The translations under genes were made by a program, and so were the position numbers. The notes beneath the pieces are model-generated. The model saw only the letters and a program-made list of their open reading frames with translations. It did not search any database and was not told where the DNA came from. 64,000 bases of DNA, taken from NCBI GenBank assembly GCA_944320775.1, contig CALUIV010000007.1:1-64000 (forward strand), read 5' to 3'. How positions within the stretch are numbered: position 1 is the first letter of the stretch; every line of letters starts with the position of its first letter. This DNA comes from an uncultured Paraprevotella sp. (GTDB lineage Bacteria > Bacteroidota > Bacteroidia > Bacteroidales > Bacteroidaceae). This document shows, piece by piece, positions 1 to 64,000 of this stretch.

Positions 1-76
1 TACCAGAGTGGCCAAATGGGGCAGACTGTAAATCTGCTGGCTTACGCCTTCGGTGGTTCGAATCCATCTTTGCCCA
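1..76 (+). tRNA. tRNA-Tyr (GTA), 5' end cut by window
   Basis: The anticodon arm is a 5-bp stem around loop CTGTAAA, with anticodon GTA at 28-30. A T-arm with TTCGAAT loop follows, then a 3' acceptor strand TTTGCCC with discriminator A at 76. The long variable arm fits a class II tRNA such as tRNA-Tyr. The 5' acceptor strand (about seven bases) lies before the window. No CCA is encoded (ACTA follows). It heads a tRNA group leading into tuf. Confidence 0.93.
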
Positions 77-131
77 CTAAGTTTAGAACTTTTGTGTAGG
101 ATTTATAGTAGTGTAGTTCTAAACGTAGTCT

Positions 132-207
132 GCGGAAATAGCTCAGTTGATAGAGCACTAGCCTTCCAAGCTGGGGGTCGCGGGTTTGAGCCCCGTTTTC
201 CGCTCCA
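132..207 (+). tRNA. tRNA-Gly (TCC)
   Basis: A full cloverleaf can be folded: acceptor GCGGAAA pairs with TTTCCGC, the D-arm carries GCTCAG, the anticodon loop CTTCCAA has anticodon TCC at 165-167, and the T-arm has loop TTTGAGC. The 3' CCA appears to be encoded at 205-207. It reads GGA/GGG glycine codons. Confidence 0.95.
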
Positions 208-212
208 TTCTT

Positions 213-284
<72 letters not shown>

Positions 285-331
285 CACAATAAGCATGAGA
301 TTATTCATTAATTTAAAATAATAATAAAGCT

Positions 332-1513
332 ATGGCTAAAGAGAAATTCGAGCGTACCAAACCGCACGTAAACATTGGTACCATCGGTCACGTAGACCAC
401 GGTAAGACTACTTTGACTGCTGCTATTACTACAGTGTTGGCAAAGAAAGGTTTGTCTGAGGTAAAATCTTTCGATCAGATCGATAACGCACCTGAAGAGA
501 AAGAGCGTGGTATTACTATCAATACTTCACACGTTGAGTATGAAACAGCTAAACGTCACTATGCACACGTTGACTGTCCGGGACACGCTGACTATGTAAA
601 GAACATGGTTACCGGTGCTGCTCAGATGGATGGTGCGATCATCGTAGTTGCTGCAACTGATGGTCCTATGCCTCAGACTCGTGAGCACATCTTGCTGGCT
701 CGACAGGTAAACGTACCACGCTTGGTTGTATTCTTGAACAAGTGTGATATGGTTGACGATGAGGAAATGTTGGAGTTGGTTGAAATGGAAATGCGTGAGT
801 TGCTTGCAGCTTATGACTTCGAAGAAGATACTCCAATCATCCGCGGTTCTGCACTTGGTGCATTGAACGGTGTTCCAAAATGGGAAGACAAGGTAATGGA
901 ATTGATGGACGCTTGCGATTCATGGATTCAGGAGCCTGTTCGTGATGTTGAGAAGCCATTCTTGATGCCTGTTGAGGACGTATTCTCTATCACTGGTCGT
1001 GGTACTGTTGCTACTGGACGTATCGAAACTGGTGTTGTTAAGGTAGGTGACGAAGTTCAGATCCTTGGTTTGGGTGAAGATAAGAAGTCAGTTATCACTG
1101 GTGTTGAAATGTTCCGTAAGTTGTTGGATGAAGGTGAAGCTGGTGACAACGTAGGTTTGTTGCTTCGTGGTATCGACAAGAAGGAAATCAAACGTGGTAT
1201 GGTTATCACTCACCCGGGTTCAATCACTCCTCACTCTAGCTTCAAGGCTTCAATCTACGTATTGAAGAAAGAGGAAGGTGGTCGTCACACTCCATTCGGA
1301 AACAAATACCGTCCTCAGTTCTATCTTCGTACTATGGACTGTACAGGTGAGATCCACTTGCCAGAAGGCGTAGAAATGGTTATGCCTGGTGATAACGTAG
1401 AAATCACTGTTCATTTGATCTATCCGGTTGCTTTGAACGTAGGTTTGCGTTTCGCTATCCGTGAAGGTGGACGTACAGTAGGTTCTGGTCAGATCACTGA
1501 AGTTTTTGACTAA
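332..1513 (+). CDS. tuf: Elongation factor Tu
   Basis: EF-Tu delivers aminoacyl-tRNA to the ribosomal A site as a GTP ternary complex in the cytosol. The 393-residue product has all G-domain motifs: G1 GHVDHGKT at 19-26, G3 DCPG at 81-84 and G4 NKCD at 136-139, followed by the two beta-barrel domains. Length is normal for the family. It sits between two tRNA groups and ahead of secE-nusG rather than in the str operon, where fusA is followed directly by rpsJ; no second tuf copy lies in this window. The start is an ATG in an AT-rich leader without a Shine-Dalgarno sequence, as usual for Bacteroidetes. Confidence 0.99.
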
Positions 1514-1540
1514 TTAATAGCTTTTTAGCTAAATATAATA

Positions 1541-1566
1541 GGTCCTCGTTCTGCGAGGACCATTTT
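1541..1566 (+). terminator. Hairpin after tuf, terminator or processing signal
   Basis: An 8-bp perfect stem GGTCCTCG (1541-1548) / CGAGGACC (1554-1561) with a 5-base loop is followed by ATTTT. It lies between tuf and tRNA-Trp, with the tRNA starting one base after the T run. It could end part of the tuf transcripts or mark RNA processing before the tRNA. The T run is short, so read-through into secE-nusG is likely. Confidence 0.6.
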
Positions 1567-1639
1567 ACGGGAGTAGCTCAGTTGGTAGAGCACCGGTCTC
1601 CAAAACCGGGTGTCGGGAGTTCGAGCCTCTCCTCCCGTG
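1567..1639 (+). tRNA. tRNA-Trp (CCA)
   Basis: Acceptor ACGGGAG pairs with CTCCCGT and the discriminator is G at 1639. The anticodon stem CCGGT/ACCGG encloses CTCCAAA with anticodon CCA at 1600-1602, and the T-arm has loop TTCGAGC. It lies 15 bases before secE, the conserved tuf-tRNA-Trp-secE-nusG order seen in many bacteria. Confidence 0.96.
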
Positions 1640-1654
1640 CTAAAATTAAACATT

Positions 1655-1846
1655 ATGTTTCAGAAAATAATAAAATATTGTAAGGAATCTTACGATGAAC
1701 TTGTGCATAAGACTTCTTGGCCAAGTCGTTCAGAACTTACGAACAGTGCAGTTGTAGTATTATCTGCTTCCCTACTCATTGCATTGGTAGTTTTCGTTAT
1801 GGATCTTGTTTCCAAAAACGTAATGGAGTTTATTTATCCAAACTAA
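1655..1846 (+). CDS. secE: Preprotein translocase subunit SecE
   Basis: SecE clamps SecY in the inner-membrane Sec translocon. The 63-residue product has an amphipathic N-terminal helix with the SecE signature around HKTSWPSRSEL, then one transmembrane segment (about residues 35-55), the short single-span form of most bacteria. The reading frame is open back into tRNA-Trp, but the methionine at 1655 (MFQKII) is the sensible start because upstream sequence is the tRNA. nusG follows after nine bases, so the two are co-transcribed. Confidence 0.95.
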   Translation: MFQKIIKYCKESYDELVHKTSWPSRSELTNSAVVVLSASLLIALVVFVMDLVSKNVMEFIYPN

Positions 1847-1855
1847 TTCTGAGAG

Positions 1856-2401
1856 ATGGCTGAAATTGAAATGAAATGGTACGTTATGCGTGCTATTAGT
1901 GGAAAAGAAAGCAAAGTAAAAGAGTATATTGATGCTGAAATTAAAAAAGGTGATTTTGGCAAATATGTCTCTCAGGTTTTGATTCCCACTGAAAAAATCG
2001 TTCAGGTACGCAATGGAAAGCGTATAGTAAAGGAAAGAAATCACTTGCCTGGTTATGTCTTAGTTGAGGCAGCTTTGGTTGGTGAGGTCGGTTCTCTTTT
2101 GCGTAATACGCCGAATGTGCTTGGCTTTTTGGGAGAGTCAAATAGTAAACCGACTCCCTTGCGTCAGAGTGAAGTGAATCGCTTGTTGGGAACAGTAGAT
2201 GAAATGCTGGATATTCCGGAAGAGGTAGTGATACCTTATGAAGTAGGTGAGACTGTAAAAGTCACCGAAGGACCGTTCAGTGGTTTCTCTGCTGTTATTG
2301 AAGAAGTGAATAACGAAAAGAAGAAGCTGAAAGTTATGGTCAAGATCTTTGGACGTAAAACTCCATTGGAACTTGGTTTTATGCAGGTTGAAAAAGAATA
2401 A
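1856..2401 (+). CDS. nusG: Transcription termination/antitermination factor NusG
   Basis: NusG binds RNA polymerase, supports processive elongation and links it to Rho or the ribosome. The 181-residue protein has the N-terminal NGN domain (starting [13 protein letters not shown]) and a C-terminal KOW domain (about 125-181, with [19 protein letters not shown]). Length is normal. It sits in the standard secE-nusG-rplK order. Confidence 0.98.
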
Positions 2402-2430
2402 CACATTCTGTTACGTGTGTTTTCTTTTTA
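2400..2430 (+). terminator. Weak hairpin plus T tract between nusG and rplK
   Basis: A short stem ACACA (2401-2405) / TGTGT (2416-2420) is followed by a T-rich run with one C. It may be a partial terminator or attenuator before the L11-L1 genes. In E. coli this region controls L11/L1 through L1 binding, but no L1-site consensus could be confirmed here. Confidence 0.35.
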
Positions 2431-2457
2431 AAAATAATCAATATAAACAACAAAAAA

Positions 2458-2895
2458 ATGGCTAAAGAAGTTGCTGGATTAATCAAATTACAGATTAAAG
2501 GAGGCGCTGCAAATCCATCACCCCCAGTAGGTCCTGCTTTGGGTTCCAAGGGTATTAATATCATGGATTTCTGTAAAGCATTCAACGCCAGAACACAGGA
2601 CAAGGCTGGTAAAGTCCTTCCTGTTGTAATCACTTATTACACGGATAAGTCTTATGACTTTGTTGTTAAGACTCCTCCAGTAGCTATCCAACTTATGGAA
2701 GCTGCTAAAGTAAAAGGTGGTTCTGCTGAACCAAACCGTAAGAAGATCGCTGAGATCACTTGGGATCAGGTTCGTGCGATTGCTCAGGATAAAATGCCTG
2801 ATTTGAACTGCTTTACTATTGAAGCTGCAATGAGACTTGTTGCAGGAACAGCAAGAAGTATGGGTATCACTGTAAAAGGGGACTTCCCGGGTTAA
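2458..2895 (+). CDS. rplK: 50S ribosomal protein L11 (uL11)
   Basis: L11 forms the GTPase-associated stalk base with 23S rRNA. The product is 145 residues with the conserved N-terminal stretch containing [10 protein letters not shown] (about 21-30), the flexible proline-rich region that contacts factors and is the thiopeptide site, and a C-terminal rRNA-binding domain. rplA follows after 22 bases. Confidence 0.98.
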
Positions 2896-2917
2896 TAATT
2901 AATAATCTTCAATTAAA

Positions 2918-3616
2918 ATGAGTAAACTGACAAAGAATCAGAAGTTGGTCGCTGACAAAATTGAAGCAGGGAAAGCATACTCTTTGAAGGAAGCTTCAGA
3001 ATTGGTAAAGGAAATTACTACTACAAAATTCGATGCTTCTATCGATATCGATGTACGTTTGGGCGTTGACCCTCGTAAAGCTAACCAGATGGTAAGAGGC
3101 GTTGTATCTCTTCCTAACGGAACTGGTAAGGTTACAAGAGTTCTTTGCTTGTGTACACCTGATGCTGAAGCTGCTGCAAAGGAAGCAGGCGCTGATTATG
3201 TAGGTCTTGACGAATATATCGAGAAGATCAAGGGTGGTTGGACGGATATTGATGTGATTATCACGATGCCGTCAATCATGGGTAAAATTGGTGCTCTCGG
3301 TCGTGTACTCGGTCCTCGTGGATTGATGCCGAACCCAAAGAGCGGTACTGTAACAATGGATGTTGCTAAGGCTGTTAGAGAAGTGAAGCAGGGTAAGATC
3401 GATTTCAAGGTTGATAAAACCGGTATTGTACATACTTCAATCGGTAAGGTGTCTTTTACTGCTGAACAGATCGCACAAAATGCGAAGGAGTTCATTTCAA
3501 CAATTATTAAGTTGAAACCATCTGCAGCTAAGGGTACATATATTAAGAGCATTTATCTTTCAAGTACAATGAGCCGCGGAATCAAGATTGACCCTAAGGC
3601 TGTTGAAGAAATTTAA
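2918..3616 (+). CDS. rplA: 50S ribosomal protein L1 (uL1)
   Basis: L1 forms the mobile stalk at the E site and, in E. coli, represses its own operon. The 232-residue product is full length, with the conserved [18 protein letters not shown] loop near residues 129-146. The gene is tightly packed between rplK and rplJ (14-base gap), so the three are probably one transcript. Confidence 0.98.
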
Positions 3617-3630
3617 TAAAACTAGCAATC

Positions 3631-4149
3631 ATGAGAAAGGAAGATAAAGGCAATATTATAGTTCAGCTTGGTGAAATTCTTAAGGAGTATCCTCATTTTT
3701 ATTTGGTTGATGCAACAGGTATGAATGCTGCTAAGACCAGCGAAATGAGAAGAAAATGTTTCCAGTCTGATATCAAGATGGTGCTTGTAAAGAACACACT
3801 CTTGCACAAGGCTTTTGAAGCTTCAGATGTGGATTTCTCTCCTCTTTACGGTTGCTTGAAAGGTACGACAGCTGTGTTGTTTACCAACGTAGCAAATGCA
3901 CCTGCTAAGTTACTGAAGGATTTTGCTAAGGATGGTAGTCCTGCTTTGAAGGCTGCCTATGCAGAAGAAGGCTTCTATGTTGGTGCTGACCAGCTTGACG
4001 CTCTTACTGCAATCAAGAGCAAGGAAGAAGTTATCGCAGATATCGTTGCTTTGTTGCAATCACCGGCGAAGAATGTTATTTCTGCTCTGCAATCTGGCGC
4101 AAACACCATCCACGGTGTGTTGAAAACTTTGGGTGAGCGCCCGGAATAA
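3631..4149 (+). CDS. rplJ: 50S ribosomal protein L10 (uL10)
   Basis: L10 is the stalk base protein that holds L7/L12 dimers on the 50S subunit. The 172-residue product has the globular rRNA-binding N-terminal domain and a C-terminal helix for L12 dimers. The gap to rplA is only 14 bases, leaving no room for an E. coli-type L10 leader directly upstream. Confidence 0.98.
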   Translation: MRKEDKGNIIVQLGEILKEYPHFYLVDATGMNAAKTSEMRRKCFQSDIKMVLVKNTLLHKAFEASDVDFSPLYGCLKGTTAVLFTNVANAPAKLLKDFAKDGSPALKAAYAEEGFYVGADQLDALTAIKSKEEVIADIVALLQSPAKNVISALQSGANTIHGVLKTLGERPE

Positions 4150-4190
4150 AATTAATTAAATAAGTAATAAACAAATAAAAATAGAAAAAA

Positions 4191-4565
4191 ATGGCAGATT
4201 TGAAAGCTATTGCTGAAGAATTGGTAAATTTGACAGTTAAGGAAGTTAATGAGTTGGCTACTATCCTGAAGGATGAGTATGGTATCGAGCCTGCTGCTGC
4301 AGCTGTTGCAGTTGCTGGTCCTGCAGTTGCTGGTGCAGCTGCTGCTGAAGAGAAAGACTCTTTCGACGTAGTATTGAAGGCAGCTGGTGCAAACAAATTG
4401 CAGGTAGTTAAGGCCGTTAAGGAAGCTTGTGGTCTTGGCTTGAAAGAGGCTAAGGACATGGTAGACGGTGCTCCTAGCGTATTGAAAGAAGGCATGGCTA
4501 AGGCTGATGCAGAGGCTTTGAAGAAGACTCTTGAAGAGGCTGGTGCTGAGATCGAACTTAAGTAA
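4191..4565 (+). CDS. rplL: 50S ribosomal protein L7/L12 (bL12)
   Basis: L7/L12 is the multicopy stalk protein that recruits translational GTPases. The 124-residue product shows the three expected parts: an N-terminal dimerisation helix (1-32), an alanine/valine hinge (about 36-52), and a C-terminal factor-binding domain with [11 protein letters not shown]. Two hairpins follow the stop codon and lie before rpoB. Confidence 0.98.
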
Positions 4566-4571
4566 GAAATC

Positions 4572-4632
4572 ACCTGTTGATACAGGTTATACGGTAAAGA
4601 ATCCTCTGGTAGGGGGTTCTTTACCTTTTTGT
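4572..4632 (+). terminator. Tandem hairpins between rplL and rpoB (attenuator)
   Basis: A small stem ACCTGT (4572-4577) / ACAGGT (4582-4587) is followed by a long stem running from 4593 to 4625 (GGTAAAGAA pairs with TTCTTTACC, extended by GC and G-U pairs), then TTTTTGTGT. This looks like an intrinsic terminator placed inside the rplL-rpoB transcript. By analogy with E. coli it would lower rpoBC expression relative to the abundant L7/L12. Confidence 0.7.
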
Positions 4633-4670
4633 GTCTATAAATATAACTCGGTTCAATTAATTATATACTG

Positions 4671-7600
4671 ATGTCTTCTAATATTGTAAATCAGAGAGTA
4701 AATTTTGCATCGGTTAAGAACCCGATGCCGTATCCCGATTTCCTTGATGTACAGTTGAAGTCTTTCAAGGACTTTTTGCAATTGGATACACCCCCTGAGT
4801 TAAGAAAGAACGATGGTTTGTACAAGGTATTTTCTGAGAATTTCCCTATCGCGGATACGCGTAACAATTTCGTTCTGGAGTTTTTGGATTATTATATTGA
4901 TCCGCCTCGTTATTCTATTGAAGAGTGTTTGGAACGTGGACTGACTTACAGTGTGCCTTTGAAGGCCAAGTTAAAACTGTATTGTACGGATCCCGACCAT
5001 GAGGATTTCGATACGGTTATCCAAGACGTGTTCCTGGGCCCCATCCCTTATATGACTGCCAACGGAACGTTCATCATAAATGGTGCTGAACGTGTCGTTG
5101 TATCCCAGTTGCACCGTTCACCTGGAGTTTTCTTCGGATCAAGTATTCATGCCAATGGTACTCAGTTGTATTCTGCACGTATCATTCCGTTCAAGGGATC
5201 TTGGATAGAATTTGCTACGGATATCAACAATGTCATGTATGCTTACATCGACCGTAAGAAGAAATTGCCGGTAACCACATTGCTGCGTGCAATCGGTTAT
5301 GAAAACGATAAGGATATTCTGGAAATCTTTAATTTGGCAGAAGAAGTTAAGGTTACCAGAAATGCACTTAAGAAGAACATCGGTAAGAAACTTGCTGCTC
5401 GTGTGCTGAAGAGCTGGCTTGAGGACTTTGTCGATGAAGATACCGGTGAAGTTGTATCCATCGAGCGAAATGAATCAATCCTAGATCGTGAAACTATTTT
5501 GGACGAAGACAATATCGAGTTGATTCTGGACAGTGGCGTATCTAGTATTCTGGTTCATAAGGAGGAAGTGACTTCTTCTGATTATTCGATTATTTTCAAT
5601 ACTTTGCAGAAAGACCCGAGTAACTCTGAAACAGAGGCTGTGCATTATATTTATCAACAGTTGCGTAATGCTGATCCTGCTGATGATGCAAGTGCACGTG
5701 AGGTTATCAACAATCTGTTCTTCTCAGAGAAACGTTATGATCTGGGTGAAGTCGGACGTTACAGAATCAACAGAAAGTTGAATCTGACAACGGATATGGA
5801 TATCCGCGTGCTGACTAAGGAAGACATTATTGAGATTATCAAATATTTGATTGAACTGATTAATTCTAAGGCATCTGTAGATGATATCGACCACTTGAGT
5901 AACCGTCGTGTACGTACCGTAGGTGAACAGTTGAGCAATCAGTTTGCTATCGGTCTTGCGCGTATGAGTAGAACCATTCGTGAGCGTATGAACGTGCGCG
6001 ACAATGAAGTGTTTACTCCGACTGATTTGATCAATGCCAAGACGATATCTTCTGTAATCAATTCTTTCTTTGGTACCAATGCCTTATCTCAGTTTATGGA
6101 TCAAACGAACCCATTGGCTGAAGTAACACATAAACGTCGTCTTTCTGCATTGGGTCCTGGTGGTTTGTCTCGTGAACGTGCCGGTTTTGAGGTTCGAGAC
6201 GTACACTATACGCACTATGGACGTTTGTGTCCGATTGAGTCTCCTGAAGGACCAAACATTGGTCTTATTTCATCACTTTGCGTTTATGCAAAGATTAATG
6301 ATCTGGGATTCATTGCTACGCCGTATCGTAAAGTAAATAACGGAGTGGTTGATTTGTCTTTGGAAACTGGTATCGAATATTTGACTGCCGAGGAAGAGGA
6401 AGGCAAGATTATAGGTCAGGGTAATGCTCCTTTGCGTGATGATGGTACGTTTATCCGCAAGAAAGTAAAATGTCGTCAGGATGATGATTATCCTGTTGTG
6501 CCACCGACAGAAGTTGATTTGATGGACGTTGCACCACAGCAGATTGCGTCTATTGCAGCTTCTTTGATTCCGTTCCTGGAGCATGATGATGCTCACCGTG
6601 CATTGATGGGATCAAACATGATGAGACAGGCTGTACCTTTGTTGCGCAGCGAATCACCGATCGTGGGAACAGGTATCGAAAAACAGGTATGTGAAGATTC
6701 ACGTACGATGATTACTGCTGAAGGCGATGGTGTTATTGAATATGTTGACGCTACAACTATTCGAATTCTTTACGACCGTACGGAAGAGGAAGAGTTTGTT
6801 AGTTTTGAGCCGGCTTTGAAAGAATATCGCATTCCTAAGTTCCGTCGTACCAATCAAAATATGACCATTGACTTGCGTCCGATTTGTGACAAGGGCCAAC
6901 GTGTAAAGGCAGGAGATATTTTGACTGAAGGTTATTCTACAGAAAATGGAGAGTTGGCACTCGGTAAAAACTTGCTTGTTGCTTACATGCCTTGGAAAGG
7001 ATATAACTATGAGGATGCTATTGTCTTGAACGAACGTGTAGTACGTGAGGATATCTTGACTTCTGTGCATGTTGAAGAGTTCTCTCTCGAGGTACGTGAA
7101 ACCAAACGTGGTGTTGAGGAATTGACTTCAGATATTCCGAACGTTAGTGAAGAAGCTACTAAGGATTTGGATGAGAATGGTATTGTTCGTGTCGGTGCGC
7201 GCATTGAACCGGGTGATATCATGATCGGTAAGATTACTCCGAAAGGAGAAAGTGATCCGTCACCTGAAGAAAAACTTCTCCGTGCAATTTTCGGAGACAA
7301 GGCCGGTGATGTGAAAGATGCTTCGTTGAAGGCTTCTCCTTCTTTGAAGGGTGTTGTCATTGACAAGAAATTGTTCTCACGTGCAATTAAGACAAGAGCT
7401 GCCAAGGCTGCAGATAAGTTGATTCTTCCGAAGATTGATGAAGAGTTCCAAAGTAAGGTTGACGACCTGAAGGCAATTTTGATTGATAAATTGCTAGAAC
7501 TTACTCAGGATTTGGTATCTCAGGGCGTTAAAGACTATTTGGGTGCAGAAATCATTGCCAAAGGCGCTCGTTTTACCGGACCGATGTTGGAAAATCTGGA

Positions 7601-8486
7601 TTATACAGCTGTACAGTTGGTTGGATGGACGTCGGATGAACATGTCAACGGTTTGATTGCTAAGTTGATCATTAACTTCCTGAAGAAATACAAACTGCTT
7701 GATGCCGAACTGAAGCGCAAGAAATTTGCTATAACGATTGGTGATGAGTTGCCTTCAGGTATCATTCAGATGGCGAAAGTTTATATTGCCAAGAAACGTA
7801 AGATCGGTGTCGGTGACAAGATGGCCGGTCGTCACGGAAACAAGGGTATTGTATCCAAGATTGTACGTCAGGAAGATATGCCGTTCCTGGCAGATGGAAC
7901 ACCGGTAGATATTGTCTTGAATCCGTTGGGTGTGCCTTCTCGTATGAATATCGGACAGATCTTCGAGACTGTTCTAGGAGCTGCAGGTCGTGAACTGGGA
8001 GTGAAATTTGCTACGCCAATTTTCGACGGTGCTTCATTGGATGATCTTTGTGAGTGGACAGATAAGGCTGGTTTGCCGAGATATTGTTCTACACAGTTGT
8101 ATGATGGAGCAACAGGTGAGAAATTTGACCAGTTGGCAACAGTAGGTATTGCTTACATGTTGAAGTTAGGTCACATGGTTGAAGATAAGATGCATGCCCG
8201 TTCAATCGGACCGTACTCTTTGATTACGCAACAGCCGCTTGGAGGTAAAGCACAGTTCGGAGGACAGCGTTTCGGAGAGATGGAGGTTTGGGCAATCGAA
8301 GCTTTTGGTGCTTCTCACGTATTGCAGGAGATTTTGACCATCAAGTCTGATGATGTTGTCGGACGTTCCAAGGCTTATGAGGCTATCGTTAAGGGTGAGC
8401 CGATGCCTACCCCTGGTATTCCTGAATCACTGAATGTCTTGTTGCATGAATTACGTGGTTTGGGCTTGAGTATCACTTTGGACTAA
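4671..8486 (+). CDS. rpoB: DNA-directed RNA polymerase subunit beta
   Basis: RpoB forms one half of the polymerase active-site cleft and is the rifampicin target. The 1271-residue product is normal length for Bacteroidetes. The rifampicin region is visible near residues 480-545 ([24 protein letters not shown]), with wild-type D, H, R and S positions. Late conserved blocks include [15 protein letters not shown] and [18 protein letters not shown]. rpoC follows after 32 bases. Confidence 0.99.
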
Positions 8487-8518
8487 TAAGGATAAAACTC
8501 TTTAATATATAAATAAAC

Positions 8519-11500
8519 ATGGCTTTTAGAAAAGAATCTAAAATAAAGAGTAATTTCACGAAAATTACCATCGGATTGGCCTCACCAGAGGAAATCCTGG
8601 AAAATTCGTTTGGTGAAGTTTTGAAGCCCGAAACCATCAACTACCGTACATATAAGCCAGAGCGTGACGGCTTGTTCTGTGAACGTATTTTTGGACCTAC
8701 CAAGGATTATGAATGCCATTGCGGTAAGTATAAAAGAATCCGTTATAAAGGTATTGTCTGCGACCGATGTGGTGTTGAGGTGACAGAGAAGAAAGTTCGC
8801 CGTGAACGTTCCGGTCATATTCAGCTGGTTGTTCCGGTTGCGCATATCTGGTATTTCCGTTCACTTCCAAACAAGATCGGTTATTTGTTGGGACTGCCGA
8901 CAAAGAAATTGGATGCCGTAATTTATTACGAACGTTATATTGTCATCCAGCCAGGTGCTCTGGCTGATGAGGTTTCAGAATATGACTTGCTGACAGAAGA
9001 CGAATATCTGGAAAAGATGGAAAGTCTTCCTATTGAGAATCAGTATTTGGATGAATCTGACCCAAATAAGTTTATTGCAAAGATGGGAGCAGAAGCCATT
9101 TACGATTTGTTGGTGCGTATCGACTTGGATAAGTTGTCTTATGAGTTGAGAGACCGTGCTAACTCTGATTCAGCGCAGCAGCGTAAAAACGAGGCTTTGA
9201 AACGACTGCAGGTTGTAGAGTCGTTCCGTGCCAGCAGAGGGCGTAACAAGCCGGAATGGATGATTATGAAGATTCTTCCGGTGATACCGCCTGAGTTGCG
9301 TCCATTGGTTCCATTGGATGGAGGACGTTTTGCCACTTCTGACTTAAATGATTTGTATCGTCGTGTTATTATCCGTAACAACCGTTTGAAACGACTGATC
9401 GAGATTAAAGCGCCGGAAGTGATTCTGCGTAACGAAAAACGTATGTTGCAGGAGGCTGTCGACAGTTTGTTCGATAATTCACGTAAATCGAGCGCTGTGA
9501 AGACTGATGCAAACCGTCCATTGAAATCTCTTTCTGATTCATTGAAAGGTAAACAAGGACGTTTCCGTCAGAACTTGTTGGGTAAACGTGTTGACTATTC
9601 TGCCCGTTCTGTTATTGTGGTCGGTCCTGAATTGAAGATGGGTGAGTGTGGTTTGCCAAAATTGATGGCTGCCGAATTGTATAAGCCATTCATCATTCGT
9701 AAGTTGATCGAACGCGGTATCGTCAAAACAGTTAAATCTGCAAAGAAGATTGTAGACCGTAAGGAACCTGTAATCTGGGATATCCTGGAGCATGTGATGA
9801 AAGGACATCCGGTATTGTTAAACCGTGCGCCGACTTTGCACCGTTTGGGTATTCAGGCTTTCCAGCCGAAGATGATTGAAGGAAAAGCTATTCAGTTGCA
9901 CCCATTGGCATGTACTGCGTTCAATGCCGACTTCGATGGTGACCAGATGGCTGTTCACTTGCCGTTAAGCAACGAAGCTATTTTGGAAGCTCAGTTGTTG
10001 ATGTTGCAATCCCATAATATCTTGAATCCTGCAAATGGAGCGCCTATTACGGTACCTTCTCAGGATATGGTGCTTGGTTTGTATTACATTACCAAGTTGC
10101 GTCCGGGATCGCTTGGTGAAGGCTTGACCTTCTACGGACCAGAAGAAGCCATTATTGCCTATAATGAAAAACGGGTCGACATACATGCTCCGATCAAGGT
10201 TGTTGTAACAGACCTTAATGAAAACGGAGAATTGGTGAAACGCATGGTCGAAACATCTGTCGGTCGTGTCATTGCCAATGAAATCATACCGGAAGAAGTC
10301 GGATTCTTCAATGACATCATATCAAAGAAAACGTTGCGTGGCATTATCAGCGACGTAATCAAAACAGTAGGTGTCGCTCGTGCTTGTGAATTCTTGGATG
10401 GTATCAAGAATTTGGGTTATAAGATGGCTTACGATGGTGGTTTGTCATTCAACCTTGGAGATATTATTATTCCGAAGGAGAAGGCAGAGCTGGTACAACG
10501 TGGTAATGAAGAAATCGAGCGTATCACAAATGATTATGGTATGGGATTCATTACTGATAAGGAGCGTTATAATCAGGTAATTGATACTTGGACACACGTG
10601 AACAACGACTTGTCTAAGATCTTGATGAAGACCATGAAGGAAGCTGATCAAGGTTTCAACGCTGTATACATGATGTTGGATTCCGGAGCCCGTGGATCTG
10701 CAGGACAGATCAGTCAGTTGTCTGGTATGCGTGGTTTGATGGCTAAACCACAGAAGGCAGGAGCAGAGACCGCTCAGATTATTGAGAACCCTATTCTTTC
10801 TAACTTTAAGGAAGGTATGAGTGTGCTGGAATATTTTATTTCTACGCACGGTGCTCGTAAGGGTTTGGCCGATACGGCTTTGAAGACAGCCGATGCCGGT
10901 TATCTGACACGTCGTCTTGTAGACGTATCGCATGATGTGATTATTACAGAGGAGGATTGTGGTACGTTACGTGGATTGGTTTGTACAGCACTTAAGAGCG
11001 GTGATGAGGTGATCTCTTCACTTTACGAACGAATCTTGGGTCGTGTTTCTGTTCATGATGTGATCAATCCGACTACAGGCAAACTGATTGTCGCATCTGG
11101 TGAGGAAATCACGGAAGACAAAGCTAAGGAAATTGAAGAATCTCCAATTGAAAGTGTGGAAATACGTTCTGTACTGACTTGCGAAAGCAAGAAAGGTGTT
11201 TGTATGAAATGTTACGGACGCAACTTGGCTTCAAGCAGAATGGTACAGAAGGGTGAAGCTGTCGGCGTTATTGCTGCTCAGTCTATCGGTGAGCCGGGAA
11301 CACAGTTGACACTGCGTACGTTCCACGCCGGTGGTGTGGCTGCCAATGCTGCAGCAAATGCAACCATTATTGCCAAGTATGATGCTAAGATTGAATTCGA
11401 GGAGTTGCGTACTGTCGATATTACTGACGACAACGGTAATGCTGCGAAGATGGTTGTAGGACGTTTGGCAGAAGCTCGATTTGTCGATGTGAATACGGAT

Positions 11501-12793
11501 ATTGTATTGTTCTCTCAGAACGTACCTTATGGTTCTACACTTTATGTGAACGACGGTGATGTTGTTGAAAAAGGCAAGGTTATCGCGAAGTGGGATCCAT
11601 TTAACGCAGTCATTGTTACGGAAACGGCTGGTAAGATTTTCTTCGAGGATGTAATTGAAGGTGTAACCTACCGAGTTGAGTCCGATGAAACAACAGGTTT
11701 GCGTGAAATTATCATTATCGAATCAAAGGATAAGTCAAAGGTACCTTCTGCACATATTGTAGATGAAAACGGTGAATTGATCCGTACTTATAACCTCCCG
11801 ATTGGTGGTCACCTTGTTGTTGAAGACAAGCAGACAATCAAGGCCGGTGATATTTTGGTTAAGATTCCTCGTGCGGTTGGTAAGGCTGGTGATATCACCG
11901 GAGGTTTGCCACGAGTAACTGAGCTCTTCGAAGCGCGTAATCCGTCTAATCCGGCTGTAGTTGCTGAAATTGATGGTGAAGTGAAGATGGGCAAACTGAA
12001 ACGTGGTAACCGTGAGATTATCGTAACTTCCAAACTTGGTGAAGAAAAGAAATATCTGGTGCCGTTGTCTAAACAGATTCTGGTACAGGAGAACGATTAT
12101 GTACGTGCTGGAACTCCATTGTCTGATGGTGCTATTACACCTTCTGATATTCTTGCCATTAAGGGTCCGACAGCTGTTCAGGAATATATCGTGAACGAAA
12201 TTCAGGATGTATATCGTCTGCAGGGTGTTAAGATCAATGACAAGCATTTTGAAGTAATTGTTCGTCAGATGATGCGCAAAGTTCAGATTGATGAACCAGG
12301 TGATACCCGATTCTTGGAATTGCAGATCGTTGACAAACTTGATTTCTCAGAGGAAAATGATCGTATCTGGGGAAAGAAAGTTGTCGTAGATGCTGGAGAT
12401 TCTGAAAATATGCAGGCAGGTATGATTGTGACTGCACGTAAGTTGCGTGATGAAAATTCAATGTTGAAACGTAAAGACTTGCGTTTGGTTCAGGTTCGTG
12501 ATGCTGTTCCGGCAACTTCTACTCAGATTCTTCAGGGTATCACTCGTGCTGCATTGCAGACCTCTAGCTTTATGTCGGCTGCTTCATTCCAGGAGACAAC
12601 CAAGGTGCTTAACGAAGCTGCAATTAACGGTAAGAGCGATCGTTTGGAAGGTATGAAAGAAAATGTAATTTGCGGTCATCTGATTCCGGCTGGTACCGGT
12701 TTGCGTGAATTTGAAAAAATTATAGTCGGTAGCCGCGATGATTATGATCATGCTATGTCTAATCGAAAATCGATTCTTGATTTAAATGAATGA
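8519..12793 (+). CDS. rpoC: DNA-directed RNA polymerase subunit beta'
   Basis: RpoC carries the catalytic magnesium site of RNA polymerase. The 1424-residue protein has the N-terminal zinc finger ([20 protein letters not shown]), the invariant active-site motif NADFDGDQM near residues 472-480, the trigger-loop and bridge-helix region, and a second zinc site ([13 protein letters not shown]) in the C-terminal third. It is followed by a strong terminator, so it closes the tuf/rplK-rpoBC transcription unit. Confidence 0.99.
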
Positions 12794-12834
12794 TGTAATT
12801 TGATAAATCATTCATAATAATTAAATATGTAGTG

Positions 12835-12873
12835 ACGAGTGGTATCGGATTTCAGGTACCACTCGTTTTTTTA
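12835..12873 (+). terminator. Intrinsic terminator after rpoC
   Basis: A 10-bp perfect stem ACGAGTGGTA (12835-12844) / TACCACTCGT (12857-12866) is followed directly by seven T residues. It separates rpoC from the next promoter. Confidence 0.9.
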
Positions 12874-12906
12874 TTTGGTATCATTTCTCGAAATGAATCA
12901 TAATAT

Positions 12907-12936
12907 TTGCGGGAATCATTTTATTTTGTATCTTTG
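12907..12936 (+). promoter_or_regulatory. Bacteroidetes promoter before DUF3467 gene
   Basis: The -7 box TATCTTTG (12929-12936) matches TAnnTTTG exactly. A TTG at 12907-12909 (within TTTG) lies 19 bases upstream, the canonical spacing. Transcription would start near 12942, giving a leader of about 50 bases. Confidence 0.8.
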
Positions 12937-12994
12937 GCTTGCTTAAGAATAACAATCAGATAAATTATACCGATTAAAAACAATTATCATTATT

Positions 12995-13315
12995 ATGGCA
13001 AACGAAGAAAAACCGCAAGGAGCTCAGCTGCAGATTGAATTGACTCCTGAGATTGCCCAAGGTGTTTATGCAAATTTAGCGTTGATCGCACATTCAAGTT
13101 CAGAAGTAATTTTAGATTTCGTAAGAATCCTGCCAGGCTTGCCTAAGGCTAATGTTCAGTCGAGAATTATCCTTTCTCCTGAACATGCCAAACGACTGAT
13201 GTATGCATTGCAGGATAATATTACAAAATACGAGCAACATTTTGGTCCGATACATATGCCGGAGGATGGTCCTCGTACCATAGCTCCGTTTAATGTGAAT
13301 AAAGGCGAGGCATAA
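12995..13315 (+). CDS. DUF3467 domain protein
   Basis: A 106-residue cytosolic protein of the DUF3467 family, function unknown. It has no signal peptide or membrane segment. The recognisable core runs from the start (QLQIELTPEIAQGVYANLALIAHS) through a conserved part ending in LSPEHAKRLMYALQDNITKYEQHFG. It has its own consensus promoter and terminator, so it is a single-gene unit between rpoC and rpsL. The family is common in Bacteroidetes, often in this position, which hints at a link to gene expression, but nothing in the sequence shows the role. Confidence 0.85.
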   Translation: MANEEKPQGAQLQIELTPEIAQGVYANLALIAHSSSEVILDFVRILPGLPKANVQSRIILSPEHAKRLMYALQDNITKYEQHFGPIHMPEDGPRTIAPFNVNKGEA

Positions 13316-13326
13316 ACGAATAAATG

Positions 13327-13358
13327 AAGCACTCTGATTCTTCTTCAGGGTGCTTTTG
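13327..13358 (+). terminator. Terminator after DUF3467 gene
   Basis: An 11-bp stem AAGCACTCTGA (13327-13337) / TCAGGGTGCTT (13345-13355) has one G-U pair and a 7-base loop; a TTTTGTTTT run overlaps its 3' arm. It isolates this gene from the str operon. Confidence 0.85.
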
Positions 13359-13443
13359 TTTTAAGTATAGTTAATAAAATGTAATTATGGCTGATATTTA
13401 CGTTGATATTACGATAGGCCGTTAAAATGGTATAGCTATTATA

Positions 13444-13473
13444 TTGCTGATTAAAAAAATATTTGTACCTTTG
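13444..13473 (+). promoter_or_regulatory. Bacteroidetes promoter of the str/S10 operon
   Basis: The -7 box TACCTTTG (13466-13473) matches TAnnTTTG. TTG at 13444-13446 lies 19 bases upstream. It is the only clear consensus promoter seen before rpsL, so it probably drives rpsL-rpsG-fusA and much of the following ribosomal cluster. The leader to rpsL is about 73 bases. Confidence 0.8.
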
Positions 13474-13552
13474 TCGCCCGATAGGGCATATTACGCACCT
13501 AATGAATTGGAACAAATATAAAAAACAATATAATAATTAAAATCTAAGAACA

Positions 13553-13936
13553 ATGCCTACTATTCAACAATTAGTAAGAAAGGGTAGAACGGTGCTGGAA
13601 GACAAGAGTAAATCACCTGCTCTTGACAGCTGTCCTCAGCGTCGTGGTGTATGTGTTCGTGTGTACACTACTACTCCTAAAAAGCCTAACTCAGCAATGC
13701 GTAAAGTTGCTCGTGTGCGTTTGACAAACATGAAGGAAGTGAACTCTTACATTCCTGGAGAGGGACACAATTTGCAAGAACACTCAATCGTATTGGTACG
13801 TGGTGGTCGTGTGAAAGATCTTCCTGGTGTACGTTATCATATCGTTCGCGGAACTTTGGATACTGCAGGTGTGGCAAATCGTACACAGCGCCGTTCTAAA
13901 TATGGTGCAAAACGTCCTAAGGCAGGTAAGAAATAA
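13553..13936 (+). CDS. rpsL: 30S ribosomal protein S12 (uS12)
   Basis: S12 sits at the decoding centre and is the streptomycin-resistance locus. The 127-residue product has [14 protein letters not shown] and the later [11 protein letters not shown], with the two resistance-associated lysines in their wild-type state. It is the first gene of the str operon. Confidence 0.98.
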
Positions 13937-14067
13937 TAATTAATGCCTTTTTTTTATAAGTAAAATTATTAACGAGTTTTGGTTTGTAATAAAATTTGCG
14001 GTTGAGTAAATTCTCGAGAGCGAGAGTTGAAGACGAAAGATACAACCAAACAAAACTTTATTAAAAA
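13937..14067 (+). promoter_or_regulatory. Structured rpsL-rpsG intercistronic region
   Basis: This 131-base gap is wide for the operon. Its ends are complementary: 13975-13986 (AGTTTTGGTTTG) pairs with 14047-14057 over 11 bp with one bulged G. The enclosed stretch contains a TCTCG-AGAG-CGAGA hairpin (14012-14025). In E. coli S7 binds the equivalent rpsL-rpsG gap to repress its own synthesis. A similar role here is an inference from position and structure only. Confidence 0.45.
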
Positions 14068-14544
14068 ATGAGAAAAGCAAAACCAAAAAAACGTGTGGTT
14101 CTTCCAGATCCCGTTTTTAATGATGTAAAAGTGTCTAAATTCGTAAATCATTTGATGTACGATGGTAAGAAAAACATCTCTTATGAAATTTTCTATGCTG
14201 CATTGGAAGCTGTAAAAGCAAAAATGCCAAATGAGGAAATGAGCGCATTGGAGATTTGGAAGAAAGCATTGGATAATGTTACTCCGCAAGTAGAGGTGAA
14301 ATCTCGTCGTATCGGTGGTGCAACATTCCAAGTTCCTACTGAAATCCGTCCTGAACGTAAAGAATCAATTTCAATGAAGAATATGATTATCTTTGCACGT
14401 AAACGTGGCGGAAAGACTATGGCTGATAAATTGGCCGCTGAAATTATGGATGCATTTAACGAGCAGGGCGGTGCCTTCAAGCGTAAGGAAGATATGCATC
14501 GTATGGCGGAAGCTAACCGCGCATTCGCACACTTCAGATTCTAA
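14068..14544 (+). CDS. rpsG: 30S ribosomal protein S7 (uS7)
   Basis: S7 starts assembly of the 30S head and contacts the E-site tRNA. The 158-residue product opens with basic [15 protein letters not shown] and has the conserved [19 protein letters not shown] block (about 70-88) followed by TYQVP-type sequence ([12 protein letters not shown]). fusA follows after 20 bases. Confidence 0.98.
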
Positions 14545-14564
14545 TTCATTAAGTCGATTGAACA

Positions 14565-16682
14565 ATGGCAAAACAAGATTTACATTTAACACGTAATATC
14601 GGTATCATGGCGCATATTGATGCCGGTAAGACTACTACTTCTGAGCGTATTCTGTTCTATACAGGTTTGACGCATAAAATCGGTGAGGTACACGATGGTG
14701 CAGCAACGATGGACTGGATGGCACAGGAGCAGGAGCGCGGTATCACAATTACATCTGCTGCTACGACTACACGTTGGAAATGGAATGGTCAGACTTATAA
14801 AATTAACTTGATCGATACTCCGGGACACGTGGACTTTACTGCAGAGGTTGAGCGTTCTTTGCGTGTGTTGGACGGCGCAGTCGCAGCATATTGTGCAGTT
14901 GGTGGTGTTGAACCTCAATCTGAAACGGTATGGCGTCAGGCTGATAAATATAATGTTCCAAGAATGGGTTATGTGAACAAAATGGACCGTTCTGGAGCTG
15001 ATTTCTTTGAAGTTGTACGTCAGATGAAAGATGTGCTGGGTGCAAATCCATGCCCGGTTGTTATTCCAATCGGTGCAGAAGAAAACTTCAAAGGTGTTGT
15101 AGACCTGATCAAGATGAAGGCTATTCTGTGGCATGATGAAACCATGGGTGCTGATTATTCTATTGAAGAAATTCCTGCTGATTTGCAGGCTGAAGCAGAG
15201 GAATGGCGTGATAAGATGTTGGAGAAGGTTGCCGAGTTCGACGATGAGTTGATGACTAAGTATTTTGATGATCCTTCTACAATTACTCAAGAGGAAATCT
15301 TGCGTGCTTTACGCGCTGCCACAGTTTCTATGCAGGTGACTCCAATGCTTTGTGGTTCTTCTTTCAAGAACAAAGGAGTTCAGACCTTGTTGGATTACGT
15401 TTGTGCTTTCTTGCCTTCTCCTTTGGATACTCCTAACGTGATTGGTACTAATCCGGATACAGGTGCAGAGGAAGATCGCAAACCATCTGAGGATGAGAAG
15501 ACTTCTGCTTTGGCGTTTAAGATTGCAACAGATCCATATGTAGGACGTTTGACTTTCGTTCGTGTTTACTCTGGTAAACTTGAAGCAGGATCATATATCT
15601 ACAATTCTCGTTCCGGTAAGAAAGAGCGTGTGTCACGTTTGTTCCAGATGCATTCAAATCACCAGAATCCTGTAGAAGTGATCAGCGCAGGTGATATTGG
15701 TGCAGGTGTTGGATTTAAGGATATCCGTACAGGTGATACTCTTTGTGATGAAGATGCACCAATCGTATTGGAATCTATGGACTTCCCAGATCCTGTTATC
15801 GGTATTGCAGTTGAGCCAAAGACTCAGAAGGACTTGGATAAATTGTCTAATGGTTTGGCTAAGTTGGCAGAAGAGGATCCAACATTTACGGTTAAAACTG
15901 ATGAACAAACAGGTCAGACTGTTATTTCCGGTATGGGTGAGCTTCACTTGGATATTATTATTGACCGTCTGAAACGTGAGTTCAAGGTTGAATGTAATCA
16001 AGGAAAGCCACAGGTTAACTATAAGGAAGCAATTACTAAGACTGTTAACTTGCGTGAAGTTTATAAGAAGCAGTCAGGTGGTCGTGGTAAGTTCGCTGAT
16101 ATTATCGTTAATGTCGGTCCTGTAGATGAGGATTACAAACAGGGTGGTTTGCAGTTCGAAAATAAGGTGACTGGTGGTAATATTCCAAAGGAATTCATTC
16201 CTTCTGTTCAGAAAGGTTTTGAGAATGCTATGAAAAATGGTATTCTTGGTGGATTCCCAATGGATAGCCTGAAGGTTGAGTTGTTGGATGGATCATTCCA
16301 CCCGGTTGACTCTGACCAGTTGTCATTCGAAATTTGTGCATTGCAGGCTTATAAGAGTGCATGCGCTCAGGCTAAGCCAGTATTGATGGAGCCGATCATG
16401 AAACTCGAAGTTGTAACGCCTGAAGAGAACATGGGTGATGTTATCGGTGACTTGAATAAACGTCGTGGTCAGGTTGAAGGTATGGATACTAGCCGTAGCG
16501 GTGCACGTATCGTTAAGGCTATGGTTCCATTGGCTGAAATGTTCGGATACGTAACAGCTTTACGTACGATTACATCGGGTCGTGCAACTTCATCTATGAC
16601 ATACGATCATCATGCTCCTGTTTCAAGTTCAATTGCTAAGGCAGTGCTTGAAGAAATCAAGGGACGTACAGATTTGGTATAA
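14565..16682 (+). CDS. fusA: Elongation factor G
   Basis: EF-G catalyses ribosomal translocation and, with RRF, recycling. The 705-residue protein has the P-loop in [16 protein letters not shown] (about 13-28), switch [11 protein letters not shown], and NKMD, followed by domains II to V. It is the canonical str-operon copy by position. Bacteroides species also carry a divergent EF-G elsewhere; that copy is not in this window. Confidence 0.98.
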
Positions 16683-16710
16683 TATTTAGTATAAAAGAAA
16701 AAATGAGAAT

Positions 16711-16758
16711 GAAGGTGTCGGTTAGCGAATGACTCTTAACCGACATACCTTCTTTCCT
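16711..16758 (+). terminator. Long hairpin between fusA and rpsJ
   Basis: GAAGGTGTCGGTTA (16711-16724) pairs with TAACCGAC (16737-16744) plus ACCTTC (16747-16752), leaving a two-base bulge. The following sequence TTTCCTTA is only weakly T-rich. It may be a leaky terminator, an attenuator or an RNase processing site between the str genes and the S10 cluster. No promoter of good quality is visible between it and rpsJ. Confidence 0.55.
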
Positions 16759-16790
16759 TAAATTATTAATCATATTATAATAATAAACAA

Positions 16791-17096
16791 ATGAGTCAAA
16801 AAATCAGAATTAAACTGAAATCTTACGATCACAACTTGGTCGATAAGTCAGCTGAAAAGATTGTGAAGACTGTTAAAGTGACTGGTGCTATTGTTAGTGG
16901 TCCTATTCCATTGCCAACACACAAACGTATCTTCACTGTAAACCGTTCAACTTTCGTAAACAAGAAGTCACGTGAGCAATTCGAGTTGTCTTCTTATAAG
17001 AGATTGATTGATATTTACAGCTCTACAGCTAAGACTGTTGATGCCTTGATGAAGCTTGAATTGCCAAGCGGTGTTGAAGTAGAAATTAAAGTTTAG
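16791..17096 (+). CDS. rpsJ: 30S ribosomal protein S10 (uS10)
   Basis: S10 is part of the 30S head and also the NusE partner of NusB in antitermination. The 101-residue product has the typical [20 protein letters not shown] start and the GPIPLPT loop. It begins the S10-spc-alpha series; rplC follows after 23 bases. Confidence 0.98.
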
Positions 17097-17119
17097 TACT
17101 ATTTTAAAAATTAATCGAA

Positions 17120-17740
17120 ATGCCAGGATTATTAGGAAAAAAAATCGGAATGACATCCGTTTTCAGTGCCGATGGTAAGAATGTACCATGCACTGTTATC
17201 GAAGCAGGTCCTTGTGTAGTTACTCAGATTAAAAGTGTAGAAAAGGATGGTTACGCTGCTGTGCAGCTTGGCTTCCAGGATGCAAAGGAGAAAAATACAA
17301 CAGCTCCGATGATGGGACACTTCAAAAAAGCAGGAACTACTCCAAAGAGACACTTGGCCGAGTTCGCAGCAGATTTCCAGAACGAGTTGAACTTAGGAGA
17401 CACAGTTACTGTAGACATTTTTGCTGATGCAGCTTTTGTTGACGTAGTAGGAACTTCTAAAGGACATGGTTTCCAGGGTGTAGTAAAACGTCACGGATTC
17501 GGTGGTGTTGGTCAGACTACTCACGGTCAGCATAACCGCGCTCGCAAGCCGGGTTCTATCGGTGCTTGTTCTTATCCAGCAAAGGTATTTAAAGGCCTGC
17601 GTATGGGTGGTCAAATGGGTGGTGACCGCGTAACTACTCACAATTTGCAAGTTTTAAAAGTAATTCCAGAGCACAACCTGATCTTGATTAAGGGTTCTGT
17701 TCCAGGTTACAAAGGTTCAATCGTAATAATTGAAAAATAA
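17120..17740 (+). CDS. rplC: 50S ribosomal protein L3 (uL3)
   Basis: L3 is an early 50S assembly protein reaching the peptidyl-transferase centre. The 206-residue product has the conserved loop [17 protein letters not shown] and the [17 protein letters not shown] segment that approaches the active site. Its TAA overlaps the rplD ATG by one base (TAATG). Confidence 0.98.
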
Positions 17741-18369
17741 TGGAAGTTAGTGTATTGAATATTAAAGGCGAGGATACCGGAAGAAAGGTTACCTTGAATG
17801 ATTCTATCTTTGCAATTGAGCCTAACGACCAGGCCATTTATTTGGATGTAAAACAGTTCTTAGCTAATCAGCGTCAAGGAACTGCGAAAGCTAAGGAAAG
17901 AAGCGAAGTGAGTGGATCTACTCGTAAGCTTGGACGCCAGAAAGGTGGAGGTGGTGCTCGTCGTGGTGATATCAACTCTCCGGTATTGGTTGGTGGTGGA
18001 CGCGTTTTCGGTCCGAGACCACGTAATTACGGTTTCAAGTTGAATAAGAAAGTTAAGGCTTTGGCGCGTAAGTCTGCTTTGAGCTACAAGGCACAAGAAA
18101 ATGCTATCGTTGTAGTTGAAGACTTCTCAATGGAGGCTCCAAAGACTAAACAATTCATTGAAATCATAAATAATCTTAAAGTTGACGGTAAGAAATCTTT
18201 GTTTGTATTGCCAGGTGCAGATAAAAACGTATATTTGTCTGCTCGTAACATACAACGGGTTAACGTTACGCTTGCTTCTGCGCTGAATACCTATAACGTA
18301 TTGAACGCAGATGTGATGGTTGTGACTGAAAATTCACTCAAAGTTGTCGACGAAATCTTAACAAAATAA
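17740..18369 (+). CDS. rplD: 50S ribosomal protein L4 (uL4)
   Basis: L4 lines the peptide exit tunnel; in E. coli it also represses the S10 operon. The 209-residue product has the basic extended loop ([15 protein letters not shown]) around residues 62-78. Its start shares one base with the rplC stop, so translation is probably coupled. Confidence 0.98.
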
Positions 18370-18383
18370 GGAGAGATAACCAA

Positions 18384-18674
18384 ATGGGATATATTATTAA
18401 ACCTCTGGTCACTGAGAAGATGACCGCTATTACGGAGAAGCAGAATAAATTCGGCTTCATCGTTCGTCCTGAGGCTAACAAACTCGAGATTAAGAAAGAA
18501 ATCGAGGCTTTGTATAATGTAACGGTTGTGTCTGTTAATACCTCAAATTATGCAGGTAAGTCAAAAAATCGTTATACTCGTGCCGGCTTGATTAAAGGCC
18601 GCACTAACGCTTTTAAGAAAGCTGTTGTAACCTTGAAAGAGGGCGAAACAATTGATTTTTATAGCAATATTTAA
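18384..18674 (+). CDS. rplW: 50S ribosomal protein L23 (uL23)
   Basis: L23 lies at the tunnel exit and docks trigger factor and SRP. The 96-residue product contains the family start KPLVTEKMTA and the conserved KSKNRYTRAGLIKGRTN loop. It is in the standard L3-L4-L23-L2 order. Confidence 0.97.
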   Translation: MGYIIKPLVTEKMTAITEKQNKFGFIVRPEANKLEIKKEIEALYNVTVVSVNTSNYAGKSKNRYTRAGLIKGRTNAFKKAVVTLKEGETIDFYSNI

Positions 18675-18681
18675 ATAGAAG

Positions 18682-19506
18682 ATGGCAGTACGTAAATTTA
18701 AGCCCACAACACCGGGGCAGAGACACAAGATTATTGGTACTTTTGAAGAGATTACTGCATCGGTACCAGAGAAGTCTCTTGTATGTGGTAAACGTTCAAC
18801 AGGTGGTCGTAATAATGTCGGTAAGATGACAATGCGCTATAATGGCGGCGGTCACAAAAGAAAATTCCGTTTCATTGACTTCAAGAGAGATAAAGACGGT
18901 GTTCCAGCAGTTGTAAAGACGATCGAGTATGATCCAAACCGTTCAGCTCGAATCGCGCTTTTGTATTATGCTGATGGAGAAAAACGTTATATTATTGCTC
19001 CTAACGGCTTGCAGGTAGGTAGCACTTTGATGTCTGGAGAGAATGCAGCGCCTGAGATTGGTAATGCACTTCCACTTCAGAATATTCCAGTAGGTACTGT
19101 AATTCACAATATCGAATTACGTCCGGGTCAAGGTGCTTTGTTGGTGCGTTCTGCAGGTAATTTTGCTCAGTTGACTTCTCGTGAGGGACGTTATTGCGTG
19201 ATTAAGTTGCCTTCAGGTGAAACTCGTCAGATCCTGAGTGCATGTAAGGCAACTGTAGGTAGTGTTGGTAACTCTGATCATGCGTTGGAGAGTTCTGGTA
19301 AGGCAGGACGTTCACGTTGGTTGGGACGTCGTCCACACAACCGTGGTGTTGTAATGAACCCGCATGATCATCCAATGGGTGGTGGTGAAGGACGTCAGTC
19401 TGGAGGTCATCCACGTTCACGCAAGGGATTGTATGCTAAGGGCTTGAAGACTAGAGCTCCTAAGAAACAGTCTAATAAGTATATTATCGAGAGATGTAAT
19501 AAGTAA
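18682..19506 (+). CDS. rplB: 50S ribosomal protein L2 (uL2)
   Basis: L2 is needed for subunit joining and peptidyl transfer. The 274-residue product has the conserved C-terminal block [18 protein letters not shown], whose histidine lies near the peptidyl-transferase region, and the basic tail [15 protein letters not shown]. Confidence 0.98.
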
Positions 19507-19527
19507 CAAAAGTTAATTGAGTAAATT

Positions 19528-19797
19528 ATGAGTCGTTCATTAAAAAAAGGTCCATATATCGAAGTAAACCTCGAGAAGAAAGTTCTCGCGATGAATGAGA
19601 GCGGAAAGAAGAGTGTTGTTAAGACATGGGCCAGAGCTTCAATGATCTCACCTGATTTTGTGGGACACACTGTAGCTGTACACAACGGAAATAAGTTTAT
19701 TCCTGTTTATGTTACTGAAAACATGGTTGGACACAAGTTGGGCGAATTTGCACCTACTCGTAAGTTCGGTGGCCATGCAGGTAACAAGAAAAAATAA
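19528..19797 (+). CDS. rpsS: 30S ribosomal protein S19 (uS19)
   Basis: S19 binds S13 and 16S rRNA in the head of the 30S subunit. The 89-residue product starts [11 protein letters not shown] and has the conserved [20 protein letters not shown] and [14 protein letters not shown] segments. Confidence 0.98.
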
Positions 19798-19833
19798 CAG
19801 GTTTTATCTGAAATAAAAAAAGTAAATATATAA

Positions 19834-20232
19834 ATGGGAGCAAGAAAAAAAATTGCGGCTGAAAAAAGAAAAGAAGCCCTCAAAACCCAGTATTTTGCTA
19901 AGTTGCAGAATGTGCCTTCTTCTCCACGTAAGATGAGATATGTGGTTGATATGATTCGTGGTATGGAGGTTAATAGAGCACTTGGTACATTGAAATTCTC
20001 TTCTAAGGCTGCATCTGCAGTAGTTGAGAAATTGTTGCGCTCTGCTATCGCGAACTGGGAACAGAAAAACGAACGTAAAGCTGAAGATGGCGAATTGTTC
20101 GTAACGAAGATTTTTGTTGATGGTGGTGCAACTCTGAAAAGAATGAGACCAGCTCCACAGGGAAGAGGTTACAGAATTCGCAAGCGTTCAAATCACGTAA
20201 CTTTGTTCGTAGGCACTAAAACTAATGATTAA
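19834..20232 (+). CDS. rplV: 50S ribosomal protein L22 (uL22)
   Basis: L22 has a globular surface domain and a beta-hairpin lining the exit tunnel. The 132-residue product starts [14 protein letters not shown], a basic N-terminal extension compared with E. coli L22 (110 aa), then the family core [16 protein letters not shown] and the hairpin tip [19 protein letters not shown]. Confidence 0.97.
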
Positions 20233-20243
20233 TAAGAAGTAGT

Positions 20244-20966
20244 ATGGGACAGAAAGTAAATCCGATAAGCAACCGACTCGGTATTATTAGAGGTTGGGAT
20301 TCTAACTGGTACGGTGGCAAGGACTTTGGTGATTCTTTGTTGGAAGATAGCAAAATCCGTAAATACTTGAACGTACGTTTGGCTGCTGCCAGCGTTTCAA
20401 GAATTGTCATTGAGCGTACACTTAAACTCGTGACGATTACAGTTTGTACTGCACGTCCGGGATTGGTCATTGGTAAAGGTGGACAGGATGTTGATAAACT
20501 GAAAGAGGAGTTGAAAAAGATTACGGATAAGGATATTCAGATCAACATCTTTGAAATTAAGAAACCGGAACTTGATGCTGTTATAGTTGCAAATAACATT
20601 GCACGTCAGGTTGAAGGTAAAATTGCTTACCGTCGTGCAATCAAGATGGCTATCGCTAATACTATGCGCGCTGGTGCTGAAGGTATTAAAGTCTTGATCT
20701 CTGGACGTTTGAATGGAGCAGAAATGGCACGTTCTGAGATGTATAAAGAAGGACGTACTCCATTGCATACTTTCCGTGCTGATATTGACTATTGTCAGGC
20801 TGAAGCCTTGACTAAGGTTGGTTTGCTCGGTATTAAGGTTTGGATTTGTCGTGGTGAGGTTTATGGTAAACGTGATTTGACTCCTAACTTTACACAGAAT
20901 AAGGAAACCGGCCGTAGTAACAATGGTGGTAAAAACTTCCGCAAGAAGAAGAACAACAATCGTTAA
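20244..20966 (+). CDS. rpsC: 30S ribosomal protein S3 (uS3)
   Basis: S3 forms part of the mRNA entry channel helicase. The 240-residue product has the KH-type RNA-binding domain with [16 protein letters not shown] and the C-terminal domain with [12 protein letters not shown]. The tail is asparagine/lysine rich. Confidence 0.98.
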
Positions 20967-20982
20967 TTTGAATTAAGCAATT

Positions 20983-21408
20983 ATGTTACAACCGAAAAGA
21001 ACAAAATATAGAAGACCGCAAAAGGGCCGTTGTAAAGGAAATGCCCAGCGTGGTAACCAATTGGCTTTCGGATCATTCGGTATTAAGTCATTGGATACGC
21101 ATTGGATTACCGGTCGTCAGATAGAAGCTGCCCGTGTTGCTGTTACTCGTTACATGCAGCGTGAGGGACAGGTTTGGATCCGAATTTTCCCGGATAAACC
21201 AATTACAAAGAAGCCTGCCGATGTACGTATGGGTAAAGGTAAGGGAGATCCTGTAGGATATGTATTCCCAATCACTCCAGGACGTATTATTTTTGAAGTT
21301 GAGGGTGTTCCTTATGAAGTAGCCAAGGAGGCTTTGCGTTTGGCTGCTCAGAAACTTCCTGTAACTACTAAGTTTATTGTTAGACGTGATTACGATAAAA
21401 ACGCTTAA
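20983..21408 (+). CDS. rplP: 50S ribosomal protein L16 (uL16)
   Basis: L16 organises the A-site tRNA region of the 50S subunit. The 141-residue product starts [16 protein letters not shown] and contains the conserved [14 protein letters not shown] loop near the functional centre. rpmC follows two bases after its stop. Confidence 0.98.
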
Positions 21409-21410
21409 TT

Positions 21411-21605
21411 ATGAAGATCGCAGAAATTAGAGAATTGTCAACCGCTGATTTGGTTGAAAGAGTTCAGGCTGAGGAAGCAAATTATACCCAGATGTTGTTG
21501 AATCATGCGGTATCTCCTCTTGAGAATCCTGCGCAAATTAAAGCTGCACGTCGTACAATCGCCCGTATGAAAACAGAATTACGCGCAAGAGAACTTAACA
21601 AATAA
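21411..21605 (+). CDS. rpmC: 50S ribosomal protein L29 (uL29)
   Basis: A 64-residue two-helix protein near the tunnel exit. The family pattern is visible: [15 protein letters not shown] in the first helix and [20 protein letters not shown] at the end. It lies between rplP and rpsQ as in most bacteria. Confidence 0.96.
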
Positions 21606-21616
21606 TAATGGTCCAC

Positions 21617-21874
21617 ATGGAAGCAAGAAATTTAAGAAAAACAAGAACGGGTGTTGTTACCAGTGACAAGATGGATAAGACCATTGTTGTAGCTGCTAAG
21701 TTTAAGGAGAAGCACCCTATTTATGGTAAATTCGTTTCTAAAACGAAGAAATATCATGCTCATGACGAGAAAAATGATTGTCATGTAGGTGATACAGTTT
21801 TGATCATGGAAACCCGTCCCTTGAGTAAAACAAAGAGATGGAGAGTTGTTGAAATCGTTGAAAGAGCTAAGTAA
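21617..21874 (+). CDS. rpsQ: 30S ribosomal protein S17 (uS17)
   Basis: S17 is an early 16S rRNA-binding OB-fold protein. The frame opens at 21608 (MVHMEARN), but the second methionine at 21617 gives the usual start [14 protein letters not shown] and an 85-residue product; the upstream ATG sits two bases after the rpmC stop and cannot be excluded. The body has KMDKTIVV and [16 protein letters not shown]. Confidence 0.95.
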
Positions 21875-21876
21875 TT

Positions 21877-22242
21877 ATGATACAAGCAGAATCTAGACTT
21901 GTTGTAACTGACAACAGCGGTGCGCGTGAGGCTTTGTGTATCCGTGTATTGGGAGGTACAAAAAGACGTTATGCGTCAGTAGGTGATGTAATCGTAGTTT
22001 CTATCAAGAGCGTGATTCCATCAAGTGATATTAAAAAGGGTGCAGTATCAAAGGCTTTGATCGTACGTACAAAGAAGGAGGTTCGTCGTGCTGACGGTTC
22101 TTATATCCGCTTCGATGACAATGCGTGTGTTCTTTTGAACAATGCTGGTGAGTTACGTGGAAGCCGTATCTTTGGACCTGTAGCGCGTGAGTTGCGTGCT
22201 GCAAACATGAAGGTAGTTTCTTTGGCACCTGAAGTACTTTAA
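21877..22242 (+). CDS. rplN: 50S ribosomal protein L14 (uL14)
   Basis: L14 forms a bridge to the 30S subunit. The 121-residue product begins [19 protein letters not shown], the family signature, and ends with the conserved [13 protein letters not shown] stretch. It starts two bases after the rpsQ stop. Confidence 0.98.
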
Positions 22243-22262
22243 TTTTTCAAAGAGATAAAGTA

Positions 22263-22583
22263 ATGAGTAAATTACATATTAAAAAAGGCGATACAGTTTA
22301 CGTAAATTCAGGCGAGAATAAAGGCCAAACTGGAAAAGTCTTGAAGGTATTCGTTGAAGAGCGCCGTGCCATTGTTGAAGGCGTAAACATGGTGTCTAAG
22401 AGCCAGAAGCCGAGTGCTAAGAATCCTCAAGGAGGTATTGTTAAGCAAGAGGCTCCACTTCACATTTCTAAATTGAATGTTGTAGATCCGAAGACTGGCA
22501 AACCAACTCGTATCGGTAGAAAATTGAATGCTGACGGAAAATTGGTACGTTATGCTAAAAAATCAGGAGAGGAGATTAAGTAA
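22263..22583 (+). CDS. rplX: 50S ribosomal protein L24 (uL24)
   Basis: L24 initiates 50S assembly at the 5' end of 23S rRNA. The 106-residue product has the KOW motif ([21 protein letters not shown]). Its TAA overlaps the rplE ATG by one base. Confidence 0.97.
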
Positions 22584-23140
22584 TGGGAAATACTGCTAGC
22601 CTTAAGAAAGAATATGCAGAGCGTATCGCGCCTGCTTTGAAGAATCAGTTTAACTATTCTTCAACGATGCAGATACCAGTGCTCAAGAAGATTGTGATTA
22701 ATCAAGGTTTGGGTATGGCAACTGCTGACAAGAAGATCATTGATGTAGCAATTAATGAAATTACGGCTATAACTGGTCAAAAAGCTGTTGCTACAGTTTC
22801 AAAGAAAGACGTTGCAAACTTCAAGTTGCGTAAGAAGATGCCTATCGGTGTGATGGTAACTTTGCGTCGTGAAAGAATGTATGAGTTCTTGGAGAAACTG
22901 ATCCGTGTAGCACTTCCTCGTATCCGTGACTTCAAAGGAATCGAGAGCAAGTTTGATGGACGTGGTAACTATACCTTGGGTATTCAGGAGCAAATTATTT
23001 TCCCTGAAATTAATATCGATACAATCGATCGTATTTTGGGTATGAATATTACGTTTGTAACTACGGCTAAGACTGATGAAGAAGGTTATGCTTTGTTGAA
23101 AGAATTCGGCCTTCCATTTAAGAACGCTAAAAACGATTAA
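22583..23140 (+). CDS. rplE: 50S ribosomal protein L5 (uL5)
   Basis: L5 binds 5S rRNA and contacts P-site tRNA and S13. The 185-residue product contains the conserved KIVINQGLG start of the core domain and the block [17 protein letters not shown]. rpsN starts five bases after the stop. Confidence 0.98.
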
Positions 23141-23145
23141 TTGAT

Positions 23146-23445
23146 ATGGCAAAAGAATCAATGAAGGCTCGTGAGGTTAAAAGAGCCAAACTTGTAGCCA
23201 AATACGCTGAGAAGCGTGCTGCACTTAAGAAGATTGTACGTTCTGGTGATCCAATCGAAGCTTATGAGGCAGCTCAGAAGTTACAGTCAATTCCACGAAA
23301 TGCTAATCCGATCCGTTTGCACAATCGTTGCAAACTTACTGGCCGTCCAAAGGGTTATATGCGTCAGTTCGGAATTTCACGTATTCAGTTCCGTGAGATG
23401 GCATCAAGTGGTTTGATCCCAGGCGTAAAAAAAGCAAGCTGGTAA
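23146..23445 (+). CDS. rpsN: 30S ribosomal protein S14 (uS14), zinc-free form
   Basis: S14 is needed late in 30S head assembly. The 99-residue product is the long form without the paired CxxC zinc ligands of short S14 proteins; only one cysteine (in [16 protein letters not shown]) is present. The C-terminus ends in GVKKASW as expected for the family. Confidence 0.97.
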
Positions 23446-23455
23446 TTATTAATTT

Positions 23456-23485
23456 TTAATATTGTCGGGAGAGTCCCGATTAATT
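23456..23485 (+). promoter_or_regulatory. Hairpin in rpsN-rpsH gap
   Basis: TCGGGA (23465-23470) pairs with TCCCGA (23474-23479) around GAG, and flanking TTAAT/ATTAA can extend the stem. It lies 19 bases before rpsH in an otherwise tightly packed operon. A T run follows, but after an intervening AT-rich stretch, so an attenuator or protein-binding leader is as likely as a terminator. Confidence 0.45.
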
Positions 23486-23498
23486 AAATTATTTTTTT

Positions 23499-23894
23499 AT
23501 GACAGATCCAATAGCAGATTATTTGACGCGATTGAGAAATGCAATTCAGGCAAAACACAGAGTTGTTGAAGTTCCTGCGTCAAATTTGAAAAAGGAAATC
23601 ACTAAGATCCTTTTCGACAAGGGTTACATCTTGAACTATAAATTCGTTGAAGATGGCCCTCAGGGTACAATCAAGGTTGCCTTGAAGTACGATTCAGTTA
23701 ATAAGGTTAACGCTATTAAGAAGTTAATCAGAGTATCCACTCCAGGTATGCGTAAATATACTGGTTACAAGGATATGCCGAGTGTTATTAATGGATTGGG
23801 TATAGCTATTATATCTACATCTAAGGGTGTTATGACTGACAAGGAAGCTGCTGATTTGAAAATTGGTGGTGAAGTCCTTTGTTATGTTTATTAA
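23499..23894 (+). CDS. rpsH: 30S ribosomal protein S8 (uS8)
   Basis: S8 binds the central domain of 16S rRNA and regulates the spc operon in E. coli. The 131-residue product starts MTDPIADYLTRLRNA and has the C-terminal signature IISTSKGVMTDKEA. It is preceded by an unusually wide 53-base gap with a hairpin. Confidence 0.98.
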   Translation: MTDPIADYLTRLRNAIQAKHRVVEVPASNLKKEITKILFDKGYILNYKFVEDGPQGTIKVALKYDSVNKVNAIKKLIRVSTPGMRKYTGYKDMPSVINGLGIAIISTSKGVMTDKEAADLKIGGEVLCYVY

Positions 23895-23911
23895 TTTTGG
23901 AGGATATATAT

Positions 23912-24484
23912 ATGTCAAGAATTGGAAAATTGCCCATTAACATTCCAGCAGGTGTAACTGTGACAGTGAGTGCTGATAATGTGGTTTCTGTAAAAGGACC
24001 AAAAGGTGAAATGACTCAGGCTGTAGATCCTTCAATCAAAGTTAATGTAGCTGATTCACATATTACTTTTGAGATTGATGAACAAAATGATGCTGTTGAA
24101 TTGAAACAAAAACAAGCATTCCATGGTTTATACCGTGCATTGGTAAACAATATGGTTGTTGGTGTTTCTGAAGGTTATGTGAAAAAGTTAGAATTGGTCG
24201 GTGTAGGTTACCGTGCATCAAATCAAGGTAACATTATCGAGTTCTCTTTGGGTTATACGCATAATATTTTCATTCAGTTGCCAAAAGAGATCAAGGTAGA
24301 GACTAAATCAGAAAGAAATCAGAACCCGCTTATTATATTGGAATCATGCGACAAACAGTTGTTAGGACAGGTTTGCGCTAAAATTCGTTCTTTCCGTAAG
24401 CCAGAACCTTACAAAGGTAAAGGTGTCTTGTTTGTTGGTGAACAGATTCGTAGAAAGTCTGGTAAGTCAGCTGGTGCTAAGTAA
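23912..24484 (+). CDS. rplF: 50S ribosomal protein L6 (uL6)
   Basis: L6 lies near the sarcin-ricin loop. The frame is open from 23879, but the methionine at 23912 (MSRIGKLPINIPAGV) is the family start and gives 190 residues. The purine-rich GGAGG at 23898-23902 lies ten bases before it, one of the few Shine-Dalgarno-like stretches here. The C-terminus has the conserved KPEPYKGKG. Confidence 0.97.
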   Translation: MSRIGKLPINIPAGVTVTVSADNVVSVKGPKGEMTQAVDPSIKVNVADSHITFEIDEQNDAVELKQKQAFHGLYRALVNNMVVGVSEGYVKKLELVGVGYRASNQGNIIEFSLGYTHNIFIQLPKEIKVETKSERNQNPLIILESCDKQLLGQVCAKIRSFRKPEPYKGKGVLFVGEQIRRKSGKSAGAK

Positions 24485-24502
24485 TTTTAAAACTGTAAGA
24501 TT

Positions 24503-24844
24503 ATGACTACAAAAATAGAAAGACGAATTAAAATTAAATATAGAGTTCGTAATAAGATTTCAGGTACTACTGAACGTCCACGTATGTCAGTTTTCAGAAG
24601 CAACAAGCAGATCTATGTGCAGATCATTAATGATTTGACAGGTACTACTTTGGTTGCTGCTTCTTCACTCGGTATGGAAGCCATGCCTAAAAAAGAACAG
24701 GCTGCAAAAGTTGGTGAGCTTATTGCAAAGAAAGCGCTAGAAGCAGGTATCTCTGTTGTCGTTTTCGATCGTAACGGATACTTGTATCACGGTAGAGTTA
24801 AGGAAGTTGCTGATGCAGCGCGTAACGGTGGACTTAAATTTTAA
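24503..24844 (+). CDS. rplR: 50S ribosomal protein L18 (uL18)
   Basis: L18 binds 5S rRNA in the central protuberance. The 113-residue product has the N-terminal basic part ([27 protein letters not shown]) broken by the family motif [10 protein letters not shown] and the C-terminal [23 protein letters not shown]. Confidence 0.97.
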
Positions 24845-24850
24845 TAGGTT

Positions 24851-25363
24851 ATGGCAATTAATAGAGTTAAGATAAACAGCGATATCGAATTAAAAGATAG
24901 ATTGGTTGCTATCAATCGCGTAACTAAGGTAACTAAAGGTGGTCGTACCTTTACTTTCGCTGCAATCGTAGTTGTAGGTAATGGTAACGGTATCATCGGT
25001 TGGGGACTTGGTAAAGCTGGTGAAGTAACTGCTGCTATTGCTAAAGGTGTTGAGTCTGCTAAGAAAAATTTAGTAAAAGTGCCTGTATTAAAGGGTACAG
25101 TTCCTCATGGACAGACAGCTAAGTTTGGCGGTGCAGAAGTTTTGATTATGCCAGCATCTCACGGTACGGGAGTTGTTGCAGGTGGTGCAATGCGTGCTGT
25201 GTTGGAAAGTGTAGGTGTTACAGACTGTTTGGCGAAGTCAAAAGGATCATCTAATCCTCACAATTTGGTAAAAGCAACAATTTTGGCTTTGGCTGAGATG
25301 CGTGATGCAAAGACTGTAGCTCAGAACCGTGGCGTAAGTTTAGATAAAGTATTTAGAGGATAA
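24851..25363 (+). CDS. rpsE: 30S ribosomal protein S5 (uS5)
   Basis: S5 is part of the mRNA entry site and influences decoding accuracy. The 170-residue product has the S5 signature [21 protein letters not shown] and the C-terminal loop [17 protein letters not shown]. It precedes rpmD by 11 bases, with AAGGAG 25362-25367 between. Confidence 0.98.
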
Positions 25364-25374
25364 GGAGAATTAAT

Positions 25375-25551
25375 ATGGCAACTATTAAGATTAAGCAGAT
25401 TAAGAGCAGAATTGGTGCTCCAGCCAATCAGAAGAGAACCCTTGATGCTTTGGGTTTGACGAAGATGAATCATGTAGTTGAAGTAGAGGATACTCCGACA
25501 ACTCGTGGAATGGTACAGAAAGTTCATCACTTGGTTACCATTGTTGACTAA
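25375..25551 (+). CDS. rpmD: 50S ribosomal protein L30 (uL30)
   Basis: The 58-residue product begins MATIKIKQIKSRIGAP and contains LDALGLTKMNHVVEVEDTP, matching the short bacterial L30. It lies between rpsE and rplO as expected for the spc operon. Confidence 0.95.
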   Translation: MATIKIKQIKSRIGAPANQKRTLDALGLTKMNHVVEVEDTPTTRGMVQKVHHLVTIVD

Positions 25552-25581
25552 TCTATTCATTTACATAAAATTTGATTTGAT

Positions 25582-26028
25582 ATGAAATTACATAATTTGA
25601 AACCTGCTTGTGGATCAGTACATGCTCGTAAAAGAGTAGGTCGTGGTGCCGGTTCAGGATTGGGTGGTACTTCAACTCGTGGACACAAGGGTGCTAAAGC
25701 AAGATCAGGTTACAAGAAAAAAATCGGTTTTGAAGGTGGACAGATGCCTTTGCAGCGCCGTTTACCGAAGTTTGGCTTCAAAAATATCAACCGAGTTGTT
25801 TATCAACTAGTTAATCTTGCAGATTTGCAGAAGTTAGCTGAATCAGCAAATTTGAATAAAATAGGTTTGGCTGAATTAGTTGCTGCTGGATACGTTTCTG
25901 CAGGACAGTTGGTTAAGGTTCTTGGTAACGGTCAGCTTACTGCTAAAGTTGATGTTGAAGCAAACGCTTTCTCTAAAACGGCTGAAGCTGCAATCCAGGC
26001 AGCTGGTGGTAACGTAACAAAACTTTAA
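25582..26028 (+). CDS. rplO: 50S ribosomal protein L15 (uL15)
   Basis: L15 is a late 50S assembly protein. The 148-residue product has the glycine-rich N-terminal extension (RVGRGAGSGLGGTSTRGHKG, about 19-38) and the conserved EGGQMPLQRRLPKFGF. secY starts four bases after its stop, so the two are probably coupled. Confidence 0.97.
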   Translation: MKLHNLKPACGSVHARKRVGRGAGSGLGGTSTRGHKGAKARSGYKKKIGFEGGQMPLQRRLPKFGFKNINRVVYQLVNLADLQKLAESANLNKIGLAELVAAGYVSAGQLVKVLGNGQLTAKVDVEANAFSKTAEAAIQAAGGNVTKL

Positions 26029-26032
26029 TTCA

Positions 26033-27376
26033 ATGAAGAAGTTCGTAGAAACCTTAAAGAACATATGGATGATTGAGGATCTGAGACAACGGATCCTCAT
26101 CACCCTCTTGTTTACTGCAATATACCGTTTTGGATCTTTCGTGGTATTACCTGGAATAGATCCTAATCAATTGGCTGCGTTGCGTGAACAGACGAGTGAA
26201 GGTTTGATGTCTTTGCTTAATATGTTCTCTGGAGGTGCATTTTCTAATGCATCTATTTTTGCATTGGGTATCATGCCTTATATCTCAGCATCTATTGTAA
26301 TACAGTTGCTGGGAGTTGCTGTTCCTTATTTCCAAAAGATGCAGCGTGAGGGCGAGAGTGGAAGACGAAAAATGAATCAGTATACTCGTTATCTTACATT
26401 GTTCATTTTATTATTCCAAGCACCTTCATATCTAATCAACTTGAAAGTACAGTCTGGTGGTGCGCTTAATCCTACAATTAGCTGGACGATGTTTATGATT
26501 ACAGCAACAATAATATTGGCTGCTGGAAGTATGTTCGTTCTTTGGTTAGGTGAGCGTATTACAGATAAAGGTATAGGTAATGGCGTGTCTTTGCTTATTA
26601 TGATTGGTATTATTGCACGTTTACCTATTGCTTTAAGTCAGGAAGTAACTTCCCGTTTGACAAATGTTGCCGGTGGTGGTTTGCTTGGCTTATTGATCGA
26701 GTTAGTAATACTGCTTGTTGTCATTTGTGTTTCTATTATGTTGGTACAAGGTACGCGAAAGATACCAGTACAGTATGCTAAACGATTGGTAGGAAACCAA
26801 CAATATGGTGGTGCTCGCCAGTACATCCCACTTAAAATATTTGCTGCAAATGTAATGCCAATCATTTTTGCTCAGGCATTGATGTTTATACCAATTACAA
26901 TGGTTGGCTACACTTCTGTTGATAATGCGACATGGTTCCTGCGTATGCTCGTTGATCATACAAGTTGGGTTTATAATCTGATCTTTGCTGTATTAATTAT
27001 AGCATTTACTTATTTTTATACAGCAATTACTTTAAATCCAGTACAAATGGCCGAAGATATGAAGCGAAACAATGGTTTTATACCAGGTGTGAAGCCAGGT
27101 CATGATACAGCTGAATTTATTGATCGGATTATGTCAAGATTGACACTTCCTGGTTCTATTCTTTTGGCGATTATCGCTTGTATGCCGGCAATGGCTGGTG
27201 TATTTGGTATTGGGGCTGAGTTTGCCCAATTCTTTGGGGGAACTTCTCTTCTCATTTTGGTGGGTGTTGTATTAGATACGCTCCAGCAGATAGAGAGCCA
27301 TTTGTTGATGCGCCATTACGATGGACTTTTAAGTTCAGGAAGAATTCGTGGACGTTCAAATGTTTCTGCGTACTAA
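26033..27376 (+). CDS. secY: Preprotein translocase subunit SecY
   Basis: SecY is the protein-conducting channel of the inner membrane. The 447-residue product has about ten hydrophobic segments, the family block near FALGIMPYISASIVIQLL (second transmembrane region, pore ring residues) and the cytosolic loop NPVQMAEDMKRNNGFIPG. It lies in the spc operon with rplO and map. Confidence 0.98.
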   Translation: MKKFVETLKNIWMIEDLRQRILITLLFTAIYRFGSFVVLPGIDPNQLAALREQTSEGLMSLLNMFSGGAFSNASIFALGIMPYISASIVIQLLGVAVPYFQKMQREGESGRRKMNQYTRYLTLFILLFQAPSYLINLKVQSGGALNPTISWTMFMITATIILAAGSMFVLWLGERITDKGIGNGVSLLIMIGIIARLPIALSQEVTSRLTNVAGGGLLGLLIELVILLVVICVSIMLVQGTRKIPVQYAKRLVGNQQYGGARQYIPLKIFAANVMPIIFAQALMFIPITMVGYTSVDNATWFLRMLVDHTSWVYNLIFAVLIIAFTYFYTAITLNPVQMAEDMKRNNGFIPGVKPGHDTAEFIDRIMSRLTLPGSILLAIIACMPAMAGVFGIGAEFAQFFGGTSLLILVGVVLDTLQQIESHLLMRHYDGLLSSGRIRGRSNVSAY

Positions 27377-27391
27377 CGATATTATCAGAAT

Positions 27392-28186
27392 ATGATATTC
27401 CTTAAAACAGAGGATGAGATAGAATTGATGCGTGCAGCAAATCAATTGGTATCAAAAACACATGTTGAGTTAGCGCGTCATATCAAACCTGGGATTACAA
27501 CTTCCCAGTTGGATAAGATAGCTGAAGAGTTTATTCGTGATCATGGAGCTCTTCCAACTTTTAAAGGTTTTCCTAATCCATATGGATCTCCTTTTCCTGC
27601 TTCAATTTGTGCATCTGTCAATGATGAAGTCGTTCATGGTATTCCCAATGATAGACCATTGTGTGATGGTGATATTGTTTCAATTGATTGTGGTGTGCTT
27701 CTTCATGGTTTTAATGGAGATTCTTGTTATACCTTTTGTGTAGGTAATGTTGATGAGAATGTCAAGCATCTATTAAAAACGACTAAAGAGTCACTTTACA
27801 AAGGAATCGAAACGGCTTTGGCTGGCAAGCGAATTGGTGACATCGGATATGCAGTGCAATCATATTGTGAGCATGAGGGTTTTGGTGTTGTCCGTGAATT
27901 TGTTGGTCATGGGATTGGAAAAGAAATGCATGAAGAGCCATCTGTTCCTAATTACGGGCGGAGAGGTAATGGTGTTCAAATTAAGAATGGTATGTGTTTG
28001 GCCATTGAGCCAATGATTACAATGGGCTCGCCAAAGATTGGTATGATGCCAGATCGATGGACCATTAAAACACTTGATGGTAAGCCAGCAGCTCATTTTG
28101 AGCATACAATTGCAGTACATCATGGTAAAGCTGATATTTTATCCAGTTTTGAGGAAATTGAACAAATTGAAGGTAATTTATATTAA
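27392..28186 (+). CDS. map: Type I methionine aminopeptidase
   Basis: MAP removes the N-terminal methionine from new proteins. The 264-residue product has the dimetal ligand set of the family: Asp in SIDCGV and the following GFNGDSC, His in [12 protein letters not shown], Glu in LAIEPMIT and Glu in AHFEHT, plus the substrate histidine in DEVVHGIPN. No signal peptide is present. It sits between secY and infA, the conserved order. Confidence 0.97.
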
Positions 28187-28188
28187 GT

Positions 28189-28407
28189 ATGGCAAAACAG
28201 TCCGCTATAGAGCAAGATGGAGTAATCGTTGAAGCTCTTTCCAATGCGATGTTTCGTGTTGAATTAGAGAATGGTCATGAGATTACTGCTCACATCTCAG
28301 GAAAAATGAGAATGCATTACATCAAAATTTTGCCTGGTGACAAAGTAAGGGTGGAAATGAGTCCTTATGACTTGTCGAAAGGACGAATCGTGTTTAGATA
28401 TAAATAA
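28189..28407 (+). CDS. infA: Translation initiation factor IF-1
   Basis: IF-1 occupies the A site during initiation. The 72-residue single OB-fold protein has the normal length and motifs ([46 protein letters not shown]). It starts two bases after the map stop. Confidence 0.98.
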
Positions 28408-28418
28408 TAAGCAAAGAT

Positions 28419-28535
28419 ATGAAAACAAGAGCATCTTTAAAGAAACGTACTCCAGAGTGCAAGATTGTACGTCGTAAAGGACGTTTATATGTAATTAACA
28501 AGAAGAACCCTAAGTTTAAAATGCGTCAGGGTTAA
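28419..28535 (+). CDS. rpmJ: 50S ribosomal protein L36 (bL36), zinc-free form
   Basis: The 38-residue product starts [19 protein letters not shown]. Only one cysteine remains of the C-C-C-H zinc ligand set, so this is the zinc-free (C-minus) type. Its position between infA and rpsM fits. Confidence 0.95.
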
Positions 28536-28563
28536 TTATCGTGCAAAAGAAATAATTTAGTAT

Positions 28564-28944
28564 ATGGCAATAAGAATTGTTGGTGTTGATTTACCCCAAA
28601 ACAAGAGAGGTGAAATCGCTTTGACCTATGTGTATGGTATAGGTCGCAGTAGTTCAGCTAAGATCCTCGAAAAGGCTGGTGTTGATAAGGACATTAAAGT
28701 AAAGGATTGGACTGACGACCAAGCTGCAAAAATTCGTGAGATTATTGGTGCTGAGTATAAGGTAGAAGGTGACCTTCGTTCTGAAATTCAGTTGAATATT
28801 AAACGACTGATGGATATTGGTTGCTACCGTGGTGTACGTCACCGTCTCGGTTTGCCAGTTCGTGGTCAGAGCACCAAGAACAATGCACGTACTCGTAAGG
28901 GTAAGAAGAAGACAGTTGCAAACAAGAAAAAAGCTACTAAATAA
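28564..28944 (+). CDS. rpsM: 30S ribosomal protein S13 (uS13)
   Basis: S13 links the 30S head to tRNA and to L5 on the 50S. The 126-residue product has [18 protein letters not shown] at the start and the conserved [27 protein letters not shown] split basic tail, which contacts P-site tRNA. Confidence 0.98.
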
Positions 28945-28953
28945 TAATTAGAT

Positions 28954-29343
28954 ATGGCAAAGAAAACAGTCGCAGCTAAGAAAAGAAATGTTAAGGTTGA
29001 TGCTATGGGACAGTTGCATGTTCACAGCTCATTCAATAACGTTATTGTATCTTTAGCAAACAGTGAAGGTCAGATCATCTCTTGGTCTTCAGCTGGTAAG
29101 ATGGGATTCCGTGGTTCTAAGAAGAACACTCCCTATGCAGCTCAGATGGCTGCTCAGGATTGTGCAAAGGTTGCATATGATCTTGGTTTGAGAAAGGTTA
29201 AAGCTTATGTGAAGGGTCCTGGTAATGGACGTGAGTCTGCTATCAGAACTGTACATGGCGCTGGAATTGAGGTAACTGAGATTATTGATGTTACTCCATT
29301 GCCACACAATGGTTGTCGTCCTCCTAAGAGAAGAAGAGTATAA
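28954..29343 (+). CDS. rpsK: 30S ribosomal protein S11 (uS11)
   Basis: S11 lies on the 30S platform near the E site. The 129-residue product contains the family segments [32 protein letters not shown], and the C-terminal [19 protein letters not shown] structured 123-base gap separates it from rpsD. Confidence 0.98.
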
Positions 29344-29466
29344 TCATAGATAACCTTAATTAAGTGCAGGATTCATCAGAATTGAATGGCATACATTTCC
29401 TTTCTGTAGTGATGCGGCTGCAATATCAAATGAATCCTGCCGTAAACTTTTTAAATTTAAAATACA
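29344..29466 (+). ncRNA. Structured leader before rpsD (possible S4-binding RNA)
   Basis: This gap contains an 11-bp perfect inverted repeat, GCAGGATTCAT (29366-29376) and ATGAATCCTGC (29430-29440), closing a 53-base interior that holds further short pairings. It is followed by 26 bases to the rpsD start and lacks a T-tract terminator. S4 regulates its own gene through leader RNA in several bacteria, and S4 leader candidates have been proposed for Bacteroidia (recalled, not checked). Assignment rests on position and structure. Confidence 0.6.
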
Positions 29467-30072
29467 ATGGCTAGATATACTGGACCTAAATCAAGAATTG
29501 CCCGTAGATTCGGTGAAGCAATTTTCGGTGCTGACAAAGTTTTGTCAAAAAGAAATTTCCCTCCTGGCCAGCACGGAAATTCAAGAAGAAGAAAAACTTC
29601 TGAGTATGGTGTGATGTTGGCAGAAAAGCAGAAAGCAAAATATACTTACGGTGTATTGGAGAAACAATTCCGTAACATGTTTGATAAGGCTGCTCGTACT
29701 AACGGTATTACTGGTGAAATTCTTTTGCAGAATTTAGAGTGCCGTTTGGACAATGTAGTTTACCGTTTAGGTATCGCTCCTACTCGTGCTGCGGCTCGTC
29801 AGTTGGTAGGTCACAAGCACATTACAGTTGATGGCAAAGTGGTAAACATCCCTTCATATTCAGTTAAACCAGGTCAGATCATCGCTGTTCGTGAGAAATC
29901 TAAATCTCTCGAGGTAATCGCTGATGCATTGGCTGGATTCAACCACAGCAAATATCCTTGGATTGAGTGGGATGAAAACACTAAATCTGGTAAATTGTTG
30001 CACAAACCTGAGCGTGCAGATATTCCAGAAAATATTAAGGAGCAATTGATCGTTGAGTTGTACTCTAAATAA
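29467..30072 (+). CDS. rpsD: 30S ribosomal protein S4 (uS4)
   Basis: S4 nucleates 30S assembly and is an mRNA-channel protein. The 201-residue product has the N-terminal block [24 protein letters not shown], and the S4 RNA-binding domain (about residues 92-155) with [25 protein letters not shown]. It lacks the N-terminal zinc cysteines. Confidence 0.98.
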
Positions 30073-30082
30073 TAATTAAGTA

Positions 30083-31075
30083 ATGGCGATATTAGCATTT
30101 CAAAAACCTGATAAAGTATTAATGTTGGAGGCGGATGATAAATTCGGCAAGTTCGAGTTTCGTCCGTTGGAGCCCGGTTTCGGTATTACTGTTGGTAATG
30201 CTTTGCGCCGTATTCTTCTTTCTTCATTGGAAGGCTTTGCCATCAATACGATGCGCATTGCTGGTGTAGAACACGAATTCGCATCTGTTCCAGGTGTTAA
30301 GGAGGATGTCACCAACATTATCTTGAATCTGAAGCAAGTTCGCTTCAAACAAAGAGTAGAAGAATTCGAGAATGAGAAAGTAAGTGTTACTGTTGAGAAC
30401 ACTACGGAGTTTAAAGCAGGAGACCTGAACAAGTATCTGACTGGATTTGAAGTGTTAAACCCTGAATTAGTTATTTGCCATTTAGATGCCAAAGCAACGA
30501 TGCAGATTGAGTTGACCATTAACAAAGGTCGTGGATATGTTCCTGCTGACGAAAACCGTGAGTACTGCACGGACGTTAATGTGATTCCAATCGATTCAAT
30601 TTACACTCCAATTAGAAATGTTAAGTACGCTGTTGAAAATTATCGTGTAGAGCAGAAAACTGACTACGAGAAACTCGTTCTTGAAATTTCTACTGATGGT
30701 TCCATACACCCGAAGGATGCCTTGAAAGAGGCTGCTAAGATTCTGATTTATCACTTCATGTTATTCTCTGATGAGAAGATTACTTTGGAGAATTCTGATA
30801 GTGAAATCAACGAAGAGTTTGATGAAGAAGTTTTGCACATGCGTCAACTTCTGAAGACTAAGCTTGTTGATATGGATCTCTCTGTTCGTGCTTTGAATTG
30901 TTTGAAGGCTGCAGACGTAGAAACATTAGGTGACTTAGTTCAGTTCAATAAAACTGATTTGTTGAAGTTCAGAAACTTCGGTAAGAAATCGCTCACTGAG
31001 CTTGATGATTTGCTAGAGAGTCTGAATCTGTCGTTTGGAACTGATATTTCTAAATATAAATTAGATAAAGAATAA
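30083..31075 (+). CDS. rpoA: DNA-directed RNA polymerase subunit alpha
   Basis: RpoA dimers scaffold polymerase assembly, and the C-terminal domain contacts DNA and activators. The 330-residue product has the N-terminal dimerisation domain ([22 protein letters not shown]) and a C-terminal domain (about 255-325) with the helix-hairpin-helix [17 protein letters not shown]. It lies between rpsD and rplQ. Confidence 0.99.
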
Positions 31076-31081
31076 TAAACA

Positions 31082-31567
31082 ATGAGACATAATAAAAAAT
31101 TTAATCATTTGGGCCGTACTGCATCTCACAGAAATGCTATGTTGGCTAACATGGCTATTTCTTTGATCATGCACAAAAGAATCACTACGACCCTCGCGAA
31201 GGCTAAGGCTTTGAAGAAGTACGTAGAGCCGCTGATCACGAAGTCTAAGGAGGATACGACAAACTCTCGTCGTGTTGTGTTCAGCTATTTGCAGAATAAA
31301 TATGCCGTTACTGAACTTTTCAAGGAAATCTCTGTAAAGGTTGCAGATCGTCCGGGTGGATATACTCGTATCATCAAGACTGGTTTCCGTGCTAGCGATA
31401 ATGCTCCGATGTGTTTTATCGAGCTTGTTGACTACGATGAAAATATGGCTAAGAAGGCTGTGAAGAAGACTCGTACACGTCGTTCTAAGAAAGCTGCTGC
31501 TGAAGCAACTGAAACTACCGAAGCACAGGTAGTTGAAACACCAGCAACTGAGACAGCTGCAGAATAA
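31082..31567 (+). CDS. rplQ: 50S ribosomal protein L17 (bL17)
   Basis: L17 is a tunnel-exit protein. The first 120 residues form the standard core ([36 protein letters not shown]). A 35-40 residue tail follows, first basic ([10 protein letters not shown]) and then rich in alanine, threonine and glutamate, giving 161 residues against about 127 in E. coli. It ends the ribosomal cluster and is followed by a terminator. Confidence 0.98.
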
Positions 31568-31591
31568 TTATTGCACGATATATTAGATTAG

Positions 31592-31625
31592 AAAAGGCAT
31601 CCGGTAACGGATGCCTTTTTTATTT
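31592..31625 (+). terminator. Intrinsic terminator of the ribosomal cluster
   Basis: Perfect stem GGCATCCG (31596-31603) / CGGATGCC (31608-31615), loop GTAA, flanked by A run and T run (31616-31621). It ends transcription after rplQ. Confidence 0.92.
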
Positions 31626-31733
31626 TTAAGGAGTTTTTCGTTTGTGTACTTTTCAGTGATAGTTTAATATCTATTATAGTAGGGCCTATATTTGTTAAGT
31701 GGAATCTTTAGTCGGATATTTGACTTCGGATAT

Positions 31734-31772
31734 AAAAAATGGAGGTCATCAAAATGATCCTCCATTTTTTAT
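31734..31772 (-). terminator. Terminator of the hexosaminidase gene (symmetrical)
   Basis: ATGGAGG and CCTCCAT are paired, with TCAT/ATGA pairing inside, and the stem is flanked by AAAAAA on the left and TTTTTT on the right. It can act in both directions. It lies 73 bases beyond the end of the minus-strand GH20 gene, so it probably ends that transcript and backs up the rplQ terminator. The 31626-31733 stretch between the two terminators shows no gene. Confidence 0.8.
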
Positions 31773-31844
31773 ACCAGAATATGATGTCTAAAATACTATA
31801 TTTATTTTTAGTACTTTTGTTTAGATTCTTAACATGCGTAAGGT

Positions 31845-33494
31845 TTATTCGTTCATAATGTGTTTACCGTAGTTCCAACCCTTTAACTCATACAAAAGTT
31901 GGTCTTTTTGGATACGTTTCTTAAAATTGTCGTAGTCTCTTTTTTCTTCAGGAGTCCATCCGGCTTCAGCTACTGCTGCCAGTCTGGGTAACATCAGATA
32001 TTCTACCACACTGCCATCTGTCACCCATTCAGTCCAGAAGTTAGCTTGTACTCCCATATATTTGTCTTGTAAATCTGTTGGAACCTGGTACATTGGTTTA
32101 TATTGGTATACAGCTTTGACTGTTTCTGTTCCGCTTCCCTGTGACATAGGCTCATTGGGTCCGGAAGCCTGCTTCCGATTGATATAGTATGGTATTTGAG
32201 GACTGAGGATTGTATTCATACCTCTTTGCGCCGCATCTTTTGCAGCTGCGTCTGCACCTACCCACGCCATGATAGTAATGTCTGTTCCCAAGGGCTGGGT
32301 GTTACCATGCAGCACTTCATTCCAAAAGATTAGTTTTCTTTGTTCTTCGGCTGGTTTTGCCGTAATATAGTCTTTAAGTTGCTTATAAAAGTGGATTTGC
32401 AGATCGCGATAATTGTTTGATCCGATTGCTTTCAATTGTTCTTGGCAAGCTTTGTTTTGTTCCCATTTACTGGTCGGACATTCATCCCCACCCAAATGAA
32501 TATATTCAAAAGGGAATAAGTCTATCAGTTCGTCAATGATATCTTTCGCGAATTGTACAGCTTTAGGGTTGGCAACATTGATTACGTCTGTTGAAACTCC
32601 CTGCCATAACCATACTTCATGTTTATTTTCCGGATCACAGGCTAGAAATTCCGGATATGAAGCAACTGCTGCTTGTGAATGTCCTGGTATATCTATCTCC
32701 GGAATGATTTCTATAAAACGTTCTTTGGCATATTCAACAATCTCCTGGATGTCTTTCTGAGTGTAGAATCCTCCATACCACTGTCCGTCAGGTTGGGTGT
32801 TTCCCCATCCCAGAACCTTACTGTTTCTCCAACCACCTACTTCAGTTAGTTTGGGATATTTTTTGATTTCTATGCGCCAACCTTGATCTTCAGTCAGATG
32901 CCAGTGAAAACGATTCATTTTATATGTTGCCATAATATCTATGACGCGTTTCACTTGATCTTTACCGTAGATGTGTCGTCCTTCGTCCAGCATGAAACCA
33001 CGCCAGCCAAATCTGGGTTCATCTTCAATTTCAATAGCAGGAATGCTCCAGTTGTCAGTCTGTGTGTCTTTCACGCCTGCCATAACATTTCTTGGCATGA
33101 GTTGTTTTAAGGTTTGTAGTGCATAAAAGAACCCAACAGGGCGTGCTGCTTCAATATGGATCTGTTTTTGGTCAATGTTAAGTTTGTAAGCTTCAGTAGC
33201 GAGCGATGTATTTAATTCCAAGATGATATCTGCCTTTTTCCCTGTTCTTACACTTTTTGTCTTTATACCAGTTGCATGATTCAGATCTTCTTGAAACTGA
33301 TTAAAAACAAGTTGGATACTATCACCCCGATAATGATCTACATAGGCTTTTAGATTTTCTGGAAAGGTAAACTCACCAATGCAGGTAGTCATTTTTGCTG
33401 GCATGGGAATCAGTGCCAGTACTTCATTAGCCTGTATGCTCTGGTTGGTGCTCAAGGCACAAAGCAAACATACAGCCATTGTTTTCATCTTCAT
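31845..33494 (-). CDS. GH20 beta-N-acetylhexosaminidase, exported
   Basis: Releases terminal GlcNAc/GalNAc from glycans by substrate-assisted catalysis. The 549-residue protein has an N-terminal signal peptide (about 1-22, hydrophobic core AVCLLCAL), a GH20b-type N-terminal domain (about 25-155) and the GH20 barrel starting RFGWRGFMLDEGRH. The catalytic Asp-Glu pair is D337-E338 in HLGGDE. The Trp-rich substrate pocket is present in the later part. It is a single-gene unit with its own promoter and terminator, not part of a SusCD locus. Target glycans (mucin, N-glycans or peptidoglycan fragments) cannot be told from sequence. Confidence 0.95.
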   Translation of the reverse strand: MKMKTMAVCLLCALSTNQSIQANEVLALIPMPAKMTTCIGEFTFPENLKAYVDHYRGDSIQLVFNQFQEDLNHATGIKTKSVRTGKKADIILELNTSLATEAYKLNIDQKQIHIEAARPVGFFYALQTLKQLMPRNVMAGVKDTQTDNWSIPAIEIEDEPRFGWRGFMLDEGRHIYGKDQVKRVIDIMATYKMNRFHWHLTEDQGWRIEIKKYPKLTEVGGWRNSKVLGWGNTQPDGQWYGGFYTQKDIQEIVEYAKERFIEIIPEIDIPGHSQAAVASYPEFLACDPENKHEVWLWQGVSTDVINVANPKAVQFAKDIIDELIDLFPFEYIHLGGDECPTSKWEQNKACQEQLKAIGSNNYRDLQIHFYKQLKDYITAKPAEEQRKLIFWNEVLHGNTQPLGTDITIMAWVGADAAAKDAAQRGMNTILSPQIPYYINRKQASGPNEPMSQGSGTETVKAVYQYKPMYQVPTDLQDKYMGVQANFWTEWVTDGSVVEYLMLPRLAAVAEAGWTPEEKRDYDNFKKRIQKDQLLYELKGWNYGKHIMNE

Positions 33495-33532
33495 AAAATT
33501 TGTGGGTATAAAGTTATTGTATGTTTAATGGA

Positions 33533-33562
33533 CAAAAATACGAATAAAATATGATAAACAAA
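33533..33562 (-). promoter_or_regulatory. Promoter of the GH20 gene
   Basis: On the minus strand the -7 box TATTTTTG (33540-33533) and a TTTG (33562-33559) are separated by 18 bases, close to the Bacteroidetes consensus. The transcript would start near 33527, leaving a leader of about 33 bases. Confidence 0.7.
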
Positions 33563-33649
33563 ACATGTGTGGGTCGTTATTGTCAAATAAGAATTTTATT
33601 ACGCAAGATTGAAAGGATAAATGAGTTGTAAAAACAGGATTTATAAAGA

Positions 33650-33700
33650 TAGAAAAACTCCAGCTGAAACTATTTTCAAAAATAGTTTCAGCTGGAGTTT
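33650..33700 (-). terminator. Long terminator hairpin after ppk-ppx
   Basis: A 20-bp perfect stem, 33655-33674 with 33681-33700, and a 6-base loop. Read on the minus strand, the stem is followed by TTTTTCT. It lies 51 bases past the ppx stop, so it is the terminator of the ppk-ppx operon. Confidence 0.88.
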
Positions 33701-33751
33701 ACTCAATGCTCATTTGTTTTCTTATCTGGCTTAGATTCTAAAATGAACTGT

Positions 33752-34651
33752 TTATTTTTCATTGTCACTGGCATATAGGCTGTCGATAATACCATCTGCC
33801 AAACCTATTTCCGGGACATAAACATATTGTGCGTGTAGCGTATCAGCCAAAGTCAGGAATATTTTTCCGGCTGGAACAATCACGTCGGCACGGTCGGCTT
33901 TCAGATTGAATGTTTCCATTCGTTCTTCAGGGGTGAGCGGTTCCAGCTGGTCAAAGGTCTTTTTGAGTGATTCGATTGGAATCCGTTTTTTCTCCTTATC
34001 TTTGGTTTCTACAAGTCGGTATAGTTTATTGATGTTACCTCCTGATCCGATAATATTGACTACTGGGTATTCTTTAACAGCTTCGGCCACCTCTTTTTTC
34101 ATCTTGTCCCAAGCCTCGTCTGTGACACCTCCTGTCAGGATACGTACGGTACCGATGTTAAACGATTTGGAATACTTCAGATCACCATTAATTAGCAAAT
34201 TCACTTCCGTACTACCACCGCCCACATCAACATACATATAATTGCCACAGCGGTCTTCCATACATTCTATATGGTTATTGTAAACCATCTGTGCTTCTTC
34301 CTTTCCATCGATGATTTCAATTTCTATACCGGTCGACTTTTTGATTTTTTTGATGATTTCCGGTCCGTTCTTGGCATCGCGCATAGCCGAGGTGGCGCAA
34401 ACCCGATATTTCTCCACACCGTATATTTTCATCAGATGGTTATAGGCTTTCATAAGCCGTCTCATGCGTTCTTCTTTGGCTTCAGTAATTTCCCCCTTAC
34501 CAAAAACATCGAATCCAAGTCGGAGCGGTACACGCAGAAGAATGCTTTTGGCAAACTTAACACTACCGTCTGCTTTCTTGGTTACTTTCTTGATGAGCAG
34601 TCGCACGGCATTGGAGCCGATATCGATTGCAGCGTAATTTTTGCTTTCCAT
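33752..34651 (-). CDS. Ppx/GppA family phosphatase (exopolyphosphatase)
   Basis: Enzymes of this ASKHA-fold family hydrolyse terminal phosphates of polyphosphate or pppGpp. The 299-residue protein has the phosphate-1 loop AIDIGSNAVRLLI (about 8-20), the phosphate-2 region with MYVDVGGGSTEVNL, and an adenosine-type motif IIGSGGNINKLYRL. It is the short two-domain form without the HD-like C-terminal domain of E. coli Ppx. Three bases separate it from ppk, so it is co-transcribed with the polyphosphate kinase, which favours exopolyphosphatase over GppA. Confidence 0.9.
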   Translation of the reverse strand: MESKNYAAIDIGSNAVRLLIKKVTKKADGSVKFAKSILLRVPLRLGFDVFGKGEITEAKEERMRRLMKAYNHLMKIYGVEKYRVCATSAMRDAKNGPEIIKKIKKSTGIEIEIIDGKEEAQMVYNNHIECMEDRCGNYMYVDVGGGSTEVNLLINGDLKYSKSFNIGTVRILTGGVTDEAWDKMKKEVAEAVKEYPVVNIIGSGGNINKLYRLVETKDKEKKRIPIESLKKTFDQLEPLTPEERMETFNLKADRADVIVPAGKIFLTLADTLHAQYVYVPEIGLADGIIDSLYASDNEK

Positions 34652-34654
34652 ATA

Positions 34655-36724
34655 TTATTCAGGTATTTGATTGGTTTCTAAATAATGGTTACGTAAGGCT
34701 TCCTGAGAACGGAATGGAGCAAATTCTTCCGGGTGATATAATTGGTTATTTCCTGTGCCGTCAACGATGCGTCCTTGCATTGTATCTTTCATTCCGTATT
34801 CAACAATCAGTTTCAGCTCTTTTTTAATTTCCGGGTCATATACCGGGGTGATGACTTCTACACGGTTGTCCAGGTTTCTGGGCATCCAGTCGGCTGAACC
34901 GAAAAATACTTTTTCTTCACCGCCTGCAGCAAAGATAAAGATACGGGCGTGCTCCAGATAACGGTCAATAATTCCATGGATGTGCATGTTGCCACAAAGT
35001 TCTTCACCTGTTGGAATCAGTGAACAGTTACCTCTTACAAGTAAGTCTACCGGAACGCCGTGTTCGGCTGCCTCATAGAGTTTTTTTACGATGGTTTCGT
35101 CCGTAATATGATTTATTTTTACTTTGATGTAGGCTGGTTTCCCTGCTTCCTTGTTTCGGATTTCTTCATTAATCAGCCGTACAAACCGGTTTTTCATTTC
35201 ATTCGGTGAAACCAGTAGTTCTTTGAAATGTACCATAGAGTAGGGGCGTTCGATGAAATTGAACACATTAGCCACATCTTTGACGATAGGTTGTGATGCG
35301 GTCATCAGCATAAAGTCTGTATAGGCACGTGCGTTACCTTCATGGAAGTTTCCAGAACTGATGCAGACAATCGAAGGACCGGTTTTCATGTCAATATGTG
35401 TGATTTTAGAATGTACTTTCAGGCCTTCTACTCCGAAAATTACGTGAACGCCGGCATCTTGCATTTGTTTTGACCATCCGATATTCGATGCTTCATCGAA
35501 TCGGGCCAGAAGTTCGATTACAACAGTCACTTTCTTACCGTTACGGGCTGCTCCGATCAGGGCTTTCACCACTTTTGAATCTTTGGCCAGTCGATATAGA
35601 GTGGTTTTGATACTTTTCACTTCTTTACTGAGTGCCGCTTCCTGCAGTACGCGCAGATAAGAATCAAAACTGTGGTAAGGCACGTGGATGAAACGGTCTT
35701 TCTGCCGGATGGTTTTCAGAATACTGATATTGGGTTGGTTCAGTTCGTTTTTGATGATTGGTGTCCAGGTCGGATACTTCAGGTCTTTTCGTCCACAATC
35801 AGGAAATTTCATCAGATCCTTGTGATTGTGATATCTACCTCCGGCCAGAACCGTATCTAGTTTATCCAGGTTCAGCAAGTCTTTGATATGTTTCAATAAT
35901 CCTTTTGGCATAGCCGAGTCATATACAATACGGAGCGGTGCTCCCCGTTTACGGCTTTTTACGCCTTTTGAAATCTTTTGTAGCATACCGTTGCGCAAAT
36001 CGTTGTCGATTTCCATTTCCGCATCTCGGGTAAACTTGAATGAATAGGCTTCAAAATCAGTATACCCTAGTCCGTTGAATATGATAGGCAGGCAGCATCG
36101 GATGGCATCATCGAGATACATTAGATAACTAGCTCCGTCTTTATCATTCAATCGGACGAAACGTCCACAGATGTTGACAGGTAACTCCAAAAAGGCGTAT
36201 TCCGTCTTCTTTTGTCCGTCTTTTTCCTGATTCATTTTTACGGCCAGATAGATATTTTCATCATTTTCGATATCAAACTGTTTGATAGCCGAGAACCAGA
36301 TCGGCATGACATGACCGCTCAGAGTTGTACGATAGAAGTTTTGTACGAACTCCAGTTGTTCCTCGTCGATTTCTTCATTGTTTACGAGGTAAATGTGTTC
36401 TTTTTTCAGTTGTTCGGTAATGTCACGTATCGTTTGCTCAAATTCTTTGGAATATTGGGCATTGAGTTTATTGATTCCTTTCAGAATGGCGAGTGCTTCT
36501 TCACGGTCTGCACGTGCAGCTTTTTCCTCACATTCTGCAATGCGGCTTTGTGAAGCCACGCGAACACGGAAGAACTCGTCCAGATTATTTGAATAAATAC
36601 CTAAAAAGCTGAGACGTTCCAGTAAAGGGACATTTTCCTTGGCTGCCTCTTGTAAAATTCGTCGGTTAAAATACATCCAACTGATATCTCTGGGCAGATA
36701 ATTTTTTTTATTGCAACTTTTCAT
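34655..36724 (-). CDS. ppk: Polyphosphate kinase 1
   Basis: PPK1 reversibly makes polyphosphate from ATP through a phosphohistidine. The frame is open from 36829, but the first 35 residues there are low-complexity and lysine-rich; the methionine at 36724 (MKSCNKKNYLPRDISWMYFN) matches the normal PPK1 start and gives 689 residues. The autophosphorylated histidine lies in GLKVHSKITHI and the second catalytic histidine in YLEHARIFIF. The N-terminal, head and two PLD-like C-terminal domains are all present. It pairs with ppx downstream. Confidence 0.95.
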   Translation of the reverse strand: MKSCNKKNYLPRDISWMYFNRRILQEAAKENVPLLERLSFLGIYSNNLDEFFRVRVASQSRIAECEEKAARADREEALAILKGINKLNAQYSKEFEQTIRDITEQLKKEHIYLVNNEEIDEEQLEFVQNFYRTTLSGHVMPIWFSAIKQFDIENDENIYLAVKMNQEKDGQKKTEYAFLELPVNICGRFVRLNDKDGASYLMYLDDAIRCCLPIIFNGLGYTDFEAYSFKFTRDAEMEIDNDLRNGMLQKISKGVKSRKRGAPLRIVYDSAMPKGLLKHIKDLLNLDKLDTVLAGGRYHNHKDLMKFPDCGRKDLKYPTWTPIIKNELNQPNISILKTIRQKDRFIHVPYHSFDSYLRVLQEAALSKEVKSIKTTLYRLAKDSKVVKALIGAARNGKKVTVVIELLARFDEASNIGWSKQMQDAGVHVIFGVEGLKVHSKITHIDMKTGPSIVCISSGNFHEGNARAYTDFMLMTASQPIVKDVANVFNFIERPYSMVHFKELLVSPNEMKNRFVRLINEEIRNKEAGKPAYIKVKINHITDETIVKKLYEAAEHGVPVDLLVRGNCSLIPTGEELCGNMHIHGIIDRYLEHARIFIFAAGGEEKVFFGSADWMPRNLDNRVEVITPVYDPEIKKELKLIVEYGMKDTMQGRIVDGTGNNQLYHPEEFAPFRSQEALRNHYLETNQIPE

Positions 36725-36954
36725 AGATGCTTGAGATTTTGATATCTTGTTTTTATTTTTAAAAAATCGCCTTTTAAAGTTATATATTTTTTCTGAAAGA
36801 GATGATTGGGCAAAGAAGATATTTTTCAATCTGGTCTCTTTTCGGTATAAGACGGTTGTTTAGTTGTTACAAAAAAGGTACATTAAGATTGTGATTTGAT
36901 GAAAGTAAGTACGAATTGGTCTGACAGGTTTGGCATTGTATAGAATCGTTCGTT

Positions 36955-36989
36955 TTATGGCGTAATTCCCAAAAAATACTGTAATTTTG
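36955..36989 (+). promoter_or_regulatory. Probable promoter of the ABC-F gene
   Basis: The -7 box TAATTTTG (36982-36989) matches TAnnTTTG. The -33 region (TTTATGG near 36955) is only a partial match. The gene starts about 23 bases after the predicted start of transcription. The ppk promoter on the other strand was not clearly recognisable in this 293-base divergent region; a TACCTTTT-like box (minus strand, about 36875) is a weak candidate. Confidence 0.5.
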
Positions 36990-37017
36990 CATTGTAAACA
37001 TATAAAAAGATAAGAAA

Positions 37018-38952
37018 TTGATTTCAATAGAACATTTACAGGTAGAATTCGGGGCGACACCTCTGTTTCAGGATGTGTCCTACGTGATCAATGACAAGGA
37101 TCGGATTGCTTTGGTCGGAAAGAACGGTGCCGGAAAGTCTACCATGCTGAAAATTATAGCTGGTATGCAGGCTCCCACATCGGGTTCGGTTGCCATTCCA
37201 CGCGATACGACAATCGGTTATTTGCCTCAGGTGATGGTGTTGTCTGATGAACGGACGGTTATGGAGGAAGCTGAGTTGGCTTTTGAACATATCAGCGAGA
37301 TGCAGGACCGGATCAACCGGATGAATCAGGAGCTGGCAGATCGGACCGATTATGAGAGTGAATCCTATATGGCTCTGGTGGAGAAGTTCACACATGAAAG
37401 TGAACGTTTTCAGATGATGGGTGGCCTGAATTATCAGGCCGAGATCGAACGGACACTGACCGGTTTGGGATTCCGGAGAGAAGATTTCTCACGTCCTACC
37501 AGTGAGTTTAGTGGAGGATGGCGTATGCGTATAGAGCTGGCTAAATTGTTATTACGCCGTCCTGATGTATTGTTACTTGATGAGCCGACCAATCACCTCG
37601 ATATTGAGAGTATCCAGTGGTTGGAGAATTTCCTGGCTACCCGGGCCAATGCTGTGGTTTTGGTCAGTCACGACCGCGCATTTATAAACAATGTGACCAC
37701 ACGCACGCTGGAGATTTCCTGTGGACGTGTCTATGATTATAAGGTGAAGTACGATGATTATGTCCGTTTGCGTGCCGAGCGCCGTGAACAGCAGTTGCGT
37801 GCTTACGAAAACCAACAGAAAGAGATTGCCGAAATCGAGGACTTTATAGAGCGTTTCCGTTATAAGGCGACCAAGGCCGTCCAGGTGCAGAGTCGCATCA
37901 AGCAGTTGGAGAAAATCGTTCCGATAGAAGTTGATGAAGTGGACAATTCCGCTTTACGCCTCAAATTTCCACCGGCCATGCGCAGTGGCGACTATCCGGT
38001 CATTTGTGAGGATGTGCGTAAGGCTTATGGCAATCACGTAGTTTTTCATGATGTGAATCTCACGATTGAACGGGGCGAAAAAGTGGCTTTTGTCGGTAAA
38101 AATGGTGAGGGTAAGTCTACATTGGTGAAGTGCATCATGGGGGAGATTCCTTTTGAAGGGAATTTGAAGATCGGTCATAACGTCCAGATTGGTTATTTTG
38201 CCCAAAACCAGGCACAACTGCTCGATGGTGAACTGACTGTGTTTGATACGATCGACCGTGTTGCAAAGGGAGATATTCGTCTGAAAATCCGTGATATCCT
38301 GGGTGCTTTCATGTTTGGCGGCGAGGCTTCTGAGAAAAAAGTAAAAGTGCTTTCCGGTGGAGAGCGTAGCCGTCTGGCCATGATCAAACTGTTGCTCGAA
38401 CCTGTCAATCTGCTTATTCTCGACGAGCCGACCAACCATCTCGATATGCGTTCTAAGGATGTTCTTAAGGAGGCAATACGGGATTTTGACGGAACAGTGA
38501 TTGTGGTCAGCCACGACCGTGAGTTCCTCGATGGACTGGTCAGCAAAGTCTATGAGTTTGGTGGCGGACTGGTCAAGGAGCATTTGGGTGGAATTTATGA
38601 TTTTCTGCAGAAAAAGAATATTGAATCACTTCAGGAATTGCAACGTGATCCGGTCCAGAAAACTTCTGTTGCTGTTCCGGAAAAGGAGATGAGTTCCAGC
38701 CGTTTGTCTTATGAACAGCAAAAAGAACAACAGAAAAAAATCCGGAAACTGGAAAAGTCTGTAGCCGAGTGTGAACAACGGATTAACCGGTTGGAAGAAC
38801 AGATTGCCGAACTTGAAAGCCGGATGGCAACTCCGGAGGGTGCTGCTGATGCTGCAATTTATGAACAGCATGGTGCATTGAAAAAAGAATTGGATCAGGT
38901 TGTGGACCAGTGGGAATGTGTTTCGATGGAACTCGAGGAAGCCAAAGGATAA
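37018..38952 (+). CDS. ABC-F family ATPase (ribosome-associated)
   Basis: ABC-F proteins are cytosolic twin-ATPase factors that bind the ribosomal E site and relieve stalling or antibiotic block. The 644-residue protein has no membrane segment. The first ABC domain has Walker A GKNGAGKST (about 35-43) and signature SGGWRMR; the second has GKNGEGKST and SGGERSR, both with DEPTNHLD Walker B. The linker between them (about 235-300) is charged and helical, and a C-terminal coiled coil spans about 565-640. The start is TTG at 37018 (MISIEHLQVEFG), the family position. It resembles Uup/YheS-type housekeeping members more than resistance proteins, but this cannot be settled by eye. Confidence 0.93.
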   Translation: MISIEHLQVEFGATPLFQDVSYVINDKDRIALVGKNGAGKSTMLKIIAGMQAPTSGSVAIPRDTTIGYLPQVMVLSDERTVMEEAELAFEHISEMQDRINRMNQELADRTDYESESYMALVEKFTHESERFQMMGGLNYQAEIERTLTGLGFRREDFSRPTSEFSGGWRMRIELAKLLLRRPDVLLLDEPTNHLDIESIQWLENFLATRANAVVLVSHDRAFINNVTTRTLEISCGRVYDYKVKYDDYVRLRAERREQQLRAYENQQKEIAEIEDFIERFRYKATKAVQVQSRIKQLEKIVPIEVDEVDNSALRLKFPPAMRSGDYPVICEDVRKAYGNHVVFHDVNLTIERGEKVAFVGKNGEGKSTLVKCIMGEIPFEGNLKIGHNVQIGYFAQNQAQLLDGELTVFDTIDRVAKGDIRLKIRDILGAFMFGGEASEKKVKVLSGGERSRLAMIKLLLEPVNLLILDEPTNHLDMRSKDVLKEAIRDFDGTVIVVSHDREFLDGLVSKVYEFGGGLVKEHLGGIYDFLQKKNIESLQELQRDPVQKTSVAVPEKEMSSSRLSYEQQKEQQKKIRKLEKSVAECEQRINRLEEQIAELESRMATPEGAADAAIYEQHGALKKELDQVVDQWECVSMELEEAKG

Positions 38953-38998
38953 GGACATAATCGTTTGTGGAATAAAATAGTCTTAAAAACAAAATAAT

Positions 38999-41035
38999 AT
39001 GATGGGAAACAAAAAATTTTGGTTGCCGGTTATGGCATTCACGATGTTGGCCGCTTCCTGCCAGACTGGAGGCGACAAGTTGAAATCTGGCATTCAGGTC
39101 GAAAATATGGATACGACTGTTGCTCCGGGCGCTGATTTCTATCGGTATGCTTGTGGCACGTGGATTAAGAATCATCCGTTGACGGCCGAATACGCCCGAT
39201 ACGGTACATTTGATGCTTTGATAGAGAATAATCAGAAACAGTTGCGCGAGCTGATCGAGGAAATTGCTTCAGGGCAACATCAGCAGGGAACATTGCAGCA
39301 GAAGATCGCTTCCATGTTCAATTGTGTTATGGACAGTACGCGTCAGAATGAATTGGGAATGACTCCGATAGCCGGACAACTTAAAGAAATTTATGCTGCG
39401 CCCGATAAAAAGGCTTTGTTCGATATTGTTGCCCGTAACTATACGGCAGGTGTGCCGACGCTCTTCGGATTTTATATTGGAGCAGATGTGAAAAACAGCA
39501 GCATGAACCTGCTTGAAATTTATCAGAGTGGTCTGACGCTGGGTGAAAAAGAATATTATTTGGAGAACGATGAGGCTACGGTGAAAGTCCGCGATGCCTT
39601 TAAGACTTATCTGCATGATTTGTTCATTCTTTGCGGACAGCCGGAGGCCGAGGCCGCACGCAAGGCTGCTGATGTGTTGCGCATAGAGACCCGTATGGCA
39701 GGTCCGTCTTATTCAGCAACACAACGCCGTGATCCGGAGGCCAATTATCACAAGATGTCTTATGATTCGCTGGTCTGCAGTTTCCCGGGTATTGACTGGA
39801 ACCGTTTCTTTGAACTTACTGGCGTCAGTGGTTTGCAGGAACTGAGTGTCGGACAGCCGGAACCGGTGGCTGAAGCTGGTCGTATCTGGCAGGAAGAATC
39901 TCTCGAAGCTCTGAAAAACTATACGGCCTGGACTTTGATGGATGCTGCAGCCAATTGTTTGTCGGACGAGTTCCGTGCCTGCAGTTTTGCTTTTTACGGT
40001 AAGGCCATGTCCGGACGTGAGGAAGAACGTCCGCGTTGGAAACGTGCTGTTTCTGCTGTTAACGGAGCTTTGGGCGAGGCTGTCGGTCAGATGTATGTCG
40101 AGAAGTATTTTCCGGCTGCAGCCAAGGAACGCATGGTGACTTTGGTCCGCAATCTGCAGACAGCTTTGGGCGAACGGATTCAGCAGCAGGATTGGATGAG
40201 CGATGAGACCAAGAAACGTGCATTGGAAAAACTGGAGACCTTCCATGTCAAGGTGGGTTATCCCGATAAATGGCGCGATTATACGGCACTGGAGATTGGC
40301 GATGATTATTGGCAGAATTCTATGAATTGCAGCCGTTTCGGACTGAAGAATATGATTGACGAGAAATTGGGTAAACCGGTGGATCGGGACGAATGGTTCA
40401 TGACTCCTCAGACGGTGAATGCTTATTATAACCCGACGACCAATGAAATCTGTTTCCCGGCCGGAATCCTGCAATATCCGTTCTTCGATATGGAAAGCGA
40501 CGATGCGTTCAATTACGGAGCCATCGGTGTGGTCATCGGGCATGAGATGACGCACGGATTCGATGACAGCGGACGTCAGTTCGACAAGGATGGCAATCTT
40601 TGTGACTGGTGGGCCGAGGGCGATGCCGAACGTTTCGACGCACGGGCCAAAGTGATGGAGGATTATTTCAATGCCATTGAAGTATTGCCCGGTCTGAAAG
40701 CCAATGGTAAGCTGACCTTAGGCGAGAATTTGGCCGATCATGGTGGGCTGATGGTGGCTTATCAGGCATTCAAGAATGCGACAGCCGGTCAACCTTTGGC
40801 CGACAAGGATGGTTTCACGTCCGAACAGCGTTTCTTCCTGGCTTATGCAAACCTGTGGGCCGGAAATATCCGTGATGAGGAAATCCGCAACCTGACGAAG
40901 AGCGATCCGCATTCGCTTGGCAGATGGCGGGTCAATGGTGCTTTGCCGCATATCGATGCCTGGTATGAGGCCTTTGGCATTACGGAGCAAGATCCGATGT
41001 TCCTACCGAAAGCAGAACGGGCCCGGATCTGGTAA
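38999..41035 (+). CDS. M13 family metallopeptidase lipoprotein (PepO-like)
   Basis: A neprilysin-type zinc endopeptidase, probably acting on peptides in the periplasm or at the cell surface. The 678-residue protein has a lipobox (MLAASC, Cys about 21), the M13 N-terminal domain (FYRYACGTWIKNHP) and the catalytic domain with HEMTH at 515-519 and ENLADHGG carrying the third zinc ligand. Length is typical of the family. It is followed by a strong terminator. Porphyromonas PepO is a known relative. Confidence 0.95.
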   Translation: MMGNKKFWLPVMAFTMLAASCQTGGDKLKSGIQVENMDTTVAPGADFYRYACGTWIKNHPLTAEYARYGTFDALIENNQKQLRELIEEIASGQHQQGTLQQKIASMFNCVMDSTRQNELGMTPIAGQLKEIYAAPDKKALFDIVARNYTAGVPTLFGFYIGADVKNSSMNLLEIYQSGLTLGEKEYYLENDEATVKVRDAFKTYLHDLFILCGQPEAEAARKAADVLRIETRMAGPSYSATQRRDPEANYHKMSYDSLVCSFPGIDWNRFFELTGVSGLQELSVGQPEPVAEAGRIWQEESLEALKNYTAWTLMDAAANCLSDEFRACSFAFYGKAMSGREEERPRWKRAVSAVNGALGEAVGQMYVEKYFPAAAKERMVTLVRNLQTALGERIQQQDWMSDETKKRALEKLETFHVKVGYPDKWRDYTALEIGDDYWQNSMNCSRFGLKNMIDEKLGKPVDRDEWFMTPQTVNAYYNPTTNEICFPAGILQYPFFDMESDDAFNYGAIGVVIGHEMTHGFDDSGRQFDKDGNLCDWWAEGDAERFDARAKVMEDYFNAIEVLPGLKANGKLTLGENLADHGGLMVAYQAFKNATAGQPLADKDGFTSEQRFFLAYANLWAGNIRDEEIRNLTKSDPHSLGRWRVNGALPHIDAWYEAFGITEQDPMFLPKAERARIW

Positions 41036-41054
41036 TCGGTAAACGAAAGTATAG

Positions 41055-41106
41055 GAAAAGTCCTGTCATACTTTTTGAAGTGGAAGTGTGACAGGACTTT
41101 TTATTT
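41055..41106 (+). terminator. Intrinsic terminator after the M13 gene
   Basis: A 13-bp stem AAAAGTCCTGTCA (41055-41067) / TGACAGGACTTTT (41088-41100) with inner pairing of TACTT and AAGTG, followed by TTTATTTG. Confidence 0.88.
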
Positions 41107-41131
41107 GTTTGTTTTTTAAGGTTTTAGCAGA

Positions 41132-41206
41132 TGCCCAACTCATCATTCTGAGTTGCCCGACTGATTCTGACGAGTTGCCCAACTCCGGATTGCGAGATGG
41201 GCAACT
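41132..41206 (+). repeat. Three 22-bp tandem repeats plus inverted copy
   Basis: Three imperfect head-to-tail units occupy 41132-41153, 41154-41175 and 41176-41197, each beginning TGCCC[AG]ACT and ending GAG[TA]. An inverted TGGGCAACT copy follows at 41198-41206, so the third unit can fold on it. The array is in the spacer between two convergent genes, after the M13 terminator, and ends 19 bases before the stop of the next gene. It has no open coding function that can be seen. Confidence 0.75.
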
Positions 41207-41224
41207 GTATAAAACAGGTTTGTT

Positions 41225-43702
41225 TTATTGGTATTCCAACCAGGCGGTTACATGGGCTTTGCTGTCTGAACGGAATCGGATCCAGCGGGCTTCAAATGGC
41301 GATTCAAATTCATACGTAAACGTTTCGCCCGGTTGTACCGTTACGGACTGGTATGTGAACCAGACTCCGTTTCCTGTAGGATCTGTTTCGATGGTAAATG
41401 TAACCGGTTTTTTTGCGTCGTGCGACAAGGATAATGTTTTCTGGTCATAGAAGCCGATCAGATAAGGATCGGAAACAGTACCGGCTTCTACAACTGTATT
41501 TTTCCATGGACCTCCTACGCCAACTGGTTTACCCATATTCCACAGGTCGTCAATTACACCGGCCCATAAGGCCGCTTTCCCGTCATTAGCCGTAATGATG
41601 TGGTTGTTTTCATCCGTTTTTGCTAGGTTGATTCCCGTCATAATCAGCATACCCCGATAAGAAGCATAGTCGTGTATCCAATAAGAATGACTGCATATCG
41701 GCCGTATTTTTGCATAGCCGTCTGCATTTTCAGCAGGTAATTCATAGAATGTGCCATGACAATTGAACAGATCGCGTTCGGTAATAACCTCACGGCAAAT
41801 ACGTGAGCTTCCAGTCTGGATCAGATCCGTATATCGTGCGTCTCCCATAGGCAGTCTCCAGCGTCTTCCTTTATCGTCGGTAATGAAGACGGATGCCTGA
41901 TCTACGAGGACTGCATTTTGCGGTATATTACATTTTTCGCGAATGTTCGAAGCTGTGGCCGAATCGTTTTTGGCATCTAGTGCCAGACTGTCGAACATTT
42001 CATAATAACCGAAATCGTTTGTTCCTTTTTCTGAAATCCATTCCGGTAGAACACCTAAAGATTTTCTTCCTTTTCCCAGACTGTGCAGCAGTCCGCCCAG
42101 ATTCTTTTCCTGATGGATTGATGAAAGTCCGTTGAACATAGAAGATGGTTCATATCGCTTGGAAAGATCTTCTGCGTAGTTAAAAACAACGGATGCTTTT
42201 GTGTCTTTATTCGTTTTTACCCGAATCCATTCTCCCTGATCTTCGGAAGAGAAAGGCAGATAGCAGGATTGTCCGGCAGCAACAGTCTGCTCTTTGAGTT
42301 TTTTCCAGTTATTGTCACCTTTCAGGTCTGTCTCGAATGAAAATATGACAGCTTCATTTCCTTCATTCTTTATCCAGCAACAACGCTTGTCCCATCCGGC
42401 AAACAGGAACGGATCGGAATAAACTCCACCTTTGATTTCTTCTTCCTGCCATAGGGCACCGTCGGCTGTAGTAGGACCCAATTCATCTGGTTTCGATAAA
42501 GAAGTGAACCACAGGTTTGAATTAGACTGTCCGGCCCCTTCCAGATTACCTTTGGCTTTTCTTTTATTCAGAAATTCTTTTTGTGCCGAATCGTCGCATC
42601 CAAATACCAGCTCGTCATTCCAGCGTGTAAAGTCTCCGATTACTTTCAGATAGGCCGATCTCGGACGGATACCATAGGCTGATTCCTTGGTGAACGAAGC
42701 CGGAAATTTCCAGAACATGCCGTGCATGGTCATCAGGTAGTCCGGTTTTTCTTGGCTACCGATATTCCGGATTCTAGGCCATTCTGTGTTCCAGCCGTGT
42801 GCACCGTCATAGCTGTGACTGGCTTTCGGCAACCGATAGAAAGTCCAACCGGATTTAGCGTCACGTACGCCCAACAGTACTGATTTGTGATCCCAGCCTG
42901 TAGTCCATATCGGGTCGGTTTCCGGATGTTCGTTTCCGTATATACCTCCAGGCCCGGTTATTTCCGTGAATTGATTCCGGCGGATAAGTTTCCATTCTTT
43001 TCCGTTCCATTCGGATAACGATCCCGATAATGCATCGAACTGACTCATGGCTTCAGCACTGTTTTCACCGTTATTGGCATAGATCAGCACACCTTGTCCG
43101 GAATATAGACCCTTTCCGTGTGCTCCGGGTAACAAGTCAACAGGTTTAGGCGTATTTTTGGGGTTTTTGCGATAAAGCCTTGATGCTTCGTTTCCGTCTT
43201 TATACAATTCTTTGGCTTCCAGATTATGGACGTTGATTTCATAGAAACCTTCTTCCATTGTTCCGATATAAATCCGGTTTTCCGGATCGGTCAGGTGTCG
43301 GGCTGATCCGGTATATCGGCCCGGGGCATCCTGCCAGGGTATTACCCGAACGTTTCCCAGTGAATCGATGAAGTAGGGACCGATGTTCAATTGATTGGAT
43401 TCTTTATGGATCATTCGGTTTGCCGGAGTACCGCCGATGCTTTCCGAACGGATGATTTGTTGTTTGTCAGGCGTTATCTCATATAGCTTGTCGCTGGAAC
43501 CGAATGGCAAATGCGGGCCGTAGGTGATGGCCCACAGTCTGCCGGCCCAGGGAACAACCGCACCGGTTCCGCATTCGCCTTCATTATTATAGAAGGCAAG
43601 TTTAGGATAGATTCCGGAAATCTGGTTTTTGGATTCCTGATGTGAAACGGAACAGCCGGACAAGCCGAATATAAGGCTGCCGATAAGTAATACGTTTTTC
43701 AT
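41225..43702 (-). CDS. Lipoprotein of unknown function with duplicated module
   Basis: The 825-residue protein has a lipobox (FGLSGC, Cys17), so it is a lipoprotein of the periplasm or surface. Residues 30-250 look like a beta-propeller (YFIDSLGNVRVI, IYIGTMEEGFYEI). Two homologous modules follow, about 285-511 and 605-825: each runs from a RLP motif (YRLPKASHSYDG / WRLPMGDARYTD) through HG-F-x-x-P (HGMFWKFP / HGTFYELP) to SDP[FY]L and a beta-sandwich-like end with FS/FTIETD and EWIRV / RWIRF. I do not recognise a named enzyme family. It overlaps the upstream GH2 pseudogene by ATGA, so both were one operon. A glycan-related role is inferred from that only. Confidence 0.85.
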   Translation of the reverse strand: MKNVLLIGSLIFGLSGCSVSHQESKNQISGIYPKLAFYNNEGECGTGAVVPWAGRLWAITYGPHLPFGSSDKLYEITPDKQQIIRSESIGGTPANRMIHKESNQLNIGPYFIDSLGNVRVIPWQDAPGRYTGSARHLTDPENRIYIGTMEEGFYEINVHNLEAKELYKDGNEASRLYRKNPKNTPKPVDLLPGAHGKGLYSGQGVLIYANNGENSAEAMSQFDALSGSLSEWNGKEWKLIRRNQFTEITGPGGIYGNEHPETDPIWTTGWDHKSVLLGVRDAKSGWTFYRLPKASHSYDGAHGWNTEWPRIRNIGSQEKPDYLMTMHGMFWKFPASFTKESAYGIRPRSAYLKVIGDFTRWNDELVFGCDDSAQKEFLNKRKAKGNLEGAGQSNSNLWFTSLSKPDELGPTTADGALWQEEEIKGGVYSDPFLFAGWDKRCCWIKNEGNEAVIFSFETDLKGDNNWKKLKEQTVAAGQSCYLPFSSEDQGEWIRVKTNKDTKASVVFNYAEDLSKRYEPSSMFNGLSSIHQEKNLGGLLHSLGKGRKSLGVLPEWISEKGTNDFGYYEMFDSLALDAKNDSATASNIREKCNIPQNAVLVDQASVFITDDKGRRWRLPMGDARYTDLIQTGSSRICREVITERDLFNCHGTFYELPAENADGYAKIRPICSHSYWIHDYASYRGMLIMTGINLAKTDENNHIITANDGKAALWAGVIDDLWNMGKPVGVGGPWKNTVVEAGTVSDPYLIGFYDQKTLSLSHDAKKPVTFTIETDPTGNGVWFTYQSVTVQPGETFTYEFESPFEARWIRFRSDSKAHVTAWLEYQ

Positions 43703-45453
43703 GATTTTTTAAGTTTAATCTTGATAATGGATTCTTTTAAACCGGGTGATTTTACTTTGAGTCGAATAGTCTTTCTTCCATTTTCTTTCGCTCGGACAAT
43801 AACGAGCATCTTTCCGTTGAAAGCTGGTCGTTCTGGTGCAGAAAAGACAATAGTCGGCTTCCAGTTGCAGACAGTAGGGGGCTCCTGTTGTTTGTACAGA
43901 GTCTTCTGCCCATTTTTCTCCATTTTTGTAGGCAATTACCCGAAGTGTTCCCGGTTCGTAGACCACATCTTCCCAGCGTAAACGGTATTCAAACGGTTTC
44001 TTGGTTTTCATACCTAACGAACGTCCGTTCAGGAAGAGTTCGGCCTGGTCGCCCGAAGTATATACGAAAACGGGTGTATTCTGTCCTGTTCGTTCCGGAA
44101 AGTTCCAGTGAGGCAGGATGTGAGCCATAGGCTTTTCCGGCATCCAGTGCGCCTGATATAGATAATAACGGTCTTTTGGAAATCCGGCCAGATCAACAAT
44201 GCCGAAATAGCTGCTGCGTGATGTGGGCCGGTTTTTTTCTATTTCAGCTAATTCTGCTTTTCTGCGCTGTATTTCGCTTTCGCTGGTTTCGCTGAAATTC
44301 AGTAGGATCGAGTTGTCACTATTGTGTGGTGTCGGTTCACCTAGATAATCAAATCCGGTCCAGACAAATTCTCCGCAGATGGCCGGATATTTGTCCAGTG
44401 CTGCAAATTCCTGATCAGGAAGACTGCCCCAACCCGGTTCGTTCAGGTCGTAGGAAGAACATTGGAAACCTTTGGGGAAATAGATACCCCGGGAACTGAA
44501 TGTAGAACTGGTTTCACTGGCAAATCCCGACAGATGCTCGTGTCCTTCTTTCGACAGGAAATCCCCATAAAAATCAGGTCCGCCATAACAACCCGACGGA
44601 TAGTTCATGCCGTGCACATCGACTTGCAGTTCTGTACCGTTCATGGCAGACTTTCCGGGCCAGGATGCACCGAAGGTTGCCGGACGGGTCGGATCGAAAC
44701 GGTGTACAGTTTCGGTCAGGCGTCGTGCCCAGCCACTTTCCGGATGGTATTGTTCTGCCACTTCGTTTCCCGTACTCCAAAGAATAACGCTCGGGTGGTT
44801 CCGGTCGCGGCAAACCAACGCTTCCAGATCTTTTTCATACCACTGGTGGAAAAGCGTGGCGTAGTCGTACTCCTTTTTTCCTGCTGTCCAGCAGTCGAAT
44901 GCTTCATCCATAATCAGGAAGCCCATTTCATCAGCAAGTTCCAACAGTTCCGGAGCCGGTGTGTTGTGTGAGGTTCTTATGGCGTTACATCCAAAACTTT
45001 TCAGGATGGTCAGTTGGCGGCGTAAGGCACTTTTGTTGATTGCTGCACCCAATGCTCCCAAATCGTGATGCATACAGACTCCTTTTATCTGTATTCTTTT
45101 TCCATTGAGGTGAAAACCGTCATCGTGTGTGAAGGCTATGGTCCGGAATCCGAAAGTTACGTCGTATTCATCGATTTGCCGGTTCCGCCTTCCAGATCCT
45201 GCCGGAATGGTCCTTCAATACCCCAGTCGTGCGGCAGGTCGAGCCGGCGCCAGTCCCGGTCGTCGAAATTCATGGCGAATGGGTTCACCGGTTCCGCTTT
45301 CCGGCTGCCGTCGGCTTGCAGGCCGTAGCGGGCAAACAGCCAGTCTTTGTCGAAGTTCAGGATTTGTCTGCACTGGCGTGCTGATGCCGGCAGTAAAACA
45401 AACAGGAAAATAAATACTACAGAGAAAACTCTGCTCATCATTGAATTTTTCAT
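43699..45453 (-). pseudogene. Decayed GH2 beta-galactosidase (two internal deletions)
   Basis: Remains of an exported GH2 glycosidase. The 5' part (45453-45160) encodes a signal peptide and the start of the sugar-binding domain to GPFRQDLEGGTGK. The sequence then jumps, out of frame, to DEYDVTFGFRTI and HLNGKRIQIKGVCMHHDLGA, losing roughly 200 residues of the sugar-binding and immunoglobulin-like domains. The (beta/alpha)8 barrel is intact with WSTGNE (acid/base) and ICGEFVWTGFDYLG (nucleophile). Near 43865 a second loss of about 45 residues and a frameshift joins TTGAPYCLQLEAD to VFSAPERPAFNGK in another frame. No active enzyme is expected. Confidence 0.88.
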
Positions 45454-45493
45454 GGTGTGTCTTTGTGCAATCTTAGTTGGTAATTTCGTATGG

Positions 45494-45534
45494 CAAAAAT
45501 AGAAATTATTTTGGGATGAATAAGAAATTCCCAA
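45494..45534 (-). promoter_or_regulatory. Promoter box and palindrome upstream of GH2 remnant
   Basis: On the minus strand a -7 box TATTTTTG lies at 45501-45494. Just upstream, TTGGGA (45511-45516) and TCCCAA (45529-45534) form an inverted repeat with a 12-base spacer that covers the place of the -33 element, as an operator would. The dyad is also about 105 bases before the metA -7 box. Confidence 0.4.
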
Positions 45535-45638
45535 TAAAAAGAGTCGGAACAGTCCGTTACGGAGTAAAAATACGTTTCAGATTAAATCTGATGCTTGCAT
45601 AACTTGTCATATTATTCGGTTTTATCGGCAAAAAGCGT

Positions 45639-45646
45639 TATTTTTG
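45639..45646 (+). promoter_or_regulatory. metA -7 promoter box
   Basis: TATTTTTG matches TAnnTTTG, 33 bases before the metA start. The -33 region (TTCGG near 45615) is a poor match. The leader is too short to hold a SAM riboswitch. Confidence 0.5.
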
Positions 45647-45678
45647 TACATCAATGAACTTGAAAAAGAAAAAAGACT

Positions 45679-46596
45679 ATGCCATTAAATTTGCCCGACC
45701 GGCTTCCGGCCATTGAATTGTTGAAAGAAGAAAATATATTCGTGATTGATCATTCGCGTGCTTCTGCACAGGATATTCGTCCGCTGAAAATAGTTATTTT
45801 GAATCTGATGCCGTTGAAAATTACTACGGAAACAGATTTGGTACGTTTGTTGTCCAATTCTCCGCTGCAAGTGGAGGTTTCCTTCATGAAAGTGAAGGGG
45901 CATACCCCGAAGAATACGCCCATAGAACACATGAAAGCCTTTTATAAGGATTTCGAACTGATGCGCGACGAGCGTTTCGATGGTATGATCATTACGGGGG
46001 CGCCAGTTGAGCATCTGCCTTTCGAAGAAGTGACTTACTGGAATGAAATTACGGAAATTTTCGATTGGGCCCGGACACACGTGACCTCAACACTCTATAT
46101 CTGTTGGGCTGCACAGGCCGGACTTTATCATTATTATGGCATTCCGAAATATCCTTTGCCTAAAAAGATGTTCGGTATCTTTCCGCAATATCCCTTATAT
46201 CCGAAACTACCCATTTTCCGAGGATTCGATGATGTCTTTTATATGCCGCACAGCCGGCACACGGAAATCCATCGGGAAGACGTGCTTCGGGTGCCGGAAC
46301 TGACCCTGGTGGCCGAGTCGCCGCTTTCGGGGGTCAGCATAGTGATGGCCAGAGGCGGGCGTGAGATTTTCATCACCGGCCATTCGGAATATGCCCCTAA
46401 TACGCTGGACACGGAGTATCGTCGCGATTTGGACAAGGGCTTGCCGATTGAGATGCCGTTGAATTATTATCGCGACAATAATCCAGAACTCGGACCGCTT
46501 GTCACCTGGCGTGCCCATGGTAATCTGCTTTTCGCCAACTGGTTGAATTATTACGTCTATCAGGAAACTCCATATAATATTAACGAAATAAAATGA
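45679..46596 (+). CDS. metA: Homoserine O-acetyltransferase/O-succinyltransferase (MetA)
   Basis: MetA acylates homoserine, the first committed step of methionine synthesis in the cytosol. The 305-residue protein has the nucleophile C142 (LYICWAAQAGLYHYYG) and the later GHSEY (His-Glu) pair. Residue 111 is glutamate (GAPVEHLPFEEV). In this family Glu at 111 goes with acetyl-CoA use and Gly, as in E. coli, with succinyl-CoA, so an acetyltransferase is predicted despite the MetA fold. Its stop overlaps the start of the next gene (ATGA). Confidence 0.96.
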   Translation: MPLNLPDRLPAIELLKEENIFVIDHSRASAQDIRPLKIVILNLMPLKITTETDLVRLLSNSPLQVEVSFMKVKGHTPKNTPIEHMKAFYKDFELMRDERFDGMIITGAPVEHLPFEEVTYWNEITEIFDWARTHVTSTLYICWAAQAGLYHYYGIPKYPLPKKMFGIFPQYPLYPKLPIFRGFDDVFYMPHSRHTEIHREDVLRVPELTLVAESPLSGVSIVMARGGREIFITGHSEYAPNTLDTEYRRDLDKGLPIEMPLNYYRDNNPELGPLVTWRAHGNLLFANWLNYYVYQETPYNINEIK

Positions 46597-48461
46597 TCCG
46601 ACAACGACCTGTAGAGTTATTGGCTCCGGCCAAAAATATAGCTTGTGGCATCGAGGCCATCAGGCATGGTGCCGACGCGGTATATATCGGTGCCTCCCGT
46701 TTTGGTGCCCGGGCTGCAGCAGGCAATTCCGTTGAGGACATTGCCCGGTTAGTGGATTTTGCCCATCAGTTTCGTGCCCGGGTGTATGTAACGGTAAATA
46801 CAATACTGAAAGATGAAGAGCTTGCAGATACGGAACAGCTGGTTTGGGAACTTTATCGGGTAGGAGTGGATGCCCTGATTATTCAGGATATGGCGTTGTT
46901 GCGGCTTCATCTGCCACCGATACCGCTTCATGCCAGTACGCAGATGGATAACCGGAGCCCCGAGAAAGTGGCGTTTCTAACCCGGCAGGGGTTTTCGCAA
47001 GTCGTTTTGGCGCGCGAACTTTCACTCGATGAGATTCGCCGGATTCACGAGGCGTGTCCTTCCGTGCCGCTCGAAGTGTTTGTTCATGGGGCGCTTTGTG
47101 TGAGCTACAGCGGTCAGTGCTACGTGTCGCAGCACTGTTTCGGGCGGAGTGCCAATCGTGGGGAGTGTGCCCAGTTCTGTCGGCTAAAGTTTGATCTGGT
47201 CGACCGCGACGGACGGACGATCGAACAAGGCAAGCATCTGCTTTCGCTCAAGGATCTGAACCAGAGCGATGAGCTGGAACGGTTGCTGGATGCCGGAGCC
47301 ACTTCTTTGAAAATAGAGGGACGGCTCAAGGACGAAACCTATGTGAAGAATGTAACGGCTTATTACCGGAAACGGCTCGACGCCATTATAAAGCGTCGTC
47401 CGGAATATTATCGGGCATCGTCGGGAGAAGTGACCTGGACGTTTACTCCGCAACTGGATAAAAGTTTTAACCGTGGGTTCACGCATTATTTTCTGAATGG
47501 GCGCAATCCGGACATCTTTTCGTTCAATACCCCGAAATCGTTGGGTGAAGAAGTGGGGACAGTCAAGGAAATCCGCGGTCGTTGTCTGATTGTTTCGGGC
47601 GTAAAGCCGTTCAGTAATGGCGACGGACTTTGTTTTCTTGATGAACAGGGACGTTTGCAGGGATTTCGGGTGAATCGGGTAGAGAACAATAAGCTGTATC
47701 CGATGGAAATGCCTCGTATCGCTCCCCGTACGCGGCTTTACCGTAACTTCGACCAGGAGTTTGAGCGATTGCTTTCCCGTCCGTCGGCCGAACGCCGGAT
47801 TCGTCTGGAGTGGACGCTTTCAGAAACTCCTTTCGGATTTGCGCTGCAGGCACGCGACGAAGATGATGTCTGTGCAACGCTTACCTTCGAGTTGGCGAAG
47901 GAAGAGGCACGCAGTCCGCAAGAAGAGAATCTGAAACGCCAGCTGTTCAAATTGGGAACGACCATTTTTGTTTCCGATGTGCTGCATTTGGAATGGAGCC
48001 GGAACTGGTTTATACCGTCATCGGTGGTGGCCGAGTGGCGTCGGGCAGTGATCGAAGCCTTGGAATCGGCCCGTCGTGCGGCCTATCCCCGTGAATACCG
48101 GAAGATTCCGACCGAATTTACCCGTTCGCTTGCTGCAGAACGCCAGACCAAGGATATTCCTTCGTTTATACCGGCAGAGCTGACCTATCTGGCTAATGTC
48201 ATGAACCGCGAAGCTGAGGCTTTCTATCGCGAACAGGGTGCTTGTCGTATAGCTCCGGCTTTCGAACGGGCAGAACCGGCCGGAGCCGTATTGATGTTCT
48301 GTAAGCATTGTTTGCGATATAGTCTGGGCTGGTGTCCAAAACACGGAGGCAGCCGTTCGCCTTTCCGTGAACCTTATTATTTGGTGTCGGCCGATGGACG
48401 CCGGTTCCGTTTGGAATTTGATTGTCAGGTTTGCCAGATGAAGGTGTTGGCCGATGAATGA
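46593..48461 (+). CDS. U32 family protein, RlhA-like 23S rRNA hydroxylase
   Basis: Members of this U32 group (E. coli RlhA/YdcP) make 5-hydroxycytidine in 23S rRNA; others were annotated as peptidases or collagenases. The 622-residue protein has the U32 core ELLAPAKNIACGIEAIRHGADAVYIG split over residues 9-34, and the conserved cysteine segment SGQCYVSQHCFGRSANRGECAQFCR (about 172-196) that carries the likely Fe-S ligands. The DUF3656-type C-terminal half ends with CKHCLRYSLGWCP and CQVCQ pairs. It overlaps metA by four bases. Confidence 0.88.
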   Translation: MIRQRPVELLAPAKNIACGIEAIRHGADAVYIGASRFGARAAAGNSVEDIARLVDFAHQFRARVYVTVNTILKDEELADTEQLVWELYRVGVDALIIQDMALLRLHLPPIPLHASTQMDNRSPEKVAFLTRQGFSQVVLARELSLDEIRRIHEACPSVPLEVFVHGALCVSYSGQCYVSQHCFGRSANRGECAQFCRLKFDLVDRDGRTIEQGKHLLSLKDLNQSDELERLLDAGATSLKIEGRLKDETYVKNVTAYYRKRLDAIIKRRPEYYRASSGEVTWTFTPQLDKSFNRGFTHYFLNGRNPDIFSFNTPKSLGEEVGTVKEIRGRCLIVSGVKPFSNGDGLCFLDEQGRLQGFRVNRVENNKLYPMEMPRIAPRTRLYRNFDQEFERLLSRPSAERRIRLEWTLSETPFGFALQARDEDDVCATLTFELAKEEARSPQEENLKRQLFKLGTTIFVSDVLHLEWSRNWFIPSSVVAEWRRAVIEALESARRAAYPREYRKIPTEFTRSLAAERQTKDIPSFIPAELTYLANVMNREAEAFYREQGACRIAPAFERAEPAGAVLMFCKHCLRYSLGWCPKHGGSRSPFREPYYLVSADGRRFRLEFDCQVCQMKVLADE

Positions 48462-48482
48462 TTTCTATTGTGACATAGAAAT
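48461..48482 (+). other. Short perfect hairpin between rlhA-like gene and HTCS
   Basis: ATTTCTAT (48461-48468) and ATAGAAAT (48475-48482) pair around a 6-base loop, nine bases before the next start. There is no T run, so it is not a typical terminator. It may block or stabilise translation starts of the regulator gene. Confidence 0.4.
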
Positions 48483-48491
48483 GGTAACAGC

Positions 48492-51400
48492 ATGAGAAAA
48501 TATCTGTTCTTAATCGGTCTGCTGGTTGTGCTGACAGTCCGTGCCGAATATTTCAAGCAAATCAATATTCAGCACGGACTGTCCCAGCCGTCTGTAATGG
48601 CGATCGCTCAAGATGGTCTGGGACGAATGTGGTTCGGAACACAAGAAGGAGTGAATGTGTATGATGGGAACCGACTGACGGCTTATAAAGGAGATTTTCC
48701 TGATCGGGATGGAAAAAACAAATGGGTCGGTAATTTTGTGGAGTTTATCCGGACCGATGCCCAGGGAAATGTTTATTTGCTTTGCGATGGAAATCTGTTC
48801 TTTTACGACATATATACGGCTGATATGGAGCAGATTACTGAAGGAAACAAAACTACAGCCCTGGAGTCGGATGGGACGCAAATGTGGTTTGCAAAAGGCC
48901 GTGACATTTATTCCTTAAAGACTTCTACGGATACGGCACAGTTGCGGATGACGGTACCGCGAGGGCGTATCAACGTTATTCACTGTGGACATTCTTGCAT
49001 TTATGTAGGGACTACCGACGGGGTCTTTATGACCGATAAGGTTCATCCGGGAACTTGGGAACATCTTTTAGGAGGAAAGGATATTTACCGGTTGTATGAA
49101 AGTACGGCAACGGGTTTGTGGATTGCCACAAGAATGGAAGGGTTATACCGTTATGTGAATTCCAGACTGAAACGTGTTCCGGTAACGGGTAATGATCAAG
49201 GGACTGTCGACCGCCAGATCCGGGAATTTGTGGAAGATGATGCGGGGAATATGTGGTTCGGTACATTTTCCGGTTTACAGAAATATAATCCTCATCAGGA
49301 TAAATATCAGGTTGTGAATATACCGGTTTATGCCGGCGGACTGAATCATTCATCAATCTATTCTTTGTATAAGGACCGTTCGGGTACAATCTGGGTAGGA
49401 AGTTATTATGGCGGAGTGAATTATTTCAATCCGGATCGTAGTACATCGTTTCATTATGATTATCAGACTTCTGGACATAAAGATCTGTTTTATTCCTATA
49501 TTGGGGATATGGTACAGGATCGGGATGGCCGTCTTTGGATCAGTACGGATGGAGGAGGATTGTCGGCCGTAGACCGGGATTGGGAGTTGGTGGATTATTA
49601 TACGGCAGATGATCGGAATACTATTCCACATAATAATATCAAAAGTTTGTGTTATGATTCCGGCCGGAATCTTTTGTATATAGGAACGCATTTAGGCGGA
49701 CTGTGCCGTCTGGATTTGACGAACAAGGTTTTCTACCGTTATGATGACCGCAACCGGCGAAACCCCGGTAATATTATTTATAGAATCCGGAAATGGCAGG
49801 ATCGGATTTTTGTTTCGGCGCGAAATGGTATGTTCGTTCTGAAACCGGATTCTGACCGCTTTTCGCCTTTGCCGACAGGCGGACGTATCTTTGTGATTTA
49901 TGATATAGATGATGCCGGAACTTTTTATGGGATTTCGGGGAATCGGCTGTTTATTGGTCCATGTTCTGAATTACAGCATCCGGAAACGGTTGATCTTAAG
50001 AAATATGGTTTGCGGTCTGAAGTCACGGCATTACTTCCGGTTTCGGATGGTGTCTATTTGTGTACAAAAGGCGACGGGCTGCTTTTTTATCATAGGAAAC
50101 AGAAGACGATGACCAGCTATCATACCGGAAATAGTGGCATTTCCAGTAATTATTGTTATCGTATAGCCTTTGTACATCCGAATCAGGCCGTTATTACGAG
50201 CGATCAGGGGATTATGCTTTTTGATTCGGAAAAGAAAACTTTTTCCCGACTGGAACAGAAAAACAGCAGTTTTCCGATTATTGACGGATGCGGGTTATAT
50301 GTTTCGCCAGAAGGAGAAATCTATGTGGGTGACACTAAAGGAGTAACTCTGATTAAGGAAACAGATTTTTCAGATGACCGTAAAACGAATTCATCCTTAT
50401 ATTTTTCATCACTTTGGGTGAATAATGTCAGTATCCGGCCTTATGACGGTAGTGATATTTTGACTACTTCGCTGCCTTTTACCCAAAGGATTTCGTTGGA
50501 ATACGGACAAAATAATCTGCAATTGGAATTTGCCAGTTCTGATTATGCCTGTCTGCCGGTGTTGCAGGAATATGAATATAAACTGGATGGTATAGATCGT
50601 GACTGGATCCGTACTTCAGTACCCATAGTCCGATATACTTATCTTAAACCCGGAAAATACATGATGCGTGTCCGGTATGCCGGTGAGGAGAAGGCTTCGG
50701 CCTTGTTAGAGATTGTCATTCGTCGTCCCTGGTATTTTTCCTGGTGGGCCTGGAGTATTTATGTGGTGATGGCCGGCCTGATTCTTTTTTTCACGATACG
50801 GATCTGGAACGTGCGGAGAAAACTGAAAATGACATTGGAAAAAGAGCGTTTCGAGAAGCATCATATAGAAGAACTGAACAGGAGCAAATTGACTTTTTTT
50901 ACCAATGTGAGCCATGAACTGCGTACGCCGTTAACTTTAATAGCCAGCCATATCGACCTTTTGTTGCAGCAAACGAAAATGGAAGCGACGGTTTATAACG
51001 TCGTGCTGAAAGTGAAGCAGCATGTGCAGTATATGAACAATCTGGTGAATGAATTGCTGGATTTTAGGAAGTTCTCTCAAAATGAAGGCACTCTGGTCTT
51101 AAGACAGAAGGATTTATGTGCTTTTATAAAAGAAATATTTCTGACGTTTCAGGATTATGCCTTGCGGCGGAATATGGATTACCGTTTTGATGCAGAACCA
51201 GAGTCTGTGCCCTGTTGGTTTGATGAGAGACAATTGGAAAAGGTTTTCTTCAATTTGCTTTCTAATGCTTTTAAGTCGACGGACAATGGCGGACAAATAA
51301 CCGTTTCGGTCAGACTAAACGGTGAGTTTGCCGAAGTGGCAGTGACGGATAACGGATGCGGTATTGCGGAGTCAGACTTGCCACATATATTCGACCGCTT

Positions 51401-52439
51401 TTATCAGTCGCGTGGGAGTGAGATGAAGGGAATGATGCAGGGAACCGGAATCGGACTGGCTTTGACAAAGAGTATTGTGGAGAAACATCATGGTCGGATC
51501 TGTGTAGAGAGCCGGGTCGGAATCGGTAGTACATTCCGTGTCCTTCTTTCGTTGGAACGTTCGGAATATGAACAGGACGAACATATCACGATTGACGAGA
51601 CCGAAGAAAAACAACCGGTATCGGATTTTCTGCCCGAGACCGAGGAGGATCAGGAAGGACAGCAGGGCGGACATAAATACAAATTGCTGGTCGTAGAAGA
51701 TAATCTGGAATTGCAGCAGATTTTGTTACAGCTTTTCCGACCATATTATCAGGTGGCTGTGGCCGACAATGGCCGGATGGGATTGGAACAGGTCTATGCT
51801 TTCAAGCCAGACATTATCGTTTCCGATATTATGATGCCGGTGATGACCGGTACGGAGTTGTGTATGAAAATCAAGAACAACATGGAAACCTGTCATCTGC
51901 CCGTGATTCTGTTGACAGCATTGAACAGTGTGGAGCAGAATATTGAGGGGTTGAACAGAGGGGCAGATGATTATGTCTGCAAGCCGTTTGATCATCAGCT
52001 TTTGCTGGCACGGGTTAACAATCTGCTGAGAAACCGGACCCTGATTCATCAGCAACTGTCCAATCAGCCTGTAGAGTCATTGGATTTGACCTCCGTCAAT
52101 CCATTGGATCAGAAATTTCTGCATCGGGTTTCCGAAATTATCCAAAAACATATGGGCGACTCGGCTTTTGATATTGCTGCGTTTTGCCAGGAAATCGGAA
52201 TGGGACGGTCGGTTCTATATTCAAAATTCAAGGCCTTGACCGGAATGACTCCTAGTAATTTTATATTAAATGCACGTCTGCAACATGCAGCCATGTTGTT
52301 GCAAAAGCATCCGGAACTTTCGGTGACAGAAGTCAGCGAACGGTGTGGATTCAATGCACCGGTTTATTTCAGTAAATGTTTTAAGGCGCAGTTCCAAATG
52401 ACTCCGGTTGATTATCGGAAAGCTAAAATTAAGGTTTAA
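48492..52439 (+). CDS. Hybrid two-component system sensor/regulator (HTCS)
   Basis: One-protein glycan sensor that spans the inner membrane. The 1315-residue product has a signal sequence (1-18), a two-bladed-type periplasmic region of Reg_prop repeats (about 20-640, with many WFGT/WIGS-like ends), a Y_Y_Y domain (about 680-745), one transmembrane segment (about 753-770), HisKA with H808 in NVSHELRTP, HATPase (N921/N925, DNGCG, GTGIGLA), a receiver with D1112 (SDIMMP) and K1164, and an AraC helix-turn-helix (about 1215-1312). All catalytic residues are intact. It stands directly upstream of the GH88-KduI genes and very probably controls them by sensing a uronate-containing oligosaccharide or its breakdown product. 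Confidence 0.95.
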   Translation: MRKYLFLIGLLVVLTVRAEYFKQINIQHGLSQPSVMAIAQDGLGRMWFGTQEGVNVYDGNRLTAYKGDFPDRDGKNKWVGNFVEFIRTDAQGNVYLLCDGNLFFYDIYTADMEQITEGNKTTALESDGTQMWFAKGRDIYSLKTSTDTAQLRMTVPRGRINVIHCGHSCIYVGTTDGVFMTDKVHPGTWEHLLGGKDIYRLYESTATGLWIATRMEGLYRYVNSRLKRVPVTGNDQGTVDRQIREFVEDDAGNMWFGTFSGLQKYNPHQDKYQVVNIPVYAGGLNHSSIYSLYKDRSGTIWVGSYYGGVNYFNPDRSTSFHYDYQTSGHKDLFYSYIGDMVQDRDGRLWISTDGGGLSAVDRDWELVDYYTADDRNTIPHNNIKSLCYDSGRNLLYIGTHLGGLCRLDLTNKVFYRYDDRNRRNPGNIIYRIRKWQDRIFVSARNGMFVLKPDSDRFSPLPTGGRIFVIYDIDDAGTFYGISGNRLFIGPCSELQHPETVDLKKYGLRSEVTALLPVSDGVYLCTKGDGLLFYHRKQKTMTSYHTGNSGISSNYCYRIAFVHPNQAVITSDQGIMLFDSEKKTFSRLEQKNSSFPIIDGCGLYVSPEGEIYVGDTKGVTLIKETDFSDDRKTNSSLYFSSLWVNNVSIRPYDGSDILTTSLPFTQRISLEYGQNNLQLEFASSDYACLPVLQEYEYKLDGIDRDWIRTSVPIVRYTYLKPGKYMMRVRYAGEEKASALLEIVIRRPWYFSWWAWSIYVVMAGLILFFTIRIWNVRRKLKMTLEKERFEKHHIEELNRSKLTFFTNVSHELRTPLTLIASHIDLLLQQTKMEATVYNVVLKVKQHVQYMNNLVNELLDFRKFSQNEGTLVLRQKDLCAFIKEIFLTFQDYALRRNMDYRFDAEPESVPCWFDERQLEKVFFNLLSNAFKSTDNGGQITVSVRLNGEFAEVAVTDNGCGIAESDLPHIFDRFYQSRGSEMKGMMQGTGIGLALTKSIVEKHHGRICVESRVGIGSTFRVLLSLERSEYEQDEHITIDETEEKQPVSDFLPETEEDQEGQQGGHKYKLLVVEDNLELQQILLQLFRPYYQVAVADNGRMGLEQVYAFKPDIIVSDIMMPVMTGTELCMKIKNNMETCHLPVILLTALNSVEQNIEGLNRGADDYVCKPFDHQLLLARVNNLLRNRTLIHQQLSNQPVESLDLTSVNPLDQKFLHRVSEIIQKHMGDSAFDIAAFCQEIGMGRSVLYSKFKALTGMTPSNFILNARLQHAAMLLQKHPELSVTEVSERCGFNAPVYFSKCFKAQFQMTPVDYRKAKIKV

Positions 52440-52507
52440 AAGGGTTTCCGGACGATTTTCCTATATAAAACATACGATTTTATCAGGTCTGATTGTTCTG
52501 ATGTGTC

Positions 52508-52515
52508 TATATTTG
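52508..52515 (+). promoter_or_regulatory. -7 box of the GH88-kduI operon
   Basis: TATATTTG matches TAnnTTTG exactly. No TTG stands at the normal -33 distance, which is common for activator-dependent HTCS target promoters. It lies 57 bases before the likely GH88 start. Confidence 0.55.
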
Positions 52516-52571
52516 CGTTGTTAAAAAAGTAAAACATGAAAAACAAATATACGATTAATATCAGAACGATT

Positions 52572-53846
52572 ATGAAGAATTTACTGACTACAATTTGTAT
52601 GGCATGCGTCTGTTCCATGTCGTTTGCTCAGAACGCAGAGAAAGCTTTTGTGAAGGAGAATATGGATTTTGCTGCCCGGCAATATGAACTGATGTTGCAG
52701 GTGCCGGCTCAGGGAAAAGATGGAAAAGGCGTGATGCCCCACAGCCTTCGGAAGGATGGAACAACGGCTAAAGCCAGTATTTATTTATGGACTTCCGGAT
52801 TTTTCCCGGGAAGTCTATGGTATCTTTCAGAATATCTTGGCGACAAGGCTTTGCAGGATTCAGCTTTGGTTTATACAAAAAAAATGGAACCGGTGAAAAA
52901 GTATACCGGGAATCATGATATCGGTTTTATGATGTATTGCAGTTATGGCAATGCCAACCGTTTTCAACCTAAGCCGGAATATCAGGATATTCTGATAGAA
53001 TCTGCCCGATCTCTGTGTACACGTTTTTATCCGGAAGTGGGAGTGATTAAGTCATGGAACAGTTTCCGGTCCTGGCATGGTGACAAAGTGTATGATTTTC
53101 CGGTGATCATAGACAATATGATGAATCTGGAGTTGTTGTTCTTTGCTTCGCGGGTAACAGGTGACGATTCGTTCCGCAAGGTGGCTATATCACATGCCGA
53201 AACGACCATGAAGAATCAGGTGCGCGACGATTACAGCTGTTATCATATCGTTTATTATGACCAGAAGACCGGGAAGCCGATCAAGGGAGAAACTTCGCAG
53301 GGATATGCGGACAATTCGGCATGGTCGCGCGGACAGGCCTGGGGAATTTATGGTTTTACAATGTGTTATCGGGAAACCGGTAACAAGGACTTCCTGAAAA
53401 CGGCACAACGTATGGCCGATTTTTATCTGGACCATCCGAATCTGCCTTCCGATAAAGTTGCCTGGTGGGATTTTAATGCATTTCAACCTGGTTATGTTCC
53501 GGGAGTCCGTTCAAATGCCAATAACCTGACGACAAACTATCGTGATGCTTCGGCTGCTGCATGTACGGCTTCGGCTTTGTTGGAACTCAGTACTTATGTA
53601 AAAGGAAAGAAAAGCAGTAAATATTATGAGGCTGCAAAGACGATTTTGCATAGTCTGGGTAGTAAAAATTATCGGGCCGAACTGGGGAAGAACGGTAACT
53701 TTATCCTGATGCACAGTGTTGGAGCTGTTCCTCATAACAGCGAGATAGATGTGCCTTTGACTTATGCCGACTATTATTTTCTAGAAGCTTTGTATCGTTA
53801 CGACCGGCTTTTGGACGGTAAACCTTTGTTTGATTCACTACACTAA
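52572..53846 (+). CDS. GH88 unsaturated glucuronyl hydrolase, exported
   Basis: Removes the delta-4,5-unsaturated uronic acid left by polysaccharide lyases, giving a sugar that opens to 5-keto-4-deoxyuronate. The frame opens at 52536, but the methionine at 52572 gives a clean signal peptide (MKNLLTTICMACVCSMSFAQ) and 424 residues. Catalytic aspartates are visible as D116 in TGNHDIGFMMY and D181 in FPVIIDNMMNLELL. The (alpha/alpha)6 helical repeats fill the rest (SRGQAWGIYGF). It is the first gene of an eight-gene co-directional run. Which polymer is attacked cannot be told; no lyase lies in the window. Confidence 0.94.
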   Translation: MKNLLTTICMACVCSMSFAQNAEKAFVKENMDFAARQYELMLQVPAQGKDGKGVMPHSLRKDGTTAKASIYLWTSGFFPGSLWYLSEYLGDKALQDSALVYTKKMEPVKKYTGNHDIGFMMYCSYGNANRFQPKPEYQDILIESARSLCTRFYPEVGVIKSWNSFRSWHGDKVYDFPVIIDNMMNLELLFFASRVTGDDSFRKVAISHAETTMKNQVRDDYSCYHIVYYDQKTGKPIKGETSQGYADNSAWSRGQAWGIYGFTMCYRETGNKDFLKTAQRMADFYLDHPNLPSDKVAWWDFNAFQPGYVPGVRSNANNLTTNYRDASAAACTASALLELSTYVKGKKSSKYYEAAKTILHSLGSKNYRAELGKNGNFILMHSVGAVPHNSEIDVPLTYADYYFLEALYRYDRLLDGKPLFDSLH

Positions 53847-53882
53847 TTAATAACTGGATTTGATATTTACTTTCTTTTAATT

Positions 53883-55142
53883 ATGAACAAGCGTATTTTT
53901 ATTCTTTTGGGGTTGATGGCTTGGATAATGATGGCTACACAACCGGTAAATGCACGGGAAAAAAGAGGAAAAAACCGCATGGAACAGACTACCGGAGCTC
54001 AGGATCGGGAACAATGGGTACATTGGCTTTGGAAAATTGCTTATCCGGTGGTTCACAATCTGGCAGAAGGAACACTTCATCAGAACATGCCGGTTGAGAC
54101 TCCTACGGGGTCGACCGATGGTTATCGCGATATGACCCATCTGGAAGCTGTGGGAAGAACATTGGCGGGTGTCGCACCCTGGCTGGAGCTTCCCGATGAT
54201 GATACCGCAGAGGGCAAATTGCGGAAACAGATGCGGGATGAGGCTCTGAAGGGTTTGAAAAATGCTGTAGATCCCGATTCACCCGACCGGTTGAACTTCA
54301 CCAAACATGCACAGCCGATTGTGGATGCAGCTTATCTGGCCCATGCTTTTTTGCGCGCTCCAAAGGCATTGTGGGAACCGCTCGATGAGGTAACGAAGGC
54401 CCGTTATATCGAAGCGTTCAAAGTGTTGCGCAATAGAACCGGAGCTTATAACAACTGGTTGTTGTTCACTGGGCTGACAGAAGCATTTCTGATGCAGCAA
54501 GGAGCTCAGTATGATCCGTTCCGTATTCGTATGGCCAAGAATAAGATACAGGAATGGTATGTCGGCGATGGCTGGTACAGCGACGGGAGCAAGTTCAGTA
54601 TGGACTATTATAATTCATACGTGATCAATCCGATGATGGTGGCTTTGCTGGAAACCATTCTGCCGAAAAAACAGGCCAGTCAGGCTGAGTACAACCAGGC
54701 ATTGCGCCGCATGGTGCGCCATGCGGAGTATTGTGAGCGGATTATCTCTCCCGAAGGCACTTATCCGGCTTTTGGCCGTTCGGTAACCTATCGTTCGGCT
54801 GCCTTTCAGTCTTTGGCCGATGTGGCCTTGCGCGGAAAACTTCCTGACCACATCAAGCCGGCACAGGTTCGTTGTGCCCTGACGGCTGTACATCGGAATC
54901 TGTACGATGGCGACCAGAACTTCGATAAAGACGGTTGGTTGGTTTTAGGCTTTAACGGACATCAGCCGGAAGTGGCCGACAGTTATACTTCTACGGGGAG
55001 CTTGTATATGGCCACATTAAGCTTCTTACCGTTGGGACTTCCTGCCGATCATCCGTTCTGGACAGATGAACCGGCGGACTGGACGACCAAAAAGGCTTGG
55101 GCCGGTGAACATTTCCATAAGGATTATAAGGTGGAATATTGA
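53883..55142 (+). CDS. DUF2264 / GH154-type glycosidase, exported
   Basis: DUF2264 proteins are classed in GH154, whose characterised member (a Bacteroides thetaiotaomicron enzyme, recalled) is an exo-beta-glucuronidase. The 419-residue protein has a signal peptide (about 1-24, MAWIMMATQPVNA) and the family features: LEAVGRTLAGVAPWLELP, NNWLLFTGLTEAFLM, WYVGDGWYSDG and the PAFGRSVTYRSAAFQSLAD block. It follows GH88 by 36 bases. With GH88 it would remove both unsaturated and saturated terminal uronates. Confidence 0.85.
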   Translation: MNKRIFILLGLMAWIMMATQPVNAREKRGKNRMEQTTGAQDREQWVHWLWKIAYPVVHNLAEGTLHQNMPVETPTGSTDGYRDMTHLEAVGRTLAGVAPWLELPDDDTAEGKLRKQMRDEALKGLKNAVDPDSPDRLNFTKHAQPIVDAAYLAHAFLRAPKALWEPLDEVTKARYIEAFKVLRNRTGAYNNWLLFTGLTEAFLMQQGAQYDPFRIRMAKNKIQEWYVGDGWYSDGSKFSMDYYNSYVINPMMVALLETILPKKQASQAEYNQALRRMVRHAEYCERIISPEGTYPAFGRSVTYRSAAFQSLADVALRGKLPDHIKPAQVRCALTAVHRNLYDGDQNFDKDGWLVLGFNGHQPEVADSYTSTGSLYMATLSFLPLGLPADHPFWTDEPADWTTKKAWAGEHFHKDYKVEY

Positions 55143-55180
55143 TGGTGTATCATGTTATTAAATGAAAAATGATAAATCAT

Positions 55181-56227
55181 ATGAAAAAGCCAAGAATCAT
55201 TACGTTCGGTGAAATCATGTTGCGTTTGAGCACTCCAGATTATTTGCGTTTTGGACAGACAACACTTTTTCAGGCAACGTTTGGTGGCGGAGAGGCAAAT
55301 GTAGCTGTTTCGTTGGCAAATTATGGAATGGATACAGCATTTGTGACTCGCTTGCCGAAGAACGATATTGCCCGGAGTTGTATAATGGAATTACGGAAAT
55401 ATGGTGTCGGTACAGATCAGATCATTTATGGTGGAGATCGTTTAGGTATTTATTATCTGGAAACAGGGGCTGTTTCCAGAGCCAGCAAGGTGGTTTACGA
55501 CCGAAAGTATTCTTCCATATCTGAAATAGAACCGGGCATGTTGGATTGGGATGAAATTTTTAAGGAGGCAACCTGGTTTCATTGGACTGGGATTACACCG
55601 GCTATTTCTTCTTCAGCTGCAGCCACATGTCTGGAAGCAGTCCGGGCGGCCAATCGTCTGGGTCTGACTGTGTCGTGTGATTTGAATTATCGGAAAAATC
55701 TGTGGCAATACGGAAAAACTGCTGCCGCGGTGATGCCTGAGCTGGTTGAGGGGTGCGACATCATATTGGGAAATGAAGAGGACTGTGAACAGATTTTTCA
55801 CATAAAACCCGAACATTTTGATGTGACCCGTACCGAAGGTGAAATCGATGGTGCTGCATTTATTCCGGTTTGTCGACAGATGATGGAACGTTTTCCGCGA
55901 TGCAAGAAAATGATTCTAACACTCAGGGGAGCTGTCAATGCCAACCACAATACTTGGGGCGGCATGCTTTATGATGGCAAACAGGCGTATTATTCGCGGA
56001 GATATGATATCACCCACATTGTAGACCGGGTAGGTGGTGGGGATTCCTTCATGGCCGGTTTGATTTATGGACTGAACTGTTATGACGACGATCTTCAAAA
56101 AGCGTTGGATTTTGCCGCTGCAGCTTCTTGTCTGAAACATACGGTTTATGGTGATTTTAATCAGGTAACCGTGGCTGAGGTAGAAAAATTGATGTCGGGA
56201 GACGGTTCCGGTCGTGTGTCCCGTTAA
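55181..56227 (+). CDS. kdgK: 2-keto-3-deoxygluconate kinase (PfkB family)
   Basis: Phosphorylates KDG to KDPG in the cytosol. The PfkB-type protein has the N-terminal GEIMLRLSTPDYLRF sugar-binding part, the GGGEANVAVSLANYG motif and the catalytic C-terminal signature DRVGGGDSFMAGLIYG with the base aspartate. It lacks a signal peptide. The ATG at 55169 is possible (four extra residues); 55181 gives MKKPRIITFGE. Neighbouring KDPG aldolase and KduD support KDG as the substrate rather than fructose or ribose. Confidence 0.92.
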   Translation: MKKPRIITFGEIMLRLSTPDYLRFGQTTLFQATFGGGEANVAVSLANYGMDTAFVTRLPKNDIARSCIMELRKYGVGTDQIIYGGDRLGIYYLETGAVSRASKVVYDRKYSSISEIEPGMLDWDEIFKEATWFHWTGITPAISSSAAATCLEAVRAANRLGLTVSCDLNYRKNLWQYGKTAAAVMPELVEGCDIILGNEEDCEQIFHIKPEHFDVTRTEGEIDGAAFIPVCRQMMERFPRCKKMILTLRGAVNANHNTWGGMLYDGKQAYYSRRYDITHIVDRVGGGDSFMAGLIYGLNCYDDDLQKALDFAAAASCLKHTVYGDFNQVTVAEVEKLMSGDGSGRVSR

Positions 56228-56238
56228 AATGATAAGAT

Positions 56239-56916
56239 ATGGCAAGATACAGTAAATTGGAAGTTATCCAGACCATGCTGGATACCGGTATCGTTCCGGT
56301 CAATTATCAGGATAATCCTGAGGATGCGATGGGAGTTCTTAAAGCCTGTTATCTCGGCGGAGTACGGGTTTTTGAGTTTACTAACCGTGGAGATTTTGCA
56401 CATGAAATCTTTGGAAAACTACGTGCTTTTGTAGCTGAAGAGTGTCCTGATATGATATTGGGAGCGGGTTCTGTCATCGATGCTCCTACGGCAACATTAT
56501 ATATGCAGCTTGGTGCAGATTTTATCGTAGGCCCATATTTTAATATCGAGGTGAGTCGGGTTTGCAACAGACGGCTGATTCCGTATATTCCAGGTTGCGG
56601 TTCCGTAACGGAGATAGGGAATGCGCAGGAGAGTGGTTGTGATGTCTGTAAGGTGTTTCCGGCTGGAAATGTGGGTGGCCCTTCTTTTGTAAAGAATGTA
56701 AAGGCTCCTCTTCCCTGGAGCAGATTGATGGTGACCGGGGGTGTTGAGCCGACAGAAGAAAGCATAACGGCGTGGATCCGGGCAGGAGCCAGTTGCATCG
56801 GTCTGGGGAGCAAGCTTTTCCCGGATAAATACATCAAGGCTCAGGCTTGGAACGAAATCAGTGATTTGTGCCGTAAGGCGTTAGAGGCAGTTCAGAATGC
56901 CCGGAAACTGAAATAA
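56239..56916 (+). CDS. eda: KDPG/KHG aldolase
   Basis: Splits 2-keto-3-deoxy-6-phosphogluconate to pyruvate and glyceraldehyde-3-phosphate. The 225-residue class I aldolase has the Schiff-base lysine K138 (VCKVFPAGNVGG) and the acid/base glutamate E46 (VFEFTNRG), with the phosphate-binding MVTGGVEPT near the end. It is 11 bases after kdgK, forming the lower uronate route. Confidence 0.94.
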   Translation: MARYSKLEVIQTMLDTGIVPVNYQDNPEDAMGVLKACYLGGVRVFEFTNRGDFAHEIFGKLRAFVAEECPDMILGAGSVIDAPTATLYMQLGADFIVGPYFNIEVSRVCNRRLIPYIPGCGSVTEIGNAQESGCDVCKVFPAGNVGGPSFVKNVKAPLPWSRLMVTGGVEPTEESITAWIRAGASCIGLGSKLFPDKYIKAQAWNEISDLCRKALEAVQNARKLK

Positions 56917-56953
56917 ATAGATTCAATAAGACAATTTTTAATATCTGTGTAGT

Positions 56954-57745
56954 ATGATGAACTTTTCATTGGAAGGCAAGGTTGCTTTAGTTACAGGGGC
57001 ATCCTACGGTATCGGATTCGCAATGGCACAGGCTTTGGCCGAGGCTGGTGCCCGAATTGCATTCAATTGTCGTAGTAGAAAGCATCTGGAGCAGGCCCAG
57101 GCTGATTATAAAAATGCTGGAATTGATGCCTTAGGATATATTTGTGATGTTACTGATGAGTGTGCTGTCAGACAAATGGTCGCTGATATCGAGGAAAAAT
57201 TGGGGACGATAGATATTTTGGTCAACAATGCCGGTATTATTAAACGCATTCCTATGACGGAAATGAGCTTGAGTGAGTTTGAAGAAGTCGTGGATATTGA
57301 TCTGGTTGCTCCGTTTATTGTTTCCAAAGCGGTTTTACCGGGAATGATGAAAAAAAGAGCCGGTAAAATTATTAATATCTGTTCGATGATGAGCGAATTA
57401 GGCCGGGAGACCGTATCGGCTTATGCTTCAGCAAAAGGAGGGCTTAAAATGCTTACAAAGAATATAGCATCCGAATACGGAGGATATAATATTCAGTGTA
57501 ACGGCATAGGACCCGGATATATTGCCACGCCACAAACTGCTCCTTTACGCGAGCCTCAGGCTGACGGAACACCTCATCCTTTTGATACGTTTATCACAGC
57601 CAAGACACCTGCTGCTAGGTGGGGCACACCAGATGATTTAAAAGGACCGGTTGTCTTTCTGGCTTCTGAAGCTTCCAATTTTGTCAATGGACATATCCTG
57701 TATGTGGATGGTGGCATTTTAGCTTATATTGGCAAACAACCTTAA
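56954..57745 (+). CDS. kduD: KduD-type short-chain dehydrogenase
   Basis: Reduces 2,5-diketo-3-deoxygluconate (DKII) to KDG with NAD(P)H in the cytosol; some relatives act as gluconate 5-dehydrogenase. The 263-residue SDR has TGASYGIG (14-21), NNAG (91-94) and catalytic S144, Y157 and K161 (YASAK). No signal peptide. The neighbours kdgK, eda and kduI make the KduD assignment strong. Either of two adjacent methionines may start it. Confidence 0.92.
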   Translation: MMNFSLEGKVALVTGASYGIGFAMAQALAEAGARIAFNCRSRKHLEQAQADYKNAGIDALGYICDVTDECAVRQMVADIEEKLGTIDILVNNAGIIKRIPMTEMSLSEFEEVVDIDLVAPFIVSKAVLPGMMKKRAGKIINICSMMSELGRETVSAYASAKGGLKMLTKNIASEYGGYNIQCNGIGPGYIATPQTAPLREPQADGTPHPFDTFITAKTPAARWGTPDDLKGPVVFLASEASNFVNGHILYVDGGILAYIGKQP

Positions 57746-57760
57746 TTGGGGAGAACCAAA

Positions 57761-59023
57761 ATGAAAAATATAAGATTAAATCCGTTGTTGCTTGTCGGAG
57801 GATGGCTTGTTCTGTATGGATGTGCGGGGAGCAAATCCAGTATGAGTGTTCGGGTAAAAAATCCGGCATCTGTTTCCCGGGAGCAGGAACTGGTAGAGAT
57901 TCCTTTAGCATCTTTCAAAGGGATGCATGCGGAGCGTGGAGATGAAGGCTGGATTGTTCTGGACAGGAACGGCCGGCAAATTCCATCCCAAGTAACGCAC
58001 GACAGTCTGCTGCTGTTTCCTGTAACTCTTTCTCCTTTGGCCTCAGATACATATCGCATTGAACGGGGTAAACCGGATAAATACGAAATGGTGGCTTGTG
58101 GTAATGTGTATCCGAATCGTCTGGATGATGTAGCATGGGAAAACGACAAAGCTGGATACCGGGCCTATGGACCGGCTCTTCAACGGACAGGAGAAAAAGC
58201 CTATGGATATGATGTATTCACCAAATCTGTCGCTTATCCGGTTCTGGAAAGAAGATATCAGATGGAAACAAGCTCAGAGATTCTGAGCCGAATCAGCGAA
58301 TTAAGGAAACAAGGGAAAAAAAATGAGGCTGACAGTTTGAGAAATGCTACGTCCTATCATGTCGATCATGGTAATGGAATGGATTGTTATAATGTTGGTC
58401 CAACTCTAGGAGGAGGTACTGCCGCATTGTTGCATGGGACAGACATCATTTATCCCTATTGCTATCAGCACGTGGAGATCTTGGATAATGGTCCGTTGCG
58501 GTTTTGTATGCGGTTGCGATATCATCCTTTTAGTTTGGCTGCTGATTCGGGAGTGGTAGAGACAAGAAAAATCACTCTGGATGCGGGAAGTCATTTGAAT
58601 AAGACAGAGGTGATTTACAACCGATTGTCCAAGCCTACCGGTATTGTAGCAGGAATTGTCTTGCATCCTCAGAATCCGGATGGTTATTTCTATAACACTG
58701 AGAAAGGGATTCTGGTTTATGCAGATTCAACGAATAATAAACGTAATAACAATGGAGTGATATATGTCGGTTTGGTGTTTGGACAATATCCGGATAGTAC
58801 GGGTGTTCGGTGGTTTGACGATGCGGAAAAGAAGAAAAGACCGGGGGCTTTAGGACATGTATTAGGTTATGGTACTTATTATCCTGGAACAGCCTATACC
58901 TATTATTGGGGAAGTGGTTGGAGCAAATCCAATATGCGCGATATGAATGCCTGGAAGAATTATCTGCAAGAATATGCAGAGAAAATAAAACACCCTGTTT
59001 TAGTAGAAGTTGATAGAAAATAA
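57761..59023 (+). CDS. DUF4861 domain lipoprotein
   Basis: The 420-residue protein starts MKNIRLNPLLLVGGW and has a lipobox (LVLYGC, Cys about 21), so it is membrane-anchored on the periplasmic side or surface. It matches the DUF4861 family in overall pattern (N-terminal sandwich with VEIPLASFKG, YPNRLDDVAWENDKAGYRAYGPAL, then DCYNVGPTLGGG and a C-terminal WSKSNMRDMNAW). DUF4861 proteins recur beside polysaccharide-lyase and uronate genes, but I know of no proven activity for this one. It lies between kduD and the EIIC gene with gaps of 15-16 bases, so it is part of the same unit and probably handles a uronate-containing substrate. Confidence 0.82.
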   Translation: MKNIRLNPLLLVGGWLVLYGCAGSKSSMSVRVKNPASVSREQELVEIPLASFKGMHAERGDEGWIVLDRNGRQIPSQVTHDSLLLFPVTLSPLASDTYRIERGKPDKYEMVACGNVYPNRLDDVAWENDKAGYRAYGPALQRTGEKAYGYDVFTKSVAYPVLERRYQMETSSEILSRISELRKQGKKNEADSLRNATSYHVDHGNGMDCYNVGPTLGGGTAALLHGTDIIYPYCYQHVEILDNGPLRFCMRLRYHPFSLAADSGVVETRKITLDAGSHLNKTEVIYNRLSKPTGIVAGIVLHPQNPDGYFYNTEKGILVYADSTNNKRNNNGVIYVGLVFGQYPDSTGVRWFDDAEKKKRPGALGHVLGYGTYYPGTAYTYYWGSGWSKSNMRDMNAWKNYLQEYAEKIKHPVLVEVDRK

Positions 59024-59039
59024 TCGAGAAACGGTTAAT

Positions 59040-60425
59040 ATGGAACAATTTTTTAGTTATATTATCGGGTTGGGAGCGGCAGTGATGATGCCAATATTGT
59101 TCACAGTTTTGGGCCTGTTTATGGGAATCCGTTTTGGAAAAGCAATGAAAAGTGGACTTTTGGTTGGTGTCGGATTTGTCGGTCTTTCTGTAATCACGGG
59201 ATTGTTGACCAGTACATTAACTGTGCCTTTGAAAAACATTGCAGAGATTTATGGTTTGCGTTTGGGCATATTCGATATGGGATGGCCGGCTGCAGCTTCT
59301 GTAGCTTATAATACTTCAATAGGGGCGTTTGTCATTCCGGTTTGCTTATTGGTGAATATTGTAATGTTGGCAACAAAGACAACCCGAACCATCAATATTG
59401 ATTTATGGAATTACTGGCATTTCGCTTTTATTGGCGCTGTAGTCTATTATGCTACAGGAAATCTTGGCTGGGGATTTTTCAGTGCTGTAGTTTGTTGTGC
59501 TTTGACATTAATTATGGCAGACATGACAAGCAAACCTCTTCAAAAATATTATGAAGGTCTGGACGGAATATCGATTCCGCAGCCTTTCTGTCAGGGGTTT
59601 GTACCCTTTGCTGTCATCATCGATAAGATTTTGGACCGCATACCCGGATTTAAGCACCTGAATGTGGATGCAGAGGGATTAAAGAAAAAATTCGGAATTT
59701 TAGGTGAGCCTTTATTTTTAGGGGTTTTGGTCGGTTGCTTGATAGGCATTTTAGCTTGTAAACGTGTGGACGAGATTCCGGCCCATATACCGGATATATT
59801 GGGATTAGGTATTAAAATGGGAGCTGTTATGGAGTTGATTCCGCGAATCACATCATTGTTTATCGAGGGGTTGCGTCCGATATCCGATGCAACGAAAGAC
59901 TTGATTTCCAAAAGATTTAAAGATAAAGCAGGTTTGAATATCGGAATGAGTCCGGCATTGGTAATTGGACATCCGACAACTTTGGTTGTGTCACTGTTGT
60001 TGATTCCCGTTCTTTTATTTCTTTCTGTTATTCTACCGGGGAATGAATTTTTGCCTTTAGCTTCATTAGCAGGGATTTTTTATCTGTTTCCAGTGGTATT
60101 GCCGATAACTCGAGGGAATGTGGTAAAGACTTTTATTGTTGGGTTGTTTGCATTGATTGTCGGGTTGTATTTTGTAACAGATTTGGCTCCATATTTTACA
60201 AAAGCAGCAGCTGATGTATATGGACGCACGGGAGATGTTGCTGTACAGATACCGGAGGGATTCCAGGGAGGTGCCCTGGATTTCGCATCAAGTATTTTTT
60301 CATGGATCATTTTCCGTGTCGTGTATGATTTGAAGATGGTAGGGGCTGTAGTTCTGGTCCTTCTGGTCTTGTTTATGGCCTGGCGCAACCGGCAAAAGAT
60401 TAAGAAAGAAAGCATCAATAATTAA
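59040..60425 (+). CDS. Galactitol-type PTS EIIC-like permease without EIIA/EIIB
   Basis: The 461-residue protein is an integral inner-membrane protein with about ten to twelve hydrophobic segments and clear similarity along its length to GatC: LFMGIRFGKAMKSGLLVGVGFVG, DMGWPAAASVAY, KKFGILGEPLFLGVLVG and LVIGHPTTLVV. No EIIA, EIIB, HPr or EI gene lies nearby, and Bacteroides generally lack a working PTS. A KDG kinase is encoded in the same unit, which would be needed if sugar enters unphosphorylated. The likely role is facilitated uptake of the diketo-deoxy acid or a similar uronate product. The start at 59040 avoids overlap with DUF4861. Confidence 0.9.
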   Translation: MEQFFSYIIGLGAAVMMPILFTVLGLFMGIRFGKAMKSGLLVGVGFVGLSVITGLLTSTLTVPLKNIAEIYGLRLGIFDMGWPAAASVAYNTSIGAFVIPVCLLVNIVMLATKTTRTINIDLWNYWHFAFIGAVVYYATGNLGWGFFSAVVCCALTLIMADMTSKPLQKYYEGLDGISIPQPFCQGFVPFAVIIDKILDRIPGFKHLNVDAEGLKKKFGILGEPLFLGVLVGCLIGILACKRVDEIPAHIPDILGLGIKMGAVMELIPRITSLFIEGLRPISDATKDLISKRFKDKAGLNIGMSPALVIGHPTTLVVSLLLIPVLLFLSVILPGNEFLPLASLAGIFYLFPVVLPITRGNVVKTFIVGLFALIVGLYFVTDLAPYFTKAAADVYGRTGDVAVQIPEGFQGGALDFASSIFSWIIFRVVYDLKMVGAVVLVLLVLFMAWRNRQKIKKESINN

Positions 60426-60437
60426 ATAACAGGTTTT

Positions 60438-61340
60438 ATGAAATTAAGTAGTTTGATTTTAGCAATGATGATAGGGTCTGCAAGTTTGGTGCAGGCACAG
60501 GTGGTAACAGTCGATGTCCGTACGGCTTGTCATCCTCAGGATGTGAAGCACTACGACACGGAACGTCTGAGGAGTAATTTTGCCGTGGAGCATTTGTTTG
60601 AGGCTGACGGCATCCACATGACGTATGCTATGTACGACCGTTTTATTGTCGGTGGGGCTTGTCCCGTCAGTAAAACATTGAAGCTGGAGACTATCGACCA
60701 GCTTAAGGCGCCTAATTTCCTTGCACGTCGTGAAATTGGAATCATCAATGTAGGAGGTCCCGGAAAGGTACGTGTCGGTGATCAGACCTACCGGTTGGGG
60801 TATAAAGAGGCACTATACGTTGGTGCCGGCAGTCATGAAGTTTATTTTTCTTCAGATGATCAGGAAAATCCGGCCCGTTTTTATTTTAATTCAGCTCCGG
60901 CGCACTGCAGTTATCCGACCAAATTAGTGACGTTGAAAGATGCCAATAAGATCAAAGCTGGTTCTGCAGCGGAATCGAACGATCGGGTAATCAATCAGTT
61001 GATTATTAATAAGAACGTAAAGACCTGTCAGTTGCAGATGGGGATGACCGAACTGAAATCCGGCAGTGTCTGGAATACGATGCCGGCCCATGTACACGCA
61101 CGACGGATGGAAGCTTATTTCTATTTTGAGGTGCCGGAGAAACAGCGGATATGTCATTTTATGGGAGAACCACAGGAGACCCGCCATATATGGCTGGCCA
61201 ATGAACAGGCTGTGATATCTCCAGAATGGTCTATTCATGCTGCGGCAGGTACGAGCAATTATACGTTTATATGGGGTATGGCCGGTGAAAATCTCGATTA
61301 TGGAGATCAGGATCCGGTTCCGGTTGAGGATCTGAAATAA
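60438..61340 (+). CDS. kduI: KduI isomerase with an N-terminal signal peptide
   Basis: KduI converts 5-keto-4-deoxyuronate (DKI) to 2,5-diketo-3-deoxygluconate (DKII). The 300-residue protein is about 22 residues longer than E. coli KduI at the N-terminus; that part is a typical Sec signal ([20 protein letters not shown]), and the E. coli-like part begins at VDVR (residue 25, codon GTC). Zinc ligands are intact: H218 and H220 in [17 protein letters not shown]225, and H267 in [17 protein letters not shown]. The next methionine is at 61, inside the fold, so a cytosolic start cannot be chosen. The enzyme is therefore predicted to be periplasmic, next to the exported GH88. Confidence 0.93.
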
Positions 61341-61403
61341 AAAGGGTTTTATGGGGGATGGAAAAAATCGAGGTTAATACGGCCCAGTTTCATTTTATTC
61401 CCT

Positions 61404-61446
61404 TATTTTTGTAACGGGTTCTATCTCTGTGTGATGGAACCTGTTA
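61404..61446 (+). promoter_or_regulatory. -7 box and leader hairpin before the zinc-ribbon gene
   Basis: TATTTTTG (61404-61411) matches the Bacteroidetes -7 box. A 10-bp stem TAACGGGTTC (61412-61421) / GAACCTGTTA (61437-61446), with one G-U pair, follows at once, so it would lie at the very start of the message. It could instead be the terminator of the kduI operon, although no T run follows. Confidence 0.45.
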
Positions 61447-61476
61447 TTATAAGTTATCTGTGTATAGGGATTCATT

Positions 61477-62460
61477 ATGGCATTAAAACCGTTTTTATTA
61501 TGTTTGAGTTGTGTGTTTATCTTTTCTTCATGTTATTATGAAAAGGTAAAACCGGATGATCGTTGGGATCTTTCGGAACGAACACGTGACTCACTTGCTT
61601 TTCTTTCGCATCACTATTATGGTCTGAACTATAATTTTCAGATAGTGGGAGATTCCTTGGTTTTATTGCGCGAACGGCCAACATTCAGAACGGCTTCTTG
61701 TGGAGATAGTCTGGTTGTCCGGAAAGGAGCACGTCTGGTTGTAGCCGATTTCATGACGTTGTCTGTTGACAGTATAGATTCTGTTTGGGTGAAGGTTGCT
61801 CATGATCAACAGCTCATGGGGTGGATTCATGAAAAGCAACTTTTGGATAATGTTGTTCCGGATGATTCTATTTCACAGTTTATTCATGTATTTAGCAATA
61901 AACATCTGTTGTATTTTCTGTCGGCCTTTGCTGTACTTTTTGTCCTTTATATGGCACGTAAGATGCAGCGAAAACCTTTTCGAACCGTGCATATTCACGA
62001 TATAGCGAGTTTTTATCCTACGGGATTATGCCTGACGATGTCGGGGGCTGCTACACTTTATGCAAGTATTCAAAATTTTGTACCTCAGACCTGGATTCAG
62101 TTTTATTATCAGCCTACGTTGAATCCTTTTGGTATTCCTTTGATACTCAGTTGTTTTCTGGTCTGTGTTTGGATGATTCTCATTTTGGTTCTGGCATCGG
62201 TTGATGATGTACGCCGGCAATTGTCCTTTCCGGAATCTTTTCTCTATTTGCTCGGGCTTTCTGGAGTCTGTATGTTGTGTTATTTGTTTTTTTCGATCAC
62301 AACATTGTATTATATCGGTTATCCTTGTTTTGTCATTTATGTTTTTTGGGCATTGCGCCGATATTTTCGTCAGAGTTATAGTTGTTATGTTTGCGGCTCA
62401 TGCGGTGCTAAGATACGTACAAAGGGAAAATGTCCGCGTTGCGGTGCATGGAATGAATGA
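61477..62460 (+). CDS. Lipoprotein/membrane protein with SH3-like part and zinc ribbon
   Basis: The 327-residue protein starts with a lipobox-type signal (CVFIFSSC, Cys about 19). Residues 45-125 read like a bacterial SH3 domain (GDSLVVRKGARLVVADFM, WVKVAHDQQLMGWIHEKQL). Four hydrophobic segments follow (about 140-160, 184-202, 213-240, 253-295), and the C-terminus ends in a zinc ribbon CGSCGAKI-CPRCG. If the first part is outside, the ribbon is cytosolic. Function unknown. Its stop codon abuts the stop of the convergent regulator gene with no spacer. Confidence 0.8.
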   Translation: MALKPFLLCLSCVFIFSSCYYEKVKPDDRWDLSERTRDSLAFLSHHYYGLNYNFQIVGDSLVLLRERPTFRTASCGDSLVVRKGARLVVADFMTLSVDSIDSVWVKVAHDQQLMGWIHEKQLLDNVVPDDSISQFIHVFSNKHLLYFLSAFAVLFVLYMARKMQRKPFRTVHIHDIASFYPTGLCLTMSGAATLYASIQNFVPQTWIQFYYQPTLNPFGIPLILSCFLVCVWMILILVLASVDDVRRQLSFPESFLYLLGLSGVCMLCYLFFSITTLYYIGYPCFVIYVFWALRRYFRQSYSCYVCGSCGAKIRTKGKCPRCGAWNE

Positions 62461-63069
62461 TTATATCCGGTCTGCTTCGATGTAACCATTCATGACAGCA
62501 TAGATGGCCAGTCCTGAAAGGGAACGGATATGAAGTTTCTCAGTGATGTTTTTACGGTGTGAAATAACAGTTGTCAAACCAATATTGAGTTGTTCTGCGA
62601 TTTCTTTGTTGGTCATGCCTCGTACCAAAAGAATTAAAACTTCTATTTCCCGTTTGGTCAGTCCGTTCGGTTCGTCCCATTTTGTTTTGGTGGTTTTCAT
62701 ACGTAATGGGAGATTTTTACCATGAGCATGTGCACTTTGCTGAAGTCTCAGCAGTGATTTGATCATATTCTCTTCACTTTGATAAATGTTGAGTGTATGG
62801 AAGTTGGACTGTTGTGGCAGGGTAATTATTCCATTGGTCATGACAATTGTTTTCTGTTTCCGTTCGAGAAAGAAAGCGTTATGTTCCATTAATATTTGTG
62901 TGGAAATAAAATAATGGAAATACATGTCAGGAGTGTCCCGGACAAATTCTGTGAAACTGGAAAATGTACGTACTGTTGCTAAAGGCATCATCTTTTCAAG
63001 AAGATTACGCAGCCCGATACAACTTAGTGTGTTTGCGTCGATGATAGCTATTTCCGGATTATTCTTCAT
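62461..63069 (-). CDS. LuxR-type regulator with degenerate receiver domain
   Basis: The start at 63069 (MKNNPEIAIIDANTL) gives 202 residues; the frame is open to 63144. The C-terminal GerE helix-turn-helix is clear (about 136-196: LTKREIEVLILLVRGMTNKEIAEQLNIGLTTVISHRKNI, in two motifs). The N-terminal 120 residues follow the receiver fold but lack the phosphoacceptor aspartate (YFHYFISTQIL at that place) and the conserved lysine, so phosphorylation is unlikely. A minus-strand TATCTTTG (63082-63075) lies just before the ATG, so the message could be nearly leaderless. Target genes unknown. Confidence 0.85.
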   Translation of the reverse strand: MKNNPEIAIIDANTLSCIGLRNLLEKMMPLATVRTFSSFTEFVRDTPDMYFHYFISTQILMEHNAFFLERKQKTIVMTNGIITLPQQSNFHTLNIYQSEENMIKSLLRLQQSAHAHGKNLPLRMKTTKTKWDEPNGLTKREIEVLILLVRGMTNKEIAEQLNIGLTTVISHRKNITEKLHIRSLSGLAIYAVMNGYIEADRI

Positions 63070-63225
63070 GGACGCAAAGATACGTTTTTTATATATTGCT
63101 TGGAATATCTTTGATTGTTTTTTGTCATTTATTTGACTATTCAATATTTTGGAAATAAGTTTTGTTTTATTAAAATCTTAGCAAATATTGATGATTTATT
63201 GTAAATAAAATTAATATTTGTTAAC

Positions 63226-63241
63226 GGGGGGGGTAATTTTG
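63226..63241 (+). promoter_or_regulatory. Poly-G tract and -7 box before AraC gene
   Basis: Eight consecutive G residues (63226-63233) are directly followed by TAATTTTG (63234-63241), a good -7 box. TTTG at 63217-63220 lies 13 bases before it, shorter than the usual 19. A change in tract length would alter the promoter spacing. The G run is the only such homopolymer in this AT-rich spacer. Confidence 0.45.
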
Positions 63242-63365
63242 ACTTTCAATTTTTATCTGATTAGTTTTGAAAAACTAAAGAAAGTGTTTTTTATCTATTT
63301 GGAAACGATATTTTACACTTTTGAAATACTGTTATAGTGGTAGAAGAAATAAAAAAGAATTGAGA

Positions 63366-64000
63366 ATGGCGTTGTATTATTCCAGAGAGCATATCTCATG
63401 TTATAATTATTCCACTGCGGCTAACCGGATTTTTCTAGTGATTACAGCAAAGGCAGGCGAACAGTTAGATCGAGTTCTTGAAGAATATACTATTTTAGCT
63501 GCAGTTATATCCGGAGAAATTAAAGTGTCTTGTGGCGTTTTTCAGGATCAGATCATATCAGAGCAGCAGTTGTTTCTGGTGCCTATGAAGAGTAAAGTCG
63601 AAGCCATAGCCCTCAAAGATTCCGTGGTGCTTGTCTGCACGTTTTCCAAAGATATAAAACTCTGTAGTATTTTTTCCATCCGTCAGTTGCATCAGGATTT
63701 ACCCGAGAATTTTGTTTATGAATTTAAAATTCTTCCATTTGTGCCTCAACTGACGGTCTTTTTCGGTCTGCTTGTCGACTGTCTGAAAGAGGGACTTGGC
63801 TGTATCCATTTTCATCAGATGAAGCGTGATGAATTGTTTTTGTATCTACGCGCCTATTATGGTAAAAGAGAACTAGCTGAATTTTTTGCGCCGGTTAACA
63901 GCTTGAAGAGTGGATTCCGGGAGTTTGTGCTGGCTACTTATCCGGAGATTAAGGATGTCAAGCATTTTGCTGAAAAGGCCAATATGAGCCTGAGTACCTT
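63366..64000 (+). CDS. AraC-family regulator, partial (3' end outside window)
   Basis: The frame is open from ATG 63366 (MALYYSREHISCYNYSTA) to the window end. The first 170 residues look like an AraC-type ligand/cupin-like part (ILAAVISGEIKVSCG, LFLVPMKSKVEA), and the last visible residues (FREFVLATYPEIKDVKHFAEKANMSLSTF, read as two parts) match the beginning of an AraC helix-turn-helix. Similar small AraC proteins in Bacteroides often sit near regulated surface loci. Confidence 0.85.
   Translation, partial: MALYYSREHISCYNYSTAANRIFLVITAKAGEQLDRVLEEYTILAAVISGEIKVSCGVFQDQIISEQQLFLVPMKSKVEAIALKDSVVLVCTFSKDIKLCSIFSIRQLHQDLPENFVYEFKILPFVPQLTVFFGLLVDCLKEGLGCIHFHQMKRDELFLYLRAYYGKRELAEFFAPVNSLKSGFREFVLATYPEIKDVKHFAEKANMSLST

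Follow-up and report, generated by a model that had tools for sequence, protein, structure and literature searches.

The stretch of DNA analyzed here (the window; 64,000 nucleotides from an uncultured Paraprevotella sp.) carries, between positions 48492 and 61340, an HTCS gene followed by a same-strand run of genes for a GH88-like hydrolase, a DUF2264 protein, a PfkB kinase, a KDPG aldolase, an SDR, a DUF4861 protein, an EIIC-GAT permease, and KduI. The individual features are as follows.

48492 to 52439, plus strand: hybrid two-component system (HTCS), with Reg_prop, Y_Y_Y, HisKA, HATPase_c, Response_reg, and HTH_18
52572 to 53846, plus strand: GH88-like hydrolase, read from an internal ATG start, with predicted signal peptide ...CSMSFA^QNAEK; PF07470, 29.7 bits
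53883 to 55142, plus strand: DUF2264 protein; PF10022, 408 bits
55169 to 56227, plus strand: PfkB-family sugar kinase, putative KDG kinase; PF00294
56239 to 56916, plus strand: KDPG/KHG aldolase; PF01081 and NF005499
56954 to 57745, plus strand: SDR reductase, putative KduD/DhuD; NF005488, 473 bits
57761 to 59023, plus strand: DUF4861/BT3233 family protein, with a lipoprotein-like N-terminus; PF16153 and NF058564
59040 to 60425, plus strand: EIIC-GAT type inner-membrane permease, ATG start assigned by inspection; PF03611, 270 bits
60438 to 61340, plus strand: kduI open reading frame, 300 aa; NF002091, 432 bits; ligand residues H218, H220, E225, and H267
60438 to 60497, plus strand: predicted Sec signal peptide of KduI (codons 1 to 20), cleavage predicted before Gln21, from the sequence and a rule-based scan with controls
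60501 to 60503, plus strand: GTG codon 22 of kduI, read from the sequence as a second potential start codon, which would yield a cytosolic form

From its position, the HTCS likely regulates the kduI operon. Under a fixed rule for Sec signal peptides, the GH88-like, DUF2264, DUF4861, and KduI proteins were positive, and the kinase, aldolase, SDR, and EIIC were negative. An earlier reading made from the sequence only had claimed that the GH88 of this operon is also exported; this agrees with the signal rule, which is positive from the ATG at 52572 and negative from a longer start at 52536. The PF07470 match of this hydrolase is barely above the cut-off (29.7 versus 26.6 bits). For the PfkB kinase, the best NCBIfam match was a KDPG aldolase/sugar kinase fusion model, under its cut-off. 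The SDR fell short of TIGR01832 (kduD; 225 bits, cut-off 339) and exceeded NF005488 (gluconate 5-dehydrogenase; 473 bits, cut-off 369), and for this reason its KduD/DhuD role is given only as putative. The lipobox and start of the DUF4861 protein were chosen by inspection. The uronate operon includes this protein (57761-59023) and the DUF2264 protein (53883-55142), both apparently exported; DUF4861 also occurs near 52 of the 171 signal-less KduIs surveyed below.

The kduI frame opens with ATG, has no internal stops, and matches the KduI equivalog model NF002091 (NCBIfam) over residues 26-300, scoring 432 bits (cut-off 250). The residues H218, H220, E225, and H267, which we take to be the metal ligands of KduI, are all in place, as the sequence-only reading had stated. 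That reading had also put each ligand exactly 22 residues beyond its E. coli counterpart; alignment to E. coli chain 1x8m gave an offset of 20 in chain numbers, which would become 22 if the chain, as is presumed, has two additional residues at its N-terminus. The first 20 residues consist of MK, a hydrophobic core, and VQA^Q, providing the n-, h-, and c-regions and the Gln after the cleavage site that the Sec/SPI Q-rule test looks for; a Gln in this position is the rule in Bacteroidetes, according to PMC5837995. The proposal of a full KduI with a Sec signal peptide was accordingly borne out, with an equivalog-level match, a textbook peptide, and the same peptide type in other members of the family. 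Val25, which faces the E. coli start, is indeed encoded by GTC (60510-60512), but the conclusion once drawn from it, that a cytosolic start is unavailable, did not hold, since codon 22 is GTG. A second KduI was absent from the draft genome of the window (2.82 Mb, 61 contigs, 91% complete). Sec export of the window KduI is strongly predicted, and a periplasmic enzyme is the interpretation that fits its sequence best.

To place this protein among its relatives, 301 genomes were sampled from the family Bacteroidaceae, of which 167 had a KduI above the cut-off; 238 KduI frames in 240 loci left 229 distinct sequences once nine duplicates were dropped. By the fixed rule, 58 of the 229 carry a signal peptide, with Q at +1 in 52 of them, a fraction that is not a prevalence, some of the loci having been chosen for upstream frames of at least about 15 codons (extra codons judged by eye among the matches listed) and another set mostly for low scores. 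Among cytosolic controls, the rule was passed by 0 of 21 KdgK, 0 of 20 KDPG aldolase, and 5 of 159 SDR proteins, and by 0 of 58 EIIC as membrane proteins; 71 of 1160 draws of shuffled signal peptides were also positive, and a positive call is therefore no proof by itself. A laxer version was discarded: it called 91 of 159 SDRs and the KduI L171 positive, whereas the stricter version leaves 5 of 159 SDRs and drops L171. Across the 58 signal-bearing KduIs, H218, E225, and H267 are invariant and H220 is present in 57, and the hydrophobic core and a mostly retained Q at +1 persist while the signal-peptide sequences themselves differ. Cysteine content does not differ between signal-bearing and cytosolic KduIs (3.10 versus 3.09) and thus gives no sign of adaptation to an oxidizing compartment.

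The best solved match to the signal-bearing KduI of locus L203 is PDB 9kd0 (585 bits), in which chain residue 2 faces the predicted mature Gln; a chain starting at the mature residue suggests that the depositors were probably aware of the signal peptide and removed it on purpose. The code 9kd0 was absent among the KduI papers listed. An insertion in this structure is absent from the window KduI.

None of 50 loci taken from phylum-wide matches (L082-L111 and L143-L162) contained a signal-positive KduI, and the phylum-sample positives, namely the window genome (G000), G230, and G340 (loci L119, L196, and L202), belong to the window family. All positives come from window-family genomes or from Bacteroides propionicifaciens (L018), with the exception of L009, whose record names the order only. 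Exported KduIs are strongly predicted, from sequence, to be common in Bacteroidaceae and not a one-genome curiosity. The earlier proposal of a periplasmic KduI stands as the best reading, with the correction that such proteins are common in this family.

A tree of the KduI core was built from 110 rows retained after thinning (45 of the 58 signal-bearing and 65 of the 171 other KduIs). The signal label changes twice on this tree, compared with a mean of 35 changes under shuffling, and none of 500 shuffles was as low. The exported clade joins a signal-less sister, L002, with an SH-aLRT of 92 on this quick tree made without bootstrap. L002, from a Bacteroidales metagenome-assembled genome, has neither a signal nor an EIIC in 16 kb and is possibly a picture of the ancestral state. 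The only signal-less row inside the exported clade is L116 (G398, C1:234697-235521), a second KduI copy whose core equals that of L163 but whose start region differs, and the 3.8 kb of sequence available around it contain no EIIC; it is apparently a decayed duplicate and was counted among the 171 signal-less proteins despite its core being equal to that of the intact L163. The window KduI groups with the insertion-free members, its nearest relative being L112 (74%), and shares 63% identity with the signal-less KduIs L221 and L062. In answer to how widely the N-terminal extension occurs, the signal-bearing KduIs thus appear to form essentially one Bacteroidaceae clade; the exported form possibly arose once, and the branching order inside the clade is not firm.

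A clue absent from the sequence-only reading is the gene just upstream of kduI, which encodes an EIIC-type permease without a PTS. The EIIC stop codon lies 12 bp from the kduI start, and the translation of 59010-60422 reaches the PF03611 gathering score over residues 17-401 (270 bits). Its score against TIGR00827, the galactitol PTS permease model, is 383 bits against a cut-off of 542, and none of 121 Bacteroidaceae genomes contained a protein above that cut-off. A Pfam domain scan found no EIIA or EIIB gene in the window operon, and HPr is absent from the window genome; the sole EI-type match in this genome lies within a 908-aa frame, which by its size would be PPDK. The permease belongs to the same family as the galactitol PTS EIIC (GatC; PDB 9u82; PF03611) over almost its full length (E 3.6e-77), yet differs from the galactitol system in falling below TIGR00827, in having no EIIA or EIIB in its operon, and in the lack of HPr in the related genomes described below. 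GatC of E. coli K-12 MG1655 (NC_000913.3 2172921-2174278) is a pseudogene in the RefSeq annotation.

The pairing of the two genes is close in both directions. Of the 58 signal-bearing KduI genes, 57 are immediately preceded by a co-oriented EIIC-GAT gene, versus none of the 171 others (Fisher p 1.5e-53, a guide only, the rows being related). For 54 of these 57 pairs the intergenic distance ranges from -4 to 112 bp; the remaining three are L224 (178 bp), L232 (234 bp), and L228 (810 bp). The sole exception is the signal-bearing KduI of L189, with no EIIC within 14.8 kb. Conversely, a KduI sits right behind the EIIC in 30 of 30 loci (the best 30 places among 54 EIIC-positive genomes), and 29 of these KduIs pass the signal rule; the thirtieth, the unscored L244, represents the same gene as the signal-positive L195. 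EIIC was found in 54 of the 121 Bacteroidaceae genomes with at least 90% completeness, and a phylum-wide sample of 392 genomes gave three strong matches, all from the window family, plus two marginal ones. In the seven genomes that hold both kinds of KduI (G397, G420, G423, G445, G509, G551, and G679), the EIIC accompanies the signal-bearing copy only. EIIC and KduI divergences are correlated over 55 pairs (Mantel r 0.64, 0 of 1000 permutations), a figure that includes shared species history. In L193 (G428), an in-frame stop interrupts the EIIC gene before the exported KduI.

A single KduI match was found in 42 of the 54 EIIC-positive genomes, a list compiled by hand. The sole KduI passes the signal rule in all 42; in L308 the site is two residues before Gln. 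HPr was absent from all 42 genomes. PTS_IIB appeared in one (G533), barely at the Pfam cut-off: the match covers 31 positions in a 336-aa frame and scores 23 bits, or 23.6 when its neighbours are included. This weak match is presumably unrelated. With HPr missing from the window genome and from all 42 of these genomes, a working PTS behind the EIIC was rejected. An SDR reductase is present in 41 of the 42 (70-100% identity; two of the 41 partial). Among 30 SDR loci, 24 N-termini were available, with the Rossmann motif right after the first residues; in two of the 24 this motif makes the signal rule positive. With the only KduI exported and the SDR devoid of a signal, isomerization would take place outside and reduction inside, provided that the pathway is used. 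This arrangement would call for some carrier for DKII, and the EIIC is the obvious candidate.

In the textbook uronate pathway, KduI converts DKI to DKII, followed by reduction, KDG kinase, and KDPG aldolase. In the scheme that we consider probable on balance, a two-gene Bacteroidaceae module would divide this route between compartments. Periplasmic hydrolases would release DKI; KduI, Sec-exported and cut before Gln21, would need only a metal to turn DKI into DKII in the periplasm; the EIIC-GAT type permease would move DKII over the inner membrane without phosphorylation; and the SDR would reduce DKII in the cytosol, the only compartment that supplies the nicotinamide cofactor, leaving KDG kinase and KDPG aldolase to complete the pathway in the cytosol. 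The predicted export signal, ligand residues, gene pairing, HPr absence, and unsignalled later enzymes form the sequence-based part of this scheme; DKI as the substrate, DKII as the cargo, and PTS-independent transport are what we infer from them. We give an even chance to the broader proposition that an essentially one-time split moved the isomerase to the periplasm and captured a partnerless EIIC as a dedicated DKII importer, filling the inner-membrane uptake step for unsaturated uronates. According to PMC12089948, E. coli strains without ptsHI can take up glucose independently of the PTS through mutants of GatC, and galactitol uptake by GatC stays PTS-dependent, in the wild type included; these mutants would be a partial precedent for a PTS permease working without a PTS. 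Points against the module are the PTS requirement of wild-type GatC, the EIIC-less L189, the PTS_IIB match in G533, the start codons near the cleavage site, the unaltered cysteine content, and the MFS permeases described below.

An unlikely alternative, though the best surviving one, is that KduI is periplasmic but the EIIC carries DKI, a hexuronate, or a neutral sugar, with KduI removing or buffering the reactive aldehyde DKI. The DKII cargo is itself deduced, the GatC cargo is a polyol (PMC12089948), and relatives of the L203 MFS permease, which could provide another uptake route, are encoded no more than 7.5 kb away at 18 of the 58 signal-bearing loci (and at 26 of the 171 others). Against this stand the near one-to-one association of EIIC and exported KduI in both directions and the 42 genomes with no cytosolic KduI to handle imported DKI, a count made for homologues of KduI, to which the cytosolic isomerase DhuI is unrelated. 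In several pairs, for instance at L203 (8053-9504) and L220 (5306-6826), KduI is followed by an MFS permease (PF07690) that is hexuronate-transporter-like by inspection, at times with GH88-family and pectinesterase genes close by.

Less probable again is a dual or mainly cytosolic enzyme, translated also from GTG22, or from near-cleavage starts in its relatives, with the extension little used. A start at GTG22 would give a KduI of roughly canonical length, and an in-frame start codon falls between cleavage-site residue -3 and the core in 45 of the 58 signal-bearing genes (ATG in 34), so that a cytosolic product is possible; however, the other 13 genes lack such a start, the hydrophobic core and, for the most part, the Q at +1 have been maintained, and sequence inspection revealed no ribosome-binding site before GTG22.

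Slightly below this ranks the idea that the true substrates of the exported KduI are intact hexuronates, with galacturonate turned into tagaturonate, and not DKI. E. coli KduI is reported to facilitate galacturonate and glucuronate conversion (PMC3578941), and pectinesterase genes like that of L220 lie near 6 of 58 signal-bearing KduIs versus 4 of 171 others. The window operon, however, represents the DKII branch (SDR, kinase, and KDPG aldolase) together with a GH88-like hydrolase, and its KduI scores as an NF002091 equivalog. Genes of the GH88 family (PF07470) like that of L220 are near 8 of 58 signal-bearing versus 6 of 171 other KduIs, and some of the EIIC-KduI pairs are located beside pectin genes. 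A sequencing or start-site artefact, conceivable for a draft genome in 61 contigs and once named as a possible source of the extension, is hardly credible, chance and artefact alike being refuted by recurrence in 58 of 229 distinct KduIs: the architecture returns in dozens of genomes, two of them single-contig (G415 and G537), and the PDB 9kd0 chain was truncated precisely where cleavage is predicted.

The exported KduIs belong to the same family as the cytosolic KduI of E. coli and the KduIs encoded in the kduI-dhuD clusters (type E) that Bacteroidaceae carry (PMC12838403), and share the same metal-ligand residues. Unlike them, the cytosolic type has no signal; it has a same-strand SDR within 7.5 kb in 149 of 171 cases and an EIIC in 0 of 171. 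A 2025 survey of kduI/dhuD clusters gives Bacteroidaceae kduI-dhuD only, and the portions of its main text that were available contain no mention of a signal peptide, EIIC, or galactitol (PMC12838403). In the Bacteroides chondroitin locus, the periplasmic GH88 BT3348 releases 5-keto-4-deoxyuronate in the periplasm, a step shared with the pathway proposed for the window, and the glycosaminoglycan review that describes it has monomers imported, with BT4653 as a putative hexose transporter for monosaccharides from heparan sulfate; the review, in its accessible part, names no keto-uronate importer or periplasmic isomerase (PMC9067506). KduI or an isomerase is mentioned in the accessible text of PMC7953866, PMC8072126, and PMC11036162, with no exported form, and in that of PMC12269599 KduI is used only in an assay. 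No periplasmic or signal-bearing KduI and no EIIC-KduI pair in Bacteroides was found among the literature matches listed, which are mostly open-access and were available in part. What these results suggest as new is that an exported KduI and an orphan EIIC form a tight pair, possibly of single origin, which would imply a pathway divided between compartments.

The conserved EIIC-KduI pair provides a concrete candidate importer for the keto-uronates that Bacteroides release from pectin or glycosaminoglycans. If the proposed module is correct, a textbook pathway step would have been moved to another compartment, and the presence of galactitol-PTS-type permease genes in bacteria without HPr would be explained. 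Metabolic reconstructions in which all KduI proteins are placed in the cytosol may then mislead for many gut species.
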